The translations under genes were made by a program, and so were the position numbers. Shown piece after piece: positions 1 through 64,000 of a DNA stretch of 64,000 nucleotides. The notes beneath the pieces are model-generated. The model saw only the letters and a list, made by a program, of their open reading frames with translations, made no database searches and was not told the DNA's origin. The stretch is from Motilibacter peucedani (lineage in GTDB: Bacteria; Actinomycetota; Actinomycetes; Motilibacterales; Motilibacteraceae), in contig NZ_RBWV01000015.1 of the NCBI RefSeq assembly GCF_003634695.1, forward strand, positions 62,001-126,000. Reading direction: 5' to 3'. Each line of letters begins with the position of its first letter. Position 1 is the stretch's first letter.

Positions 1-43
1 TCCGCGCGTGGAAGGCCGCGGGCCTGCCGGTCCTTCCGAGGTC

Positions 44-460
44 CTAGGAGTCCGAGGCCGCGCAGTCGCCGCAGGTGCCGAAGACCTCGACGGTGTGGGT
101 CACGTCGACGAAGCCGTTCTGCCCGGCCACGGTCGCGGCCCAGCGCTCGACGTCCGGGCCCTCGACCTCCACCGTGCGCCCGCAGCTGCGGCACACCAGG
201 TGGTGGTGGTGGCTCGCGCTGCACCGGCGGTAGACCGACTCGCCGTCGGTGCGGCGCAGGACGTCGACCTCGCCCGCCTCCGCCAGCGTCTGCAGGGCGC
301 GGTAGACCGTGGTGAGGCCGACGGACTCGCCGCGCGAGCGCAGCAGGGCGAACAGGTCCTGGGCGCTGCGGAAGTCGTCGAGCTCGTCCAGCGCCGCCGC
401 GACCGCCGATCGCTGCCGCGTCGAGCGCGTGCGGGTCGGTGCGAGTTCGTTGAGAGCCAC
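44..460 (-). CDS. zur: Zinc uptake regulator Zur (Fur family)
   Basis: Predicted zinc-sensing repressor of 138 residues, the usual Zur length. The N-terminal winged helix carries the actinobacterial recognition region VGLTTVYRALQTLAEAGEVD (residues 47-66). The dimerisation half has the HHHH run (84-87) and two CxxC pairs, C90/C93 and C130/C133, which form the structural zinc site of the family. C80 and H122 sit where other sensory ligands are known in mycobacterial FurB. The GTG at 460 was chosen because it gives the family N-terminus. A CATACT box lies only 6 bases upstream, so the mRNA may be leaderless. It is divergent from the DUF4331 gene; I saw no palindromic Zur box between them. Confidence 0.93.
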   Translation of the reverse strand: MALNELAPTRTRSTRQRSAVAAALDELDDFRSAQDLFALLRSRGESVGLTTVYRALQTLAEAGEVDVLRRTDGESVYRRCSASHHHHLVCRSCGRTVEVEGPDVERWAATVAGQNGFVDVTHTVEVFGTCGDCAASDS

Positions 461-466
461 GTGTCC

Positions 467-472
467 AGTATG
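467..472 (-). promoter_or_regulatory. Candidate -10 element of zur (leaderless layout)
   Basis: On the minus strand CATACT ends 6 bases before the GTG start of zur. Transcription would begin at or next to the start codon. No good Shine-Dalgarno is present, which fits a leaderless message. No clear -35 was seen. Confidence 0.35.
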
Positions 473-558
473 CCCATGGCGTGCTGGGCGACGATCCCTG
501 TGATCTGCCTCACGCACGGGGCAGTCCGGAGCGGGCGCCGCGACGAAGAGGAGACGGC

Positions 559-577
559 GTGCTGGACCTCCCAGCAC
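559..577. repeat. Perfect inverted repeat upstream of the DUF4331 gene
   Basis: GTGCTGG and CCAGCAC (7 bp) are separated by ACCTC. The element lies 28 bases before the DUF4331 start in the zur/DUF4331 divergent gap. It could be an operator or a 5' UTR hairpin. It lacks the AT-rich core expected of a Zur box. Confidence 0.4.
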
Positions 578-604
578 CGTACGGAGCCAGAAAGGCCCCC
601 GAAC

Positions 605-2125
605 GTGACCCGACAGCCAGCCGTTCCTCCCGCCCGCACGAAGAACCTCGAGCAGCGCCGACGCAGCCGGCTGCCTGCACTGCTCGCCACCACCGCCCTG
701 GTCGGCACGGCCTTCGCCGTCCTGCCTGCCGGGTCGGCGTCGGCGTCCAGCCACCGCGAGGCACCACTGGTCGCGGGGACCCCGAAGCTCGACGCCACGG
801 ACACCTACGCGTTCGTGAGCCCGGACAAGCCCGACACGGTCACCATCCTGGGCAACTTCCAGCCGTTCGAGGAGCCCTCCGGCGGCCCGAACTTCTACCC
901 GTGGTCCGACGACGCGAAGTACGACATCAACATCGACAACAACGGCGACGCGAAGGCCGACATCACCTACGAGTTCACCTTCAGGAGCGCGTACCAGGAC
1001 CGGAAGTCCTTCCTCTACAACACCGGCGCCGTCACGAGCCTGACCGACCCCGACCTCAACTTCCGGCAGACCTACTCGGTGCGACGGATCGACGCCGACG
1101 GCCGCTCGAAGCTGCTGCGCAAGGCCGACGCCGCCCCGAGCGACGTCGGTGCCGCGTCCATGCCCGACTACGGCGCGCTGCGCGACGGCGCGGTCCAGCC
1201 GGTCGCCGGGGGCGGTCACGTCTTCGCCGGCCAGGCGGACGACCCGTTCTTCCTCGACCTGCGCATCTTCGACCTGCTCTACGGCGGCAACCTCAGCGAG
1301 GTCGGCAACGACACGCTGCACGGCTACAACGTCAACACGCTCGGCATCCAGATCCCGAAGTCCCAGCTGACCGCAGGCGGCGACCCCGTCATCGGCGTCT
1401 GGACCTCCGTGCTGACGGAGAACTCGAAGGGCCGCCAGGTCTCCGTCTCGCGCTTGGGCAGCCCCCTGGTCAACGAGGCCGTCCTCCCGGTGAAGGAGAA
1501 GGACGTCTGGAACGCGTCGGTGCCCTCCGGTGACGCGCAGTTCGGGAAGTACGTCCTCGACCCCGAGGTGCCCAAGCTCGTGCAGTCGATCTACGGCATC
1601 CCGGCCCCGGCCACCCCGCGCAACGACCTCGCACAGGTCTTCCTCACCGGCGTCCCTGGGCTGACCCAGCCGAAGAAGGTCACGCCGAGCGAGGAGCTCC
1701 GCCTCAACACCGCCGTCGCGCCGTCGGCGACCCCGAACCGGCTCGGCGTGCTCAAGGGAGACCTCGCCGGCTTCCCGAACGGCCGTCGCCTCGGCGACGA
1801 CGTCGTCGACATCTCGCTCCAGGCGCTCGAAGGTGCCCTGCTGCCGGGCCACGCGGCCGCGGTCGACGGGCTCGGCGACGGGGTGGACGCCAACGACAAG
1901 GCGTTCGGCACGACCTTCCCCTACGTCGCCCTGCCGTGGTCGGGCTCGGTGACCCGACCCGGCCCGCAGGGCGCGACCAGCTTCCTGACCGGTGCGCGTC
2001 CGACCGGGTCCGGCTCGCCCGCCGGTGGTCTCGGCGAGCCGGTGGCTCTCGGCTCGCTGGGGCTGCTCGCTCTGCTCGGAGCGGGGGTCGCCGTGCGCCG
2101 TCGGCGCACGGCTCTGCCGGCCTAG
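605..2125 (+). CDS. Secreted DUF4331 protein with C-terminal membrane anchor
   Basis: A 506-residue exported protein whose body matches the DUF4331 family, of unknown function; the motif SSHREAPLV follows the signal peptide as in other members. Residues about 20-48 form an Arg-rich n-region, a hydrophobic core and an Ala-rich cleavage site (ASA). The C-terminus has a single hydrophobic helix followed by RRRR, so the product is probably tethered to the membrane facing outward. There is no LPXTG sorting motif. The GTG start was chosen for the AGAAAGG sequence about 8 bases upstream and because it gives a proper signal peptide; upstream in-frame codons are not protein-like. It is followed by a strong terminator and the CshA/OmpA gene, another surface protein. 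Confidence 0.85.
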   Translation: MTRQPAVPPARTKNLEQRRRSRLPALLATTALVGTAFAVLPAGSASASSHREAPLVAGTPKLDATDTYAFVSPDKPDTVTILGNFQPFEEPSGGPNFYPWSDDAKYDINIDNNGDAKADITYEFTFRSAYQDRKSFLYNTGAVTSLTDPDLNFRQTYSVRRIDADGRSKLLRKADAAPSDVGAASMPDYGALRDGAVQPVAGGGHVFAGQADDPFFLDLRIFDLLYGGNLSEVGNDTLHGYNVNTLGIQIPKSQLTAGGDPVIGVWTSVLTENSKGRQVSVSRLGSPLVNEAVLPVKEKDVWNASVPSGDAQFGKYVLDPEVPKLVQSIYGIPAPATPRNDLAQVFLTGVPGLTQPKKVTPSEELRLNTAVAPSATPNRLGVLKGDLAGFPNGRRLGDDVVDISLQALEGALLPGHAAAVDGLGDGVDANDKAFGTTFPYVALPWSGSVTRPGPQGATSFLTGARPTGSGSPAGGLGEPVALGSLGLLALLGAGVAVRRRRTALPA

Positions 2126-2147
2126 CCGGGCAGCGTCCCGCACGTCC

Positions 2148-2190
2148 GCTCGAGCCCCTTGCCCCGGCGTCCCGGGCAGGGGGCTCGAGC
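2148..2190 (+). terminator. Hairpin terminator after the DUF4331 gene
   Basis: Two 17-base arms starting GCTCGAGCCCC pair with one G-T wobble around an intervening loop of 9 bases. There is no T tract, as is common in high-GC actinobacteria. Confidence 0.75.
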
Positions 2191-2316
2191 GTCGTGACGC
2201 GGCGGAGGTGGCATGACGTTGCGTAGTGGCCACCTTGCCCGCTGTCGACCTCTCTGTGCATCAAAGGCGGCAATTGGTGTAGAACAGGCGCTCTCGTCGC
2301 CGATCAAGGAGAGTCC

Positions 2317-5229
2317 GTGCAGCGTCACCGAGCAAGGGGCGGGCACAGCCGCCGCGCCTGGAAGACCGTCCTAGCCGGAGGGCTCGCTGCGGCGACCCTG
2401 CTGGCGACCGCCCTGCCCGCCTCCGCGAGCCACTTCCGAGCCTCGGTCACCACGACGACCTTCGCCAACGGCGTCGTCACCTGGCACGTCGACGGCGCCT
2501 GGCGCAAGACGTCGAACGGGACGTTCTTCGGCGGCAACTCCGCGAACATGACGCTGACGCGAGTCAGCAACGGCACCACCGTGACCGGCCTCCCGCGGAC
2601 GCTGGTGACCGCGCCGCAGAACACCACCGACCCGCTGTTCGACCTGAGCAGCGAGACGCTCACGGTCGACATGACCAGCCTGCTCGGCTCGCCGGACACC
2701 TACCAGTTCTACCGGGCGTCCAGCGCCCGGGTGGCCGGCGTGCGCAACACGAGCGGCAACGACTCGTTCTCGCAGGCGATGGCGGTCACGGTGAACCCCG
2801 GCGGCACGGTGTCGTTGCCACCGCAGTTCGACCACGACAACCTCTACACGCTCATCCCCATCGCAGGGACGAGCGAGCTGTCGCTCGACTACCGGGCCAC
2901 GGACCCCGAGGGCACGGCGGTCACCTACCAGCAGTTGACGAGCCCCACCGGCCCGGACTTCGGCGCCACGGCACTGCCGTGCTCCTCGTTCACCGGCGGG
3001 GTGCTGCGCCTGTCCGCGGCCCTCTGCCCGGGCGGCACGACGTTCTCCTCCCAGTACTCCGCGGGCGACTTCTACGCGGTCAAGGTGAAGGCCACCGACG
3101 CCGACGGCCAGTTCTCCGAGACCGACACCCTGTTGAGAGTGCCCGTCATCCCGACGGCCACGCTGCCCGCGCCGACGTCGGTCACCTCCACCGCCCCGGG
3201 CACGATCGTGGTCCCGGTCGGGCTCGTCGACACCGACACCTCGGTCGACACGTACTCCGTGACCTGCACGAACACCGCGGACCCCGCCGACGTACGCACG
3301 GGCACGGGCACGACGCGCAACGTGCAGGTCTCCGGCCTCACCGACGGCGCCTCCTACAGCTGCGTCGCCACCGCGACGAACGGGCTGGGCGGGAACCCCT
3401 CTGCGTCGACCACCTACCGGACCCAGAGCGTCGCCTTCAGCCCCACCGCCGCCCTGCCGGCGACGGCTGCTCCGGTCACCCTCACCGCGACCGCGTCCTC
3501 GGGCCTGCCCGTCACCTACGCCAGCAGCACCCCGGCGGTCTGCACCGTCTCGGGAGCGACCCTCACCGTGGTGGCCCAGGGCACCTGCAGCCTGCTCGCC
3601 AGGCAGGCTGGCGACAGCACGTACGTCGCTGCCTCCACCGCGGCGACCGTGCTGGTCGCTGGCGCCCCCGCTCCCGCCGCCTCCTCGTCCACGGGGTCGG
3701 GCACGACCCCGCAGTCGGTGACGGTGCCGGTCGGCCCCGGCCAGTCGGTCACGCTGCTCGACGCGTCCGGCACCCCCACCACGACGGTCACCGTCCCCGG
3801 CCAGGGCACCTACGTCCTCGACCCGGCGACCGGAGCGGTGACGTTCACCCCCGTCCTGGGCTTCGCCGGCACGGCGACCCCCGTCACCGTCCGCGTCACC
3901 GATGCGTTCGGCCAGGCCGGCACGAGCACCTACACCCCGACGGTCACTGCGCCGCCCGCCCCGGCTCCGGCTCCGCGGACGAGCAGCGGGACCGGGACCG
4001 GCACCCAGACCGTCCGCGTCCCCGTCCCGGCCGGCGGCTCGGTCACGCTCCTCGACGCTGCGGGCGCTCCCGCCGCCACGGTGGTCGTGCCGGGTCAGGG
4101 CACCTACCTGCTCGACCCTGCGACGGGCACCGTGAGCTTCGTGCCGGTCGCCGGCTTCAGCGGGACCTCGACGCCGGTGGTGGTCCAGGTCACCGACGCC
4201 TACGGGCAGGTCGTGCGCACCACGTACGCCGCCACGGTGAGCTCGCCGACGCCCACGGCGGCGGCACCGGTCAGCTCGACCGGCGGGCCGGGTGCTGTCC
4301 AGTCGGCGATCGTGGCAATCCCGTCGGGCGGATCGGTGACGCTGCTCGACGCGCAGGGGCGGCCGAGCACCCGCGTGGTCGTGCCCGGGCAGGGCGTCTA
4401 CTCGCTCGACGTGACGACAGGCGTCATCACGTTCACGGCCGCGGCCGGCTTCACCGGTCGCGCGACGCCGGTCACCTTCCGCGTGACCGACGCCTACGCG
4501 CAGACCAGCAGCGCCACGTACGCCGCCTCCGTCGTCGGTGGGGTGACCAGCCCGACCGCCACGCTCACGGCCGTACGGGCCAGGGGTGCGCAGGTCGCCA
4601 CCTCGTCGGCGACGCGGGGCACGCTGCCGACGACCTGTCGCATCGACATCGGTCGGATCTCGCGGTGCACGGTGACGGCGTACGCGACGGTGAGCGGGCG
4701 ACGGGTCGTCGTCGGCACCGGCACCGGCGTGGTCGCCACGGGGGTGCAGACCCACGCCGTGCGGGCGACCGTGCAGCTCACGGCGGTCGGCCGGGCGCTC
4801 GCCGCGCGACCCGGCGGCGTGCCGCTCGCGCTGGTGGCTGCCGCGACGGCCAGGGGGCCGGGCTCGGCTGTCGTCGCGACGACCCGCGCGCGGGTGGTCG
4901 CCAACACGCTCGTGGCGCCGCGCCCGGTCTTCTTCGACACCTCGCGCGCGGTGCTCCGGCCCGGTGAGCGCAGCTACCTGGCGCAGCTGCGCAACGTCCT
5001 GATCGGCGTCCGGGTCATCCGGTGCGACGGGTTCACCGACTCACGGGGCGGAGCTGAGAACGCCACGCTGGCGCGGGCCCGGGCGAGCGCGACCTGCGCC
5101 TTCCTCGCTCGAGGCACCGCCATCCGCGCGGTGGTGGTCTCGCACGGCGAGACCAGCCCGGTGGGCGACAACGCGACCTCGCGCGGGCGCTCGCTCAACC
5201 GGCGCACCGACGTCCGGTTCGGCTACTAG
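2317..5229 (+). CDS. Large secreted protein with FN3-like, CshA-type repeat and OmpA-like domains
   Basis: A 970-residue exported protein. A signal peptide ends near residue 38 (ALPASAS). Residues about 280-370 resemble a fibronectin type III fold, and about 372-445 a bacterial Ig-like fold. Three repeats of about 77 residues follow (about 466-545, 565-642, 664-740), each with the CshA fibril-repeat pattern: VTLLDA, then PGQGTY, then a TFTP-like strand, GF.GTATPV and VTDA(Y/F)(G/A)Q. Residues about 885-970 look like an OmpA-type peptidoglycan-binding domain (DGFTDSRGG, then N..LARARA, ending SLNRRTDVRFGY). The likely role is a cell-wall-associated adhesin or spacer; this is inference. The GTG start has AAGGAG 5 bases upstream. 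The stop overlaps that of the convergent rarD. Confidence 0.8.
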   Translation: MQRHRARGGHSRRAWKTVLAGGLAAATLLATALPASASHFRASVTTTTFANGVVTWHVDGAWRKTSNGTFFGGNSANMTLTRVSNGTTVTGLPRTLVTAPQNTTDPLFDLSSETLTVDMTSLLGSPDTYQFYRASSARVAGVRNTSGNDSFSQAMAVTVNPGGTVSLPPQFDHDNLYTLIPIAGTSELSLDYRATDPEGTAVTYQQLTSPTGPDFGATALPCSSFTGGVLRLSAALCPGGTTFSSQYSAGDFYAVKVKATDADGQFSETDTLLRVPVIPTATLPAPTSVTSTAPGTIVVPVGLVDTDTSVDTYSVTCTNTADPADVRTGTGTTRNVQVSGLTDGASYSCVATATNGLGGNPSASTTYRTQSVAFSPTAALPATAAPVTLTATASSGLPVTYASSTPAVCTVSGATLTVVAQGTCSLLARQAGDSTYVAASTAATVLVAGAPAPAASSSTGSGTTPQSVTVPVGPGQSVTLLDASGTPTTTVTVPGQGTYVLDPATGAVTFTPVLGFAGTATPVTVRVTDAFGQAGTSTYTPTVTAPPAPAPAPRTSSGTGTGTQTVRVPVPAGGSVTLLDAAGAPAATVVVPGQGTYLLDPATGTVSFVPVAGFSGTSTPVVVQVTDAYGQVVRTTYAATVSSPTPTAAAPVSSTGGPGAVQSAIVAIPSGGSVTLLDAQGRPSTRVVVPGQGVYSLDVTTGVITFTAAAGFTGRATPVTFRVTDAYAQTSSATYAASVVGGVTSPTATLTAVRARGAQVATSSATRGTLPTTCRIDIGRISRCTVTAYATVSGRRVVVGTGTGVVATGVQTHAVRATVQLTAVGRALAARPGGVPLALVAAATARGPGSAVVATTRARVVANTLVAPRPVFFDTSRAVLRPGERSYLAQLRNVLIGVRVIRCDGFTDSRGGAENATLARARASATCAFLARGTAIRAVVVSHGETSPVGDNATSRGRSLNRRTDVRFGY
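3712..4533 (+). repeat. Three CshA-type coding repeats, period about 300 bases
   Basis: Repeats begin near 3712, 4009 and 4306, each about 230 bases. They are separated by Pro/Ala/Ser/Thr-rich linkers of about 60 bases. The encoded repeats share VTLLDA, VPGQGTY or VPGQGVY, and VTDAxxQ. This is an internal tandem duplication of one structural domain. Confidence 0.75.
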
Positions 5230-6110
5230 CCGTCCCGGTCGGCGACCAGGAGCCCCTCTCCCCGCTCGGGGAGGGGGGCTCCGGCGCGCCTGGCCCGGTA
5301 GGCCCGCACCTGGTCGCTGGCGAAGACGGCGAGCGAGGCCCACACCAGCCCGAAGCCCGCCCACCGGGTGCGCGTCATGGGCTCGTGGCGCACGAGCACG
5401 CCGATGCCGAGCTGGAGGGTCGGCGTGACGTACTGCAGCAGGCCCATGACGCTGAGCGGGACGCGCAGCGCGGCCATCCCGAACAGCAGCAGCGGCGCGG
5501 CGGTGACGAGTCCGGTCGTGGCCAGCAGCACGTCGTGCTCCGCGCCGGCCGACAGGCTGCCGCGGCCGGTGAGCTCGATGCCCGCCAGCAGCGCCACGGC
5601 CAGCGGTGCCAGCACCAGCGACTCGACGGCGAGCCCGGGCAGCGGCTCCACGGCCGCCTGCTTCTTCAGCAGGCCGTACGTTCCGAACGAGAGCCCGAGC
5701 ACCAGAGCGATCCAGGGCACACTACCGTACGCGGCGGTCAGCACGAGCACGCCGGCTCCCGCGACGGCGACGGCGGCCGCCTGCGCCCGGCGCAGGCGCT
5801 CGTGCAGGACGACGACGCCGAGCAGCACCGAGACCAGCGGGTTGATGAAGTAGCCGAGCGCCGCCTCGACGACGTGCCCGGTGTTGACCGCCGCGATGTA
5901 GACGCCCCAGTTGGTGCCGTTGGCGACCGCGGCTGCGGCCAGCACCCCGGCCTGGCGCCGCGACAGCCCGCGCCACGGCAGCGGCCGGCGCATCACGAGC
6001 AGCACGGCCAGGCACGTCACGGCCGTCCAGAACACCCGGTGGGCGAGGATCTCGAGCGCTCCCGCCGGCTCGAGCAGCGGGAAGTAGAGCGGGAAGGCAC
6101 CCCACAGCAC
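5226..6110 (-). CDS. rarD: RarD-type EamA-family permease
   Basis: A multi-pass inner-membrane protein of the drug/metabolite transporter superfamily, RarD branch. FPLYFPLLEPAGALEILAHR near the N-terminus and NWGVYIAAVNTGHVVEAALGYFINPL are family hallmarks, and about ten hydrophobic helices can be counted. The substrate is unknown. The GTG at 6110 is the only standard in-frame start before the reading frame runs into korB, yet similar residues (GLWAAFGAY) continue upstream of it, so the first helix would be clipped. The stop is shared with the convergent gene in one CTAG, and the last codons contain a terminator hairpin. Confidence 0.8.
   Translation of the reverse strand: MLWGAFPLYFPLLEPAGALEILAHRVFWTAVTCLAVLLVMRRPLPWRGLSRRQAGVLAAAAVANGTNWGVYIAAVNTGHVVEAALGYFINPLVSVLLGVVVLHERLRRAQAAAVAVAGAGVLVLTAAYGSVPWIALVLGLSFGTYGLLKKQAAVEPLPGLAVESLVLAPLAVALLAGIELTGRGSLSAGAEHDVLLATTGLVTAAPLLLFGMAALRVPLSVMGLLQYVTPTLQLGIGVLVRHEPMTRTRWAGFGLVWASLAVFASDQVRAYRARRAGAPLPERGEGLLVADRDG
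5249..5282. terminator. Bidirectional terminator inside the 3' end of rarD
   Basis: Fifteen base pairs with one G-T wobble close a GCTC loop. It serves the CshA/OmpA gene on the plus strand and, being inside the last 18 codons of rarD, probably rarD on the minus strand. Its core is identical to the hairpin after rpoC. Confidence 0.7.
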
Positions 6111-6172
6111 GTAGGCGCCGAACGCCGCCCAGAGGCCCGTGGCGGCACGGGCCTCAGGGGCGGGAGCGGCGG

Positions 6173-7222
6173 CTACGCGACGGTCCAGGTGTCGCCGCCG
6201 GCGAGCAGCGCGGCGAGCGCCTCGTCGCTGTCGCCGGGGCCCTGCGTCTCGGCCGCCCGGGCCAGCTGGTCGGCGACCATCGCGCCGTAGGCCGGACGCG
6301 CGACGTCGCGGAAGACGCCGAACGCGGTGCGTGCGAGCGAGGCGTCCTGCAGGCGCGAGAGCGCGAAGGCGTGCGTCGGGTCGGGGTTGCCCGGCTCGTG
6401 GACGACCAGGCGGTCGGCGTTGTCGTCGGTGACGTCGTCGACCTCGCGCAGCTCGCCCGAGGCCGGGTCGCGGACGATGCCGTACTGGCCCTGGTTGCCC
6501 CAGCGGACCGGCGCGCCGGCCTCGAGCCGGATGCCGAACTCGTCGCGCGTCTCCGGGTCCTTGAGGACGTCGAAGGCGCCGTCGTTGAAGATGTTGCAGT
6601 TCTGGTAGATCTCGACCAGCGCCGAGCCCTTGTGCTGGGCGGCGGCGCGCAGCACCGAGGTCAGGTGCTTGCGGTCGGAGTCGAGCGTGCGCGCGACGAA
6701 GCTCGCCTCGGCGCCGATGGCCAGGCTCACCGGGTTGAACGGCGAGTCGAGCGAGCCGAGCGGAGAGGACTTCGTGATCTTGCCCAGCTCGGACGTGGGC
6801 GAGAACTGGCCCTTGGTCAAGCCGTAGATCTGGTTGTTGAAGAGCAGGATCTTGAGCTCGACGTTGCGGCGCAGCGCGTGGATCAGGTGGTTGCCGCCGA
6901 TCGAGAGCGCGTCGCCGTCACCGGTGATGACCCAGACCGAGAGGTCCTGCCGGCTCGTCGCGAGTCCGGTGGCGATGGCCGGGGCACGCCCGTGGATCGA
7001 GTGCATGCCGTAGGTGTTCATGTAGTAGGGGAACCGGCTGGAGCAGCCGATGCCCGACACGATGGCGATGTTCTCGCGCGGCACGCCGAGCTCGGGCATG
7101 AAGCCCTGCACCGCGGCGAGGATCGCGTAGTCACCGCACCCCGGGCACCAGCGGACCTCCTGGTCGGTCTTGAAGTCCTTGGCGCTCAGCGACGGGGTCG
7201 GGAGGTCTTGCGTGGTGCTCAC
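6173..7222 (-). CDS. korB: 2-oxoacid:ferredoxin oxidoreductase subunit beta
   Basis: The 349-residue thiamine-diphosphate subunit of a KorAB-type (2-oxoglutarate) ferredoxin oxidoreductase. RWCPGCGDYAIL begins the active domain. GIGCSSRFPYY, IHGRAPAIATG and GDGDALSIGGNH, followed by LLFNNQIYGLTKGQFSPTS, are the TPP/Mg-binding stretches. It lacks the extra ferredoxin domain of five-cluster pyruvate enzymes, as expected for KorB. The GTG start overlaps the TGA stop of korA by four bases (GTGA), so the two are translationally coupled. The complex decarboxylates a 2-oxoacid to the acyl-CoA while reducing ferredoxin; 2-oxoglutarate is the likely substrate by family. Confidence 0.92.
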   Translation of the reverse strand: MSTTQDLPTPSLSAKDFKTDQEVRWCPGCGDYAILAAVQGFMPELGVPRENIAIVSGIGCSSRFPYYMNTYGMHSIHGRAPAIATGLATSRQDLSVWVITGDGDALSIGGNHLIHALRRNVELKILLFNNQIYGLTKGQFSPTSELGKITKSSPLGSLDSPFNPVSLAIGAEASFVARTLDSDRKHLTSVLRAAAQHKGSALVEIYQNCNIFNDGAFDVLKDPETRDEFGIRLEAGAPVRWGNQGQYGIVRDPASGELREVDDVTDDNADRLVVHEPGNPDPTHAFALSRLQDASLARTAFGVFRDVARPAYGAMVADQLARAAETQGPGDSDEALAALLAGGDTWTVA

Positions 7223-9120
7223 CGGTTCTCCACCTCTGCCTGCTTCTCGACGTCCTCGACGAGCCCGGTGATGACCTCGGCGAGCTCGACCGCGCGGAAG
7301 GGCAGGCCGCGTACCTGGTTGTAGGGGGTGACGTCGACGAGGTACTTGGCGCGCAGCAGCATCGAGAGCTGGCCGAGGTTCATCTCGGGCACCAGCACCC
7401 GGTCGTAGCCGCGCAGGACCTCGCCGGTGTTGGCGGGGAAGGGGTTGAGGTGGCGCAGGTGGGCCTGCGCGACCTTGTGCCCGGCCCGGCGGGCACGGCG
7501 CACGGCGGCACCGATGGGGCCGTAGGTCGAGCCCCACCCGAGCACCAGCACCCGCGCGGTCTCGCCCGACTCGTCGGCGGGGTCGTCGACCTCGAGCTCG
7601 GGGATGAAGCGCGCGATGCCGTCGACCTTGGCCTGGCGGGTGCGGACCATGAGGTCGTGGTTGGCCGGGTCGTAGGAGATCTCGCCGGAGCCCTCGGCCT
7701 TCTCGATGCCGCCGAGGCGGTGCTCGAGACCGGGGGTGCCGGGCAGCGCCCACGGGCGGGCCAACGTCTCGGTGTCGCGCAGGTAGGGCCAGAACACCGG
7801 CTGGCCCTTGGGGTCGGTGTGGTTGGGCTCGGTCGCGAACTCGACGCGCAGGTCGGGCAGCTCGGAGACCTCCGGCAGCTTCCACGGCTCGGAGCCGTTG
7901 GCGAGGTAGCCGTCGGAGAGCAGGAAGACCGGCGTGCGGAAGGTCAGTGCGATGCGGCACGCCTCGATCGCCGCGTCGAAGCAGTCGCTGGGGGAGCGCG
8001 GCGCCACGACCGGCATCGGCGACTCGCCGTTGCGGCCGAACATCGCCAGCAGCAGGTCGGCCTGCTCGGTCTTGGTGGGCAGGCCGGTCGAGGGGCCGCC
8101 GCGCTGCACGTCGACGATGACCAGCGGCAGCTCCTGGATGACCGCCAGGCCGATGGTCTCGGCCTTCAGCACGACGCCCGGCCCGCTGGTCGAGGTGACG
8201 CCCAGCGCGCCGCCGAAGCTCGCGCCCAGAGCGGCGCCGACGCCCGCGATCTCGTCCTCGGCCTGGAAGGTCGTCACGCCGAAGCGCTTGTGCCGCGAGA
8301 GCTCGTGCAGGATGTCGGAGGCCGGCGTGATCGGGTAGGCGCCGAGGAACAGCGGCAGGCCGCTGCGGCGGGCGGCGGCGACCAGGCCGTAGGAGAGAGC
8401 CAGGTTGCCCGTGATGTTGCGGTAGGTGCCCGTGGGCATCGGAGCCGGCTTGACCTCGTAGGAGACCGCGAAGTCCTCGGTGGTCTCGCCGTAGTTGTAG
8501 CCGGCGCGGAAGGCGGCGATGTTGGCCTCGAGGATCTCGGGCCGCTTGCCGAACTTGCGCTCGAGGAACGCGACGGTGCCCTCGGTCGGGCGGTTGTAGA
8601 GCCACGAGAGCAGGCCCAGCGCGTACATGTTCTTCGCGCGCTCGGCGTCCTTCTTGCTGATCGAGGTGCCCTCGACCGCGCGGACGGTGAGCGTCGTCAG
8701 GGGGATGCGCCGGACGTTCCAGCCCTCGAGGGTGTCGTCGTCGAGGGGGTTGGCGTCCCAGCCGACCTTCGAGAGGTTGCGCTTGGTGAACTCGTCGGTG
8801 TTGACGATCGCCAGCGCGCCCTTGGGCAGGTCCTTGAGGTTGGCCTTGAGCGCGGCGGGGTTCATCGCGACGAGCACGTCGGGCGCGTCGCCCGGGGTCA
8901 TGATGTCGCGGTCGGCGAAGTGGAGCTGGAAGCTCGAGACGCCGGGCAGGGTGCCGGCTGGTGCGCGGATCTCGGCGGGGAAGTTGGGCAGCGTCGAGAG
9001 GTCGTTGCCGAACGACGCCGTCTCGGCGGTGAACCGGTCACCGGTGAGCTGCATGCCGTCGCCGGAGTCACCGGCGAAGCGGATGACGACCCGCTCGAGC
9101 TGCTGGACCTGCTTGGCCAC
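7219..9120 (-). CDS. korA: 2-oxoacid:ferredoxin oxidoreductase subunit alpha (gamma-alpha fusion)
   Basis: A 633-residue catalytic subunit with the KorA domain order. An N-terminal gamma domain (IRFAGDSGDGMQLTGDRF near the start, then FPAEIRAPAGT) is followed by the alpha domain with FLGAYPITPASDILHELS and TSTSGPGVVLKAETIGLA. A C-terminal domain carries LVLGWGSTYGPI and LNPFPANTGEVLRGYDRVLVPE. An AGGAGG sequence lies 9 bases before the GTG at 9120; an in-frame GTG at 9126 would leave only 3 bases. It is the first gene of a two-gene operon with korB. Confidence 0.93.
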   Translation of the reverse strand: MAKQVQQLERVVIRFAGDSGDGMQLTGDRFTAETASFGNDLSTLPNFPAEIRAPAGTLPGVSSFQLHFADRDIMTPGDAPDVLVAMNPAALKANLKDLPKGALAIVNTDEFTKRNLSKVGWDANPLDDDTLEGWNVRRIPLTTLTVRAVEGTSISKKDAERAKNMYALGLLSWLYNRPTEGTVAFLERKFGKRPEILEANIAAFRAGYNYGETTEDFAVSYEVKPAPMPTGTYRNITGNLALSYGLVAAARRSGLPLFLGAYPITPASDILHELSRHKRFGVTTFQAEDEIAGVGAALGASFGGALGVTSTSGPGVVLKAETIGLAVIQELPLVIVDVQRGGPSTGLPTKTEQADLLLAMFGRNGESPMPVVAPRSPSDCFDAAIEACRIALTFRTPVFLLSDGYLANGSEPWKLPEVSELPDLRVEFATEPNHTDPKGQPVFWPYLRDTETLARPWALPGTPGLEHRLGGIEKAEGSGEISYDPANHDLMVRTRQAKVDGIARFIPELEVDDPADESGETARVLVLGWGSTYGPIGAAVRRARRAGHKVAQAHLRHLNPFPANTGEVLRGYDRVLVPEMNLGQLSMLLRAKYLVDVTPYNQVRGLPFRAVELAEVITGLVEDVEKQAEVENR

Positions 9121-9297
9121 GCGCACTAGCCTCCTGCACGAGCGAGGTGCCTCTGTGGCCCCGTGCCCGCGGTCGATGGTGTTGCGTCCCGGGTGTGCAC
9201 GGCGTCGCCCTTGCCGCCGACCCCCCATCCTAGGCCGGTACGCGTGGCGCGCCCGCCGGTCGACCGCACCCTGAGACGCATCAGACAGGGGTGCAAC

Positions 9298-9342
9298 AGC
9301 GAGCGGGGCCGTCCGGCTTCCCGCCGGACGGCCCCGCTCGCT
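9298..9342 (-). terminator. Long perfect hairpin after the beta-helix gene
   Basis: A 19-bp perfect stem (AGCGAGCGGGGCCGTCCGG and its complement) with a 7-base loop. It lies just 3' of the minus-strand beta-helix gene and upstream of korA, so it separates the two transcription units. Confidence 0.8.
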
Positions 9343-9376
9343 GGTTGTGTCGTAGGTCTCGCCGGGACCTGGCCCG

Positions 9377-11242
9377 TCAGATCTCGTTCTGGCAGGCGTT
9401 GTAGTGCTCGTCGAACAGCGAGGCCGAACCGCCGTCGGTGAACGTCGTCCCGGACACGGCGTTGTCCTCGCCCGAGCCGGGGATGGCCGTGCACTGGACG
9501 TCCCTGGGGTAGCTGAGCGGGAAGAGCACGTGGTGCACCTGCACCGCGTCCGCGATGCCGGCGCTGGTCCCCCGGTTGTCGGTCACGCTCCACCCCGAGC
9601 CCTTGAGGTCGATCCAGGAGTCGGCGGAGTTGGCCCCGCTGTAGCCGGAGTGCAGGAACGTGTTGCCGGTGATGACGCCTCCCGACGTCCCCTCCTTCAC
9701 GTCGACGCCCTCGGCGGTGGTGTCCTGGATCGTGTTGCCCTCGATCAGGTTGCCGTCGGAGCGGTCGGGCGTCATGTCGTCGCCGGTGCTGCGCTTCCAG
9801 TTCTTGACCGCGGAGCCGACGTAGACGCCCTCGCCGAAGCCCGGGCTCGACTTGCCCGTGTCGTGGATCCAGCTGTTCCGGAGCACGGAGCGGGTGGTGC
9901 CCTTGCGGAAGTGGACGCCCTCGTTGCCGATGTCGGTGACCTGGATCCCGTCGAGGACGGTGCCCACGGAGCCGTCGAGCAGCACGCCCTTCTGCGAGTG
10001 GGACAGCGTGATGCCCTTGACGACGACCCAGCTGCCGGTGATGTAGAGGCCGGTGCCGCTGCCGATGCCGCCGGAGCTCAGGACCGCGTCCCGCGGGCCC
10101 TGCAGGACGATCGGGTGGTCCGGCGTCCCGCTCGCGGAGATGACCAGGCGCGAGAGGTAGAGGCCGGGGGTGAGCGTCATGACGGTGCCGGGACGGGCGC
10201 CGACGGCGGCCTTGCGCAGCTCGGAGGTCGTGCCGGGGTCGAACGTCGGGCTCATCTGGTCGACCGTCCAGTCGGTCGTGTGGTCACGCCCGGGCTCGGG
10301 CTGCGAGCCCTGCGTGGGCGGGACGCTGAACCCGGGCTTCGGCGAGCTCCCCTTCGAGCCCGGAGCCGTGCTCCCCGGCACCGGCGTGCTGCCGGGGCCG
10401 GTGCCCGTGCCGCCGGGGCCGGTGCCCGTCGTGGGGCGCGGGCTCGGGTTCACGGTCGACCCGGGGGCCGGCAGGTTGTCGCCGGGGGTCGTGGTGCCTC
10501 CGGGCGCGGGGCGGCCGGCAGCTCGGGGGAGCGCGGCCCCGCCGGTCGGTGCGGGCTGGCGGGGGCAGTGCGCGAGGACCGCGGTGTATGTCTTCTTCTC
10601 GGCCGCGGTGGTCCAGAGGCCGTACTTCGCCTGCACCGCGATGCGCCGCGCGACGTAGCTGCAGCTCCTGGCCGTGGTGGCCGGCTTCCAGGTGGAGGCG
10701 TCGCGGTTGCCGCGGCGGGCGCTCGTCGCCTTGTCGACCGTCACGAGGTTGAGCGGGTCGTTGGCGAAGATGAGCCGCTTCTGCGCCGTCCAGGACCGGG
10801 CCCCGGTGCGCCACGCCTGCTGGGTGGTCACGACGCGGTCGACGGCGGTGTTCGCCGGGTGCGTGCGCGAGTAGCGGATCGTGCGCCCGGTGTAGAAGCT
10901 GTGGAACGACCCGCGCGCCACGACGCAGCGGCTGCGCGGCGCCAGGACCGCGGTGCGGCCGAGGTCGCGCCAGAGGATGTCGTTCTTGGTGTCGCAGGTG
11001 TCGTGGTTGATGTCGGCCCACGCCTTGCCGAACCGCGCTGCGGTGTAGCCGGTCACCGGCGCGTAGGCCTTGACCTTGACCTTCGCCAGCACCGTGCGGG
11101 CGGTGGGCGCGGCCGCCTGCGCCGGGCTGGAGACGGCGGGCACGCCGACCAGGCCTGCGAGCAGCAGCGCGGGGACGGCGGCGACGGCGGCGCGCGGGCG
11201 CAGCGCGACCCTCTCGCGGAGCCTCGACAGGTTGACGTGCAC
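9377..11242 (-). CDS. Secreted fusion: degenerate HNH (DUF1524) domain plus parallel beta-helix
   Basis: A 621-residue exported protein. The signal peptide ends near residue 43 (SSPAQA). Residues about 65-225 match the DUF1524/GmrSD C-terminal nuclease-like family: FGKAWADI, CDTKNDILWRDL, YTGRTIRYSR, FANDPLNLVTVD, ATWKP, AKYGLW. The family's catalytic IDHVV is VDRVV here (Arg136), so nuclease activity is doubtful. A Pro/Gly/Thr-rich linker (about 230-330) leads to a right-handed parallel beta-helix (about 345-600) with repeated short strands such as GVLLDGSVGTVLDGIQVTDI and NLIEGNTIQDT, the fold of polysaccharide lyases and NosD-like proteins. Substrate binding at the cell surface is inference. 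A GTG start was chosen for the signal peptide. Confidence 0.78.
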   Translation of the reverse strand: MHVNLSRLRERVALRPRAAVAAVPALLLAGLVGVPAVSSPAQAAAPTARTVLAKVKVKAYAPVTGYTAARFGKAWADINHDTCDTKNDILWRDLGRTAVLAPRSRCVVARGSFHSFYTGRTIRYSRTHPANTAVDRVVTTQQAWRTGARSWTAQKRLIFANDPLNLVTVDKATSARRGNRDASTWKPATTARSCSYVARRIAVQAKYGLWTTAAEKKTYTAVLAHCPRQPAPTGGAALPRAAGRPAPGGTTTPGDNLPAPGSTVNPSPRPTTGTGPGGTGTGPGSTPVPGSTAPGSKGSSPKPGFSVPPTQGSQPEPGRDHTTDWTVDQMSPTFDPGTTSELRKAAVGARPGTVMTLTPGLYLSRLVISASGTPDHPIVLQGPRDAVLSSGGIGSGTGLYITGSWVVVKGITLSHSQKGVLLDGSVGTVLDGIQVTDIGNEGVHFRKGTTRSVLRNSWIHDTGKSSPGFGEGVYVGSAVKNWKRSTGDDMTPDRSDGNLIEGNTIQDTTAEGVDVKEGTSGGVITGNTFLHSGYSGANSADSWIDLKGSGWSVTDNRGTSAGIADAVQVHHVLFPLSYPRDVQCTAIPGSGEDNAVSGTTFTDGGSASLFDEHYNACQNEI

Positions 11243-11397
11243 GGTTGGACCCCCCACTCGGCGGCCTCCTGGAGACCGGCGGACGACGAGCGGCGCCCCT
11301 GGAGGGCACCGGCGAGCGGACTCTAGCCCAGCGGTGCGGGCCTGGAGGCGGTTCTCCACAGGTTCTGGGCGAACGGGGACCCCGGCACTGCGCCGAC

Positions 11398-11403
11398 TAT
11401 CCT
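11398..11403 (+). promoter_or_regulatory. Candidate -10 element for the nuoB-like gene
   Basis: TATCCT ends 9 bases before the GTG start of the nuoB-like gene. A transcript from here would have almost no leader. No convincing -35 was seen. Confidence 0.35.
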
Positions 11404-11412
11404 CAGGGCACC

Positions 11413-11874
11413 GTGCCAGACACCGCCGCACCCGCAGGCCAGCCCGGGACCCGCGTCCTCGACTGGGGCTCGCGCCTGCGGCTCCACGTCCTCGACGCGG
11501 GGCTCGCCTGCTGCGCGGTCGAGGTCTCGGCCGCGGCGGCCCGCCGGCAGGTCGACCACCCCGGTGCGGCACCCTTCGCGCACGACCCCGAGCGCGCCGA
11601 CGTGCTGCTCGTGAGCGGCACGGTCACCGACAAGCTGCTGCCCTCGGTCGTGGCCGCCTACGACGCGCTCCCCGGACGCCGCCTGGTGGTCGCCTTCGGC
11701 GCCTGCGTCGCCAGCGGGGGGCCCTACTGGGACTCCTACAGCGTCACCAAGGGCGTCGACCAGGTGCTGCCCGTCGACCTCTACGTGCCCGGCTGCCCGC
11801 CGCGGCCGGAGGCCCTGACCGAGGGCCTGGCCCGGCTCGAGCGCTCCCTCGCCGACGGCGCACCCCTCTCGTGA
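11413..11874 (+). CDS. NuoB-like [4Fe-4S] subunit (orphan complex I/hydrogenase small-subunit family)
   Basis: A 153-residue member of the NuoB / 20-kDa family. All four ligands of the N2-type [4Fe-4S] cluster are present: C33 and C34 (LACCAVE), C98 (FGACVASGG) and C128 ([11 protein letters not shown]). [21 protein letters not shown] is close to the family signature. It is the first gene of a three-gene operon with NuoC-like and NuoI-like partners, each overlapping the next by GTGA. No NuoA, D, E, F, G, H or J-N gene is nearby, so this is not a standard complex I locus. The GTG start has only a weak AGGG upstream. Confidence 0.85.
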
Positions 11875-12461
11875 GCGCCCCGTTCGAGACCGCGCAGGTC
11901 GAGCAGGCGCTCGCCGGGCTCGGTGCTGCGCTGCGCGGCACGGCGCGGACCCTGGCCACGCCGTCCGACCTGCCGCGCGCCGCGGTGGCGCCCGAGGCGT
12001 GGGCGGTCGCGCTCCGAGCGCTGCGCGACGGTCTCGGCACGACGTGGTTCGACTGGCTGACCGGCGTCGACGAGTCCGACCACCTCGAGGTGGTCGCCTG
12101 CCTGCTGGCGCCCTCCGGTCCCTCCGCGGGCCACGGCGTGCTCCTCACCACCGCCCTGGACCCCGGCGCGCCGGTCCTCGAGACCGCGGTGGGCGTCTTC
12201 CGCGGCGCGGCGTGGCACGAGCGGGAGGCGCACGAGATGTTCGGCATCGACTTCGCGGGCCACCCCCGCCTGCGTCCCCTGCTGCTGCCGCCGGGGTTCG
12301 AGGGCCACCCGCTGCGCAAGGACTTCGTGCTCGCCTCCCGCGTGGCGCGCCCGTGGCCCGGCGAGCACGAGCCGAGCGGCCGCACCCGGCGACGGGCGCT
12401 GCCGCCCGGCGTTCCCGAGCCGGGCACCTGGGGCGAGGACGCCGCGGAGCGTACGCGGTGA
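11871..12461 (+). CDS. NuoC-like 30-kDa subunit (orphan module)
   Basis: A 196-residue protein of the complex I 30-kDa / hydrogenase-3 EchD-like family. [17 protein letters not shown] is the first conserved block. [18 protein letters not shown] and [20 protein letters not shown] form the family signature that docks NuoC to the 49-kDa subunit. No NuoD gene is adjacent. The GTG start overlaps the upstream stop (GTGA). Confidence 0.85.
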
Positions 12462-12829
12462 GCGCCCTCCCGCCGCGCAGCCGCGGCGTCATCGCCCTGA
12501 GCGAGCCGAACTGCACCGTCTGCATGCTCTGCGTCCGCGAGTGCCCCGACTGGTGCATCACCATCGACTCGCACGTCGAGCGCGTGCCCGCCGAGGGTCC
12601 CGGCGGCCGGCCGCGCTCGGTGCACGTGCTCGACCGCTTCGACATCGACTACGGCCTCTGCATGTACTGCGGCATCTGCGTCGAGGTCTGCCCCTTCGAC
12701 GCGCTGTTCTGGGCGCCCGGCACCGACTACTCCGCGGCCGAGCCCGAGCAGCTGGTCCACGGCAAGGAGCGGCTCGGCGAGTGGCTCGCCGACGCGCCGT
12801 CCGCACCGCGCGACCAGGGGAACGACTAG
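12458..12829 (+). CDS. NuoI-like 2[4Fe-4S] ferredoxin (orphan module)
   Basis: A 123-residue ferredoxin-type protein with two classic cluster motifs, [12 protein letters not shown] and [12 protein letters not shown]. The second is typical of NuoI/hydrogenase 8Fe ferredoxins. The tail (about residues 85-123) is acidic. GTGA overlap with the NuoC-like gene indicates co-translation. It could pass electrons between the NuoB-like cluster and a soluble ferredoxin pool; korAB close by makes reduced ferredoxin, but the link is inference. Confidence 0.85.
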
Positions 12830-12888
12830 CCGGTCCGGCGACGTTCGTGCAGGTGAGACGGCGCAGCCGTCGAGACGGAGAGGCTTCG

Positions 12889-13758
12889 GTGCACGGCTAC
12901 CACAACGGGCTCAAGACCGCGGTCCTGCTGGGCGCGCTCTCGGCCCTCATCCTCGGCGTCGGCCAGCTGGTCGGCGGCTCGCGCGGGTTGACGATCGCGT
13001 TCGTCATCGCGCTCGGCGTGAACGCGTACTCCTACTTCAACAGCGACAAGCTCGCGCTGCGCTCCATGCGCGCCCGCCCGGTGAGCGAGGTCGAGGCGCC
13101 CTGGCTGTACGCGATGGTGCGCGAGCTCTCGACCTCGGCCCAGCAGCCGATGCCCCGGCTCTACGTCTCGCCGACCCAGGCGCCCAACGCGTTCGCGACG
13201 GGGCGCGACCCGCAGCACGCCGCGGTGTGCGTCACCGAGGGCATCGTCGCCATGCTCGAGCCGCGCGAGCTGCGCGGCGTCATCGGCCACGAGCTCTCGC
13301 ACGTCTACAACCGCGACATCCTCATCTCCTCGGTCGCCGCGGCGCTCGCGAGCATCGTGATGTACGTCGCGCAGTTCGCCATGTTCCTGCCGATCGGCGG
13401 GGGCAGCGACGACGAGGACCGGCCCAACCCGCTCGTGCTGCTGCTCGGGCTCCTGCTCGCCCCGCTCGCCGCCTCGCTGATCCAGCTCTCGATCAGCCGG
13501 TCGCGGGAGTACCAGGCCGACGCCTCGGGCGCCGCCCTGACCGGCGACCCGCTGGCGCTGGCCAGCGCCCTGCGCAAGATCGACGCCGGCGCGAGGGCAC
13601 TGCCCCTGCGGCCGGAGCCGCGGCTCCAGACCACCAGCTCGCTGATGATCGCCAACCCGTTCGGCGCCGGCGGGGCGGGCCGGCTGTTCTCCACCCACCC
13701 GCCGACGGCCGAGCGCGTCGCCCGGCTGGAGGAGCTGGCCGGCCGGCGCCCCTGGTAG
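12889..13758 (+). CDS. htpX: Membrane zinc metalloprotease HtpX
   Basis: A 289-residue M48-family protease in the usual size range. Two N-terminal helices (about residues 10-50) precede the catalytic H134-E135-L-S-H138 motif, and E207 in SREYQAD is the third zinc ligand. Two more hydrophobic segments (about 150-165 and 185-200) lie between them. The family degrades damaged membrane proteins. GGAGAGG lies 5 bases before the GTG start. It follows the NuoI-like gene by 59 bases and may be co-transcribed. Confidence 0.92.
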
Positions 13759-13767
13759 GGCGCCGGC
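13742..13767. terminator. Hairpin spanning the htpX stop
   Basis: GCCGGCGCCC and GGGCGCCGGC pair perfectly (10 bp). The loop CTGGTA includes the first bases of the TAG stop region. It lies between convergent htpX and yajQ and can serve both. Confidence 0.6.
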
Positions 13768-13777
13768 GACCGCTCCG

Positions 13778-14269
13778 CTAGCGGTAGTTGACGAACTGCA
13801 GCGCGACGTCGAGGTCCTTGCCCTTGAGCAGCGCGATGACCGTCTGCAGGTCGTCGCGGCTCTTGGACGAGACGCGCAGCTCGTCGCCCTGCACCTGCGC
13901 CTTGACCGCCTTCGGGCCCTCGTCGCGGATGATCTTGGCGATCTTCTTCGCGTCGTCCTGGGCGATGCCCTGCTTGATCGTGGCGCTCAAGCGGTAGTCC
14001 TTGCCCGACTGCGCGGGCTCGCCCGCGTCCAGGGACTTGAGCGAGATGCCGCGCTTGATGAGCTTCTCCTGGAAGACGTCGTAGGCCGCCTTCAGCCGCT
14101 CCTCGGAGGAGGCCTCGAGCAGCACGCCCTCCTCGCCCGACCACTTGATCGAGGCGCCGGTGCCCTTGAAGTCGAAGCGCTGCGAGAGCTCCTTCGCGGT
14201 CTGGTTGAGCGCGTTGTCCACCTCCTGGCGGTCGACCTTGCTCACGATGTCGAACGACGAGTCGGCCAC
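13778..14269 (-). CDS. yajQ: YajQ family (UPF0234) nucleotide-binding protein
   Basis: A 163-residue cytoplasmic protein, the standard YajQ length. It starts with the family N-terminus [20 protein letters not shown], followed by [10 protein letters not shown] and ending [11 protein letters not shown]. Family members bind nucleic acids, and some bind cyclic di-GMP; which applies here is not shown. The GTG start has an AAGGAGAG Shine-Dalgarno close upstream. It is a single gene, convergent with htpX. Confidence 0.93.
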
Positions 14270-14362
14270 TGCTCTCCTTGTGCTCTCGTGGGACGTGCGG
14301 TGCGTACGGTGCGGTGCCGGCGGTGCGCCCGGGGCCGGTCGGCCGGCGGTCGCCCCATCCGC

Positions 14363-14368
14363 TATTCT
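14363..14368 (+). promoter_or_regulatory. Candidate -10 element for tRNA-Tyr
   Basis: TATTCT lies 28 bases before the 5' end of tRNA-Tyr. A clear -35 is not visible. Confidence 0.4.
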
Positions 14369-14396
14369 TCCGCAGTCGCCGGCTCGCCGGTGACGC

Positions 14397-14478
14397 GGCA
14401 GGTTGCCCGAGTGGCCAATGGGAGCGGACTGTAAATCCGTCGGCTTAGCCTACGAAGGTTCGAATCCTTCACCTGCCA
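14397..14478 (+). tRNA. tRNA-Tyr (GTA)
   Basis: Class II tRNA with a long variable arm. The acceptor arms GGCAGGT and ACCTGCC pair fully. The anticodon stem-loop CGGA-CTGTAAA-TCCG presents GTA, and the T arm is GAAGG-TTCGAAT-CCTTC. The discriminator is A, and the CCA end is not fully encoded. Confidence 0.95.
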
Positions 14479-14485
14479 CCTCCGC

Positions 14486-14516
14486 ACGGCGCCCGGCCAC
14501 CTCGGCCGGGCGCCGT
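14486..14516 (+). terminator. Terminator after tRNA-Tyr
   Basis: ACGGCGCCCGGCC and its complement pair perfectly (13 bp) around ACCTC, 8 bases after the tRNA. Confidence 0.7.
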
Positions 14517-14771
14517 ACGTGCTCCTGGGCCCTGCTGCAGGCCCTCGCGCCGCTCCCGGACACCCGTTCGAGTGCTCGATGAACCTGCGCGGAGGGTCGC
14601 CGTCTCCTACCGGGTGTGCAGCACCTGTCCCCGCTGCCCGCAGCGCCGGCCGCGGGTGGTTCCGCGCCCTCTCTCGCCGCGCCCCCTACCCTGGGTGGGC
14701 TGGGGAGCCGACGACCCGCGCCCTCGGGGGCCGACGGGTGGCGGCTCCGCGAGACCGTCGACAGGAGCCGC

Positions 14772-15299
14772 ATGGACACGCCGGAGGCGTTCGACCGCCT
14801 CCTGCGCGACCGGTCGGCCGCGCTGCTGCGCACCGCCTACCTGCTCACCGGGGACCGGCACCTCGCCGAGGACCTGCTGCAGTCGGCGCTCACCAAGACG
14901 TTCCAGCGGTGGTCCACGCTGCGCGACGAGGCGGCCGGCGAGGCCTACGTCCGCAAGGTGATGGTGAGCATCTACACGCGCTGGTGGCAGCGCAAGTGGA
15001 ACGGCGAGCGCCCGACCGCCGAGCTGCCCGACGTCGAGCTGCTCGACCCCTACGGCGCGGCCGACGAGCGCGAGTACGTCCGCCGCCTGCTGACCTCGCT
15101 GCCCCGGCGCCAACGCGCCGTGATCGTGCTCCGGTTCTACGAGGACATGAGCGAGAAGGACATCGCCGAGGCGCTCGAGATCTCGACGGGCACGGTCAAG
15201 AGCACGGCCTCGGCCGCGATGACCCGCCTGCGCACGATGATCGCCGAGGAGCAGGGCCCCGCCCGCGTCCGCCAGTACGAAGGAGGTGACCGACCGTGA
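14772..15299 (+). CDS. SigE-family ECF RNA polymerase sigma factor
   Basis: A 175-residue sigma factor of the actinobacterial SigE/SigE-like ECF group. Region 2 covers about residues 8-75 (LLRTAYLLTGDRHLAEDLLQ, then the WQRKW -10-recognition side). Region 4 covers about 105-160 (LPRRQRAVIVLRFYEDMSEK, then STGTVKSTASAAMTRLR). The ATG has AGGAG 5 bases upstream. An in-frame extension further upstream is Pro/Ala-rich and not conserved-looking. Its TGA overlaps the start of the next gene, a one-pass membrane protein likely to control it. Confidence 0.9.
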   Translation: MDTPEAFDRLLRDRSAALLRTAYLLTGDRHLAEDLLQSALTKTFQRWSTLRDEAAGEAYVRKVMVSIYTRWWQRKWNGERPTAELPDVELLDPYGAADEREYVRRLLTSLPRRQRAVIVLRFYEDMSEKDIAEALEISTGTVKSTASAAMTRLRTMIAEEQGPARVRQYEGGDRP

Positions 15300-16405
15300 C
15301 CCGAGAGCCAGCCGGCTCCCACGGCCCCGACCAGCCGCACGAGCCCGACCAGCTCGGCGAGCTGCTCCGCCACGGGCTGGGACGCCTCGCCGACGAGACG
15401 CCGCGCTACGTCGACACCGCCGAGCTGCGCGAGACCGTCGTGGCCCGCGCCCACTCCGACCGGGCGTCGAAGCGGATGATGGCCACGGCCGCCGCGCTCG
15501 TCCCGCTCGCCGCTGCGGCCGGCTGGGTCATCGGCAACGCGGGCGGCAGCGGCACGGTCGACGGCGGCGACCTCGGTGCGAGCACGCCCGGCGTCGTCGT
15601 CGCGACGGCGAGCGCGTCACCCACCCCGACGCCGACACCCTCCGCGTCGGCCACCACCCGCGTGCAGGTGCAGCCGGGCACACCGGGGCCCGGGTCGTCG
15701 CCCGGCCGCGGGTCGTCGCGGCCGACGCCCCCGGTGGCCTCGTCGCTGCCGACCGTCCCGACGGTGCCCACCCTGCCGACCACGAGCGCCACGGCGAGCG
15801 CGACCACCTCGCCGACTCCGACGGCCACGCCCGACGGCGACCCGCTGGTCGTCCAGCTGACCGTGTCGTCCAACGGGCGCACGGCCGCCGGCGCCTACCG
15901 CGCCCACTACACCGTGACGTTCAGCGGCGGCGACCGGGCGCCGGTCACCGTGCTGCTCTACCAGGGCTCGAAGATCCTCTCGCGCCAGGACCTCGGCGTC
16001 GCGTGCAGCGGGCCGTCGTTCGACGACGACGCCTCCGGCGACGTGACGCTGCCCGGCCCGGGCCCCTACCTGTTCACCGGCGTCGTCAAGGCCGGCTGCG
16101 CAGGCCAGGAGGACCGCGAGACCGACCAGGTCCGCTGGACCTGGAAGGAGAGCGGCCCGACCTCGACGCCGACCCCGACGCCGACCGACCAGCCGAGTCC
16201 CACGCCGACGCCGACCGGCGGCGCCACGGCGCCCGCCACTCCGAGCGCGACCCCGACCTCGAGCTCCGCCCTCGACCCGACCCCGGACGCCAGCCTGCGC
16301 GGCTCGGGCTCGAAGGCGGGCCGTCCGCTGGACGGGTCGCTGGGCGGCGCTCCCGGCGCGACGCCCGCTGCGACTCCCGGCACCACGGCCGACCCCGTGC
16401 GGTGA
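15296..16405 (+). CDS. Single-pass membrane protein with Pro/Thr-rich ectodomain, candidate anti-sigma factor
   Basis: 369 residues: a cytoplasmic part (1-60), one membrane helix (about 62-82, AALVPLAAAAGWVIGN), a Pro/Thr/Ser linker, and a compact Ig-like domain (about 181-283). Two cysteines (VACSGP and AGCAGQ) in that domain could form a disulfide. A second Pro/Thr-rich tail follows. An ideal AAGGAGGTGA lies 6 bases before the GTG, which overlaps the sigma stop (GTGA). Position and topology suggest an anti-sigma factor, but the HxxxCxxC zinc motif of ZAS proteins is absent. No function is recognised from the sequence itself. Confidence 0.7.
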   Translation: MTREPAGSHGPDQPHEPDQLGELLRHGLGRLADETPRYVDTAELRETVVARAHSDRASKRMMATAAALVPLAAAAGWVIGNAGGSGTVDGGDLGASTPGVVVATASASPTPTPTPSASATTRVQVQPGTPGPGSSPGRGSSRPTPPVASSLPTVPTVPTLPTTSATASATTSPTPTATPDGDPLVVQLTVSSNGRTAAGAYRAHYTVTFSGGDRAPVTVLLYQGSKILSRQDLGVACSGPSFDDDASGDVTLPGPGPYLFTGVVKAGCAGQEDRETDQVRWTWKESGPTSTPTPTPTDQPSPTPTPTGGATAPATPSATPTSSSALDPTPDASLRGSGSKAGRPLDGSLGGAPGATPAATPGTTADPVR

Positions 16406-16411
16406 CCGGCT

Positions 16412-16441
16412 CCCCGGCGGCGCGGGAGGGGGCCGCCGGGG
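16412..16441 (+). terminator. Terminator after the sigma/anti-sigma pair
   Basis: CCCCGGCGGC and GCCGCCGGGG pair (10 bp) around a 10-base loop. Flanking ACCGG/CCGGT could extend the stem imperfectly. Confidence 0.6.
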
Positions 16442-16446
16442 TCCGG

Positions 16447-16477
16447 TTGGTGGTGGGGGTCCCGGGCCGTGTATCCT
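16447..16477 (+). promoter_or_regulatory. Candidate promoter for tRNA-Thr/tRNA-Met
   Basis: TTGGTG and TATCCT are separated by 19 bases, 26 bases before tRNA-Thr. Confidence 0.45.
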
Positions 16478-16502
16478 CGGTCCTCGCGGGTCCACCTCGC
16501 AC

Positions 16503-16575
16503 GCCCCAATAGCTCAGACGGCAGAGCGTCTCCATGGTAAGGAGAAGGTCTACGGTTCGATTCCGTATTGGGGCT
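16503..16575 (+). tRNA. tRNA-Thr (GGT)
   Basis: Acceptor arms GCCCCAA and TTGGGGC. The anticodon stem-loop TCTCC-ATGGTAA-GGAGA gives GGT, and the T loop GGTTCGATTCC is present. The discriminator is T. It is the first of two clustered tRNAs. Confidence 0.95.
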
Positions 16576-16613
16576 CTGAACAAGCCGGCGGCGCCCCTCG
16601 CGGGGCCCGCACC

Positions 16614-16633
16614 CGGCGGTGGCGACACCGCCG
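16614..16633 (+). repeat. GNRA-capped hairpin between tRNA-Thr and tRNA-Met
   Basis: CGGCGGTG and CACCGCCG pair perfectly with a GCGA tetraloop, ending 3 bases before tRNA-Met. Its left arm contains GGCGGTG, the same 7 bases as the tRNA-Met 5' acceptor strand. Confidence 0.6.
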
Positions 16634-16636
16634 CTC

Positions 16637-16709
16637 GGCGGTGTAGCTCAGTTGGCAGAGCAAGCGGCTCATAATCGCTGTGTCACCGGTTCAAGTCCGG
16701 TCACCGCTA
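16637..16709 (+). tRNA. tRNA-Met (CAT), elongator type
   Basis: Acceptor arms GGCGGTG and CACCGCT (one G-T). The anticodon stem-loop AGCGG-CTCATAA-TCGCT gives CAT, with the T arm around GGTTCAAGTCC. A normal first base pair argues against an initiator. A lysidine-modified Ile reading cannot be excluded, but this syntenic position (before rpmG) is the elongator Met gene in related genomes. Confidence 0.93.
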
Positions 16710-16830
16710 CCCCGCGTCCTTCGCTGCACGCACCCACGCTCCACCCGTGCCGCCGTCCGGCACGTACGCTCGTCCCCGCACTGCTCCACACGCACTGCTC
16801 CACACGAAGACAGGGAAAGAGGCTGCACCC

Positions 16831-16995
16831 GTGGCTGCCACCGACGTCCGTCCGAAGATCACGCTGGCCTGCACCGAGTGCAAGCACCGCAACTACATCA
16901 CCAAGAAGAACCGGCGCAACGACCCCGACCGGCTCGAGCTGAACAAGTTCTGCCCGAACTGCCGCTGCCACCGCGCCCACCGCGAGACCCGCTAG
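16831..16995 (+). CDS. rpmG: 50S ribosomal protein L33, zinc-ligand form
   Basis: A 54-residue L33 with two CxxC pairs, C14/C17 (CTEC) and C41/C44 (CPNC), so it is the zinc-binding form. The GTG start follows a GGGAAAGAGG region and gives the usual [18 protein letters not shown]-terminus. It sits at the conserved position between tRNA-Met and the dehydratase genes. Confidence 0.95.
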
Positions 16996-17024
16996 TCCTC
17001 CGGCTCCCCGAGCGCGCGCCCGCC

Positions 17025-17465
17025 GTGCCCCTCGACGCGTCCCTGGCCGGGCGCACCTACCCGGCCACCGCGCCCTACGAGGTCGCCGTCGAGAAGCTGC
17101 GCGAGTTCGCCCTCGCCGTCGGCGAGCCGGCGAGCGAGCCGTCCGCGCTGGTCGAGGCCGTGCCGACGTTCCCCTTCGTGGTGGCGTGGCGCGGCCTCGA
17201 GCCGTTCCTGGCCGACCCCGACCTCGACATCTCCCTCGAGCGGGTCGTGCACGGCGCCCAGCGGTTCGCGATGAGCCGCGCGCTGGTGCCGGGCGACCGC
17301 GTGCGCGCCACGGCGACGATCGAGTCGGTGCGGGTCCTCGGCGGCTCGGCCGTCGTCAGCGCGCGCGTCGACCTCGCGGCCGACAGCCCCGGGGGCGGCG
17401 CCCCGGAGCCCGTCGGCTCCGCCTGGTCCACCCTGGTCATCGCCCCGCGCGGGGACGCGCAGTGA
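17025..17465 (+). CDS. FAS1-type/HadA-like MaoC N-terminal dehydratase subunit
   Basis: A 146-residue single hot-dog subunit of the MaoC N-terminal (HadA-like) family. Conserved features include YPATAPYEVAVEKLREFA, PTFPFVVAW and the helix-strand block LERVVHGAQRF. It should pair with the next gene to form a heterodimeric 3-hydroxyacyl dehydratase; this half normally lacks the catalytic dyad. The same gene order in mycobacteria holds hadA. GTGA overlap couples it to its partner. The physiological substrate here is not known. Confidence 0.85.
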   Translation: MPLDASLAGRTYPATAPYEVAVEKLREFALAVGEPASEPSALVEAVPTFPFVVAWRGLEPFLADPDLDISLERVVHGAQRFAMSRALVPGDRVRATATIESVRVLGGSAVVSARVDLAADSPGGGAPEPVGSAWSTLVIAPRGDAQ

Positions 17466-17890
17466 GCCGCCGGCCGGCCGCAGGCGTACGCGTCGGCGAC
17501 GAGCTCGCGCCCCTCGAGCTGCGCGTCACGCGCGCCGACCTCGTGCGCTACGCCGGCGCGTCCGGCGACTTCAACCCGATCCACTGGGACGAGCGCACCG
17601 CGCTCGCCGTCGGCCTGCCCGGCGTCATCGCCCACGGCATGTTCACGATGGCCTGCGCCGCCCGGCTGCTCACCGCGTGGGCGGGCGAGCCCGGCGCCGT
17701 CGTCGACTACTCGGTCAAGTTCGTCAAGCCGCTCGTCGTCCCGCCGGGCCCGGAGGGCGCGCCGCTCCGCCTCTCGGGCCGGGTGACCGAGGTGCTCGAG
17801 GACGGTCGCGTACGCGTCGAGCTCGCCGCCGTCTCCGACGGCGTCAAGGTCCTCGGCGGCGCCAAGGCGCTGCTCCAGCTGGCACCGTGA
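17462..17890 (+). CDS. MaoC/HadB-like catalytic dehydratase subunit
   Basis: A 142-residue hot-dog protein with the hydratase-2 signature YAGASGDFNPIHWDE (catalytic Asp and His) and LPGVIAHGMFTM. It is the likely catalytic partner of the preceding HadA-like protein in dehydrating (3R)-hydroxyacyl thioesters. It starts with GTGA over the upstream stop and ends with GTGA over the murB start, so the three genes form one translational unit. Confidence 0.88.
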   Translation: MSRRPAAGVRVGDELAPLELRVTRADLVRYAGASGDFNPIHWDERTALAVGLPGVIAHGMFTMACAARLLTAWAGEPGAVVDYSVKFVKPLVVPPGPEGAPLRLSGRVTEVLEDGRVRVELAAVSDGVKVLGGAKALLQLAP

Positions 17891-18945
17891 GCACCACGCT
17901 CGCCGACCTGACCACGCTGCGCGTCGGGGGGCCGGCCGCCCGGCTCGTCGAGGCCACCGACGAGGCCGAGCTCGTCGACGCGGTGCGCAGCGCCGACGCC
18001 GCGGGGGAGCCGCTCCTCGTCGTCGGCGGCGGGAGCAACCTGCTGGTCTCCGACGAGGGCTTCCCGGGCACCGTCGTCCACGTCGCGACGCGGGGCACCG
18101 CGCTGGTCGACTGCGGCTGCGGCTACCCCACGCTCGCGCTCGCCGCCGGTGAGCCCTGGGAGGGCGTCGTCGACCGCGCCGTCGAGGAGTCGCTGGCCGG
18201 CATCGAGTGTCTCGCGGGCATCCCCGGCAGCACGGGCGCGACGCCCGTGCAGAACGTCGGTGCCTACGGCCAGGAGGTCGGCGACACCGTCGAGCGCGTC
18301 CGCGTCTGGGACCGGCTCGAGTCCCGCGTCCGCACGCTGCCCGCCGGCGACTGCGGCTTCGGCTACCGCACGAGCCGGTTCAAGCGCGAGCGGCTGGCCG
18401 ACGGGAGCCTGCGCTACCTCGTGCTGACCGTCGAGCTCGCCCTGCGCCCCGCCGAGCAGTCGAACCCCGTGCGCTACGCCGAGCTCGCCCGCGCGCTGGG
18501 CGTCGACGAGGGCCAGCGCGCCCCGCTCGCGCAGGTGCGCGACACCGTGCTCGAGCTGCGCCGGCGCAAGGGCATGGTGCTCGACGCCGCCGACCCCGAC
18601 ACCCGCAGCGCCGGCTCGTTCTTCACCAACCCCGTGCTCGACGCGCCGGCCGCCGCCGCCCTGCCGGAGCAGGCGCCGCGCTGGCCCGCGGCCGACGGCC
18701 GGGTCAAGGTGCCGGCCGCCTGGCTGATCTCGGCCGCCGGCTTCGCGCCGGGGCACGGGCGCGGCGACGCCCGCATCAGCACCAAGCACGTGCTGGCCCT
18801 GACCAACCGCGGCTCCGCCACCGCCGCCGAGCTCGTGGCGCTCGCGCGCGAGGTCCGCGACGGCGTGGCCGAGCGGTTCGGCGTCGTGCTCGAGCCGGAG
18901 CCGGCGCTCGTGGGCCTGGGCCTCGACGCCGCGCCGGTCGGCTAG
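17887..18945 (+). CDS. murB: UDP-N-acetylenolpyruvoylglucosamine reductase
   Basis: A 352-residue cytoplasmic flavoenzyme reducing UDP-GlcNAc-enolpyruvate to UDP-MurNAc. The FAD-binding block LLVVGGGSNLLVSDEGF, the IPGSTGATPVQNVGAYGQEV stretch, GYRTSRFK with the substrate-contacting Arg/Lys, and SAGSFFTNP with the proton-donor Ser are all present. The GTG start overlaps the stop of the upstream dehydratase gene. Its TAG shares a CTAG with the convergent adenosine-deaminase-like gene. Confidence 0.95.
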   Translation: MSTTLADLTTLRVGGPAARLVEATDEAELVDAVRSADAAGEPLLVVGGGSNLLVSDEGFPGTVVHVATRGTALVDCGCGYPTLALAAGEPWEGVVDRAVEESLAGIECLAGIPGSTGATPVQNVGAYGQEVGDTVERVRVWDRLESRVRTLPAGDCGFGYRTSRFKRERLADGSLRYLVLTVELALRPAEQSNPVRYAELARALGVDEGQRAPLAQVRDTVLELRRRKGMVLDAADPDTRSAGSFFTNPVLDAPAAAALPEQAPRWPAADGRVKVPAAWLISAAGFAPGHGRGDARISTKHVLALTNRGSATAAELVALAREVRDGVAERFGVVLEPEPALVGLGLDAAPVG

Positions 18946-19982
18946 GAGTCCAGGCCGCCGGCGGGCTCGTCGGCGGCGAGCCACGCGTCGACCTGCGCCA
19001 GCAGCGTCCGCTTGACGTGGTCGGGCGCGAACGACGCCCGCACCGAGGAGGCCGCCAGGCCGGCCAGCGCGGTGTCGTCGAGGCCGTGCTCGGTGCGCGC
19101 CACGGCGTACTGCGCGACGAGGCGCGAGCCGAAGAGCAGCGGGTCGTCGGCCCCCAGCGCCACCGGGACCCCCGCCTCGACCAGCGTGCGCAGCGGCACC
19201 TCGCGCGGGCCGCCGTAGACGCCGAGCGCGACGTTGGACGCCGGGCAGACCTCGCAGGCGACGCCTCGGCGGGCGAGCTCCTCGAGCAGGCGGGGGTCCT
19301 CGGCGGCGCGTACGCCGTGGCCGAGCCGCGCCGGCTCCGCCGCGACCAGCACCTCGCGCACGTGGTCGGGGCCGCGCAGCTCCCCGCCGTGGGGCACTGT
19401 CGGCAGCCCGGCCCGCCGGGCGATGGCGAACGCGCCCGCGAACTCGGCGGTGTCGCCGCGCCGCTCGTCGTTCGAGAGGCCGAACCCCACGACGCCGTCG
19501 CCGGCGTAGCGGGCGGCCAGGCGCGCGCCGGTGCGGGCGTCGAGCGGGTGGCGCGTGCGGTTGGCCGCCACGACGACCCCGATGCCGACGCCCGTACGCT
19601 CCTCGGCCTCGCGCGCCGCGGCGAGGAACAGCTCGAGGAAGGAGGTCGCGCCGTCGAAGCGGGCGGCGTAGCCCGAGGGGTCGACCTGCACCTCCAGCCA
19701 GCGCGAGCCCTCGGCGTGCTCGTCCTCGGCCGCCTCGCGCAGCAGCCGGCGCACGTCGTCCTCGGTCGTCAGCACCGAGCGGGCGACGTCGTAGAGCCGC
19801 TGGAAGCGGAACCAGCCCCGCGAGTCGACGTCGGTCAGCTGCGGCGGGGCGTCGGTGCGCAGCGACTCCGGCAGCCGCACGCCGGCCTTGTAGGCGAGCT
19901 CGACCATCGTGCGGTGCCGCATCGAGCCGGTGAAGTGCAGGTGCAGGTGCGCCTTGGGCAGCGTGGCGAGGTCGCGCGGCAT
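18942..19982 (-). CDS. Adenosine deaminase-like amidohydrolase
   Basis: A 346-residue TIM-barrel hydrolase of the adenosine deaminase family. Metal ligands H14 and H16 lie in KAHLHLHFTGS. VPHGGE supplies His and the proton-shuttling Glu, LGHGVR another His, and LGADDPLLFGS the metal-binding Asp pair. The canonical HLDGS reads HFTGS, so the Asp that contacts the ribose in classical ADA is Thr; adenosine may not be the real substrate. The ATG start lies 13 bases after the aminotransferase stop on the same strand, making a two-gene operon. Confidence 0.82.
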   Translation of the reverse strand: MPRDLATLPKAHLHLHFTGSMRHRTMVELAYKAGVRLPESLRTDAPPQLTDVDSRGWFRFQRLYDVARSVLTTEDDVRRLLREAAEDEHAEGSRWLEVQVDPSGYAARFDGATSFLELFLAAAREAEERTGVGIGVVVAANRTRHPLDARTGARLAARYAGDGVVGFGLSNDERRGDTAEFAGAFAIARRAGLPTVPHGGELRGPDHVREVLVAAEPARLGHGVRAAEDPRLLEELARRGVACEVCPASNVALGVYGGPREVPLRTLVEAGVPVALGADDPLLFGSRLVAQYAVARTEHGLDDTALAGLAASSVRASFAPDHVKRTLLAQVDAWLAADEPAGGLDS

Positions 19983-19995
19983 CCGGGCGGTCGGC

Positions 19996-21225
19996 TCAGC
20001 CCTGCTCGGCGAGCAGGCGCTGCACGCGCCCGACCCCTTCAGCGAGGTCGGCGTCGCCGAGCGCGTAGGACAGGCGCACGTAGCCCGGCGTCCCGAAGGC
20101 CTCGCCGGGCACCAGCGCGACCTCGGCGGCCTCGAGAACGACCTCGCACAGCTGCGCGGAGGTCTCGACGCGCCGGCCCGCGACCTCGCGGCCGAGCGCG
20201 CCCTTCACCGAGGGGTAGCAGTAGAACGCGCCCTCCGGCTCCGGGCACACGAAGCCCGGCACCTCGTTGAGCATCTGCACCATCGTGCGGCGGCGGCGGT
20301 CGAACGCGGTGCGCATCTCGCGCACGGCCGACAGGTCGTCGGTGACGGCCGCGAGCGCCGCGGCCTGCGAGACGTTGGCGACGTTGGAGGTCGCGTGGCT
20401 CTGCAGGTTGGAGGCGGCCTTCACGATGTCGGCGGGCCCGATCAGCCAGCCCACCCGCCAGCCGGTCATGGCCCAGGTCTTGGCCACCCCGTTGACGACG
20501 ATCGTGCGCTCGGCCAGCTCGGGCACCAGCGCGGGGACCGACGAGAACCGCGCCTCGCCGTAGACCAGGTGCTCGTAGATCTCGTCGGTGACCACCCAGA
20601 TGCCGCGCTCGAGGGCCCAGCGGCCGATCTGCTCGGTCTGCTCGGGGGAGTAGACGGCCCCGGTGGGGTTGGACGGGGAGACGAACAGCAGCGCCTTGGT
20701 GCGCGGGGTCAGCGCGGCCTCGAGCGACTCGAGGTCGACCTTGTAGCCGGTGGTCTCGTCGGTGTGGACCTCGACCGGCACGCCGCCGGCCAGCCGGATG
20801 CTCTCGGGGTAGGTCGTCCAGTAGGGCGCCGGCACGATCACCTCGTCGCCCGGGTCGAGCAGCGCGGCGAAGGCGTTGTAGACGGCCTGCTTGCCGCCGT
20901 TGGTGATGAGGACTTGGGAGGCGGGGACCTCGAAGCCCGAGTCGCGGGCCGTCTTGGCGGCGACCGCCTCGCGCAGCTCCGGCAGGCCGGCGGCGGGTGT
21001 GTAGTGGTGCATCCGGGGCTCGGAGCAGGCCCGCACGGCCGCCTCGACGATGTGCGCCGGGGTGGCGAAGTCGGGCTCGCCGGCACCGAAGCCGATGACC
21101 GGCCGGCCCGCCGCCTTGAGCGCCTTGGCCTTCGCGTCGACCGCGAGCGTCGCCGACTCGGCGATGGCGCCCACGCGGGCGGAGACGCGGGCAGGGACGC
21201 GGGCGGTGGAGGCGGCGGCGCTCAT
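19996..21225 (-). CDS. aspC: Aspartate-type PLP aminotransferase (class I)
   Basis: A 409-residue fold-type I aminotransferase. Landmarks are [15 protein letters not shown], the substrate loop [20 protein letters not shown], and the PLP lysine in [14 protein letters not shown]; Arg in the C-terminal YVRLSYA binds the alpha-carboxylate. In actinobacteria this gene sits next to secE and is annotated as aspartate (or aspartate/prephenate) aminotransferase. ATG at 21225 was chosen; ATG at 21234 is also possible, and neither has a clear Shine-Dalgarno. It is divergent from secE. Confidence 0.9.
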
Positions 21226-21285
21226 GGCAGGCATGCTGCCAGACCGGGCCGGCGCTCCGCCCGCCGGTTGCCGAGCGGTCGCGGG

Positions 21286-21316
21286 TTCGACCGCGGGAGG
21301 CGCCACGCCGTACACT
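21286..21316 (+). promoter_or_regulatory. Candidate promoter for secE-nusG
   Basis: TTCGAC and TACACT are separated by 19 bases. The -10 is good and the -35 is weak. It lies about 120 bases before secE. Confidence 0.35.
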
Positions 21317-21402
21317 GGTCCGTCGGCGACGTGTCGACACCGCACGCGCAGAGCAGAAGCACGCCAGCCCGAGCCCGCTCGGCCGCACCTCGACCCGCAG
21401 AC

Positions 21403-21425
21403 CGACCACTCGACCACTCGACCAC
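21403..21425 (+). repeat. Tandem 8-base repeat before secE
   Basis: Three head-to-tail copies of CGACCACT (the last incomplete) lie just before the CAGGAG Shine-Dalgarno of secE. Confidence 0.6.
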
Positions 21426-21438
21426 AGGAGCCGACCCC

Positions 21439-21705
21439 GTGACAGAGCTGCACGACGGCAGCAGCGCCGCGTCCGAGCGCGAGGCACCCCGGCGACCCGC
21501 GCGGGGCGAGCGGGGCAGCCTGCCGGCACGGGTCTCCCTCTACGTCCGGCAGGTCATCGCCGAGCTGCGCAAGGTCATCTGGCCGACCCGCAAGGAGCTG
21601 TCGAACTACACGACGGTCGTCATCGCCTTCGTGCTGGTCATGATCGCCCTGCTCTCGGTCCTCGACTACGCGTTCGGCCGACTCATGTTCTGGGCGTTCA
21701 GCTAG
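21439..21705 (+). CDS. secE: Preprotein translocase subunit SecE
   Basis: An 88-residue SecE with the conserved amphipathic helix [20 protein letters not shown] followed by a single membrane helix (about residues 60-80). It clamps SecY in the Sec channel. The N-terminal 30 residues are charged and variable. CAGGAG lies 8 bases before the GTG. It is the first gene of the secE-nusG unit. Confidence 0.95.
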
Positions 21706-21749
21706 CCCCTCCGCGCACCCGGCCCGCCGCGACGAGCCGTGCCCACCAT

Positions 21750-21808
21750 CCCCTCAGCGCCTGCACGTCCCCTCAGCGCACATCCCCTCAGTGCACGTCC
21801 CCTCAACG
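21750..21808 (+). repeat. Four CCCCTCA-type repeats in the nusG leader
   Basis: CCCCTCAGCGC at 21750 and 21769, CCCCTCAGTGC at 21784 and CCCCTCAACG at 21799, spaced 19, 15 and 15 bases. They fill most of the secE-nusG gap. Confidence 0.6.
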
Positions 21809-21842
21809 ACGGGGAAGACCCGACAAGACGGAGCCGCCCACC

Positions 21843-22766
21843 GTGTCCCAGAGCCCATTCGACGCCCCGCACACCGAGAGCGAAGAGGCCGCCGCCGCCG
21901 AAGGCGCCTTCACCGGCTCTCCGTACGTCTCGGGCGCGGGCATCGACCCCTTCGCCGCCGACCCCGGTGACGACACGGGCGCCGGCACCGACGCGCTCGG
22001 GGGCACCGACGACGCCTCCGGCGGCTACGTCGAGGGCTGGGCCGTGGCCGACGCCACCGAGGAGGAGCTCGCGGGCGAGGTCGGCGTCGAGCACCCCGGC
22101 AGCCCCGACTCGGTCGAGTCCGCGGATGCCTCCGCCGAGGACGGTTCCGCCGAGGACGGCTCCGCCGAGGACGAGGAGGGCGACCCGGTCGAGGAGTTCT
22201 ACGCCGCGCTGCGCCGCGCCCCGGGCGACTGGTACGTCGTCAACTCCTACGCCGGCTACGAGAACCGCGTGAAGGCCAACCTCGAGCAGCGCATCGCGAC
22301 CCTCAACATGGAGGACTACATCTTCCAGATCGAGGTCCCGATGGAAGAGGTCACCGAGATCAAGAACGGCCAGCGCAAGCTGGTGCGCCGCACCAAGTTC
22401 CCCGGCTACGTCCTGGTGCGCATGGACCTCACCGACGAGTCGTGGGGCACCGTGCGCAACACCCCGGGCGTGACCCAGTTCGTCGGCCACGCGCACAACC
22501 CCTCGCCGCTGAGCCTCGACGAGGTCGGGCGCATGCTCGCCCCCGAGCCGGTGGCCAAGAAGGGCGCGGGCGCCGCTGCGGCCGAGGTCAAGGTCGTCGA
22601 CTTCGCCGTCGGCGACTCGGTCATGGTCACCGAGGGCCCGTTCGCCACCCTGCACGCCACCATCAACGAGATCGACGTCGACGCCCGCAAGGTCAAGGGG
22701 CTCGTCGAGATCTTCGGCCGGGAGACCCCGGTCGAGCTCCCCTTCAGCCAGATCCAGAAGATCTGA
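21843..22766 (+). CDS. nusG: Transcription termination/antitermination factor NusG
   Basis: A 307-residue NusG. The first ~125 residues are an acidic, low-complexity extension common in actinobacteria. The NGN domain that binds RNA polymerase starts at D129-W130 ([19 protein letters not shown]) and includes [15 protein letters not shown]. The KOW domain is about residues 250-307 ([19 protein letters not shown]). Within the extension, a 15-base unit encoding SAEDG is tandemly repeated three times. The GTG start has GGAG about 12 bases upstream. Confidence 0.95.
22131..22175 (+). repeat. 15-base triple repeat inside nusG
   Basis: Three tandem copies of TCCGCCGAGGACGGY (the last ends GAG), encoding [15 protein letters not shown] in the acidic N-terminal extension. 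Confidence 0.7.
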
Positions 22767-22812
22767 CCTCGACCGCCACGGTCGAGGCGCACCCAACGAG
22801 GACGCGAGAGAG

Positions 22813-23244
22813 ATGCCCCCCAAGAAGAAGCTCGCAGCGATCATCAAGCTGCAGATCAACGCCGGTGCAGCCACGCCGGCGCCGCCGGTCGGCCCTGCCC
22901 TGGGTCAGCACGGCGTCAACATCATGGAGTTCGTCAAGGCCTACAACGCGGCGACCGAGGCCCAGCGCGGCCAGGTCGTGCCGGTCGAGATCAGCGTCTA
23001 CGAGGACCGCTCGTTCACGTTCGTCACCAAGACCCCGCCGGCGGCCCGCCTGATCCTCGCCGCGGCGGGGCTGCAGAAGGGCTCGGCCGAGCCGCAGAAG
23101 ACCAAGGTCGGCAAGCTCACCCGCGAGCAGGTCCGCGAGATCGCGCAGACCAAGATGCCCGACCTCAACGCCAACGACATCGACGCCGCCGAGAAGATCA
23201 TCGCCGGCACCGCCCGCCAGATGGGCATCACCGTCGAGGGCTAG
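22813..23244 (+). CDS. rplK: 50S ribosomal protein L11
   Basis: A 143-residue L11 of standard length, with the thiostrepton-binding N-domain Pro-rich segment ([20 protein letters not shown]) and the rRNA-binding C-domain ending QMGITVEG. It forms the GTPase-associated centre with L10 and L7/L12. GAGGA lies 10 bases before the ATG. It is followed by rplA. Confidence 0.97.
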
Positions 23245-23340
23245 TGCCGGCCCCGGGGACCTCCCGGACCTCGCACCCCTCGCAGTGGCAGGGCCTCGCG
23301 CGGCCCGTACCACGACCTCCCACAGACACCAGGAGAAGCA

Positions 23341-24060
23341 GTGAAGCGCAGCAAGGCCTACCGCTCCGCCGTCGAGAAGATCGACGCGGACAAGTCCTAC
23401 GCCCCGCTCGAGGCCGTCCGCCTCGCCCGGGAGACCTCCACCACCAAGTACGACGCGACCGTCGAGGTCGCCCTGCGGCTGGGCGTCGACCCCCGCAAGG
23501 CCGACCAGATGGTCCGCGGCACGGTCAACCTGCCCCACGGCACCGGCAAGACGGCTCGCGTCCTCGTCTTCGCCAACGGTGACCGCGCGGAGGCCGCCCG
23601 CGCCGCCGGCGCCGACATCGTGGGCTCCGACGAGCTCATCGACGAGGTCGCCAAGGGCCGGCTCGACTTCGACGCCGTCGTGGCGACCCCCGACCTCATG
23701 GGCAAGGTCGGCCGCCTCGGCCGCGTCCTCGGCCCGCGCGGCCTCATGCCCAACCCCAAGACGGGGACGGTGACCGCTGACGTGGCGAAGGCGGTCACCG
23801 ACATCAAGGGCGGCAAGATCGAGTTCCGGGTCGACCGGCACGCGAACCTGCACTTCATCATCGGCAAGACGAGCTTCGACGACCAGTCGCTGGTCGAGAA
23901 CTACGCCGCCGCGATGGAGGAGGTCAACCGCCTCAAGCCCTCGGCCGCCAAGGGCCGCTACATCCGCAACGCGACCCTGGCGACGACCATGGGCCCGGGC
24001 ATCCCGCTCGACGCCTCGCGCACCCGCAACCTGATGGAGGAGGAGACCGCCTCCGCCTGA
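23341..24060 (+). CDS. rplA: 50S ribosomal protein L1
   Basis: A 239-residue L1 of the mobile L1 stalk. The family signature [16 protein letters not shown] is intact. L1 usually represses its own operon by binding the mRNA. AGGAGA lies 4-5 bases before the GTG. A very strong hairpin 17 bases after the stop ends the L11-L1 unit. Confidence 0.97.
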
Positions 24061-24076
24061 GGCCCTCCCGCTCTGC

Positions 24077-24119
24077 GACGACGGCGCGGCACCCCTGCCC
24101 GGGGTGCCGCGCCGTCGTC
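24077..24119 (+). terminator. 19-bp terminator after rplA
   Basis: Arms GACGACGGCGCGGCACCCC and its perfect complement with loop TGCCC. There is no T tract. Confidence 0.8.
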
Positions 24120-24194
24120 CTGCGCGAACCTCCGTGTCCGAAGCCGTCGGCACGTACGCGCTGGTCGGCGCGCAGCGCGTTCGGACGCAGCGAT

Positions 24195-24224
24195 TTGGTG
24201 CCGGCCGACAGCGTCGCGTACTGT
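24195..24224 (+). promoter_or_regulatory. Candidate rplJ promoter
   Basis: TTGGTG and TACTGT with an 18-base spacer. A start near 24231 would place the L10 leader at the 5' end of the transcript. Confidence 0.5.
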
Positions 24225-24230
24225 GGAGCC

Positions 24231-24430
24231 TGCCGAAGACCGCTGGCTGCCTGCTCCCCGCCCGACGACGTGTCGTGCTGGAGCAGGCCGAAGGACCCGG
24301 ACCACCCGGGCGGCCCGCGCAGGTGACCGGAAGTGCTGCAGCCCGCTCGAGAGCGTGCCTGCCCCACCGCCCCGTGCGCCTCGCGCCGGGGCGTTCGTGT
24401 TCTCCGGGCCCTCCGCTGCCCAGCACCGAA
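24231..24430 (+). ncRNA. L10 leader (autoregulatory 5' UTR of rplJL)
   Basis: The leader begins with GCCGAAGACCGCTGG and later contains GCAGGTGACCGGAAGTGC, the blocks conserved in L10 leaders. GCCTGCTCC (24249-24257) pairs perfectly with GGAGCAGGC (24280-24288). In other bacteria the L10(L12)4 complex binds this RNA and represses translation of rplJ and rplL. Confidence 0.75.
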
Positions 24431-24439
24431 GGAGGACCC

Positions 24440-25075
24440 ATGGCGAAGCCTGAGAAGGCAGCTGCCGTCGCCGAGCTGACCGAGCACTTCAGCAGCTCGT
24501 CCGCGGCGGTGCTCACCGAGTACCGCGGGCTCACCGTCGCCCAGATGAAGGAGCTCCGCCGCTCCCTGGGCGAGGGCGCCACCTACGCCGTCGTGAAGAA
24601 CACGCTCACCAAGATCGCAGCTCGCGAGGCCGGCGTCACCGGTCTCGACGACCTGCTCTCCGGCCCGTCGGCCATCGCCTTCGTCAAGGGCGAGCCCGTC
24701 GAGGCGGCCAAGGGCCTGCGTGACTTCGCGAGGGCGAACCCGCTGCTCGTCATCAAGGGCGGTGTGCTCGACGGCAAGCCGGTGAGCGCCGCCGACATCA
24801 CCAAGCTCGCCGACCTCGAGTCGCGCGAGGTGCTGCTCGCCAAGGCCGCTGGCGCGATGAACGCCACGATGGCCAAGGCCGCTGCGCTGTTCCAGGCCCC
24901 GCTCAGCCAGGCGGCCCGCCTGGCCGAGGCCCTCCGCGCCCAGCGCGCCGAGGGCGCCCCTGCCGAGGAGGCACCGGCTCCGGCCGAGGCCGCCGAGGAG
25001 GCGCCGGCTGCGGCCGACGCCGCCACGGAGGCTCCGGCTGCTGCCGACGCCGCCGAGGCACCGCTCGAGGCCTGA
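24440..25075 (+). CDS. rplJ: 50S ribosomal protein L10
   Basis: A 211-residue L10, the base of the L7/L12 stalk. The core has [19 protein letters not shown] and [12 protein letters not shown]. The C-terminal ~40 residues are an Ala/Glu/Pro-rich extension (repeats of [13 protein letters not shown] type), frequent in actinobacteria. GAAGGAGG lies 5 bases before the ATG. It is co-transcribed with rplL. Confidence 0.97.
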
Positions 25076-25132
25076 CAACCGCCTCGTCCGACCCTGATCC
25101 GCAAGCCCCACCGTACGGAAGGACCCGCCACC

Positions 25133-25525
25133 ATGGCGAAGCTCAGCACTGACGAGCTCCTCGACGCGTTCAAGGAGCTCACGCTCATCGAGCTCAGCGA
25201 GTTCGTGAAGCAGTTCGAGGAGACCTTCGGCGTCACCGCCGCCGCTCCTGTCGCCGTCGCGGCCGCCCCGGCTGCCGGTGGCGCCGGTGGCGACGCCGCC
25301 GCTGCCGAGGAGCAGGACGAGTTCGACGTCATCCTCGAGTCGGCCGGCGACAAGAAGATCCAGGTCATCAAGGAGGTCCGCGGCCTCACGTCCCTGGGCC
25401 TCAAGGAGGCCAAGGACCTCGTGGACGGCGCCCCCAAGCCCGTCCTCGAGAAGGTCGCCAAGGACGCCGCCGAGAAGGCCAAGGCCGCTCTCGAGGGCGC
25501 CGGCGCCACGGTCACCGTCAAGTAG
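25133..25525 (+). CDS. rplL: 50S ribosomal protein L7/L12
   Basis: A 130-residue L7/L12: an N-terminal dimerisation domain ([20 protein letters not shown]), an Ala/Gly hinge (about residues 40-60), and a C-terminal factor-binding domain ([20 protein letters not shown], then [11 protein letters not shown]-type block). GGAAGGA precedes the ATG. A hairpin separates it from rpoB. Confidence 0.97.
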
Positions 25526-25559
25526 CACCCCCTCCGGGCCCCGCGCCCGGAACCCCGTC

Positions 25560-25592
25560 AGAGCCGTCCGCGCACGCCGCGCGGGCGGCTCT
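25560..25592 (+). terminator. Terminator or attenuator between rplL and rpoB
   Basis: AGAGCCGTCCGCGC pairs with GCGCGGGCGGCTCT (14 bp, one G-T) around ACGCC. In relatives part of the transcription passes such sites into rpoBC. Confidence 0.7.
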
Positions 25593-25685
25593 GCGGCGTT
25601 CGGGGCCCGTCCGCCGGCCGGTCCCGGGCGCCGGCCCTGGCACCCGCGCCCGGCGCGCCACGCACCCCTCGACCCGGACGGGTGC

Positions 25686-25715
25686 TTGACCTCGGGGTGC
25701 CTCTCGGGCCATCCT
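25686..25715 (+). promoter_or_regulatory. Candidate upstream rpoB promoter
   Basis: TTGACC and CATCCT with an 18-base spacer. The -35 is strong and the -10 weak. Confidence 0.35.
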
Positions 25716-25863
25716 GCTCGCGCCGGACCGACGCGGCTGCGCACCGGGGCACGACCACCGGCGAGCAGGAGTTCAGCGCGGCGCGCTCGGGGTAGTACTG
25801 CGGCGTCCGGCCAGCGGCACGGACGACGGGGAGACCTCGTCGGGGCCGGGTTCCAGAGGGGCC

Positions 25864-25892
25864 TTGCGGCAGCCTGCCTTCATGGGTATGCT
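25864..25892 (+). promoter_or_regulatory. Main candidate rpoB promoter
   Basis: TTGCGG and TATGCT with the ideal 17-base spacer, about 120 bases before the rpoB start. Confidence 0.6.
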
Positions 25893-26016
25893 GTCGCTTT
25901 GCGCTGCCCTGTGAGACTTCAAATGCCCCGTGTACCCGCTCTGAGGGTCCCGGAGGTGGGGGTTGTTGGGCACGCACCCCGCTTGCCTCGAGCTCCGAGC
26001 CTCGGAAGGACCCCTC

Positions 26017-29511
<3,495 letters not shown>

Positions 29512-29524
29512 GCCGTACGCCTGC

Positions 29525-29569
29525 GGCCGGGTCCGCGGCACACCCTCCACGGGTGCCGCGGACCCGGCC
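29525..29569 (+). terminator. Strong hairpin between rpoB and rpoC
   Basis: A 17-bp perfect stem (GGCCGGGTCCGCGGCAC and complement) with an 11-base loop and no T tract. Because rpoC must be expressed with rpoB, this is more likely a pause, processing or partial-termination site than a full stop. Confidence 0.6.
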
Positions 29570-29625
29570 CGGGCGAGGCCCTGACATGGAACGTGCGCGA
29601 GAGACATAGCGAGAGAAGGACCCAC

Positions 29626-33504
<3,879 letters not shown>

Positions 33505-33523
33505 TCGTCCCGCACGTCGCGCA

Positions 33524-33561
33524 GAGGCCGTCCTCTCCCCGCTCGGGGAGGGGGCGGCCTC
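33524..33561 (+). terminator. Terminator after rpoC
   Basis: A 17-bp stem with two G-T pairs and loop GCTC. Twenty-three central bases are identical to the rarD-end terminator. Confidence 0.8.
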
Positions 33562-33687
33562 TCGGCGTCTCCGGTGTCCCCGGCGTCGGTCGTCCTGGCG
33601 TGCGCGGCGGGCCCGAGCCCGCGGTGCTGGCAGGATGTGCCGACCAGCCGGGGGAGCCCCCGCGGCACGAGCGAGGGGATCGACGAC

Positions 33688-34236
33688 GTGAGCGACTCGG
33701 GCAGCACGGGCGGGCCCTGGGGGTCCGGGGAGCCGGCGCCCGAGCAGCCGTCCTACGGTTCCCAGCCCTACGGCCAGCCGCCGTACGGCCAGCAGCAGCC
33801 GTCCGGCCAGCAGCAGCCGTACCAGCCCTACGGCGGGCAGCCCTACGGTGCGCAGCAGCAGTACGGCGCGCAGCCGTACGGCTCGCAGTACGGTGCGCAG
33901 CCCTTCGGGCAGCAGTACGGCCAGCCGTACGGCTACGGGTACGCCGCGCCGCAGACCGAGGGCACCGCGGTCGCGGCGCTCGTGTGCGCGATCGGCTCGT
34001 TCGTGGTGTGCCCGGTCGTGCCGGCGGTCGTCGCGCTGTTCCTGGCCCGCAGCGCCGACGCGGCGATCCGCGCGTCGCACGGCGCCAAGACGGGGGAGGG
34101 GCTGGCCAAGGCCGCCCGCATCGTCGCCTGGGCCAACATCGTGCTCGCCGTGCTCGCGGTGCTCGCGCTGGGCGGGCTGCTGGTGCTGGGTCTCACCCTC
34201 GGGGACAGCTCGGGCACGAGCGTCGACTACAGCTGA
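33688..34236 (+). CDS. DUF4190-type membrane protein with Gln/Tyr-rich QPYG repeats
   Basis: 182 residues. The first ~85 are a low-complexity region built on repeated QPYG/QQYG units ([20 protein letters not shown] and similar). Two hydrophobic helices follow (about 92-115, [20 protein letters not shown], and 150-175), separated by a polar loop with a [13 protein letters not shown] block typical of DUF4190. The function is unknown. GAGGGG lies 9 bases before the GTG. It stands alone between the rpoC and rpsL units. Confidence 0.75.
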
Positions 34237-34283
34237 GCGACCGGCGCTCGGCCCTCGCACAGGGCCCTCTGCGCGCGTACGCT

Positions 34284-34319
34284 GGTGCACCGGGGCGGAC
34301 GCCCGCCCCCGGGAGCACC
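34284..34319 (+). terminator. Terminator after the DUF4190 gene
   Basis: GGGGCGG and CCGCCCC close an ACGC loop, and outer arms GGTGC and GCACC extend it. Confidence 0.6.
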
Positions 34320-34357
34320 CGTGCGACCGCCCGGTCTCGTGCCCATCCGGCCACGCT

Positions 34358-34387
34358 TTGACCGAGCGGCACAACGCTGGGTACTCT
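34358..34387 (+). promoter_or_regulatory. rpsL operon promoter
   Basis: TTGACC and TACTCT with an 18-base spacer. Both hexamers are the same as in the rplM promoter of this window. Confidence 0.7.
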
Positions 34388-34543
34388 CGTACTTCGTGCC
34401 TGGGTGAACCCAGGCCCACGCATGCGCGCATCCGAGCCGCAGTCCGGGCGACACGCCCGACCGCGGGGGTGGCGAGTGCGGCAGCCCGGCCCGCAGTGTG
34501 CGGCGGGGCGCGGGACGGGATCTGGAAGGGAAGTACGGACGCG

Positions 34544-34918
34544 GTGCCCACGATTCAACAGCTGGTCCGCAAGGGCCGGCAGGACAAGGCCACGAAGACG
34601 AAGACGCCGGCGCTCAAGGGGAGCCCCCAGCGTCGCGGCGTCTGCACGCGCGTCTACACGACGACGCCGAAGAAGCCGAACTCTGCGCTGCGCAAGGTCG
34701 CCCGTGTGCGCCTGACCAGCCAGATGGAGGTCACGGCCTACATCCCCGGCGTCGGCCACAACCTGCAGGAGCACTCGATCGTGCTCGTGCGCGGCGGTCG
34801 TGTGAAGGACCTGCCGGGCGTCCGCTACAAGATCATCCGTGGGTCGCTCGACACGCAGGGTGTGAAGAACCGCAAGCAGGCTCGCAGCCGCTACGGCGCG
34901 AAGAAGGAGAAGAGCTGA
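34544..34918 (+). CDS. rpsL: 30S ribosomal protein S12
   Basis: A 124-residue S12 of the decoding centre. The streptomycin-determining regions [16 protein letters not shown] and PGVRYK are wild-type (both lysines present). The GTG start follows a GGAAGGGAAG stretch. The TGA overlaps the rpsG ATG by one base. Confidence 0.97.
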
Positions 34919-35388
34919 TGCCCCGCAAGGGACCTGCACCCAAGCGACCCCTCGTCGTCGACCCGGTCTACGGCTCGCCGCTGGTGACCCAGCTCGTCAA
35001 CAAGGTGCTCCAGAGCGGCAAGAAGTCGATCGCCGAGCAGATCGTCTACGGCGCCCTCGAGGGTGCCCGCGAGAGGTCCGGCGCCGACCCCGTGGTGACC
35101 CTGCGCCGCGCGCTCGACAACGTGAAGCCGACCCTCGAGGTCCGCAGCCGCCGTGTCGGTGGCGCGACCTACCAGGTGCCGGTCGAGGTCCGCCCGGGCC
35201 GCTCCACCACGCTGGCGCTGCGCTGGCTGGTGGGCTACTCCAAGGGCCGCCGCGAGAAGACGATGACCGAGCGGCTCATGAACGAGCTCCTCGACGCGAG
35301 CAACGGGCTCGGGGCGAGCGTCAAGCGCCGCGAGGACACCCACAAGATGGCCGAGAGCAACAAGGCCTTCGCGCACTACCGCTGGTAG
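34918..35388 (+). CDS. rpsG: 30S ribosomal protein S7
   Basis: A 156-residue S7 that nucleates assembly of the 30S head. It starts [10 protein letters not shown] and contains [14 protein letters not shown]-type and [11 protein letters not shown] blocks, ending AFAHYRW. It usually acts as translational repressor of the str operon. Start/stop overlap couples it to rpsL. Confidence 0.97.
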
Positions 35389-35400
35389 TCGCGCCCGTGC

Positions 35401-35428
35401 GCGGGGTACCACCACTCCGGTGCCCCGC
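35401..35428 (+). terminator. Hairpin between rpsG and fusA
   Basis: GCGGGGTACC pairs with GGTGCCCCGC (one G-T) around ACCACTCC. It lies inside the str operon, so read-through or processing is likely. Confidence 0.5.
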
Positions 35429-35515
35429 ACACCAGCCGGACCGCCCACGAGCGGGCCGGCACACCACAGACACCTGCTGACACACCTCAGCTGACAGAGG
35501 GACGCGAACAGCCTC

Positions 35516-37618
<2,103 letters not shown>

Positions 37619-37740
37619 CCGCTACCCTGCTCCACCTGTTCACGCACGACCCCAGCACCACCCCGCGCACCAGAGCGCACGACCAAGCAGTGCGGCCACA
37701 CGGCCGCGGCATCTCGTAAAGTCCTGAGGAGGACACCACC

Positions 37741-38934
<1,194 letters not shown>

Positions 38935-38940
38935 CACCCT

Positions 38941-38977
38941 CCTCGGGCCGGCGCGCACCCTGCGCGCCGGCCCGAGG
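38941..38977 (+). terminator. Terminator after tuf
   Basis: CCTCGGGCCGGCGCGCA and its perfect complement (17 bp) around CCC, directly after the stop codon. Confidence 0.8.
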
Positions 38978-39054
38978 CGTGCCCGCCCCCGCCGCCCCGG
39001 CGGGGGAGCGGGTCCCAGCCCGGCCCCTGGCGACTGCCGCCGCCAGGGGGCGGA

Positions 39055-39085
39055 TTGGACCTGGAGGGCCTGCATGCGCCATACT
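39055..39085 (+). promoter_or_regulatory. Candidate S10 operon promoter
   Basis: TTGGAC and CATACT with a 19-base spacer. This would give a leader of about 325 bases before rpsJ. Confidence 0.45.
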
Positions 39086-39418
39086 GACGAGGTTGCCCTG
39101 ACGGGGCCTGCTCCCGCGTGTGCTCCAAGGCCGGTCCGCCGGTACCAGGAGCGCGGTGCGGAGAGGGACCCGTCGAGGCCCGCTCGCAGGCGGTCCACCT
39201 GCTCCGCACGACCTCCAGCCGCTCCGGCGGGGGGAGGGCTGCGGCGCAGCAGAGGCCGCAGAGCGTCCTGGAGCGCGACACGCCCGACCTCGGGGGTCGG
39301 AGCGAGCGCTCCGGGGCACGCAGGACCAGCGCGACCGGCCCGGCCCAGCAGGGCCGGCGGGACGAGCGAGCAGCAGCTCCACACTGTGCGGCACTAGACA
39401 AAGGACGATCACCACGCC

Positions 39419-39727
39419 ATGGCGGGACAGAAGATCCGCATCCGGCTGAAGGCCTACGACCACGAGGTCATCGACTCTTCGGCGCGCAAAATCGTCGAGA
39501 CCGTGACCCGCACTGGTGCACAGGTCGCCGGCCCGGTGCCGCTGCCGACGGAGAAGAACGTCTACTGCGTCATCCGCTCGCCGCACAAGTACAAGGACTC
39601 GCGCGAGCACTTCGAGATGCGCACCCACAAGCGCCTCATCGACATCCTCGACCCGACGCCGAAGACGGTTGACTCGCTCATGCGGCTCGACCTGCCGGCC
39701 GGCGTCGACATCGAGATCAAGCTCTGA
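39419..39727 (+). CDS. rpsJ: 30S ribosomal protein S10
   Basis: A 102-residue S10 ([20 protein letters not shown] at the N-terminus), also the NusE partner in antitermination. An AAAGGA sequence lies about 14 bases before the ATG, rather far. It is the first gene of the S10 operon. Confidence 0.97.
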
Positions 39728-39742
39728 GGGATTCGACTGATC

Positions 39743-40414
39743 ATGGCTGCACAGGTACGCAACGTCCGAGGCATCCTCGGCGAGAAGCTCGGCATGACCC
39801 AGGTCTGGGACGACGCCGGCAAGCTCGTCCCCGTCACCGTCGTCCAGGCCGGTCCGTGCGTCGTGACCCAGGTCCGCACGCCCGCCACCGACGGCTACTC
39901 CGCCGTCCAGCTCGGCTGGGGCGCGATCGACCCGCGCAAGGTCGTCAAGCCCCTCGCCGGCCACTTCGAGAAGGCCGGGGTCACGCCCCGCCGCCACCTC
40001 GTCGAGGTCCGCACCGAGGACGCCGGCGACTACGCGCTCGGCCAGGAGGTCACCGCTGAGGTGTTCGAGGCCGGCACGAAGGTCGACGTCGTCGGCCGGA
40101 GCAAGGGCAAGGGCTTCGCCGGTGTCATGAAGCGCCACGGCTTCAAGGGCCTGGGCGCCGGCCACGGCGTGCAGCGCAAGCACCGCTCGCCCGGCTCCAT
40201 CGGCGCCTGCGCGACCCCCGGTCGCGTGTTCAAGGGCGTGCGCATGGCCGGTCGCATGGGCGCCGTGCGCACCACGACCCAGGGCCTGACGGTCCACGCG
40301 GTCGACGCCGACAAGGGCCTCGTGCTCATCAAGGGCGCCGTCCCCGGCCCGCGCGGCAGCCTCGTGCTGGTCCGCACGGCCTCCAAGACTCCGCTGAAGG
40401 GGGCTGGCAAGTGA
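39743..40414 (+). CDS. rplC: 50S ribosomal protein L3
   Basis: A 223-residue L3 ([52 protein letters not shown]). It reaches the peptidyl-transferase centre with its extended loop. The stop overlaps the rplD start (GTGA). Confidence 0.97.
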
Positions 40415-41097
40415 GCACCGTCGACGTCCTCACCCCGGCCGGCGAGAAGGCCGGCACCGTCGAGCTGCCTGCAGAGGTGTTCGAGGTCCAGGTCAACGTC
40501 GCGCTGATGCACCAGGTCGTCGTGGCCCAGCTGGCCGCCGCGCGCCAGGGCACCCACGACACCAAGACCCGCGGCGAGGTGCGCGGCGGTGGCCGCAAGC
40601 CGTTCCGCCAGAAGGGCACCGGCCGCGCCCGCCAGGGCTCGACGCGCGCCCCGCAGTACGTCGGCGGTGGCGTCGTGCACGGCCCGACCCCCCGCGACTA
40701 CTCGCAGCGGACGCCCAAGAAGATGAAGGCCGCCGCGCTGCGCGGTGCGCTCTCCGACCGGGCGCGCCACGGCCGGGTCCACGTGCTGACCGCTCTGGTC
40801 GAGGGCGACGCGCCGTCGACGAAGGCCGCGCTCGCGACGCTGACCACGATCAGCTCGCGCCGCCACCTGCTCGTCGTGCTCAACCGCGGCGACGAGGTCG
40901 GCCTGCGCTCGGTCAAGAACCTCGAGCAGGTCCACTGGATCTACTTCGACCAGCTCAACACCTACGACGTGCTCGTCTCGGACGACGTCGTCTTCACCCG
41001 CGGCGCGCTCGACGCGTTCCTCGCCGAGCGCGTGGGTGCGAGCGCGGTCGCCCGCGAGAGCGAACTGGCAGAGACCACCGAGGGGAGCGAGCAGTGA
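40411..41097 (+). CDS. rplD: 50S ribosomal protein L4
   Basis: A 228-residue L4. The exit-tunnel loop [19 protein letters not shown] is conserved. In Proteobacteria L4 represses the S10 operon through the leader; whether that happens here is not shown. GTGA overlaps exist on both sides. Confidence 0.97.
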
Positions 41098-41429
41098 GCG
41101 CCGTCAACGGAGCGAGCCCGAGCCGGGCGCTGCTGGCGCGCGGTCCGCGCGACGTCCTGCTGGCACCGCTGGTGAGCGAGAAGAGCTACGGCCTGCTCGA
41201 CCTCAACCAGTACACCTTCCTGGTGCGGCCGGACTCCAACAAGACCGAGATCAAGACCGCTGTCGAGAAGGTGTTCGGGGTGCGGGTGACCTCGGTCAAC
41301 ACGATGAATCGAGAGGGCAAGCGCAAGCGGACCCGTTTCGGGACCGGGCAGCGCGTGTCCACGAAGCGAGCGGTCGTGACCCTCGCAGACGGTGACCGCA
41401 TCGACATCTTCGGCGGGCCGGTCTCCTGA
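41094..41429 (+). CDS. rplW: 50S ribosomal protein L23
   Basis: A 111-residue L23 at the tunnel exit, docking site for trigger factor and SRP. It contains [20 protein letters not shown] and [20 protein letters not shown]. The GTG start overlaps the rplD stop. Confidence 0.96.
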
Positions 41430-41497
41430 CCCCGGGCGACCGGGCACCGAGACACAGCCGCTGAAGATCCGAACAGCTGACGAGGACGCGACACCCC

Positions 41498-42334
<837 letters not shown>

Positions 42335-42351
42335 GGAGCAGGTAGCCAGCG

Positions 42352-42633
42352 ATGCCGCGCAGCTTGAAGAAGGGTCCTTTCGTCGACGACCACCTCATGA
42401 AGAAGGTGGACGTGCAGAACGACAAGGGCACCAAGACAGTCATCCGTACCTGGTCCCGGCGCTCGATGATCGTGCCGGCCATGATCGGCCACACGATCGC
42501 GGTCCACGACGGCCGCAAGCACGTGCCCGTCTTCGTGACGGACTCGATGGTGGGCCACAAGCTCGGCGAGTTCGCCCCGACGCGCACCTTCCGCGGTCAC
42601 GTCAAGGACGACCGGAGGTCGCGTCGTGGCTGA
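42352..42633 (+). CDS. rpsS: 30S ribosomal protein S19
   Basis: A 93-residue S19 ([38 protein letters not shown]). Its 3' end overlaps rplV by 8 bases. Confidence 0.97.
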
Positions 42634-43030
42634 GAACAAGACCCGCCACCTCGGCGACAACGAGGCCCTGGCGACCGCGCGCTACGTGCGCATGTCGCCG
42701 ATGAAGGTCCGCCGCGTCGTCGACCTGATCCGCGGCCTCGACGCCGAGCAGGCCCTCACGGTCCTCAAGTTCGCCCCGCAGGCGGCGAGCGAGCCCGTGG
42801 GCAAGGTCGTCGCGAGCGCGGTGGCCAACGCCGAGCACAACAAGCAGCTCGACCCGGCCACGCTGCGGGTCAGCCAGGCCTACGTCGACGAGGGTCCCAC
42901 GCTCAAGCGGTTCCGGCCGCGCGCGCAGGGCCGGGCCTACCGGATCCGGAAGCGTACGAGCCACATCACCGTTGTCGTGGAGTCGGTCCAGCAGCAGGCT
43001 GCCGACCGCACGAAGGGAGGGACCCGCTAG
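42626..43030 (+). CDS. rplV: 50S ribosomal protein L22
   Basis: A 134-residue L22 ([40 protein letters not shown]) lining the exit tunnel. The GTG start lies inside the end of rpsS with GGAGG a few bases upstream. The TAG overlaps the rpsC GTG by one base. Confidence 0.96.
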
Positions 43031-43911
43031 TGGGTCAGAAGGTCAACCCGCACGGGTTCCGGCTCGGCATCACCACCGACTTCAAGAGCCGCTGGTACGC
43101 CGACAAACTCTACAAGGACTACGTCAAGGAAGACGTCGCGATCCGCCGCTTGATGACGCGCGGCATGGAGCGCGCCGGCATCTCGAAGGTGGAGATCGAG
43201 CGCACGCGCGACCGCGTACGCGTCGACATCCACACCGCGCGCCCGGGCATCGTCATCGGCCGCCGCGGCGCCGAGGCCGACCGCATCCGCGGCGAGCTGG
43301 AGAAGCTCACCGGCAAGCAGGTGCAGCTCAACATCCTCGAGGTCAAGAACCCCGAGGTCGACGCGCAGCTGGTCGCCCAGGGCGTCGCCGAGCAGCTCTC
43401 GAGCCGGGTGTCGTTCCGGCGTGCCATGCGCAAGTCGATGATGAGCGCGACCAAGGCCGGCGCCAAGGGCATCCGCGTGCAGTGCTCGGGCCGCCTCGGC
43501 GGTGCCGAGATGTCGCGCTCGGAGTTCTACCGCGAGGGTCGCGTGCCGCTGCACACGCTGCGCGCGAACATCGACTACGGCTTCTACGAGGCGCGCACCA
43601 CGTTCGGGCGCATCGGCGTCAAGGTGTGGATCTACAAGGGCGACGTCACCAGCCTGACCGCCGAGCGCCAGGCGGCTGCGGCCGCCGCCCGCGCCGGGTC
43701 CCGCGACCGCTCCGCCGCCCGTCCGCCCCGCGGCGGTGCCGGTGCCGGCTCCCGCGGCCCGCGCCGCGACGCCGAGGTCGGCGCGACGCCGACCGCGGCG
43801 GGCGACACCGCCCACGAGGCCGGTCCGCACCAGTCGCAGACGACGGCCTCCGCCGTCGAGCAGGTCGTCGTCGAGGCCCAGCAGGGCTCGACCCCCGGAC
43901 AGGAGGGCTGA
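43030..43911 (+). CDS. rpsC: 30S ribosomal protein S3
   Basis: A 293-residue S3. The KH domain ([20 protein letters not shown]) and the C-domain ([26 protein letters not shown]) are complete by about residue 215. The remaining ~75 residues are an Ala/Gly/Arg/Thr-rich extension not required by the fold. Confidence 0.97.
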
Positions 43912-43914
43912 CCC

Positions 43915-44334
43915 GTGCTGATTCCCCGTCGGGTCAAGCACCGCAAGCAGCACCACCCCGGTCGCTCGGGCGCCGCCAAGGGCGGAACCCGCGTGACGTT
44001 CGGCGAGTACGGCATCCAGGCGCTGGAGCCGGCCTACGTGACGAACCGGCAGATCGAGTCCGCCCGTATCGCCATCACGCGGCACATCCGCCGTGGCGGC
44101 AAGGTGTGGATCAACATCTACCCGGACCGTCCGCTCACCAAGAAGCCGGCCGAGACCCGCATGGGCTCCGGCAAGGGCTCGCCGGAGTGGTGGATCGCCA
44201 ACGTCAAGCCCGGACGCGTGATGTTCGAGCTGTCCTACCCCAACGAGAAGACGGCCCGGGAGGCTCTGATGCGCGCCGCGCACAAGCTGCCCATGAAGTG
44301 CCGCATCGTGAAGCGCGAAGAGGGTGTCGTCTGA
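43915..44334 (+). CDS. rplP: 50S ribosomal protein L16
   Basis: A 139-residue L16 ([37 protein letters not shown]). AGGAGG overlapping the rpsC stop serves as Shine-Dalgarno for the GTG. The TGA overlaps the rpmC ATG. Confidence 0.97.
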
Positions 44335-44570
44335 TGGCTCTCGGGACCAAGGCCGTCGAGTTCCGCGGCCTCGACGAGGACGAGCTGATGTCCAAGCTGC
44401 GCGAGCACAAGGAAGAGCTGTTCAACCTGCGCTTCCAGGCCGCCACCGGGCAGCTGGACAACCACGGCCGCCTCAAGTCGGTGCGTCGCGACATCGCCCG
44501 CATCTACACCATCCTGCGCGAGCGCGAGCTCGGCATCACCCAGGTCGACACCACGGAGGGAGCAGCGTGA
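44334..44570 (+). CDS. rpmC: 50S ribosomal protein L29
   Basis: A 78-residue L29, a two-helix protein ([39 protein letters not shown]). Overlaps with rplP and rpsQ couple translation. Confidence 0.96.
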
Positions 44571-44869
44571 GCGAGCAGATCGCAGAGACCAGCGGGACCA
44601 CCAGCCAGGCTGCGGCCTCGCGCGGCTACCGCAAGACCCGCGAGGGCCTCGTGGTGAGCGACAAGATGGACAAGACCGTCGTCGTGGCCGTCGAGGACCG
44701 CTTCAAGCACCCGCTCTACGGCAAGGTCGTGCGCCGCACGAGCCGCCTGAAGGCGCACGACGAGCGCAACGACGCCGGTGTCGGCGACCGCGTGCTGCTC
44801 ATGGAGACCCGGCCGCTGTCGGCGACCAAGCGCTGGCGCGTCGTCGAGATCCTCGAGAAGGCGAAGTAA
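44567..44869 (+). CDS. rpsQ: 30S ribosomal protein S17
   Basis: A 100-residue S17 with an OB fold ([39 protein letters not shown]). The N-terminal ~20 residues are a Ser/Thr/Ala-rich extension. The GTG start overlaps the rpmC stop. Confidence 0.96.
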
Positions 44870-44872
44870 CCG

Positions 44873-45241
44873 ATGATCCAGCAGGAGTCGCGACTGCGCG
44901 TCGCCGACAACACCGGGGCCAAGGAGCTCCTGTGCATCCGGGTCCTCGGTGGCTCGGGCCGGCGCTACGCGGGCATCGGCGACGTCATCGTCGCCACGGT
45001 CAAGGACGCCATCCCCGGCGGCACGGTGAAGAAGGGCGACGTCGTCAAGGCGGTCGTCGTCCGGACCTCCAAGGAGCGCCGCCGGCCCGACGGTTCCTAC
45101 ATCCGCTTCGACGAGAACGCTGCCGTCATCATCAAGGACGGCGGCGACCCCCGCGGCACGCGCATCTTCGGCCCGGTGGGCCGCGAGCTGCGCGAGAAGC
45201 GGTTCATGCGCATCATCTCGCTCGCCCCGGAGGTGGTCTGA
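44873..45241 (+). CDS. rplN: 50S ribosomal protein L14
   Basis: A 122-residue L14 ([40 protein letters not shown]). It begins the spc-like part of the cluster without a visible promoter. Confidence 0.97.
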
Positions 45242-45244
45242 GCC

Positions 45245-45598
45245 ATGTCGAAGCCCCGCATCAAGAAGGGCGACCGCGTCCTCGTCATCGCCGGCAAGGA
45301 CAAGGGAGCGACCGGCCGCGTCCTCGAGGTCCTCACGGACCGCGACAAGGTCGTCGTCGAGGGTGTCAACCGGATCAAGAAGCACACCAAGGTCGGCCAG
45401 ACCGCGCGTGGCGCCAAGACCGGCGGCATCGTGACGACCGAGGCCGGCATCCACATCAGCAACGTCATGCTGGCCGTGGAGAAGGACGGCAAGCGCGTCG
45501 GCACCCGCGTCGGCATCCGCGAGGAGCAGGTCGAGCGCGGCGGTCGCACCAAGACATCTCGCGTCCGCGTCGCCAAGCGGACCGGTGAGGACATCTGA
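45245..45598 (+). CDS. rplX: 50S ribosomal protein L24
   Basis: A 117-residue L24 with the KOW motif [20 protein letters not shown]. It initiates 50S assembly. The TGA overlaps the rplE ATG by one base. Confidence 0.96.
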
Positions 45599-46167
45599 TG
45601 AGCACCACCACCGAGGAGCGGACGATCCCGCGCCTCAAGCAGCGCTACCGCAGCGAGATCGCGGGCGCCCTGACCGAGCAGTTCGGCTACGCCAACCCCA
45701 TGCAGGTCCCGACGCTGGTCAAGGTCGTGGTCAACATGGGCGTCGGCGAGGCCGCTCGCGACTCGAAGCTGATCGAGGGCGCCGTGCGCGACCTCGCGTC
45801 GATCACCGGCCAGAAGCCGGCGGTCACGAAGGCCCGCAAGTCGATCGCGCAGTTCAAGCTGCGCGAGGGCCAGCCGATCGGGGCGCACACCACGCTGCGC
45901 AACGACCGCATGTGGGAGTTCCTCGACCGCCTGCTCTCGACCGCGCTGCCGCGCATCCGCGACTTCCGCGGCCTCTCGCCCAAGCAGTTCGACGGTGCGG
46001 GCAACTACACCTTCGGCCTGACCGAGCAGTCGATGTTCCACGAGATCGACCAGGACCGCATCGACCGCGTGCGGGGCATGGACATCACCGTGGTCACGAC
46101 CGCCAAGTCCGACGACGAGGGTCGTGCCCTGCTGCGTGCCCTCGGCTTCCCGTTCAAGGAGTCCTGA
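45598..46167 (+). CDS. rplE: 50S ribosomal protein L5
   Basis: A 189-residue L5 ([40 protein letters not shown]). It binds 5S rRNA. It is coupled to rplX by ATG/TGA overlap. Confidence 0.97.
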
Positions 46168-46170
46168 GCC

Positions 46171-46356
46171 GTGGCCAAGAAGTCCCTGATCAACAAGGCC
46201 CTCGCGAAGCCGAAGTTCGCCGTCCGCGGCTACACCCGCTGCCAGCGCTGCGGCCGGCCGCACTCGGTCTACCGCAAGTTCGGCCTGTGCCGCGTCTGCC
46301 TGCGCGAGATGGCGCACCGCGGCGAGCTGCCCGGCGTGACCAAGAGCAGCTGGTAG
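46171..46356 (+). CDS. rpsN: 30S ribosomal protein S14, zinc type (type Z)
   Basis: The short, 61-residue S14 with zinc ligands C24, C27, C40 and C43 (CQRCG and CRVC). This is the zinc-dependent paralogue; a zinc-free form, if present, lies outside the window. Confidence 0.97.
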
Positions 46357-46471
46357 CCGTCCTGCTCGTCCTGCACGACCCGCACCACCCGTACGCACGC
46401 CACTCCCAGAACGCCACAGGCCCCGGGGCTCTCGAGCCCCGGTGGAACCCGGCGGGAAAGCAGTCCCGGCC

Positions 46472-46870
46472 ATGACGATGACCGACCCGATCGCAGACAT
46501 GCTCACGCGTCTGCGCAACGCCAACACGGCGTACCACGACGAGGTGCGCATGCCGCACTCGAAGCTCAAGTCCGGCATCGCCGAGATCCTCCAGCAGGAG
46601 GGCTACATCGGCGGCTGGCGCGTCCAGGACGCGACCGTGGGCCAGGAGCTCGTGGTCGACCTGAAGTACGGCCCCAACCGCGAGCGCTCGATCGCCGGCC
46701 TGCGCCGCGTGAGCAAGCCCGGTCTGCGGGTCTACGCGAAGTCCACCGGCCTGCCCCGCGTGCTGGGCGGCCTCGGCATCGCGATCATCTCCACGTCGTC
46801 CGGTCTGCTGACCGACCGGCAGGCATCGAAGCGGGGCGTGGGCGGAGAAGTCCTCGCCTACGTCTGGTAA
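46472..46870 (+). CDS. rpsH: 30S ribosomal protein S8
   Basis: A 132-residue S8 ([40 protein letters not shown]). ATG at 46472 gives the actinobacterial [10 protein letters not shown]-terminus. In other bacteria S8 represses the spc operon. A CCGGGGCT-CTCG-AGCCCCGG hairpin (46423-46442) precedes the Shine-Dalgarno. Confidence 0.96.
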
Positions 46871-46883
46871 GGGGAGCGTCACC

Positions 46884-47423
46884 ATGTCGCGCATCGGCCG
46901 CCTGCCCGTGCAGGTCCCGAGCGGTGTCGACGTCCTCGTCGACGACCGCACCGTCAACGTGAAGGGTCCCAAGGGCGAGCTCACGCACGTCCTCGCGGAG
47001 CCCATCACCATCCAGCGCTCCGAGGACGGCACGCTGCAGCTGTCCCGTCCGGACGACAGCCGCGAGGCCAAGTCGCTCCACGGGCTCTCGCGCACCCTCG
47101 TCGCCAACATGATCCAGGGCGTCACCGCGGGCTACTCGAAGACCCTCGAGATCGTCGGCGTGGGCTACCGCGTCACGGCCCGTGGCTCCTCGCTCGAGTT
47201 CGCCCTCGGCTTCAGCCACCCGGTCGTCATCGACCCCCCGGAGGGCATCACCTTCACCGTCGAGGCCCCGACGCGGTTCGTCGTGTCGGGCATCGACAAG
47301 CAGAAGGTCGGTGAGGTCTCCGCGAAGATCCGCAAGATCCGCAAGCCCGACCCGTACAAGGGCAAGGGTGTGCGCTACCAGGGCGAGGTCGTCCGGCGCA
47401 AGGTCGGAAAGGCTGGCAAGTAA
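46884..47423 (+). CDS. rplF: 50S ribosomal protein L6
   Basis: A 179-residue L6 ([20 protein letters not shown]; the C-terminal [20 protein letters not shown] signature). The stop overlaps the rplR ATG. Confidence 0.97.
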
Positions 47424-47803
47424 TGGCACTCGGGATCAAGCGCAAGCGCGTAGAGGCCAAGGGCATCAAGCGCGCGCGGCGGCACCTGCGGGTCCGCAAG
47501 CGCGTCACCGGCTCGGCCGTGCGGCCGCGCATGGTCGTGAGCCGGTCCTCCCGGCACATGGTCGTGCAGGTCGTGGACGACACGCTGGGCCGCACGCTGG
47601 CCTCGGCCTCGACGCTCGAGGCAGACCTGCGGGCCCTCGACGGCGACAAGACGGCCAAGGCCCGTCGCGTCGGCGAGCTGGTTGCCCAGCGCGCCCAGGC
47701 GGCCGGCGTGACCGCCGTGGTCTTCGACCGCGGCGGCAACAAGTACCACGGTCGTGTCGCCGCTGTGGCGGACGCGGCTCGCGAGGCCGGCCTGTCCTTC
47801 TAG
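47423..47803 (+). CDS. rplR: 50S ribosomal protein L18
   Basis: A 126-residue L18 ([40 protein letters not shown]). It binds 5S rRNA with L5. Confidence 0.97.
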
Positions 47804-47855
47804 GACGAGCCCGCCACTGACGACTGACGACCGAAACGAAGGAAGAGAGACCCCC

Positions 47856-48488
47856 ATGCCTGGACCCCAGCGCCGTGGCGGCGGTGCCGGTGGCGGCACC
47901 GGCGCAGCCGGCGGCGGAGACCGTCGCGACCGTCGCGGTCGCGACGACCGTCGCACCGACTCCGGTGCCGACAAGACTGCCTACGTCGAGCGCGTCGTCG
48001 CGATCAACCGCGTCGCCAAGGTCGTCAAGGGCGGCCGCCGCTTCAGCTTCACCGCGCTCGTCGTCGTCGGCGACGGCGACGGCACCGTCGGTGTCGGCTA
48101 CGGCAAGGCCAAGGAGGTGCCCGCGGCGATCGCCAAGGGCGTCGAGGAGGCCAAGAAGCACTTCTTCAAGGTCCCGCGCATCCAGGGCACCATCCCGCAC
48201 CCGATCCAGGGCGAGGCCGCTGCCGGCGTCGTGCTGCTGAAGCCGGCCAGCGCCGGTACCGGCGTCATCGCCGGCGGTCCGGTGCGCGCCGTGCTCGAGT
48301 GCGCAGGCATCCACGACGTGCTGTCGAAGTCGCTCGGCTCGTCCAACGCGATCAACATCGTGCACGCCACGGTGGCCGCGCTGCGCGGGCTCGAGCGCCC
48401 GGAGGCCGTGGCCGCGCGCCGCGGCCTGCCGCTCGAGGACGTCGCCCCGGCGGCCCTCCTGCGCGCTCGCGCGGCGGGGGTGGCCTGA
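47856..48488 (+). CDS. rpsE: 30S ribosomal protein S5
   Basis: A 210-residue S5. The first ~40 residues are a Gly/Arg/Asp-rich extension. The core begins [20 protein letters not shown] and includes [24 protein letters not shown] precedes the ATG. Confidence 0.97.
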
Positions 48489-48489
48489 G

Positions 48490-48672
48490 GTGGCACGGCT
48501 CAAGGTGCAGCAGACCCGTTCGAAGATCGGTGGGACCCAGGTGCAGCGCGACACGCTGCGCACCCTGGGCCTCAAGCGGATGGGTGACGTGGTCGTGAAG
48601 GAGGACCGTCCCGAGATCCGCGGGATGGTCCGCGCCATCGCGCACCTGGTCACCGTCGAAGAGGTGGAGTAG
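48490..48672 (+). CDS. rpmD: 50S ribosomal protein L30
   Basis: A 60-residue L30 ([35 protein letters not shown]). The GTG start is 1 base after the rpsE stop. Confidence 0.95.
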
Positions 48673-48674
48673 TC

Positions 48675-49139
48675 ATGGCCAAGGGCAACACCGGCGAGAC
48701 GCCGCTCAAGGTCCACCACCTGCGTCCGGCCCCGGGCTCCAAGACCGCGAAGACCCGTGTGGGTCGCGGTGAGGGCTCCAAGGGCAAGACCGCGGGCCGT
48801 GGCACCAAGGGCACCAAGGCTCGCTACCAGGTCCCCGGGCGCTTCGAGGGCGGGCAGATGCCCCTCCACATGCGCCTGCCGAAGCTCAAGGGCTTCAAGA
48901 ACCCGTTCCGCGTCGAGTTCGAGGTGGTCAACCTCGACAAGCTGCAGACGCTGTTCCCCGACGGCGGCGAGGTCACCGTCGAGGCGCTGCTCGAGCGCGG
49001 CGTCGTCAAGAAGGGCCGCCCGGTCAAGGTCCTCGGCGAGGGCGAGATCAGCGTGCCGGTCCAGGTGACCGTCGACGCGTTCTCCGCCTCGGCCAAGGAC
49101 AAGATCGTCGCCGCCGGCGGTTCTGCGACGGAGCTCTGA
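48675..49139 (+). CDS. rplO: 50S ribosomal protein L15
   Basis: A 154-residue L15 ([20 protein letters not shown], then [32 protein letters not shown]). It is the last gene before a long terminator and the secY unit. Confidence 0.97.
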
Positions 49140-49170
49140 CCCCTCGGTCGAGGCTCCTCCCCGCCGTGGC

Positions 49171-49243
49171 CCAGACGCCCGCCCCCCCTCCTCGCCCCTG
49201 ACCGTCCGCGGCCCGGGGCGAGGGACGGAGGGCGGGCGTCTGG
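49171..49243 (+). terminator. Long hairpin between rplO and secY
   Basis: The outer 13-bp arms CCAGACGCCCGCC/GGCGGGCGTCTGG are perfect. The inner part pairs imperfectly (CCTCGCCCC with GGGGCGAGG). It likely ends the S10-spc transcript. Confidence 0.75.
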
Positions 49244-49340
49244 CGTACGGTGCGTTATCGTCGGTTGTCCTGCCTCACCTCGAGCTCCGCGACCGGCCCC
49301 CACTCTCGCCACCTCCGGGTGGCTCCGCGCAGGAGGATCT

Positions 49341-50648
49341 GTGCTCACCGCGTTCGCCCGGGCGTTCCGTACGCCTGACCTGCGCAAGAAGCTGCTGTTC
49401 ACGCTGGCCGTCATCGCGCTGTTCCGGCTGGGCTCGCTGCTCCCGACTCCCGGCGTGTCCTACCACGCCGTGCACATCTGCACCGACCCTGACAACCTGC
49501 AGGACAGCAGCGGGATCTACGGCATGGTCAACCTGTTCAGCGGGGGAGCGCTGCTCCAGCTCTCCGTCTTCGCGCTCGGGATCATGCCCTACATCACCTC
49601 GAGCATCATCGTGCAGCTGCTCACGGTGGTCATCCCGCGCTTCGAGGCCCTCAAGAAGGAGGGCCAGTCCGGCACGGCCAAGCTGACGCAGTACACCCGC
49701 TACCTCACGGTCGCGCTGGCCGTGCTGCAGTCCACCGCCCTGCTGGCGCTCGCCCGCACGCCGGGCCGCATCTTCAGCGGCTGCCAGGAGGACCTCGTCC
49801 CCGACGAGTCGCTGTTCCGCCTGGTCACGATGATCGGCGTCATGACCGCGGGCACCGCCGTCATCATGTGGCTCGGCGAGCTGATCACCGACCGCGGCGT
49901 CGGCAACGGCATGAGCCTGCTGATCTTCACCTCGATCTGCTCCGGGTTCCCCAACGGGCTCTGGAACGTCAAGGTGGCCAAGGGCTGGAGCGCGTTCATC
50001 GCGGTGATCGTGGTCGGCCTGGTGGTCGTCGCCGCGGTCGTGCTGTTCGAGCAGGCCCAGCGCCGCATCCCCGTGCAGTACGCCAAGCGCATGGTGGGCC
50101 GCCGGATGTACGGCGGCACGTCCACCTACATCCCGCTCAAGGTCAACCAGGCCGGCGTCATCCCGGTCATCTTCGCCTCGTCGCTGCTCTACCTGCCCCA
50201 GCTGGTGTCCCAGCTCGGCGGCAACACGACGACCGGCTGGCGCGGCTGGGTGCAGCGCTACCTCGCCCGCGGCGACCACCCGCTCTACGTGCTGGTGTTC
50301 GTCGTGCTGATCATCTTCTTCACGTTCTTCTACGTCGCGATCACCTTCAACCCGAAGGAGATCTCCGACAACATGAAGCGCTACGGCGGGTTCATCCCGG
50401 GCATCCGGGCGGGCCGGCCGACCGAGGAGTACCTCGACTACGTCCTCTCGCGCATCACGCTGCCGGGCTCGCTCTACCTCTCGGTCATCGCGATCATCCC
50501 GATCATCGCGCTGGGGCTCTTCCACGCCAACCAGAACTTCCCGTTCGGCGGCACCAGCGTGCTGATCATGGTCGGCGTGGGCCTGGAGACGCTCAAGCAG
50601 GTCGAGAGCCAGCTCCAGCAGCGCAACTACGAGGGGTTCCTCCGCTAG
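49341..50648 (+). CDS. secY: Preprotein translocase subunit SecY
   Basis: A 435-residue channel protein with ten membrane helices. Landmarks are [34 protein letters not shown] and [20 protein letters not shown], then the cytoplasmic loop [20 protein letters not shown]. The GTG start has AGGAGGA upstream. The TAG overlaps the adk GTG. Confidence 0.97.
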
Positions 50649-51301
50649 TGCGCCTCGTCCTCGTGGGCCCGCCGGGTGCGGGCAAAGGTACCCAGGCGCA
50701 GTTCATCGCCGCGCACTACGACGTGCCGAAGGTCTCGACCGGCGACATCTTCCGCGCCAACGTCAGCGGCGGCACGCCCCTCGGGCTCGAGGCCAAGCGC
50801 TACATGGACGCCGGCGAGCTGGTGCCCGACTCGGTGACCATCGCGATGGTCGACGACCGGCTCACCTCCGGCGACGCGGCCAAGGGCTTCCTGCTCGACG
50901 GCTTCCCGCGCAACGTCGCCCAGGCCGAGGTGCTCGCCCAGATCCTGGAGAAGGGCGGGGTCGCCCTCGACGTCGTGCTCGAGCTCGAGGTCGACGACGA
51001 GGAGGTCGTGCGCCGGCTCTCGGGGCGGCGCACCTGCCGCACCTGCGGGCACGTCTGGCACGTCGACTTCGACCCGCCCCAGGTCGCCGAGGTGTGCGAC
51101 CACTGCGGCGGTGAGCTGTTCCAGCGCGACGACGACAAGGCCGACACCATCCGGCGCCGGCTCGAGGTCTACGCCGAGCAGACCGCGCCGGTGCTCGGGT
51201 GGTACGCGGAGCGCGGGCTGCTGCGCCGCATCGACGCGACGGGGCCGGTCGACGGCGTCACGGCGCGCGCGATCGCGACGCTGCGCGAGTTCGACGTCTG
51301 A
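50648..51301 (+). CDS. adk: Adenylate kinase (long, zinc-lid form)
   Basis: 217 residues. P-loop [23 protein letters not shown], and the LID domain with a four-cysteine zinc site (CRTCG and CDHCG), then [13 protein letters not shown]. It interconverts ATP/AMP and ADP. The GTG overlaps the secY stop by one base, the classic secY-adk-map arrangement. Confidence 0.97.
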
Positions 51302-51315
51302 GCTGAGGACGACGC

Positions 51316-52146
51316 GTGCCACTGCGCCGGCGCAAGGACGCCTTCGAGATCAAGGGCCCCGAGCAGCTCGCCCTCATGCGCCGGGCGGGCCTGGTCGTGG
51401 CCGACGCGCTCGAGGCGATGGTCGAGGCGGCCCGGCCGGGGCTCACCACGCGCGAGCTCGACGCGGTGGCCGAGCGGGTCATCCGCGCGGCCGGTGCGGT
51501 GCCCTCGTTCCTGGGCTACCACGGGTTCCCCGCCACGACGTGCCTGTCTGTCGGCGACGAGGTCGTCCACGGGATCCCGGGCGACCGGGTCCTGCAGGAG
51601 GGCGACGTGCTCTCGCTCGACTGCGGCGCGATCTTCCAGGGCTGGCACGGCGACTCCGCGGTCACGGTCGTGCTGGGGGAGCCCGGCACCGAGGTGGCCG
51701 CCCTGCTGCGTGCGACCGAGGACGCGATGTGGGCCGGCATCGCCGCCGCGCGCGTCGGCGGGCGGCTCGGCGACGTCAGCGCGGCGGTCGAGACGGCCGC
51801 CCGCGGCGCCGGCCCCTTCGGGGTGGTCGAGGGCTACGGCGGGCACGGCATCGGCTCGGCCATGCACATGGACCCGCACGTCCCCAACGTCGGCCGGCCC
51901 GGCCGGGGCCCGGCCCTGGTCGAGGGCATGGCGCTGGCGATCGAGCCGATGCTCGTGCTCGGTGACGCCGAGGTCCACGAGCTCGACGACGGCTGGACCG
52001 TGGTGACCGACGACGGCTCGCCCGCGGCCCACTTCGAGCACTCGGTCGCGCTCACCGCCGACGGGCCGTGGGTGCTGACCGCCCGCGACGGCGGCGCGGC
52101 CCGGCTGGGCGCCCTGGGCGTCGCGGTCGGCTCCCTCGGCGCCTGA
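51316..52146 (+). CDS. map: Type I methionine aminopeptidase
   Basis: 276 residues. Metal ligands are in SLDCGAIFQGWHGDSAVTV (two Asp), GYGGHGIGSAMHMDP (His), LAIEPML (Glu) and AHFEHSVALT (Glu). It removes initiator Met from nascent proteins. The GTG start lies 14 bases after adk. Confidence 0.96.
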   Translation: MPLRRRKDAFEIKGPEQLALMRRAGLVVADALEAMVEAARPGLTTRELDAVAERVIRAAGAVPSFLGYHGFPATTCLSVGDEVVHGIPGDRVLQEGDVLSLDCGAIFQGWHGDSAVTVVLGEPGTEVAALLRATEDAMWAGIAAARVGGRLGDVSAAVETAARGAGPFGVVEGYGGHGIGSAMHMDPHVPNVGRPGRGPALVEGMALAIEPMLVLGDAEVHELDDGWTVVTDDGSPAAHFEHSVALTADGPWVLTARDGGAARLGALGVAVGSLGA

Positions 52147-52209
52147 GGGTCGGCCGGGGCGTCCCGGGGTCTCCGAGGGTCGCTCGGCCGGCGGTCCTCC
52201 GGCTCGCGT

Positions 52210-52239
52210 TTGGTCCAAGGGTCCCGCGTCGCGTAGACT
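52210..52239 (+). promoter_or_regulatory. infA operon promoter
   Basis: TTGGTC and TAGACT with an 18-base spacer, about 85 bases before infA. Confidence 0.6.
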
Positions 52240-52323
52240 CGCATGTCGGCCCATGTGGCCGACCCTTGTCGTGCGTTCTCGAGCCCTCCGCCCGAGAGCC
52301 GCCAACCCCAGATTGTGGAGGAC

Positions 52324-52545
52324 ATGCCGAAGAAGGAAGGGGCCATCGAGATCGAGGGCACCGTCATCGAGTCCCTGCCCAACGCGTTCTTCCGGGTAGA
52401 GCTCGCCAACGGGCACAAGGTCCTCGCTCACATCTCCGGCAAGATGCGCCAGCACTACATCCGGATCCTCCCTGAGGACCGGGTGGTCGTCGAGCTCAGC
52501 CCGTACGACCTCAACCGCGGGCGCATCGTCTACCGCTACAAGTAG
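52324..52545 (+). CDS. infA: Translation initiation factor IF-1
   Basis: A 73-residue OB-fold protein ([40 protein letters not shown]). It blocks the A site during initiation. The ATG at 52324 gives the exact family length. Confidence 0.97.
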
Positions 52546-52617
52546 CACCCACAAGCACATTCGACCGAGTAGGAGCCCGGGCGTTCTCCGCGCACCGGCG
52601 AGACGTCAGAGGTCCAC

Positions 52618-52734
52618 GTGAAGGTCAAGCCCAGCGTCAAGCGCATCTGCGACAAGTGCAAGGTGATCCGCCGCCACGGCCGGGTCATGGTGATCTGCTC
52701 GGCCACGCCGCGGCACAAGCAGCGCCAGGGCTAG
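52618..52734 (+). CDS. rpmJ: 50S ribosomal protein L36, zinc-ligand form
   Basis: A 38-residue protein, [20 protein letters not shown] to KQRQG, with zinc ligands C11, C14, C27 and H33. The GTG start follows AGAGGTCCAC. It lies between infA and rpsM as in other actinobacteria. Confidence 0.95.
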
Positions 52735-53033
52735 CCAGCGGCTGGTCCCGGAGCTCCTCCAGACGTTCCACCGGCCGGCGAGTCCTCGCGGACCCGCCGG
52801 GGGTGCGGCCCAGACCACCGCACCAGGCACGGCCCGGCACCTCCGGGCCGCGCGCAAGGTCCAGCGACCCGACCCCCGGGCGGCGCAGGCGTACGAGCCC
52901 GGCTCGTGCACCCCGCGGCTCGGGACGACACCCCCGGCACGGAGGCCGGGGACCTGCCCTCCCGGGCGACCGGGGGGAGCGGGAACGGCGCTGGACGAGA
53001 TCCTCCGACACCTCAACAGGAGCGCATCCCCTC
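52735..53033 (+). other. rpmJ-rpsM gap, unusually long
   Basis: 299 bases with no gene. One modest hairpin (CCCCGGC/GCCGGGG, 52932-52951) is seen, and AGGAG at 53019-53023 is the rpsM Shine-Dalgarno. No clear promoter was found. Confidence 0.6.
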
Positions 53034-53414
53034 ATGGCACGCCTCGTCGGCGTCGACCTCCCGCGCGAGAAGCGCGTGGAGATCGCCCTGACCTACATCT
53101 TCGGCATCGGCCGCACCCGGGCTCTCGAGACCCTGGCCAGCACCGGCGTCAACTCCGACACCCGGGTCCGCGACCTCTCCGAGGACGACCTGGTCAAGCT
53201 GCGCGACTGGATCGAGGCGAACTACCGCACCGAGGGCGACCTCCGGCGCGAGGTGGCCGCCGACATCCGTCGCAAGGTCGAGATCGGCTCCTACCAGGGA
53301 CTGCGGCACCGCCGCGGCCTGCCGGTCCACGGTCAGCGCACGCACACGAACGCCCGCACCCGCAAGGGACCGCGTCGCGCGATCGCCGGCAAGAAGAAGC
53401 CCGGCAAGAAGTAG
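53034..53414 (+). CDS. rpsM: 30S ribosomal protein S13
   Basis: A 126-residue S13 ([40 protein letters not shown]), part of the head and P-site contact. Confidence 0.97.
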
Positions 53415-53500
53415 TCCCCGTCCCCCGTCACGAGCCGTAGTACGGCCCCGTCCCGGACGGACGAGACCGACGACCTCCGCAGAACCCCAGGAGCGAAGCA

Positions 53501-53911
53501 GTGCCCCCCAAGTCACGGCAGCAAGGCGCCGCAGCCAAGAAGGTGCGTCGCAAGGAGAAGAAGAACATCGCGCACGGCCATGCGCACATCAAGAGTACGT
53601 TCAACAACACCATCGTCTCGATCACGGACCCCACGGGCAACGTGATCGCGTGGGCGAGCGCCGGCCACGTCGGCTTCAAGGGCTCGCGCAAGTCCACGCC
53701 GTTCGCCGCGCAGATGGCTGCGGAGTCGGCCGCCCGCCGTGCCCAGGAGCACGGCATGAAGAAGGTCGACGTCTTCGTCAAGGGTCCCGGCTCCGGCCGC
53801 GAGACCGCGATCCGCTCGCTCCAGGCCACCGGCCTGGAGGTGGGCTCGATCCAGGACGTCACCCCCACGCCGCACAACGGCTGCCGTCCGCCCAAGCGCC
53901 GCCGCGTCTGA
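53501..53911 (+). CDS. rpsK: 30S ribosomal protein S11
   Basis: A 136-residue S11 ([38 protein letters not shown]). AGGAG precedes the GTG. Confidence 0.97.
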
Positions 53912-53945
53912 CGCTGCCGACCCGCGAACCAGGAGACACACCACC

Positions 53946-54572
53946 ATGGCCCGTTACACCGGGGCGGACTGCAAGCGCTGCCGCCGCGAGAAGATGAAGC
54001 TGTTCCTCAAGGGCTCGAAGTGCGATGGGCCCAAGTGCCCCATCGAGATCCGCCCCTACCCGCCGGGCCAGCACGGCCGCGGCCGGACCAAGGACAGCGA
54101 GTACCTGCTGCAGAAGCGCGAGAAGCAGAAGTGCGCGCGCATCTACGGCGTCCTCGAGAAGCAGTTCCGCGGCTACTACGAGGAGGCGAACCGCCGCAAG
54201 GGCAAGACCGGCGAGGAGCTGCTCCGCATCCTCGAGAGCCGTCTCGACAACGTCGTCTACCGCGCCGGCTTCGCGCCGAGCCGTGACGCCGCGCGCCAGC
54301 TGGTCCGCCACGGGCACATGCTGGTCAACGGCCACAAGGTCGACATCCCGTCCTACCGCGTGACCGAGAACGACATCGTCGAGGTCCGCGCGAGCTCGGT
54401 CGAGATGACCCCCTTCGTCGTCGCCCGCGCCACCTCCGGCGAGCGCACGGTGCCGGCGTGGCTCGAGGTCGTCCCCAACCGGATGCGCATCCTCGTGCAC
54501 GCCCTCCCGGCCCGGCAGGTCATCGACACGCCGGTCCAGGAGCAGCTGATCGTCGAGCTCTACTCCAAGTAG
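53946..54572 (+). CDS. rpsD: 30S ribosomal protein S4, zinc-ligand form
   Basis: 208 residues. The N-terminal zinc knuckle C9, C12, C26, C31 is present. The S4 RNA-binding domain follows (about 95-160, RLDNVVYRAGFAPSRDAARQ). It is an assembly initiator and, in some bacteria, repressor of the alpha operon. Confidence 0.97.
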   Translation: MARYTGADCKRCRREKMKLFLKGSKCDGPKCPIEIRPYPPGQHGRGRTKDSEYLLQKREKQKCARIYGVLEKQFRGYYEEANRRKGKTGEELLRILESRLDNVVYRAGFAPSRDAARQLVRHGHMLVNGHKVDIPSYRVTENDIVEVRASSVEMTPFVVARATSGERTVPAWLEVVPNRMRILVHALPARQVIDTPVQEQLIVELYSK

Positions 54573-54583
54573 CCCCAGCTCGT

Positions 54584-54616
54584 CCGCGGTGCGGCTCCCC
54601 GGAGCCGCACCCGCGG
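54584..54616 (+). terminator. Hairpin between rpsD and rpoA
   Basis: GGTGCGGCTCC and GGAGCCGCACC (11 bp) around CC, extended by CCGC/GCGG with a bulge. It lies inside the alpha operon, so it is probably an attenuating or processing element. Confidence 0.55.
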
Positions 54617-54677
54617 GCGGCCCGCCCTTTGTGCTGCGACGTCATATTGCGGGCGTCGCCGGAAGGAAACCAGAACA

Positions 54678-55694
54678 GTGCTGATCGCCCAGCGGCCCAC
54701 CCTGTCCGAGGAGCCCGTCTCCGAGTACCGCTCGCGGTTCGTCATCGAGCCGCTCGAGCCGGGCTTCGGCTACACCCTCGGCAACTCGCTCCGCCGCACC
54801 CTGCTCTCCTCGATCCCGGGTGCCTCGGTCACGAGCCTGCGCATCGAGGGGGTCCTCCACGAGTTCACGACCGTCCCCGGCGTGAAGGAGGACGTCACCG
54901 AGATCATCCTCAACGTCAAGAACCTGGTCGTCAGCAGCGAGCACGACGAGCCCGTCGTCATGTACCTGCGCAAGCAGGGCCCGGGCGCGGTCACCGCGGC
55001 CGACATCGCCCCGCCGGCCGGTGTCGAGGTGCACAACCCCGACCTGCACATCGCGACGCTCAACGAGAAGGGCAAGCTCGAGGTCGAGCTGACCGTCGAG
55101 CGCGGTCGCGGCTACGTCTCCGCCGTGCAGAACAAGCAGCCCGGCCAGGAGATCGGCCGGATCCCCGTCGACTCGATCTACTCGCCGGTGCTCAAGGTGA
55201 CCTACAAGGTCGAGGCGACCCGCGTCGAGCAGCGCACCGACTTCGACCGCCTCGTCGTCGACGTCGAGACCAAGAACTCGATCTTGCCGCGCGACGCCAT
55301 GGCCAGCGCCGGCAAGACCCTGGTCGAGCTGTTCGGGCTGGCCCGCGAGCTCAACGTCGAGGCCGAGGGCATCGACATGGGCCCCTCGCCGCAGGACCAG
55401 GCCTTCGCCGAGAACCTCTCGATGCCGATCGAGGAGCTCGACCTGACGGTCCGCTCCTACAACTGCCTCAAGCGCGAGGGCATCCACACCGTGGGTGAGC
55501 TCATGAGCCGCAGCGAGGCCGACCTGCTCGACATCCGCAACTTCGGCGCGAAGTCGATCGACGAGGTCAAGGCCAAGCTCGCCACCATGAGCCTGGCGCT
55601 CAAGGACTCCCCGCCCGGGTTCGACCCGAGCAGCGTCGTGGAGGCGTTCGGCGCCGACGACGACGCATCGTTCGCCGAGGACGAGCAGTACTAG
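54678..55694 (+). CDS. rpoA: DNA-directed RNA polymerase subunit alpha
   Basis: 338 residues. The N-terminal assembly domain has [20 protein letters not shown]. The C-terminal domain (about 255-315) has [20 protein letters not shown] and the DNA-binding [28 protein letters not shown] precedes the GTG start. Confidence 0.98.
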
Positions 55695-55758
55695 CCCGCT
55701 AGTCGCTCGCACCTCCAGCCACCCGCCACCCGCCCCACCCGGATAGGAACCGCCCACC

Positions 55759-56418
55759 ATGCCCACGCCCACGAAGGGTGCCCGCCTCGGCGGCAGTCCC
55801 GCACACCAGAAGCTCCTGCTGGCCAACCTGGCCACGGCGCTCTTCGAGCACGGGCGGATCCAGACGACGGAGGCCAAGGCCAAGCGTCTGCGCCCCTACG
55901 CGGAGAAGCTCATCACCTTCGCCAAGAAGGGCGACATGGCCTCGCGCCGCCAGGTGCTCACGGTCATCCGTGACAAGGGCGTCGTGCACAGCCTGTTCAC
56001 CGAGATCGGCCCGCGCTTCGCGAACCGGCCGGGTGGCTACACCCGCATCGTGAAGATCGGCCCCCGCTCCGGCGACAACGCCCCCATGGCGGTCATCGAG
56101 CTGGTCGAGGCGCTCACCGTCGCCCAGGCGGCGGTCGGCGAGGCCGAGGCCGCGACCCGCCGCTCGGTCAAGGAGCAGGCGGCGGCCGCCGCTCCGGCCG
56201 GCGACGCGGCGGCCGAGCAGGCCGACGAGGCCCCTGCCGAGCAGGTCGCCGAGGGCACCGACGGGGCGCAGGGCACCGAGGCCGCCACGGAGGAGTCCGG
56301 CGAGTCCGGCAGCGACGTCTCGGCGCCCGAGGGCGGCGACCAGGCGGCCGAGGAGGGCGCCTCGGCGCAGACCGAGCAGGCCACCGAGGTCGAGCAGGCC
56401 GAGGGCGACGACAAGTAG
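55759..56418 (+). CDS. rplQ: 50S ribosomal protein L17 with acidic tail
   Basis: 219 residues. The L17 core (about 1-118: [40 protein letters not shown]) is complete. About 95 further residues form a low-complexity Ala/Glu/Gly/Asp tail, strongly acidic and of unknown use. Confidence 0.96.
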
Positions 56419-56450
56419 CCTGCGCCCCGGCGCACGCATGAGCAGCACGA

Positions 56451-56493
56451 CCGACGGGCCCGGCCCCTCCTCGGAGGGGACCGGGCCCGTCGG
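56451..56493 (+). terminator. Terminator of the rpoA-rplQ unit
   Basis: CCGACGGGCCCGG + CCCCTCC pairs with GGAGGGG + A bulge + CCGGGCCCGTCGG (20 bp) around TC-flanked loop bases. It lies downstream of an ATG at 56438 that would extend truA, which argues for a later truA start. Confidence 0.75.
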
Positions 56494-56542
56494 CGTGCCG
56501 GGGCAGGGGCTCCCGGAGGACCAGGCGGAGCGGGAGCGCCGG

Positions 56543-57385
56543 GTGCGCCTGCGTCTCGACCTGGGCTACGACGGCACGGGGTTCTCCGGCTGGGCCCGGC
56601 AGCCCGGCCTGCGCACCGTCCAGGGTACGCTGGAGGAGGCGCTGGGCCTGCTCTGGCGCACGTCCGTCGAGCTGACGGTCGCCGGGCGCACCGACGCCGG
56701 TGTGCACGCGCGCGGGCAGGTCTGCCACGTCGACGCGCCCGTGGAGGCGTGGGCGGCGACGGAGGCCTCGCTCGTACGCCGCCTGGCAGGGGTCCTGCCT
56801 GCGGACGTGCGCGTGCGGCGGGTCGCGGCGGCACCCCCCGGCTTCGACGCCCGGTTCGCGGCGACCAGCCGGCGCTACGCCTACCGGCTGCGCGACGACC
56901 CCGCGGGCGCCGACCCGCTCGAGCGCGCCTGGACCGTGACGCACCCGCGCCCGCTCGACCTCGCCGCGCTGCAGGCGGCCGCGGCGCTGCTGCTCGGCGA
57001 GCACGACTTCGCGGCGTTCTGCCGGCGGCGCGAGGGCGCGACCACCATCCGGCGGCTGCTCCGGCTGGAGTGGGCGCGCGACGAGGCGGGGCGCGCGGTC
57101 GCGACCGTGGAGGCCGACGCGTTCTGCCACTCGATGGTGCGCGCGCTGGTCGGCGGCCTGCTCGCGGTGGGCGACGGGCGCCGCGAGCCCGGGTGGCTGC
57201 GGGAGGTGCTCGACGGGCGCGTGCGCGACCCCGGTGTCACGGTCGCGCCGGCGCACGGGCTGGTGCTCGAGGCGGTGGGCTACCCGCCCGACGACCAGCT
57301 GGCGGCGCGCGTGGTGCAGTCGCGCCGGGTGCGCACGCTGCCCGGGCAGGCTCCCGGTGAGGGCCCTCCCGAGCGCGGGTTTTGA
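56543..57385 (+). CDS. truA: tRNA pseudouridine(38-40) synthase TruA
   Basis: 280 residues from the GTG at 56543, which has GGAG 6 bases upstream and gives the family start [20 protein letters not shown]. The active site is [17 protein letters not shown] with the catalytic Asp. [17 protein letters not shown] is the C-terminal block. An ATG at 56438 would add 35 low-complexity residues that overlap the rplQ terminator hairpin. The TGA overlaps the -35 of the rplM promoter. Confidence 0.9.
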
Positions 57386-57410
57386 CCGGCCTGCTGCGGG
57401 CCGGTACTCT
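57382..57410 (+). promoter_or_regulatory. rplM-rpsI promoter
   Basis: TTGACC and TACTCT with an ideal 17-base spacer. The -35 overlaps the truA stop. It predicts a leader of about 140 bases. Confidence 0.75.
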
Positions 57411-57507
57411 GACGAGTCGTTGTGTGTGCCGCGCTGTGCCCGTGGGAGACCGTTCTCCCCGAGCGGGCCCCCGCGCGGCAGACCCCCGAAGAGCCCCGCA
57501 GCGAAGA

Positions 57508-57543
57508 CGCCCTGTAGTACGAGACCGCCCTGTAGTACGAGAC
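57508..57543 (+). repeat. Perfect 18-base tandem repeat in the rplM leader
   Basis: CGCCCTGTAGTACGAGAC occurs twice head to tail, ending 12 bases before the rplM start codon and just before the GAAGG Shine-Dalgarno. Each unit contains the palindromic GTAGTAC-like centre. Confidence 0.85.
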
Positions 57544-57555
57544 GAAGGCAGCACT

Positions 57556-57999
57556 GTGCGCACGTTCACCCCGAAGCCCGGCGACGTCGAGCGTCGCTGG
57601 CACGTCATCGACGCCACCGACGTGGTGCTCGGGCGGCTCGCCAGCCACACCGCGACGCTCCTCCGGGGCAAGCACAAGCCGATCTTCGCCCCGCACATCG
57701 ACACCGGTGACTTCGTCATCATCGTCAACGCGGGCAAGGTGGCGCTGACGGGCAACAAGCGGGAGCAGAAGATGGCCTACCGCCACTCCGGCTTCCCGGG
57801 TGGTCTCACGGCCACTCCCTACACCGAGCTGCTCGCCAAGGACCCGCGCCAGGCGGTCGAGCGCGCCGTGCGCGGCATGCTGCCGCACACCTCGCTCGGC
57901 CGCCAGCAGCTGAAGAAGCTCAAGGTCTACGCCGGCCCCGAGCACCCCCACACCGGGCAGCAGCCGGTGCCGTTCGAGATCACCCAGGTCGCGCAGTAG
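57556..57999 (+). CDS. rplM: 50S ribosomal protein L13
   Basis: A 147-residue L13 ([40 protein letters not shown]). The GTG start has GAAGG upstream. It is the first gene of the L13-S9 operon with its own strong promoter and repeat-bearing leader. Confidence 0.97.
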
Positions 58000-58049
58000 C
58001 CCTCGGGCACGCGCCGACCGACACACGCAGAGACACAGGAAGAGGCACC

Positions 58050-58550
58050 GTGGCGGAGACCACCGTCGAGTCCGTACTCGACAGCGACGACGAGGAGTTC
58101 GTCGGCGACTACAGCACCGAGAGCGAGGGCGGCGTCGCCGCTGCCCCCCGCCCCGCGGCCACCGGCCCCGGCGCGGCGACCGGTCGTCGCAAGGAGGCGG
58201 TCGCCCGCGTCCGCATCATCCCCGGCACCGGCCAGTGGCGCATCAACGGCCGCGCGCTCGAGGACTACTTCCCGAACAAGGTCCACCAGCAGCTGGTGAA
58301 CGACCCGTTCAAGATCCTCGGCCTCGACGGCTCCTACGACGTGATCGCCCGCCTGCACGGCGGCGGCGTCTCGGGCCAGGCCGGCGCCCTGCGCCTCGGC
58401 ATCTCCCGCGCCCTCAACGAGGTCGACGAGGAGGCCAACCGGCCCACGCTGAAGAAGGCCGGCTTCCTGACCCGCGACGCGCGCGCCACCGAGCGCAAGA
58501 AGTACGGGCTCAAGAAGGCCCGCAAGGCTCCCCAGTACAGCAAGCGCTAG
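58050..58550 (+). CDS. rpsI: 30S ribosomal protein S9
   Basis: 166 residues. An acidic N-terminal extension (~40 residues) precedes the core ([20 protein letters not shown]) and the C-terminal tail [12 protein letters not shown] that reaches the P site. The TAG overlaps the glmM GTG. Confidence 0.97.
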
Positions 58551-59968
58551 TGGTGGGGGCTCCGCACGGCGGCCGCCTGTTCGGGACCGACGGCGTCCGG
58601 GGCCTCGCCAACGGCGAGCTGACGGCCGAGCTCGCGCTCGGCCTGTCGGTCGCCGCCGCCGCCGTCCTGCCTGCGCAGGACGGCGCGGCACCGCATGGAG
58701 CAGAGCAGCACAGCTCCCCCGAGCGCACTGCGGGTGCGCGCCCGACCGCCGTGGTCGGGCGCGACCCGCGCGCGTCGGGGGAGTTCCTGTCTGCGGCGGT
58801 CGTCGCCGGGCTGGCGAGCGCCGGCGTCGACGTGGTCGACGTGGGCGTGGTGCCGACCCCGGCGGTCGCGCACCTCACGGCCGAGCTGGGCGCGACGTTC
58901 GGCGTGATGCTCTCGGCGAGCCACAACCCGATGCCCGACAACGGCATCAAGTTCTTCGCTCGCGGCGGGCAGAAGCTCGCCGACGAGCTCGAGGACGCCA
59001 TCGCCGCGCGCTACGCCGCGGGCGAGCCGGTCGAGGGCCGCCCGACGGGCGCTGCGGTGGGCCGCGTACGCCTCGCGCCCGAGGGCCTCGAGCGCTACGT
59101 CGCGCACGTGGTGTCCGCCGCCCCCCACCGCCTCGACGGCCTTCGGGTCGTCGTCGACGCCGCGCACGGCGCGGCCTCCGTGGCCGCCCCCGAGGTGCTG
59201 CGCCGGCTCGGTGCCGACGTCGTCGCGATCGGCGCGCAGCCCGACGGGCTCAACATCAACGACGGCTGCGGCTCCACGCACCTCGAGCCCCTGCGCGCGG
59301 CGGTGCTGGCCCACGGGGCCGACGTCGGCATCGCCCACGACGGCGACGCCGACCGCTGCCTCGCGGTCGACGCCGAGGGCCGCGACGTCGACGGCGACCA
59401 GATCCTGGCCGTGCTGGCGCTCGCGCTGCGCGACGAGGGGCGCCTGGCGCACGACACGGTCGTCGCGACGGTCATGGCCAACCTGGGCTTCCGGCTCGCG
59501 CTGCAGGAGCAGGGCCTCGAGGTCGTGGAGACCAAGGTCGGCGACCGCTACGTCCTCGAGGCGATGCGCGCCGGCGGATTCTCCCTCGGCGGCGAGCAGT
59601 CCGGCCACGTCGTGCTCGCCGACTCGGCGACCACCGGCGACGGCGTCCTGACCGCGGTGCACCTGCTCGGGCGGATGGCGGCCACCGGCCGCCCCCTCGC
59701 CGAGCTGGCTGCTGTCATGCAGCGGCTGCCGCAGGTGCTCCTCAACGTCTCGGGCGTCGACAAGTCGCGCGTCGAGCTCGACGACCAGGTCAGCGCCGCG
59801 GTGAGCGCCGCCGAGCGCGAGCTCGGGTCGACCGGCCGGGTGCTGCTGCGGCCCAGCGGCACCGAGCCCGTGGTTCGCGTGATGGTGGAGGCGCCCAGCG
59901 CCGACCAGGCGCAGGGCGTGGCCGACCGGCTCGCCGGCGTCGTACGCAGCGCGCTCGCACTCGTCTAG
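58550..59968 (+). CDS. glmM: Phosphoglucosamine mutase
   Basis: 472 residues. It starts ...[20 protein letters not shown]. The phosphoserine is S124 in [15 protein letters not shown], the metal loop is [10 protein letters not shown], and [17 protein letters not shown] closes the active site. An insert of about 25 residues follows the first helix (about 40-65). It converts glucosamine-6-P to glucosamine-1-P for peptidoglycan. The GTG overlaps the rpsI stop; GTG at 58553 is equally possible. Confidence 0.96.
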
Positions 59969-60043
59969 GGCGCAGCGCGCTCGCGGTGCCCCGGCACGGC
60001 CGCAGCACCGGAGCCTCAGGAGCGACGGGTCCTGGCCGATGGG

Positions 60044-62323
60044 GTGCCCGTGAGACTCGTGCGCCGGCGACCGCCCTCCTGGGCGCTGGTGCTGGGAGCC
60101 GGCCTGCTGGCCGCGGCGTTCCTGCGCCTCACGCCGGACGGCGCCGCGCAGGCCGTGCACTACCTCGGCACCGCCGTGCTGCCCCTCGTCGTCGCGGCAC
60201 GCAGCCTGCACCGCCGGGGCGTACGGTCCGCGGGCTGGTGGCTCGTGCTGGCCGGTGCTGCGCTGGAGTCCGGCGGCGAGGTCGTCTGGGACGTCTACGA
60301 CCTGGTGCTCGACCGCAGCCCCTTCCCCTCGCCGGGTGACGGGCTCTTCCTGCTCGGCCAGCTCACGATGCTGGCGGGGACCCTGGCCCTCGCGCCGCCG
60401 CGCGCCGCGCGCCGCAGCGGGCGGGGGAGCGGCCGGGCCGCGTACGCGTCGCCGCTCGCCGAGGTCCTCGTCGTCGGGCTCACCGCGGGCCTGCTGAGCT
60501 GGCGCTACGTCGTCAGCCCGACCCTCGACGGCTCGCAGAGCGCTCTGGCGCAGGTCATCAGCCTGGCCTACCCGACGCTCGACGTGGTGCTGCTCGCCGC
60601 TCTGGCGAGGCTGGCCTTCGAGGGCGCCACACGCCACCGCGCGGTGCTGCTGCTCGCCGCGTCGATGGCCGCCTCGCTGGTTGCGGACGTGGCCTTCGCC
60701 CTGCAGGACGCGAGCGGCTCCTACGCCGACGGCGGCTGGGTCGACTCCTGCTGGCTGGCGGGCTACGTGCTCGCCGGCGTCGCGGCGCTCCACCCGAGCG
60801 CCGGGACGCCGCTGCCGCAGGCGCCCGCCCGCGTCGTGACGCAGCGCCGCCTGGCGCTCGTCATGGGCTGCGGCGCCCTGGGGCCGGTGCTGCTGCTCGT
60901 CGAGGGCGCGTCGCGCGGCTCCGTGCGCGCGACCGGCGGCGTGACGGTCGTCGTGCTGCTGCTCGTGCTCTACCGCTCGCTCACCCTGCTCTCGGCCTTC
61001 GAGCGCAGCGCCGCGCTGGCTGCCCACCGCTCCTCGCACGACGCGCTCACCGGCCTGGCCAACCGGCGCAGCTTCGTCGAGCTGCTCGGCGCGGAGCTCG
61101 CTGCGGGGCGCGACGCCGCGGTCCTGCGGCTCGACCTCGACGGGTTCAAGGCCGTCAACGACGCCGCCGGCCAGCTGGCCGGTGACGAGGTGCTGCGCGA
61201 GACGGCTCATCGGGTCGCCGAGCTGCTCGCGCCCGGCGCGGTGCTGGCCAGGCTGGCGGCCGACGAGTTCGGCGTCCTGCTCGCCGAGCCGGAGCCGGGG
61301 GCGGTCGAGGCCCTGGCCGACCAGCTGGTCGAGCGCCTGCGCGCCCCCTTCGTCGTCGAGGGCCAGCAGTTCTGGCTGCGCGCCAGCGTCGGCTCCGCGA
61401 CGCTCGCCTCGGCCGGAGCGGGCACCGACGCGCTCATGGGGGCCGCCGCCCTCGCCCTCCTGACCGCACGGGTACGCGGTGGTGGCCGCGCCGTCGCCCA
61501 CGCTCCTGCGCTCGACGTCGAGGTGGGGCGCCGCCCGCTCGTCGCCGGCCGCCTGCAGTACGCCATCGAGCACGACGAGCTCGAGGTGCACTACCAGCCG
61601 CTGGTCGACCGCGCGGGCGCGGTGGTCGGTGCCGAGGCGCTGGTGCGCTGGCGCCGCGCCGGCCGGCTGGTGCCGCCCGGCGACTTCCTGCCCGCGGCCC
61701 GCTCCGCGGGGCTCATGGGCGCGCTCGACACCTGGGTGCTCGACCGGGCGCTCGCCCAGCTCGCCCGCTGGCGGGCGCAGGGCCGCCTCGACGTGCACCT
61801 GGCGGTCAACCTGTCGGTCGCCTCGCTCGAGCGGCCGGGCTTGGTCGCGGAGGTCGTGTCGGCGCTGAGGGCGCACGGCGTACCCAGCTCGTCGCTCGTG
61901 CTCGAGCTCACCGAGGAGGCGGCCGCCTCCGGGCCGGGCATCCGGCGCCGGCTCGCCGACCTGCGGGCGGCGGGCATCCGCATCGCGCTCGACGACTTCG
62001 GCACGGGCTACTCCTCGCTGGCCTACCTCGAGGGCATGCCGGCCGACGTGCTGAAGGTGGCCAAGGAGCTGGTCGACCCCCTCGCTGAGGGCGCCGGCGG
62101 CCGGGTGGTGCAGGCGCTGGTCGGCCTGGCGCACTCCTACGGGCTCACGGTGATCGCCGAGGGCGTCGAGCAGGAGGTGCAGCGCGAGCGGCTCACCGAG
62201 CTCGAGGTCGACTGGTTCCAGGGGTGGCTGTTCGGCCGCCCGGTGCCCGCCGACGCGCTGACCGCGCTGCTCGGAGCCGCCTCCCGGCGCGGTCCGGACC
62301 TGGCGGCCGCCGCGGCCAACTAG
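60044..62323 (+). CDS. Membrane GGDEF-EAL protein with degenerate GGDEF motif
   Basis: 759 residues. About nine to ten membrane helices (residues 12-315) form a sensor region. The GGDEF domain (about 325-480) has DALTGLANRRSF and LDLDGFKAVND, but its signature is A405-A-D-E-F409 instead of GGDEF, so diguanylate cyclase activity is unlikely. The EAL domain (about 495-745) keeps E531-A-L, VNLSVAS, ELTEE, DDFGTGYSSL and AEGVE. The LKID-type Asp is Ala673 (LKVAKEL), so phosphodiesterase activity is uncertain. GTG at 60044 was chosen (60050 possible); the Shine-Dalgarno is weak. It lies between glmM and glmS. Confidence 0.88.
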   Translation: MPVRLVRRRPPSWALVLGAGLLAAAFLRLTPDGAAQAVHYLGTAVLPLVVAARSLHRRGVRSAGWWLVLAGAALESGGEVVWDVYDLVLDRSPFPSPGDGLFLLGQLTMLAGTLALAPPRAARRSGRGSGRAAYASPLAEVLVVGLTAGLLSWRYVVSPTLDGSQSALAQVISLAYPTLDVVLLAALARLAFEGATRHRAVLLLAASMAASLVADVAFALQDASGSYADGGWVDSCWLAGYVLAGVAALHPSAGTPLPQAPARVVTQRRLALVMGCGALGPVLLLVEGASRGSVRATGGVTVVVLLLVLYRSLTLLSAFERSAALAAHRSSHDALTGLANRRSFVELLGAELAAGRDAAVLRLDLDGFKAVNDAAGQLAGDEVLRETAHRVAELLAPGAVLARLAADEFGVLLAEPEPGAVEALADQLVERLRAPFVVEGQQFWLRASVGSATLASAGAGTDALMGAAALALLTARVRGGGRAVAHAPALDVEVGRRPLVAGRLQYAIEHDELEVHYQPLVDRAGAVVGAEALVRWRRAGRLVPPGDFLPAARSAGLMGALDTWVLDRALAQLARWRAQGRLDVHLAVNLSVASLERPGLVAEVVSALRAHGVPSSSLVLELTEEAAASGPGIRRRLADLRAAGIRIALDDFGTGYSSLAYLEGMPADVLKVAKELVDPLAEGAGGRVVQALVGLAHSYGLTVIAEGVEQEVQRERLTELEVDWFQGWLFGRPVPADALTALLGAASRRGPDLAAAAAN

Positions 62324-62326
62324 CCT
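62321..62326 (+). promoter_or_regulatory. Candidate -10 element of glmS (leaderless layout)
   Basis: TAGCCT ends 7 bases before the glmS ATG and overlaps the upstream stop codon, a frequent leaderless arrangement in actinobacteria. Confidence 0.4.
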
Positions 62327-62333
62327 GGGGTCC

Positions 62334-64000
62334 ATGTGCGGAATCGTGGGCTACGTCGGCGGCAGGTCAGCTCTGGAGGTCGTGGTGGCCGGTCTGCGCC
62401 GGCTGGAGTACCGCGGCTACGACTCCGCGGGCGTGGCGCTGGTCGCCGACGGCAAGCTCGCCACCCGCAAGCGGGCAGGCAAGCTGGCCAACCTCGAGGC
62501 GGCGCTGGAGGAGGCGCCCATGCCGCCGAGCACCACCGGGATCGGGCACACGCGCTGGGCCACCCACGGTGCCCCCAACGACCGCAACGCCCACCCGCAC
62601 CTCGACGACACGGGCAGCGTGGCGGTCATCCACAACGGCATCATCGAGAACTTCGCCGCCCTGCGCGCCGAGCTCGAGGCCCGTGGCCACGAGCTGGTCT
62701 CCGAGACCGACACCGAGGTCGTCGCCCACCTGCTCGCCGACGAGTTCGAGCCCGCCGGCTCCGACCTCGCCGAGGCCCTGCGCCGGGTGTGCGGGCGGCT
62801 CCAGGGCGCCTTCACCCTCGTGGTCTCGCACGCCAGCGTCCCAGACGTCGTCGTGGCGGCCCGGCGCAACAGCCCGCTGGTCGTGGGCCGCGGGGAGGGC
62901 GAGAACTTCCTCGCCTCCGACGTCGCCGCCTTCATCGCCCACACCCGCAACGCCGTCGAGGTCAGCGACGGCCAGGTCGTCGAGCTGCGCCCCGACTCGA
63001 TCACGATCACCGACTTCGACGGCGTCGAGGCCACGCCGCACGAGTACCACGTCGACTGGGACGCCGCCGCGGCCGAGAAGGGCGGCTACCCCTACTTCAT
63101 GCTCAAGGAGATCGCCGAGCAGCCCAAGGCCGTGGCCGACACGCTGCTGGGCCGGCTGCAGGGCGGCTCGCTCTCGCTCGACGAGGTGCGCATCTCCGAC
63201 GACGACCTGCGCCAGGTCGACAAGGTCATCGTCATCGCCTGCGGCACGAGCTACCACGCCGGGCTGATCGCGAAGTACGCCATCGAGCACTGGACCCGCG
63301 TGCCGGTCGAGGTCGAGGTGGCGAGCGAGTTCCGCTACCGCGACCCGATCGTCGACCGCGACACGCTCGTGGTCGCGATCTCGCAGTCGGGCGAGAGCAT
63401 GGACACGCTGATGGCGGTCCGCCACGCCCGCAAGCAGAAGGCCCGGGTCGTCGCGATCACCAACAGCAACGGCTCGACGATCGCGCGCGAGTCCGACGCG
63501 GTGCTCTACACCCATGCCGGCCCCGAGGTCGGGGTCGCCGCGACCAAGACGTTCATCACCCAGGTCGTGGCGTGCTACCTGCTGGGGCTGTTCCTGGCGC
63601 GCACCCGGGGGACGATGTACGACGACGAGGTCCGCTCGGTCGTGCGCGAGCTCTCCGACATGCCCGAGCACATCGACACGGTGCTCGACACCGTCGAGCC
63701 CGTGCGCGAGCTCGCCCGCTCGCTGGCCGGGGCGCGGGCCGTGCTCTTCCTCGGCCGTCACGTCGGCTACCCGGTGGCGCTGGAGGGCGCGCTCAAGCTC
63801 AAGGAGCTCGCCTACATGCACGCCGAGGCCTTCGCCGCCGGCGAGCTCAAGCACGGCCCGATCGCGCTGATCGAGGACGGCCTGCCGGTGGTCGTGGTGG
63901 TGCCCAGCCCGCGCGGCCGCTCGGTGCTCCACGACAAGATCGTGTCCAACATCCAGGAGGTCCGGGCCCGCGGCGCGCGCACCATCGTCATCGCCGAGGA
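62334..64000 (+). CDS. glmS: Glutamine--fructose-6-phosphate aminotransferase (3' end outside window)
   Basis: At least 555 residues, open at the window edge (the family is about 610-620). Cys2 after the initiator Met is the glutaminase nucleophile (CGIVGYVGGRSALEVVVAGL). TRWATHGAP and HNGIIENF belong to the N-terminal domain. Two SIS domains follow: CGTSYHAG with SQSGESMDTL, then LGRHVGYPVALEGALKLKEL. It makes glucosamine-6-P, the substrate for GlmM encoded two genes upstream. Confidence 0.96.
   Translation, partial: MCGIVGYVGGRSALEVVVAGLRRLEYRGYDSAGVALVADGKLATRKRAGKLANLEAALEEAPMPPSTTGIGHTRWATHGAPNDRNAHPHLDDTGSVAVIHNGIIENFAALRAELEARGHELVSETDTEVVAHLLADEFEPAGSDLAEALRRVCGRLQGAFTLVVSHASVPDVVVAARRNSPLVVGRGEGENFLASDVAAFIAHTRNAVEVSDGQVVELRPDSITITDFDGVEATPHEYHVDWDAAAAEKGGYPYFMLKEIAEQPKAVADTLLGRLQGGSLSLDEVRISDDDLRQVDKVIVIACGTSYHAGLIAKYAIEHWTRVPVEVEVASEFRYRDPIVDRDTLVVAISQSGESMDTLMAVRHARKQKARVVAITNSNGSTIARESDAVLYTHAGPEVGVAATKTFITQVVACYLLGLFLARTRGTMYDDEVRSVVRELSDMPEHIDTVLDTVEPVRELARSLAGARAVLFLGRHVGYPVALEGALKLKELAYMHAEAFAAGELKHGPIALIEDGLPVVVVVPSPRGRSVLHDKIVSNIQEVRARGARTIVIAE

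Follow-up and report, generated by a model that had tools for sequence, protein, structure and literature searches.

A degenerate DUF1524 nuclease domain fused to a PL31-like beta-helix in Motilibacter peucedani: a candidate polyanion-binding module on a predicted uronate lyase

The window analysed here is a 64,000-nucleotide stretch of the Motilibacter peucedani genome (contig NZ_RBWV01000015.1, positions 62,001 to 126,000), and the gene under study lies on its reverse strand (Table 1). The frame opens with GTG at 11240–11242, with GGGGGG seven bases upstream, and its product begins with a signal-peptide-like stretch and is probably secreted. An initial annotation described a DUF1524 domain joined through a Pro/Thr linker to a beta-helix, and profile searches of both halves agree with this architecture, each half exceeding its Pfam cut-off: GmrSD_C (PF07510) matches residues 85–220 with 33 bits against a cut-off of 23, and Beta_helix (PF13229) matches residues 395–475 with 35.7 bits against 25.9. 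A NosD match (PF05048; 25.3 bits against 23.6) overlaps that of Beta_helix. NosD identity was nevertheless set aside, as the NCBIfam NosD model scored 23 against a cut-off of 300 and the match to the PL31 alginate lyase PsAly, described below, is far better; the PF05048 match is read as reflecting shared beta-helix repeats. The inverted repeat beyond the stop codon would form a terminator-like hairpin with no evident T run (by eye). The analysis as a whole draws on sequence, one predicted model, and trees.

Table 1. Position of the gene and its parts within the window.
Feature	Position	Strand	Description or basis
Whole gene	9377..11242	-	621 aa; signal-peptide-like start, degenerate DUF1524, Pro/Thr/Gly linker, PL31-like beta-helix
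Signal-peptide-like N-terminus, residues 1-43	11114..11242	-	By eye
DUF1524 / GmrSD_C domain, residues 44-230, degenerate active site	10553..11113	-	Profile, alignment, model
Arg136 codon (CGC), replacing the general-base His	10835..10837	-	Site roles from available text of PMC4619093
Asp135 codon, remaining predicted metal-ligand position	10838..10840	-	Alignment
Ser174 codon (AGC), replacing the last Asn, a predicted metal ligand	10721..10723	-	Alignment
Pro/Thr/Gly-rich linker, residues 231-336	10235..10552	-	Sequence
PL31-like right-handed beta-helix, residues 337-621	9380..10234	-	Sequence and structure homology to PsAly
Tyr474 codon, equivalent to PsAly Tyr184 (proposed catalytic acid)	9821..9823	-	Alignment
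Lys516 codon, equivalent to PsAly Lys221 (proposed catalytic base)	9695..9697	-	Alignment
17-base inverted repeat with 7-base loop, 3' of the stop	9300..9340		By eye

Fusions of this kind are present in four of the five genomes of the family, these five being also all the genomes of the order that were examined: the window gene and L006 in the window genome (G000), L005 in G001, L019 in G002, and L020 in G003, with no match in the fifth, G004. The window genome holds three PF07510 genes, namely the window gene, a lone DUF1524 with an intact site (L001), and the second DUF1524–beta-helix fusion (L003/L006), which lies on a different contig. Four of the five fusions score above the PF07510 cut-off, L005 falling below it at 16.6 bits. 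The window gene, L005, L019, and L020 occupy a single genomic slot, flanked on one side by korAB-like genes and on the other by a nuoB/nuoC/ferredoxin group with an HtpX-like gene beyond it (the korAB and HtpX names were assigned by eye); L006 is found elsewhere. The nuoB-nuoC-nuoI-like trio beside the korAB-like genes (PF01058, PF00329, and Fer4; window positions 11416–12829, forward strand) appears by eye to be an orphan, and its slot is kept in G001–G003.

Outside the family, no match spanning both halves was obtained in these non-exhaustive searches from 178 sampled genomes of the class (E up to 1e-60, with up to seven candidates scored per genome), nor from an overlapping set of 79 genomes of the class (E up to 1e-3, with up to 16 candidates scored). 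None of 451 matching plasmid records or six matching phage records covers 80% of the fusion query, and viral contigs yielded no confirmed relative. The named loci are the best 80 of 543 confirmed matches from a scan of genome contigs, and in this set no PL31-like helix of at least 200 residues was found. Searches of open-licence papers returned nothing on DUF1524 joined to a beta-helix, on a nuclease domain–alginate lyase fusion with extracellular DNA, or on polysaccharide lyase family 31 in streptomyces; for DUF1524 together with nuclease and secretion, the paper returned is on a fungus. A further PF07510 gene of the same genus, L146 (G001, contig C3), is a frame of 547 aa that belongs to the long GmrSD type and carries the motif E-H.

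The active site of the GmrD domain was predicted as D113-H114-N169-N178 (PMC4619093). In the available text of that paper, the histidine is the proposed general base, as is H80 in Vvn; D113 and N178 are the proposed metal ligands, after E79 and N127 of Vvn; and N169 is assigned a structural role. Mutation showed H54, N68, and N77 to be critical in the HNH enzyme of G. metallireducens, and the Eco94GmrSD mutants D507A, H508A, and N522A are inactive; the Eco94GmrSD counterparts of N169 and N178 were, according to its authors, outside that study. The window protein presents D135, R136, N165, and S174 in place of D-H-N-N or E-H-N-N, where positions 165 and 174 are our own assignment to N169 and N178, based on the nine-residue spacing and invariance. 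On this alignment, two of the four D-H-N-N residues have been lost, namely the base and one of the predicted metal ligands. The motif around the first two positions is usually (I/V)DHVV. The replacement of the usual IDHVV by VDRVV, and with it the loss of the catalytic histidine, had been pointed out in the initial annotation and holds in all four positional orthologs, across two genera. The loss of the last asparagine goes beyond what was seen there, and the accompanying statement that most family landmarks are kept proved too generous: Lys177 has gone as well as Asn174, and the window protein has Tyr, Ala, and Gln at positions 60, 68, and 204, where 103, 110, and 110 of 110 lone domains have Arg, Arg, and Lys. 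The domain does keep the four cysteines, Asp135, Asn161, Trp144, and the Pro-rich linker of its DUF1524 relatives.

These losses coincide with the fusion. Across 115 DUF1524 frames, position 136 is His in 111 and Arg in four (the window gene, L005, L019, and L020, hereafter the D-R genes); position 174 is Asn in 110, Ser in the four D-R genes, and Val in L006; and position 177 is Lys in 110 and Arg in five, all of them beta-helix fusions. The frames that deviate at one or more of these positions are exactly the five fusions, and the 110 lone domains keep all three residues. The profile alignment from which these counts come has 116 rows for the 115 genes, L006 being present twice, and the patterns that fetched the named loci leave columns 136, 174, and 177 untouched. 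All four D-R genes use CGC for the Arg and AGC for the Ser, and because three orthologs in other genomes also have CGC, Arg136 is not a sequencing error. Arginine at this site is not common to all beta-helix fusions, a point the annotation had raised for checking: it occurs in four of the five, and L006, the paralog in the same genome, has E-H. L006 is thus literally a relative with His and the same architecture, which the annotation had named as a refutation; yet this domain has Val in place of the last Asn and is also basic. Shared by all five fusions are the loss of the last Asn, the change of Lys177 to Arg, and a high positive charge.

We infer from these residues that the fused GmrSD_C domain, a His-Me finger, can hardly cut DNA. 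That it is still a nuclease of rewired chemistry, with Arg136 or another residue standing in for the histidine and Ser174 taking the metal, is very improbable. Asp135 and Asn165 do remain, the four D-R genes agree in their CGC and AGC codons, and extra positive charge would help to grip DNA; against this, the G. metallireducens and Eco94GmrSD mutants cited above lose function, the His and the last Asn are kept in 110 of 110 lone frames, and even the E-H paralog L006 has Val at the Asn site.

The beta-helix half is PL31-like, which both upholds and narrows its earlier description as polysaccharide-lyase-like. A phmmer comparison of the window helix with PsAly (PDB 6KFN) gives an E of 2e-39 over residues 2–235 of the 285-aa query, and a profile of nine helices gives 6.3e-74. 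Foldseek on the predicted model ranks 6KFN first at 36% identity; in the VIA-align comparison, the PL6 lyase AlyGC (Z 15.8) is level with 6KFN (Z 14.9, 27% identity), and all matches on that list are to the helix, with nothing informative for the nuclease half. The PsAly site was worked out by mutation, and in the available text of PMC6796002, Lys221 is the proposed base and Tyr184 the proposed acid, with a first cation at Glu181/Glu216/Asp219 and a second at Tyr244/Asp246/Gln276. Fourteen PsAly positions were compared (leaving out Asp188, Lys191, and Tyr195), of which the window helix keeps 13, the exception being Tyr244, which is Ser539. The kept equivalents include Tyr474 and Lys516, together with Glu471, Glu511, and Asp514 of the first cation; the second-cation set reads Ser539/Asp541/Gln568, and its Tyr column varies among the 27 helices compared, lone ones included. 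By this comparison, the window lyase half looks intact as uronate lyase machinery, in which Lys516 would act as the base and Tyr474 as the acid, with Glu471, Glu511, and Asp514 holding the first cation.

The same 13 positions are intact in 24 of the 27 helices and in 21 of the 22 lone ones; they are broken in the fusions L005 and L020 and in the lone helix L015. The catalytic Tyr and more are lost in L005 and L020, two of the five fusions. The window protein would accordingly combine a live lyase half with a dead nuclease half, while in L005 and L020 both halves look dead. Despite this appearance, the L005 and L020 frames are open and stand in the conserved slot. L015 (G000, contig C11) lies in divergent orientation to L006 and has lost the equivalents of K128, H154, R156, and Y184, and it seems to be a dead lyase adjoining a fusion. 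Four family genomes each carry five or six PL31-like helix genes, fusions counted, and so harbour an expanded lyase-like family.

The predicted model of the window protein has a mean pLDDT of 60.4, with block means of 75–97 over residues 41–230 and poor values in the second, C-terminal half of the helix; the helix is better judged by homology to the solved structure than by the model. The model alignment, apart from the window row, consists of ordinary family members. For the nuclease half, where a beta-beta-alpha metal fold would be expected of an active GmrD-type enzyme, Foldseek returns weak matches to Vvn/endonuclease I (best E 0.066, probability 0.98), and among solved structures no convincing sequence match to this half was found at E up to 10. 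Vvn, or Vibrio endonuclease I, is catalytically competent and is not known to be fused to a lyase. It is the His-Me nuclease (1OUP, 2G7F) whose site guided the GmrD assignment in the available text of PMC4619093.

In a careful tree of the DUF1524 domains, the five fused domains fall on one side of a branch with support of 100/100. This tree contains 63 of the 115 rows, with five site columns masked and a midpoint root; its bootstrap is not fully settled, and FUS_G003 (L020) was flagged for its letter make-up. As the fusions group together, the catalytic losses may represent one or a few events and not five, and loss, charge, and fusion may likewise have coincided once and not five times. The fusion itself probably arose once, in this family. 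The branching order ((G002,G003),(WINDOW,(G001,L006))) implies a reversion to His in L006; a wrong join is as likely, because L005 and L006 are the longest fusion branches (end branches of 0.9 against a median of 0.29).

In the best helix tree, the five fusion helices are not one clade, with the lone L015 beside L006 and FUS_G001 floating on a branch longer than 2; a single clade of all five is nevertheless not rejected (p-AU 0.18). The helices of WINDOW, FUS_G002 (L019), and FUS_G003 (L020) group with support of 96/89, and the FUS_G003 branch is long (1.66). A domain swap was considered as a simple account of the L020 helix and was set aside: since this helix groups with those of L019 and the window protein, it has drifted and was not swapped.

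Selection on the two halves can be compared in a single genome pair, G002/G003; other pairs appear saturated, with GC3 near 0.99, and dN/dS is usable for this one alone. Here, the fused DUF halves (L019 and L020) are 87% identical with a dN/dS of 0.166, compared with 81% and 0.265 for the pair of intact, lone DUF1524 domains in these genomes. The fused helix halves share 46% identity with a dN/dS of 0.876, compared with 74%–89% and 0.14–0.41 for four lone helix pairs. In this pair, then, selection keeps the dead nuclease half and the lyase half drifts. A leftover domain acting as a spacer under relaxed selection, as the loss of two catalytic positions and the long DUF-tree end branches of L005 and L006 might indicate, is improbable: the dN/dS of the fused domain lies below that of the intact lone pair, its charge is kept, and Cys83, Cys106, Cys194, and Cys226, invariant in the fusions and in a 58-row alignment, stay invariant with the core Trp at pairwise identities of 47%–56% among the fusions (close pair excluded).

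The fused domains also stand apart in their charge. Over the 161–162 residues compared, net charge is +21 in L020, +19 in L019, +18 in the window protein, +15 in L006, and +13 in L005; the 110 lone domains average +0.6 (standard deviation 5.4, range -16 to +11), so that none reaches the lowest fusion, and five lone domains of the same family span -5 to +7. On 176 core columns with the site columns omitted, the fusions score +24, +21, +21, +17, and +14, while the lone domains go up to +14; L005, at +14, ties with the highest of these and the other four exceed it. The number of Lys residues ranges from 4 to 21 across the fusions, and as they differ in their use of Lys and Arg, the charge cannot be put down simply to G+C content. 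Of 57 basic columns, just 11 are common to all five; hence, the charge stays and the sites turn over. Positions 73, 96, 145, and 180 are among the gains that the fusions share, and all five have Ser at position 115, where 106 of 110 lone domains carry an acidic residue.

Near-invariant basic residues of the lone domains have been lost at the same time: Arg60 and Arg68 in all five fusions, Arg126 in four, and Lys204 in three. Old DNA contacts may therefore be changed or gone, and whatever the domain now binds is not necessarily DNA; the loss of Arg60 and Arg68 would weigh somewhat against DNA as the ligand. The initial annotation had suggested that the nuclease fold is reused, perhaps for binding DNA or wall polymer outside the cell. 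Binding remains the best reading and is supported by the positive charge; the polyanion may be alginate, DNA, or a teichoic acid.

The charge also bears on the proposal that the degenerate domain attaches to the wall or to a partner protein, or makes the lyase more stable, its charge being a by-product of the interface. That proposal would sit well with the finding that the dead half stays constrained although its lyase is broken (in L020 relative to L019, the identities of the two halves given above), which points to a function apart from the lyase, with the four invariant cysteines, which suggest a stable extracellular fold, and with the finding that N-terminal accessory domains are not unusual on such helices. 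It gives no reason to expect that the charge should exceed that of lone domains while the basic sites turn over, and we consider it rather unlikely, if less so than the spacer.

The same modules occur in other arrangements. In DUF1524-linker-Excalibur proteins, such as L014 from the same genus, an Excalibur calcium-binding domain follows a like linker where the window protein has its lyase-like helix, and similar tails are seen by eye in many named loci. Among lone PL31-like helices of the same genomes and class, the helix is homologous and the N-terminal module is Ig-like or none was found: a scan of ten such proteins gave Ig-like domains (Big_7 or BiPBP_C) above cut-off at the N-terminus of three and a weaker match in two, and DUF1524 in none. 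From this, the fusion looks as though two common types of protein had exchanged modules. Set against GmrSD_C/DUF1524 (PF07510) generally, the window protein is without the general-base His and the last Asn and bears its net charge of +18. PsAly is homologous over most of the helix; the window protein differs from it in having Ser for Tyr244 and a fused degenerate nuclease.

The interpretation that we favour, and to which we give an even chance, is that a pseudo-nuclease now serves a PL31-like lyase as a cationic module for binding polyanions. The nuclease fold would have been kept for its ability to sit on a polyanion, its chemistry having been lost. After fusion, the domain would have become strongly basic, with the charge tuned into a handle for the uronate lyase, making it a polyanion-binding accessory module akin to a carbohydrate-binding module. 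Tethered by the flexible linker, it may hold the lyase on an acidic matrix, for which uronate polymers, wall teichoic acid, and extracellular DNA are candidates. The handle cannot serve a lyase in L005 and L020, whose lyase sites are broken. More tentatively, and with the balance leaning against it, a His-Me finger nuclease may have become a new kind of polyanion-binding module, with its charge raised by about 17–18, which is kept where the enzyme is dead (as the dN/dS of L020 and the residues of L005 suggest), in which case the protein may, in some members of the family, serve purely for binding or as part of a matrix.

As a pseudoenzyme domain fusion, this would be a natural example, in compact form, of how an enzyme domain can turn into one for binding. 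The state before the change can be read from the 110 lone relatives, whose sites are intact and which include five from the same family; as common descent, the lost residues, and the electrostatic change are readable too, the conversion is testable with one truncated protein. The case suggests a new accessory domain for PL31-like lyases, and labels such as 'HNH endonuclease family protein' may mislead for these fusions. Elsewhere in the window, on the forward strand at 2317–5229, lies a gene whose product has three CshA adhesin repeats and, at its C-terminus, an OmpA-like stretch that scores below cut-off.
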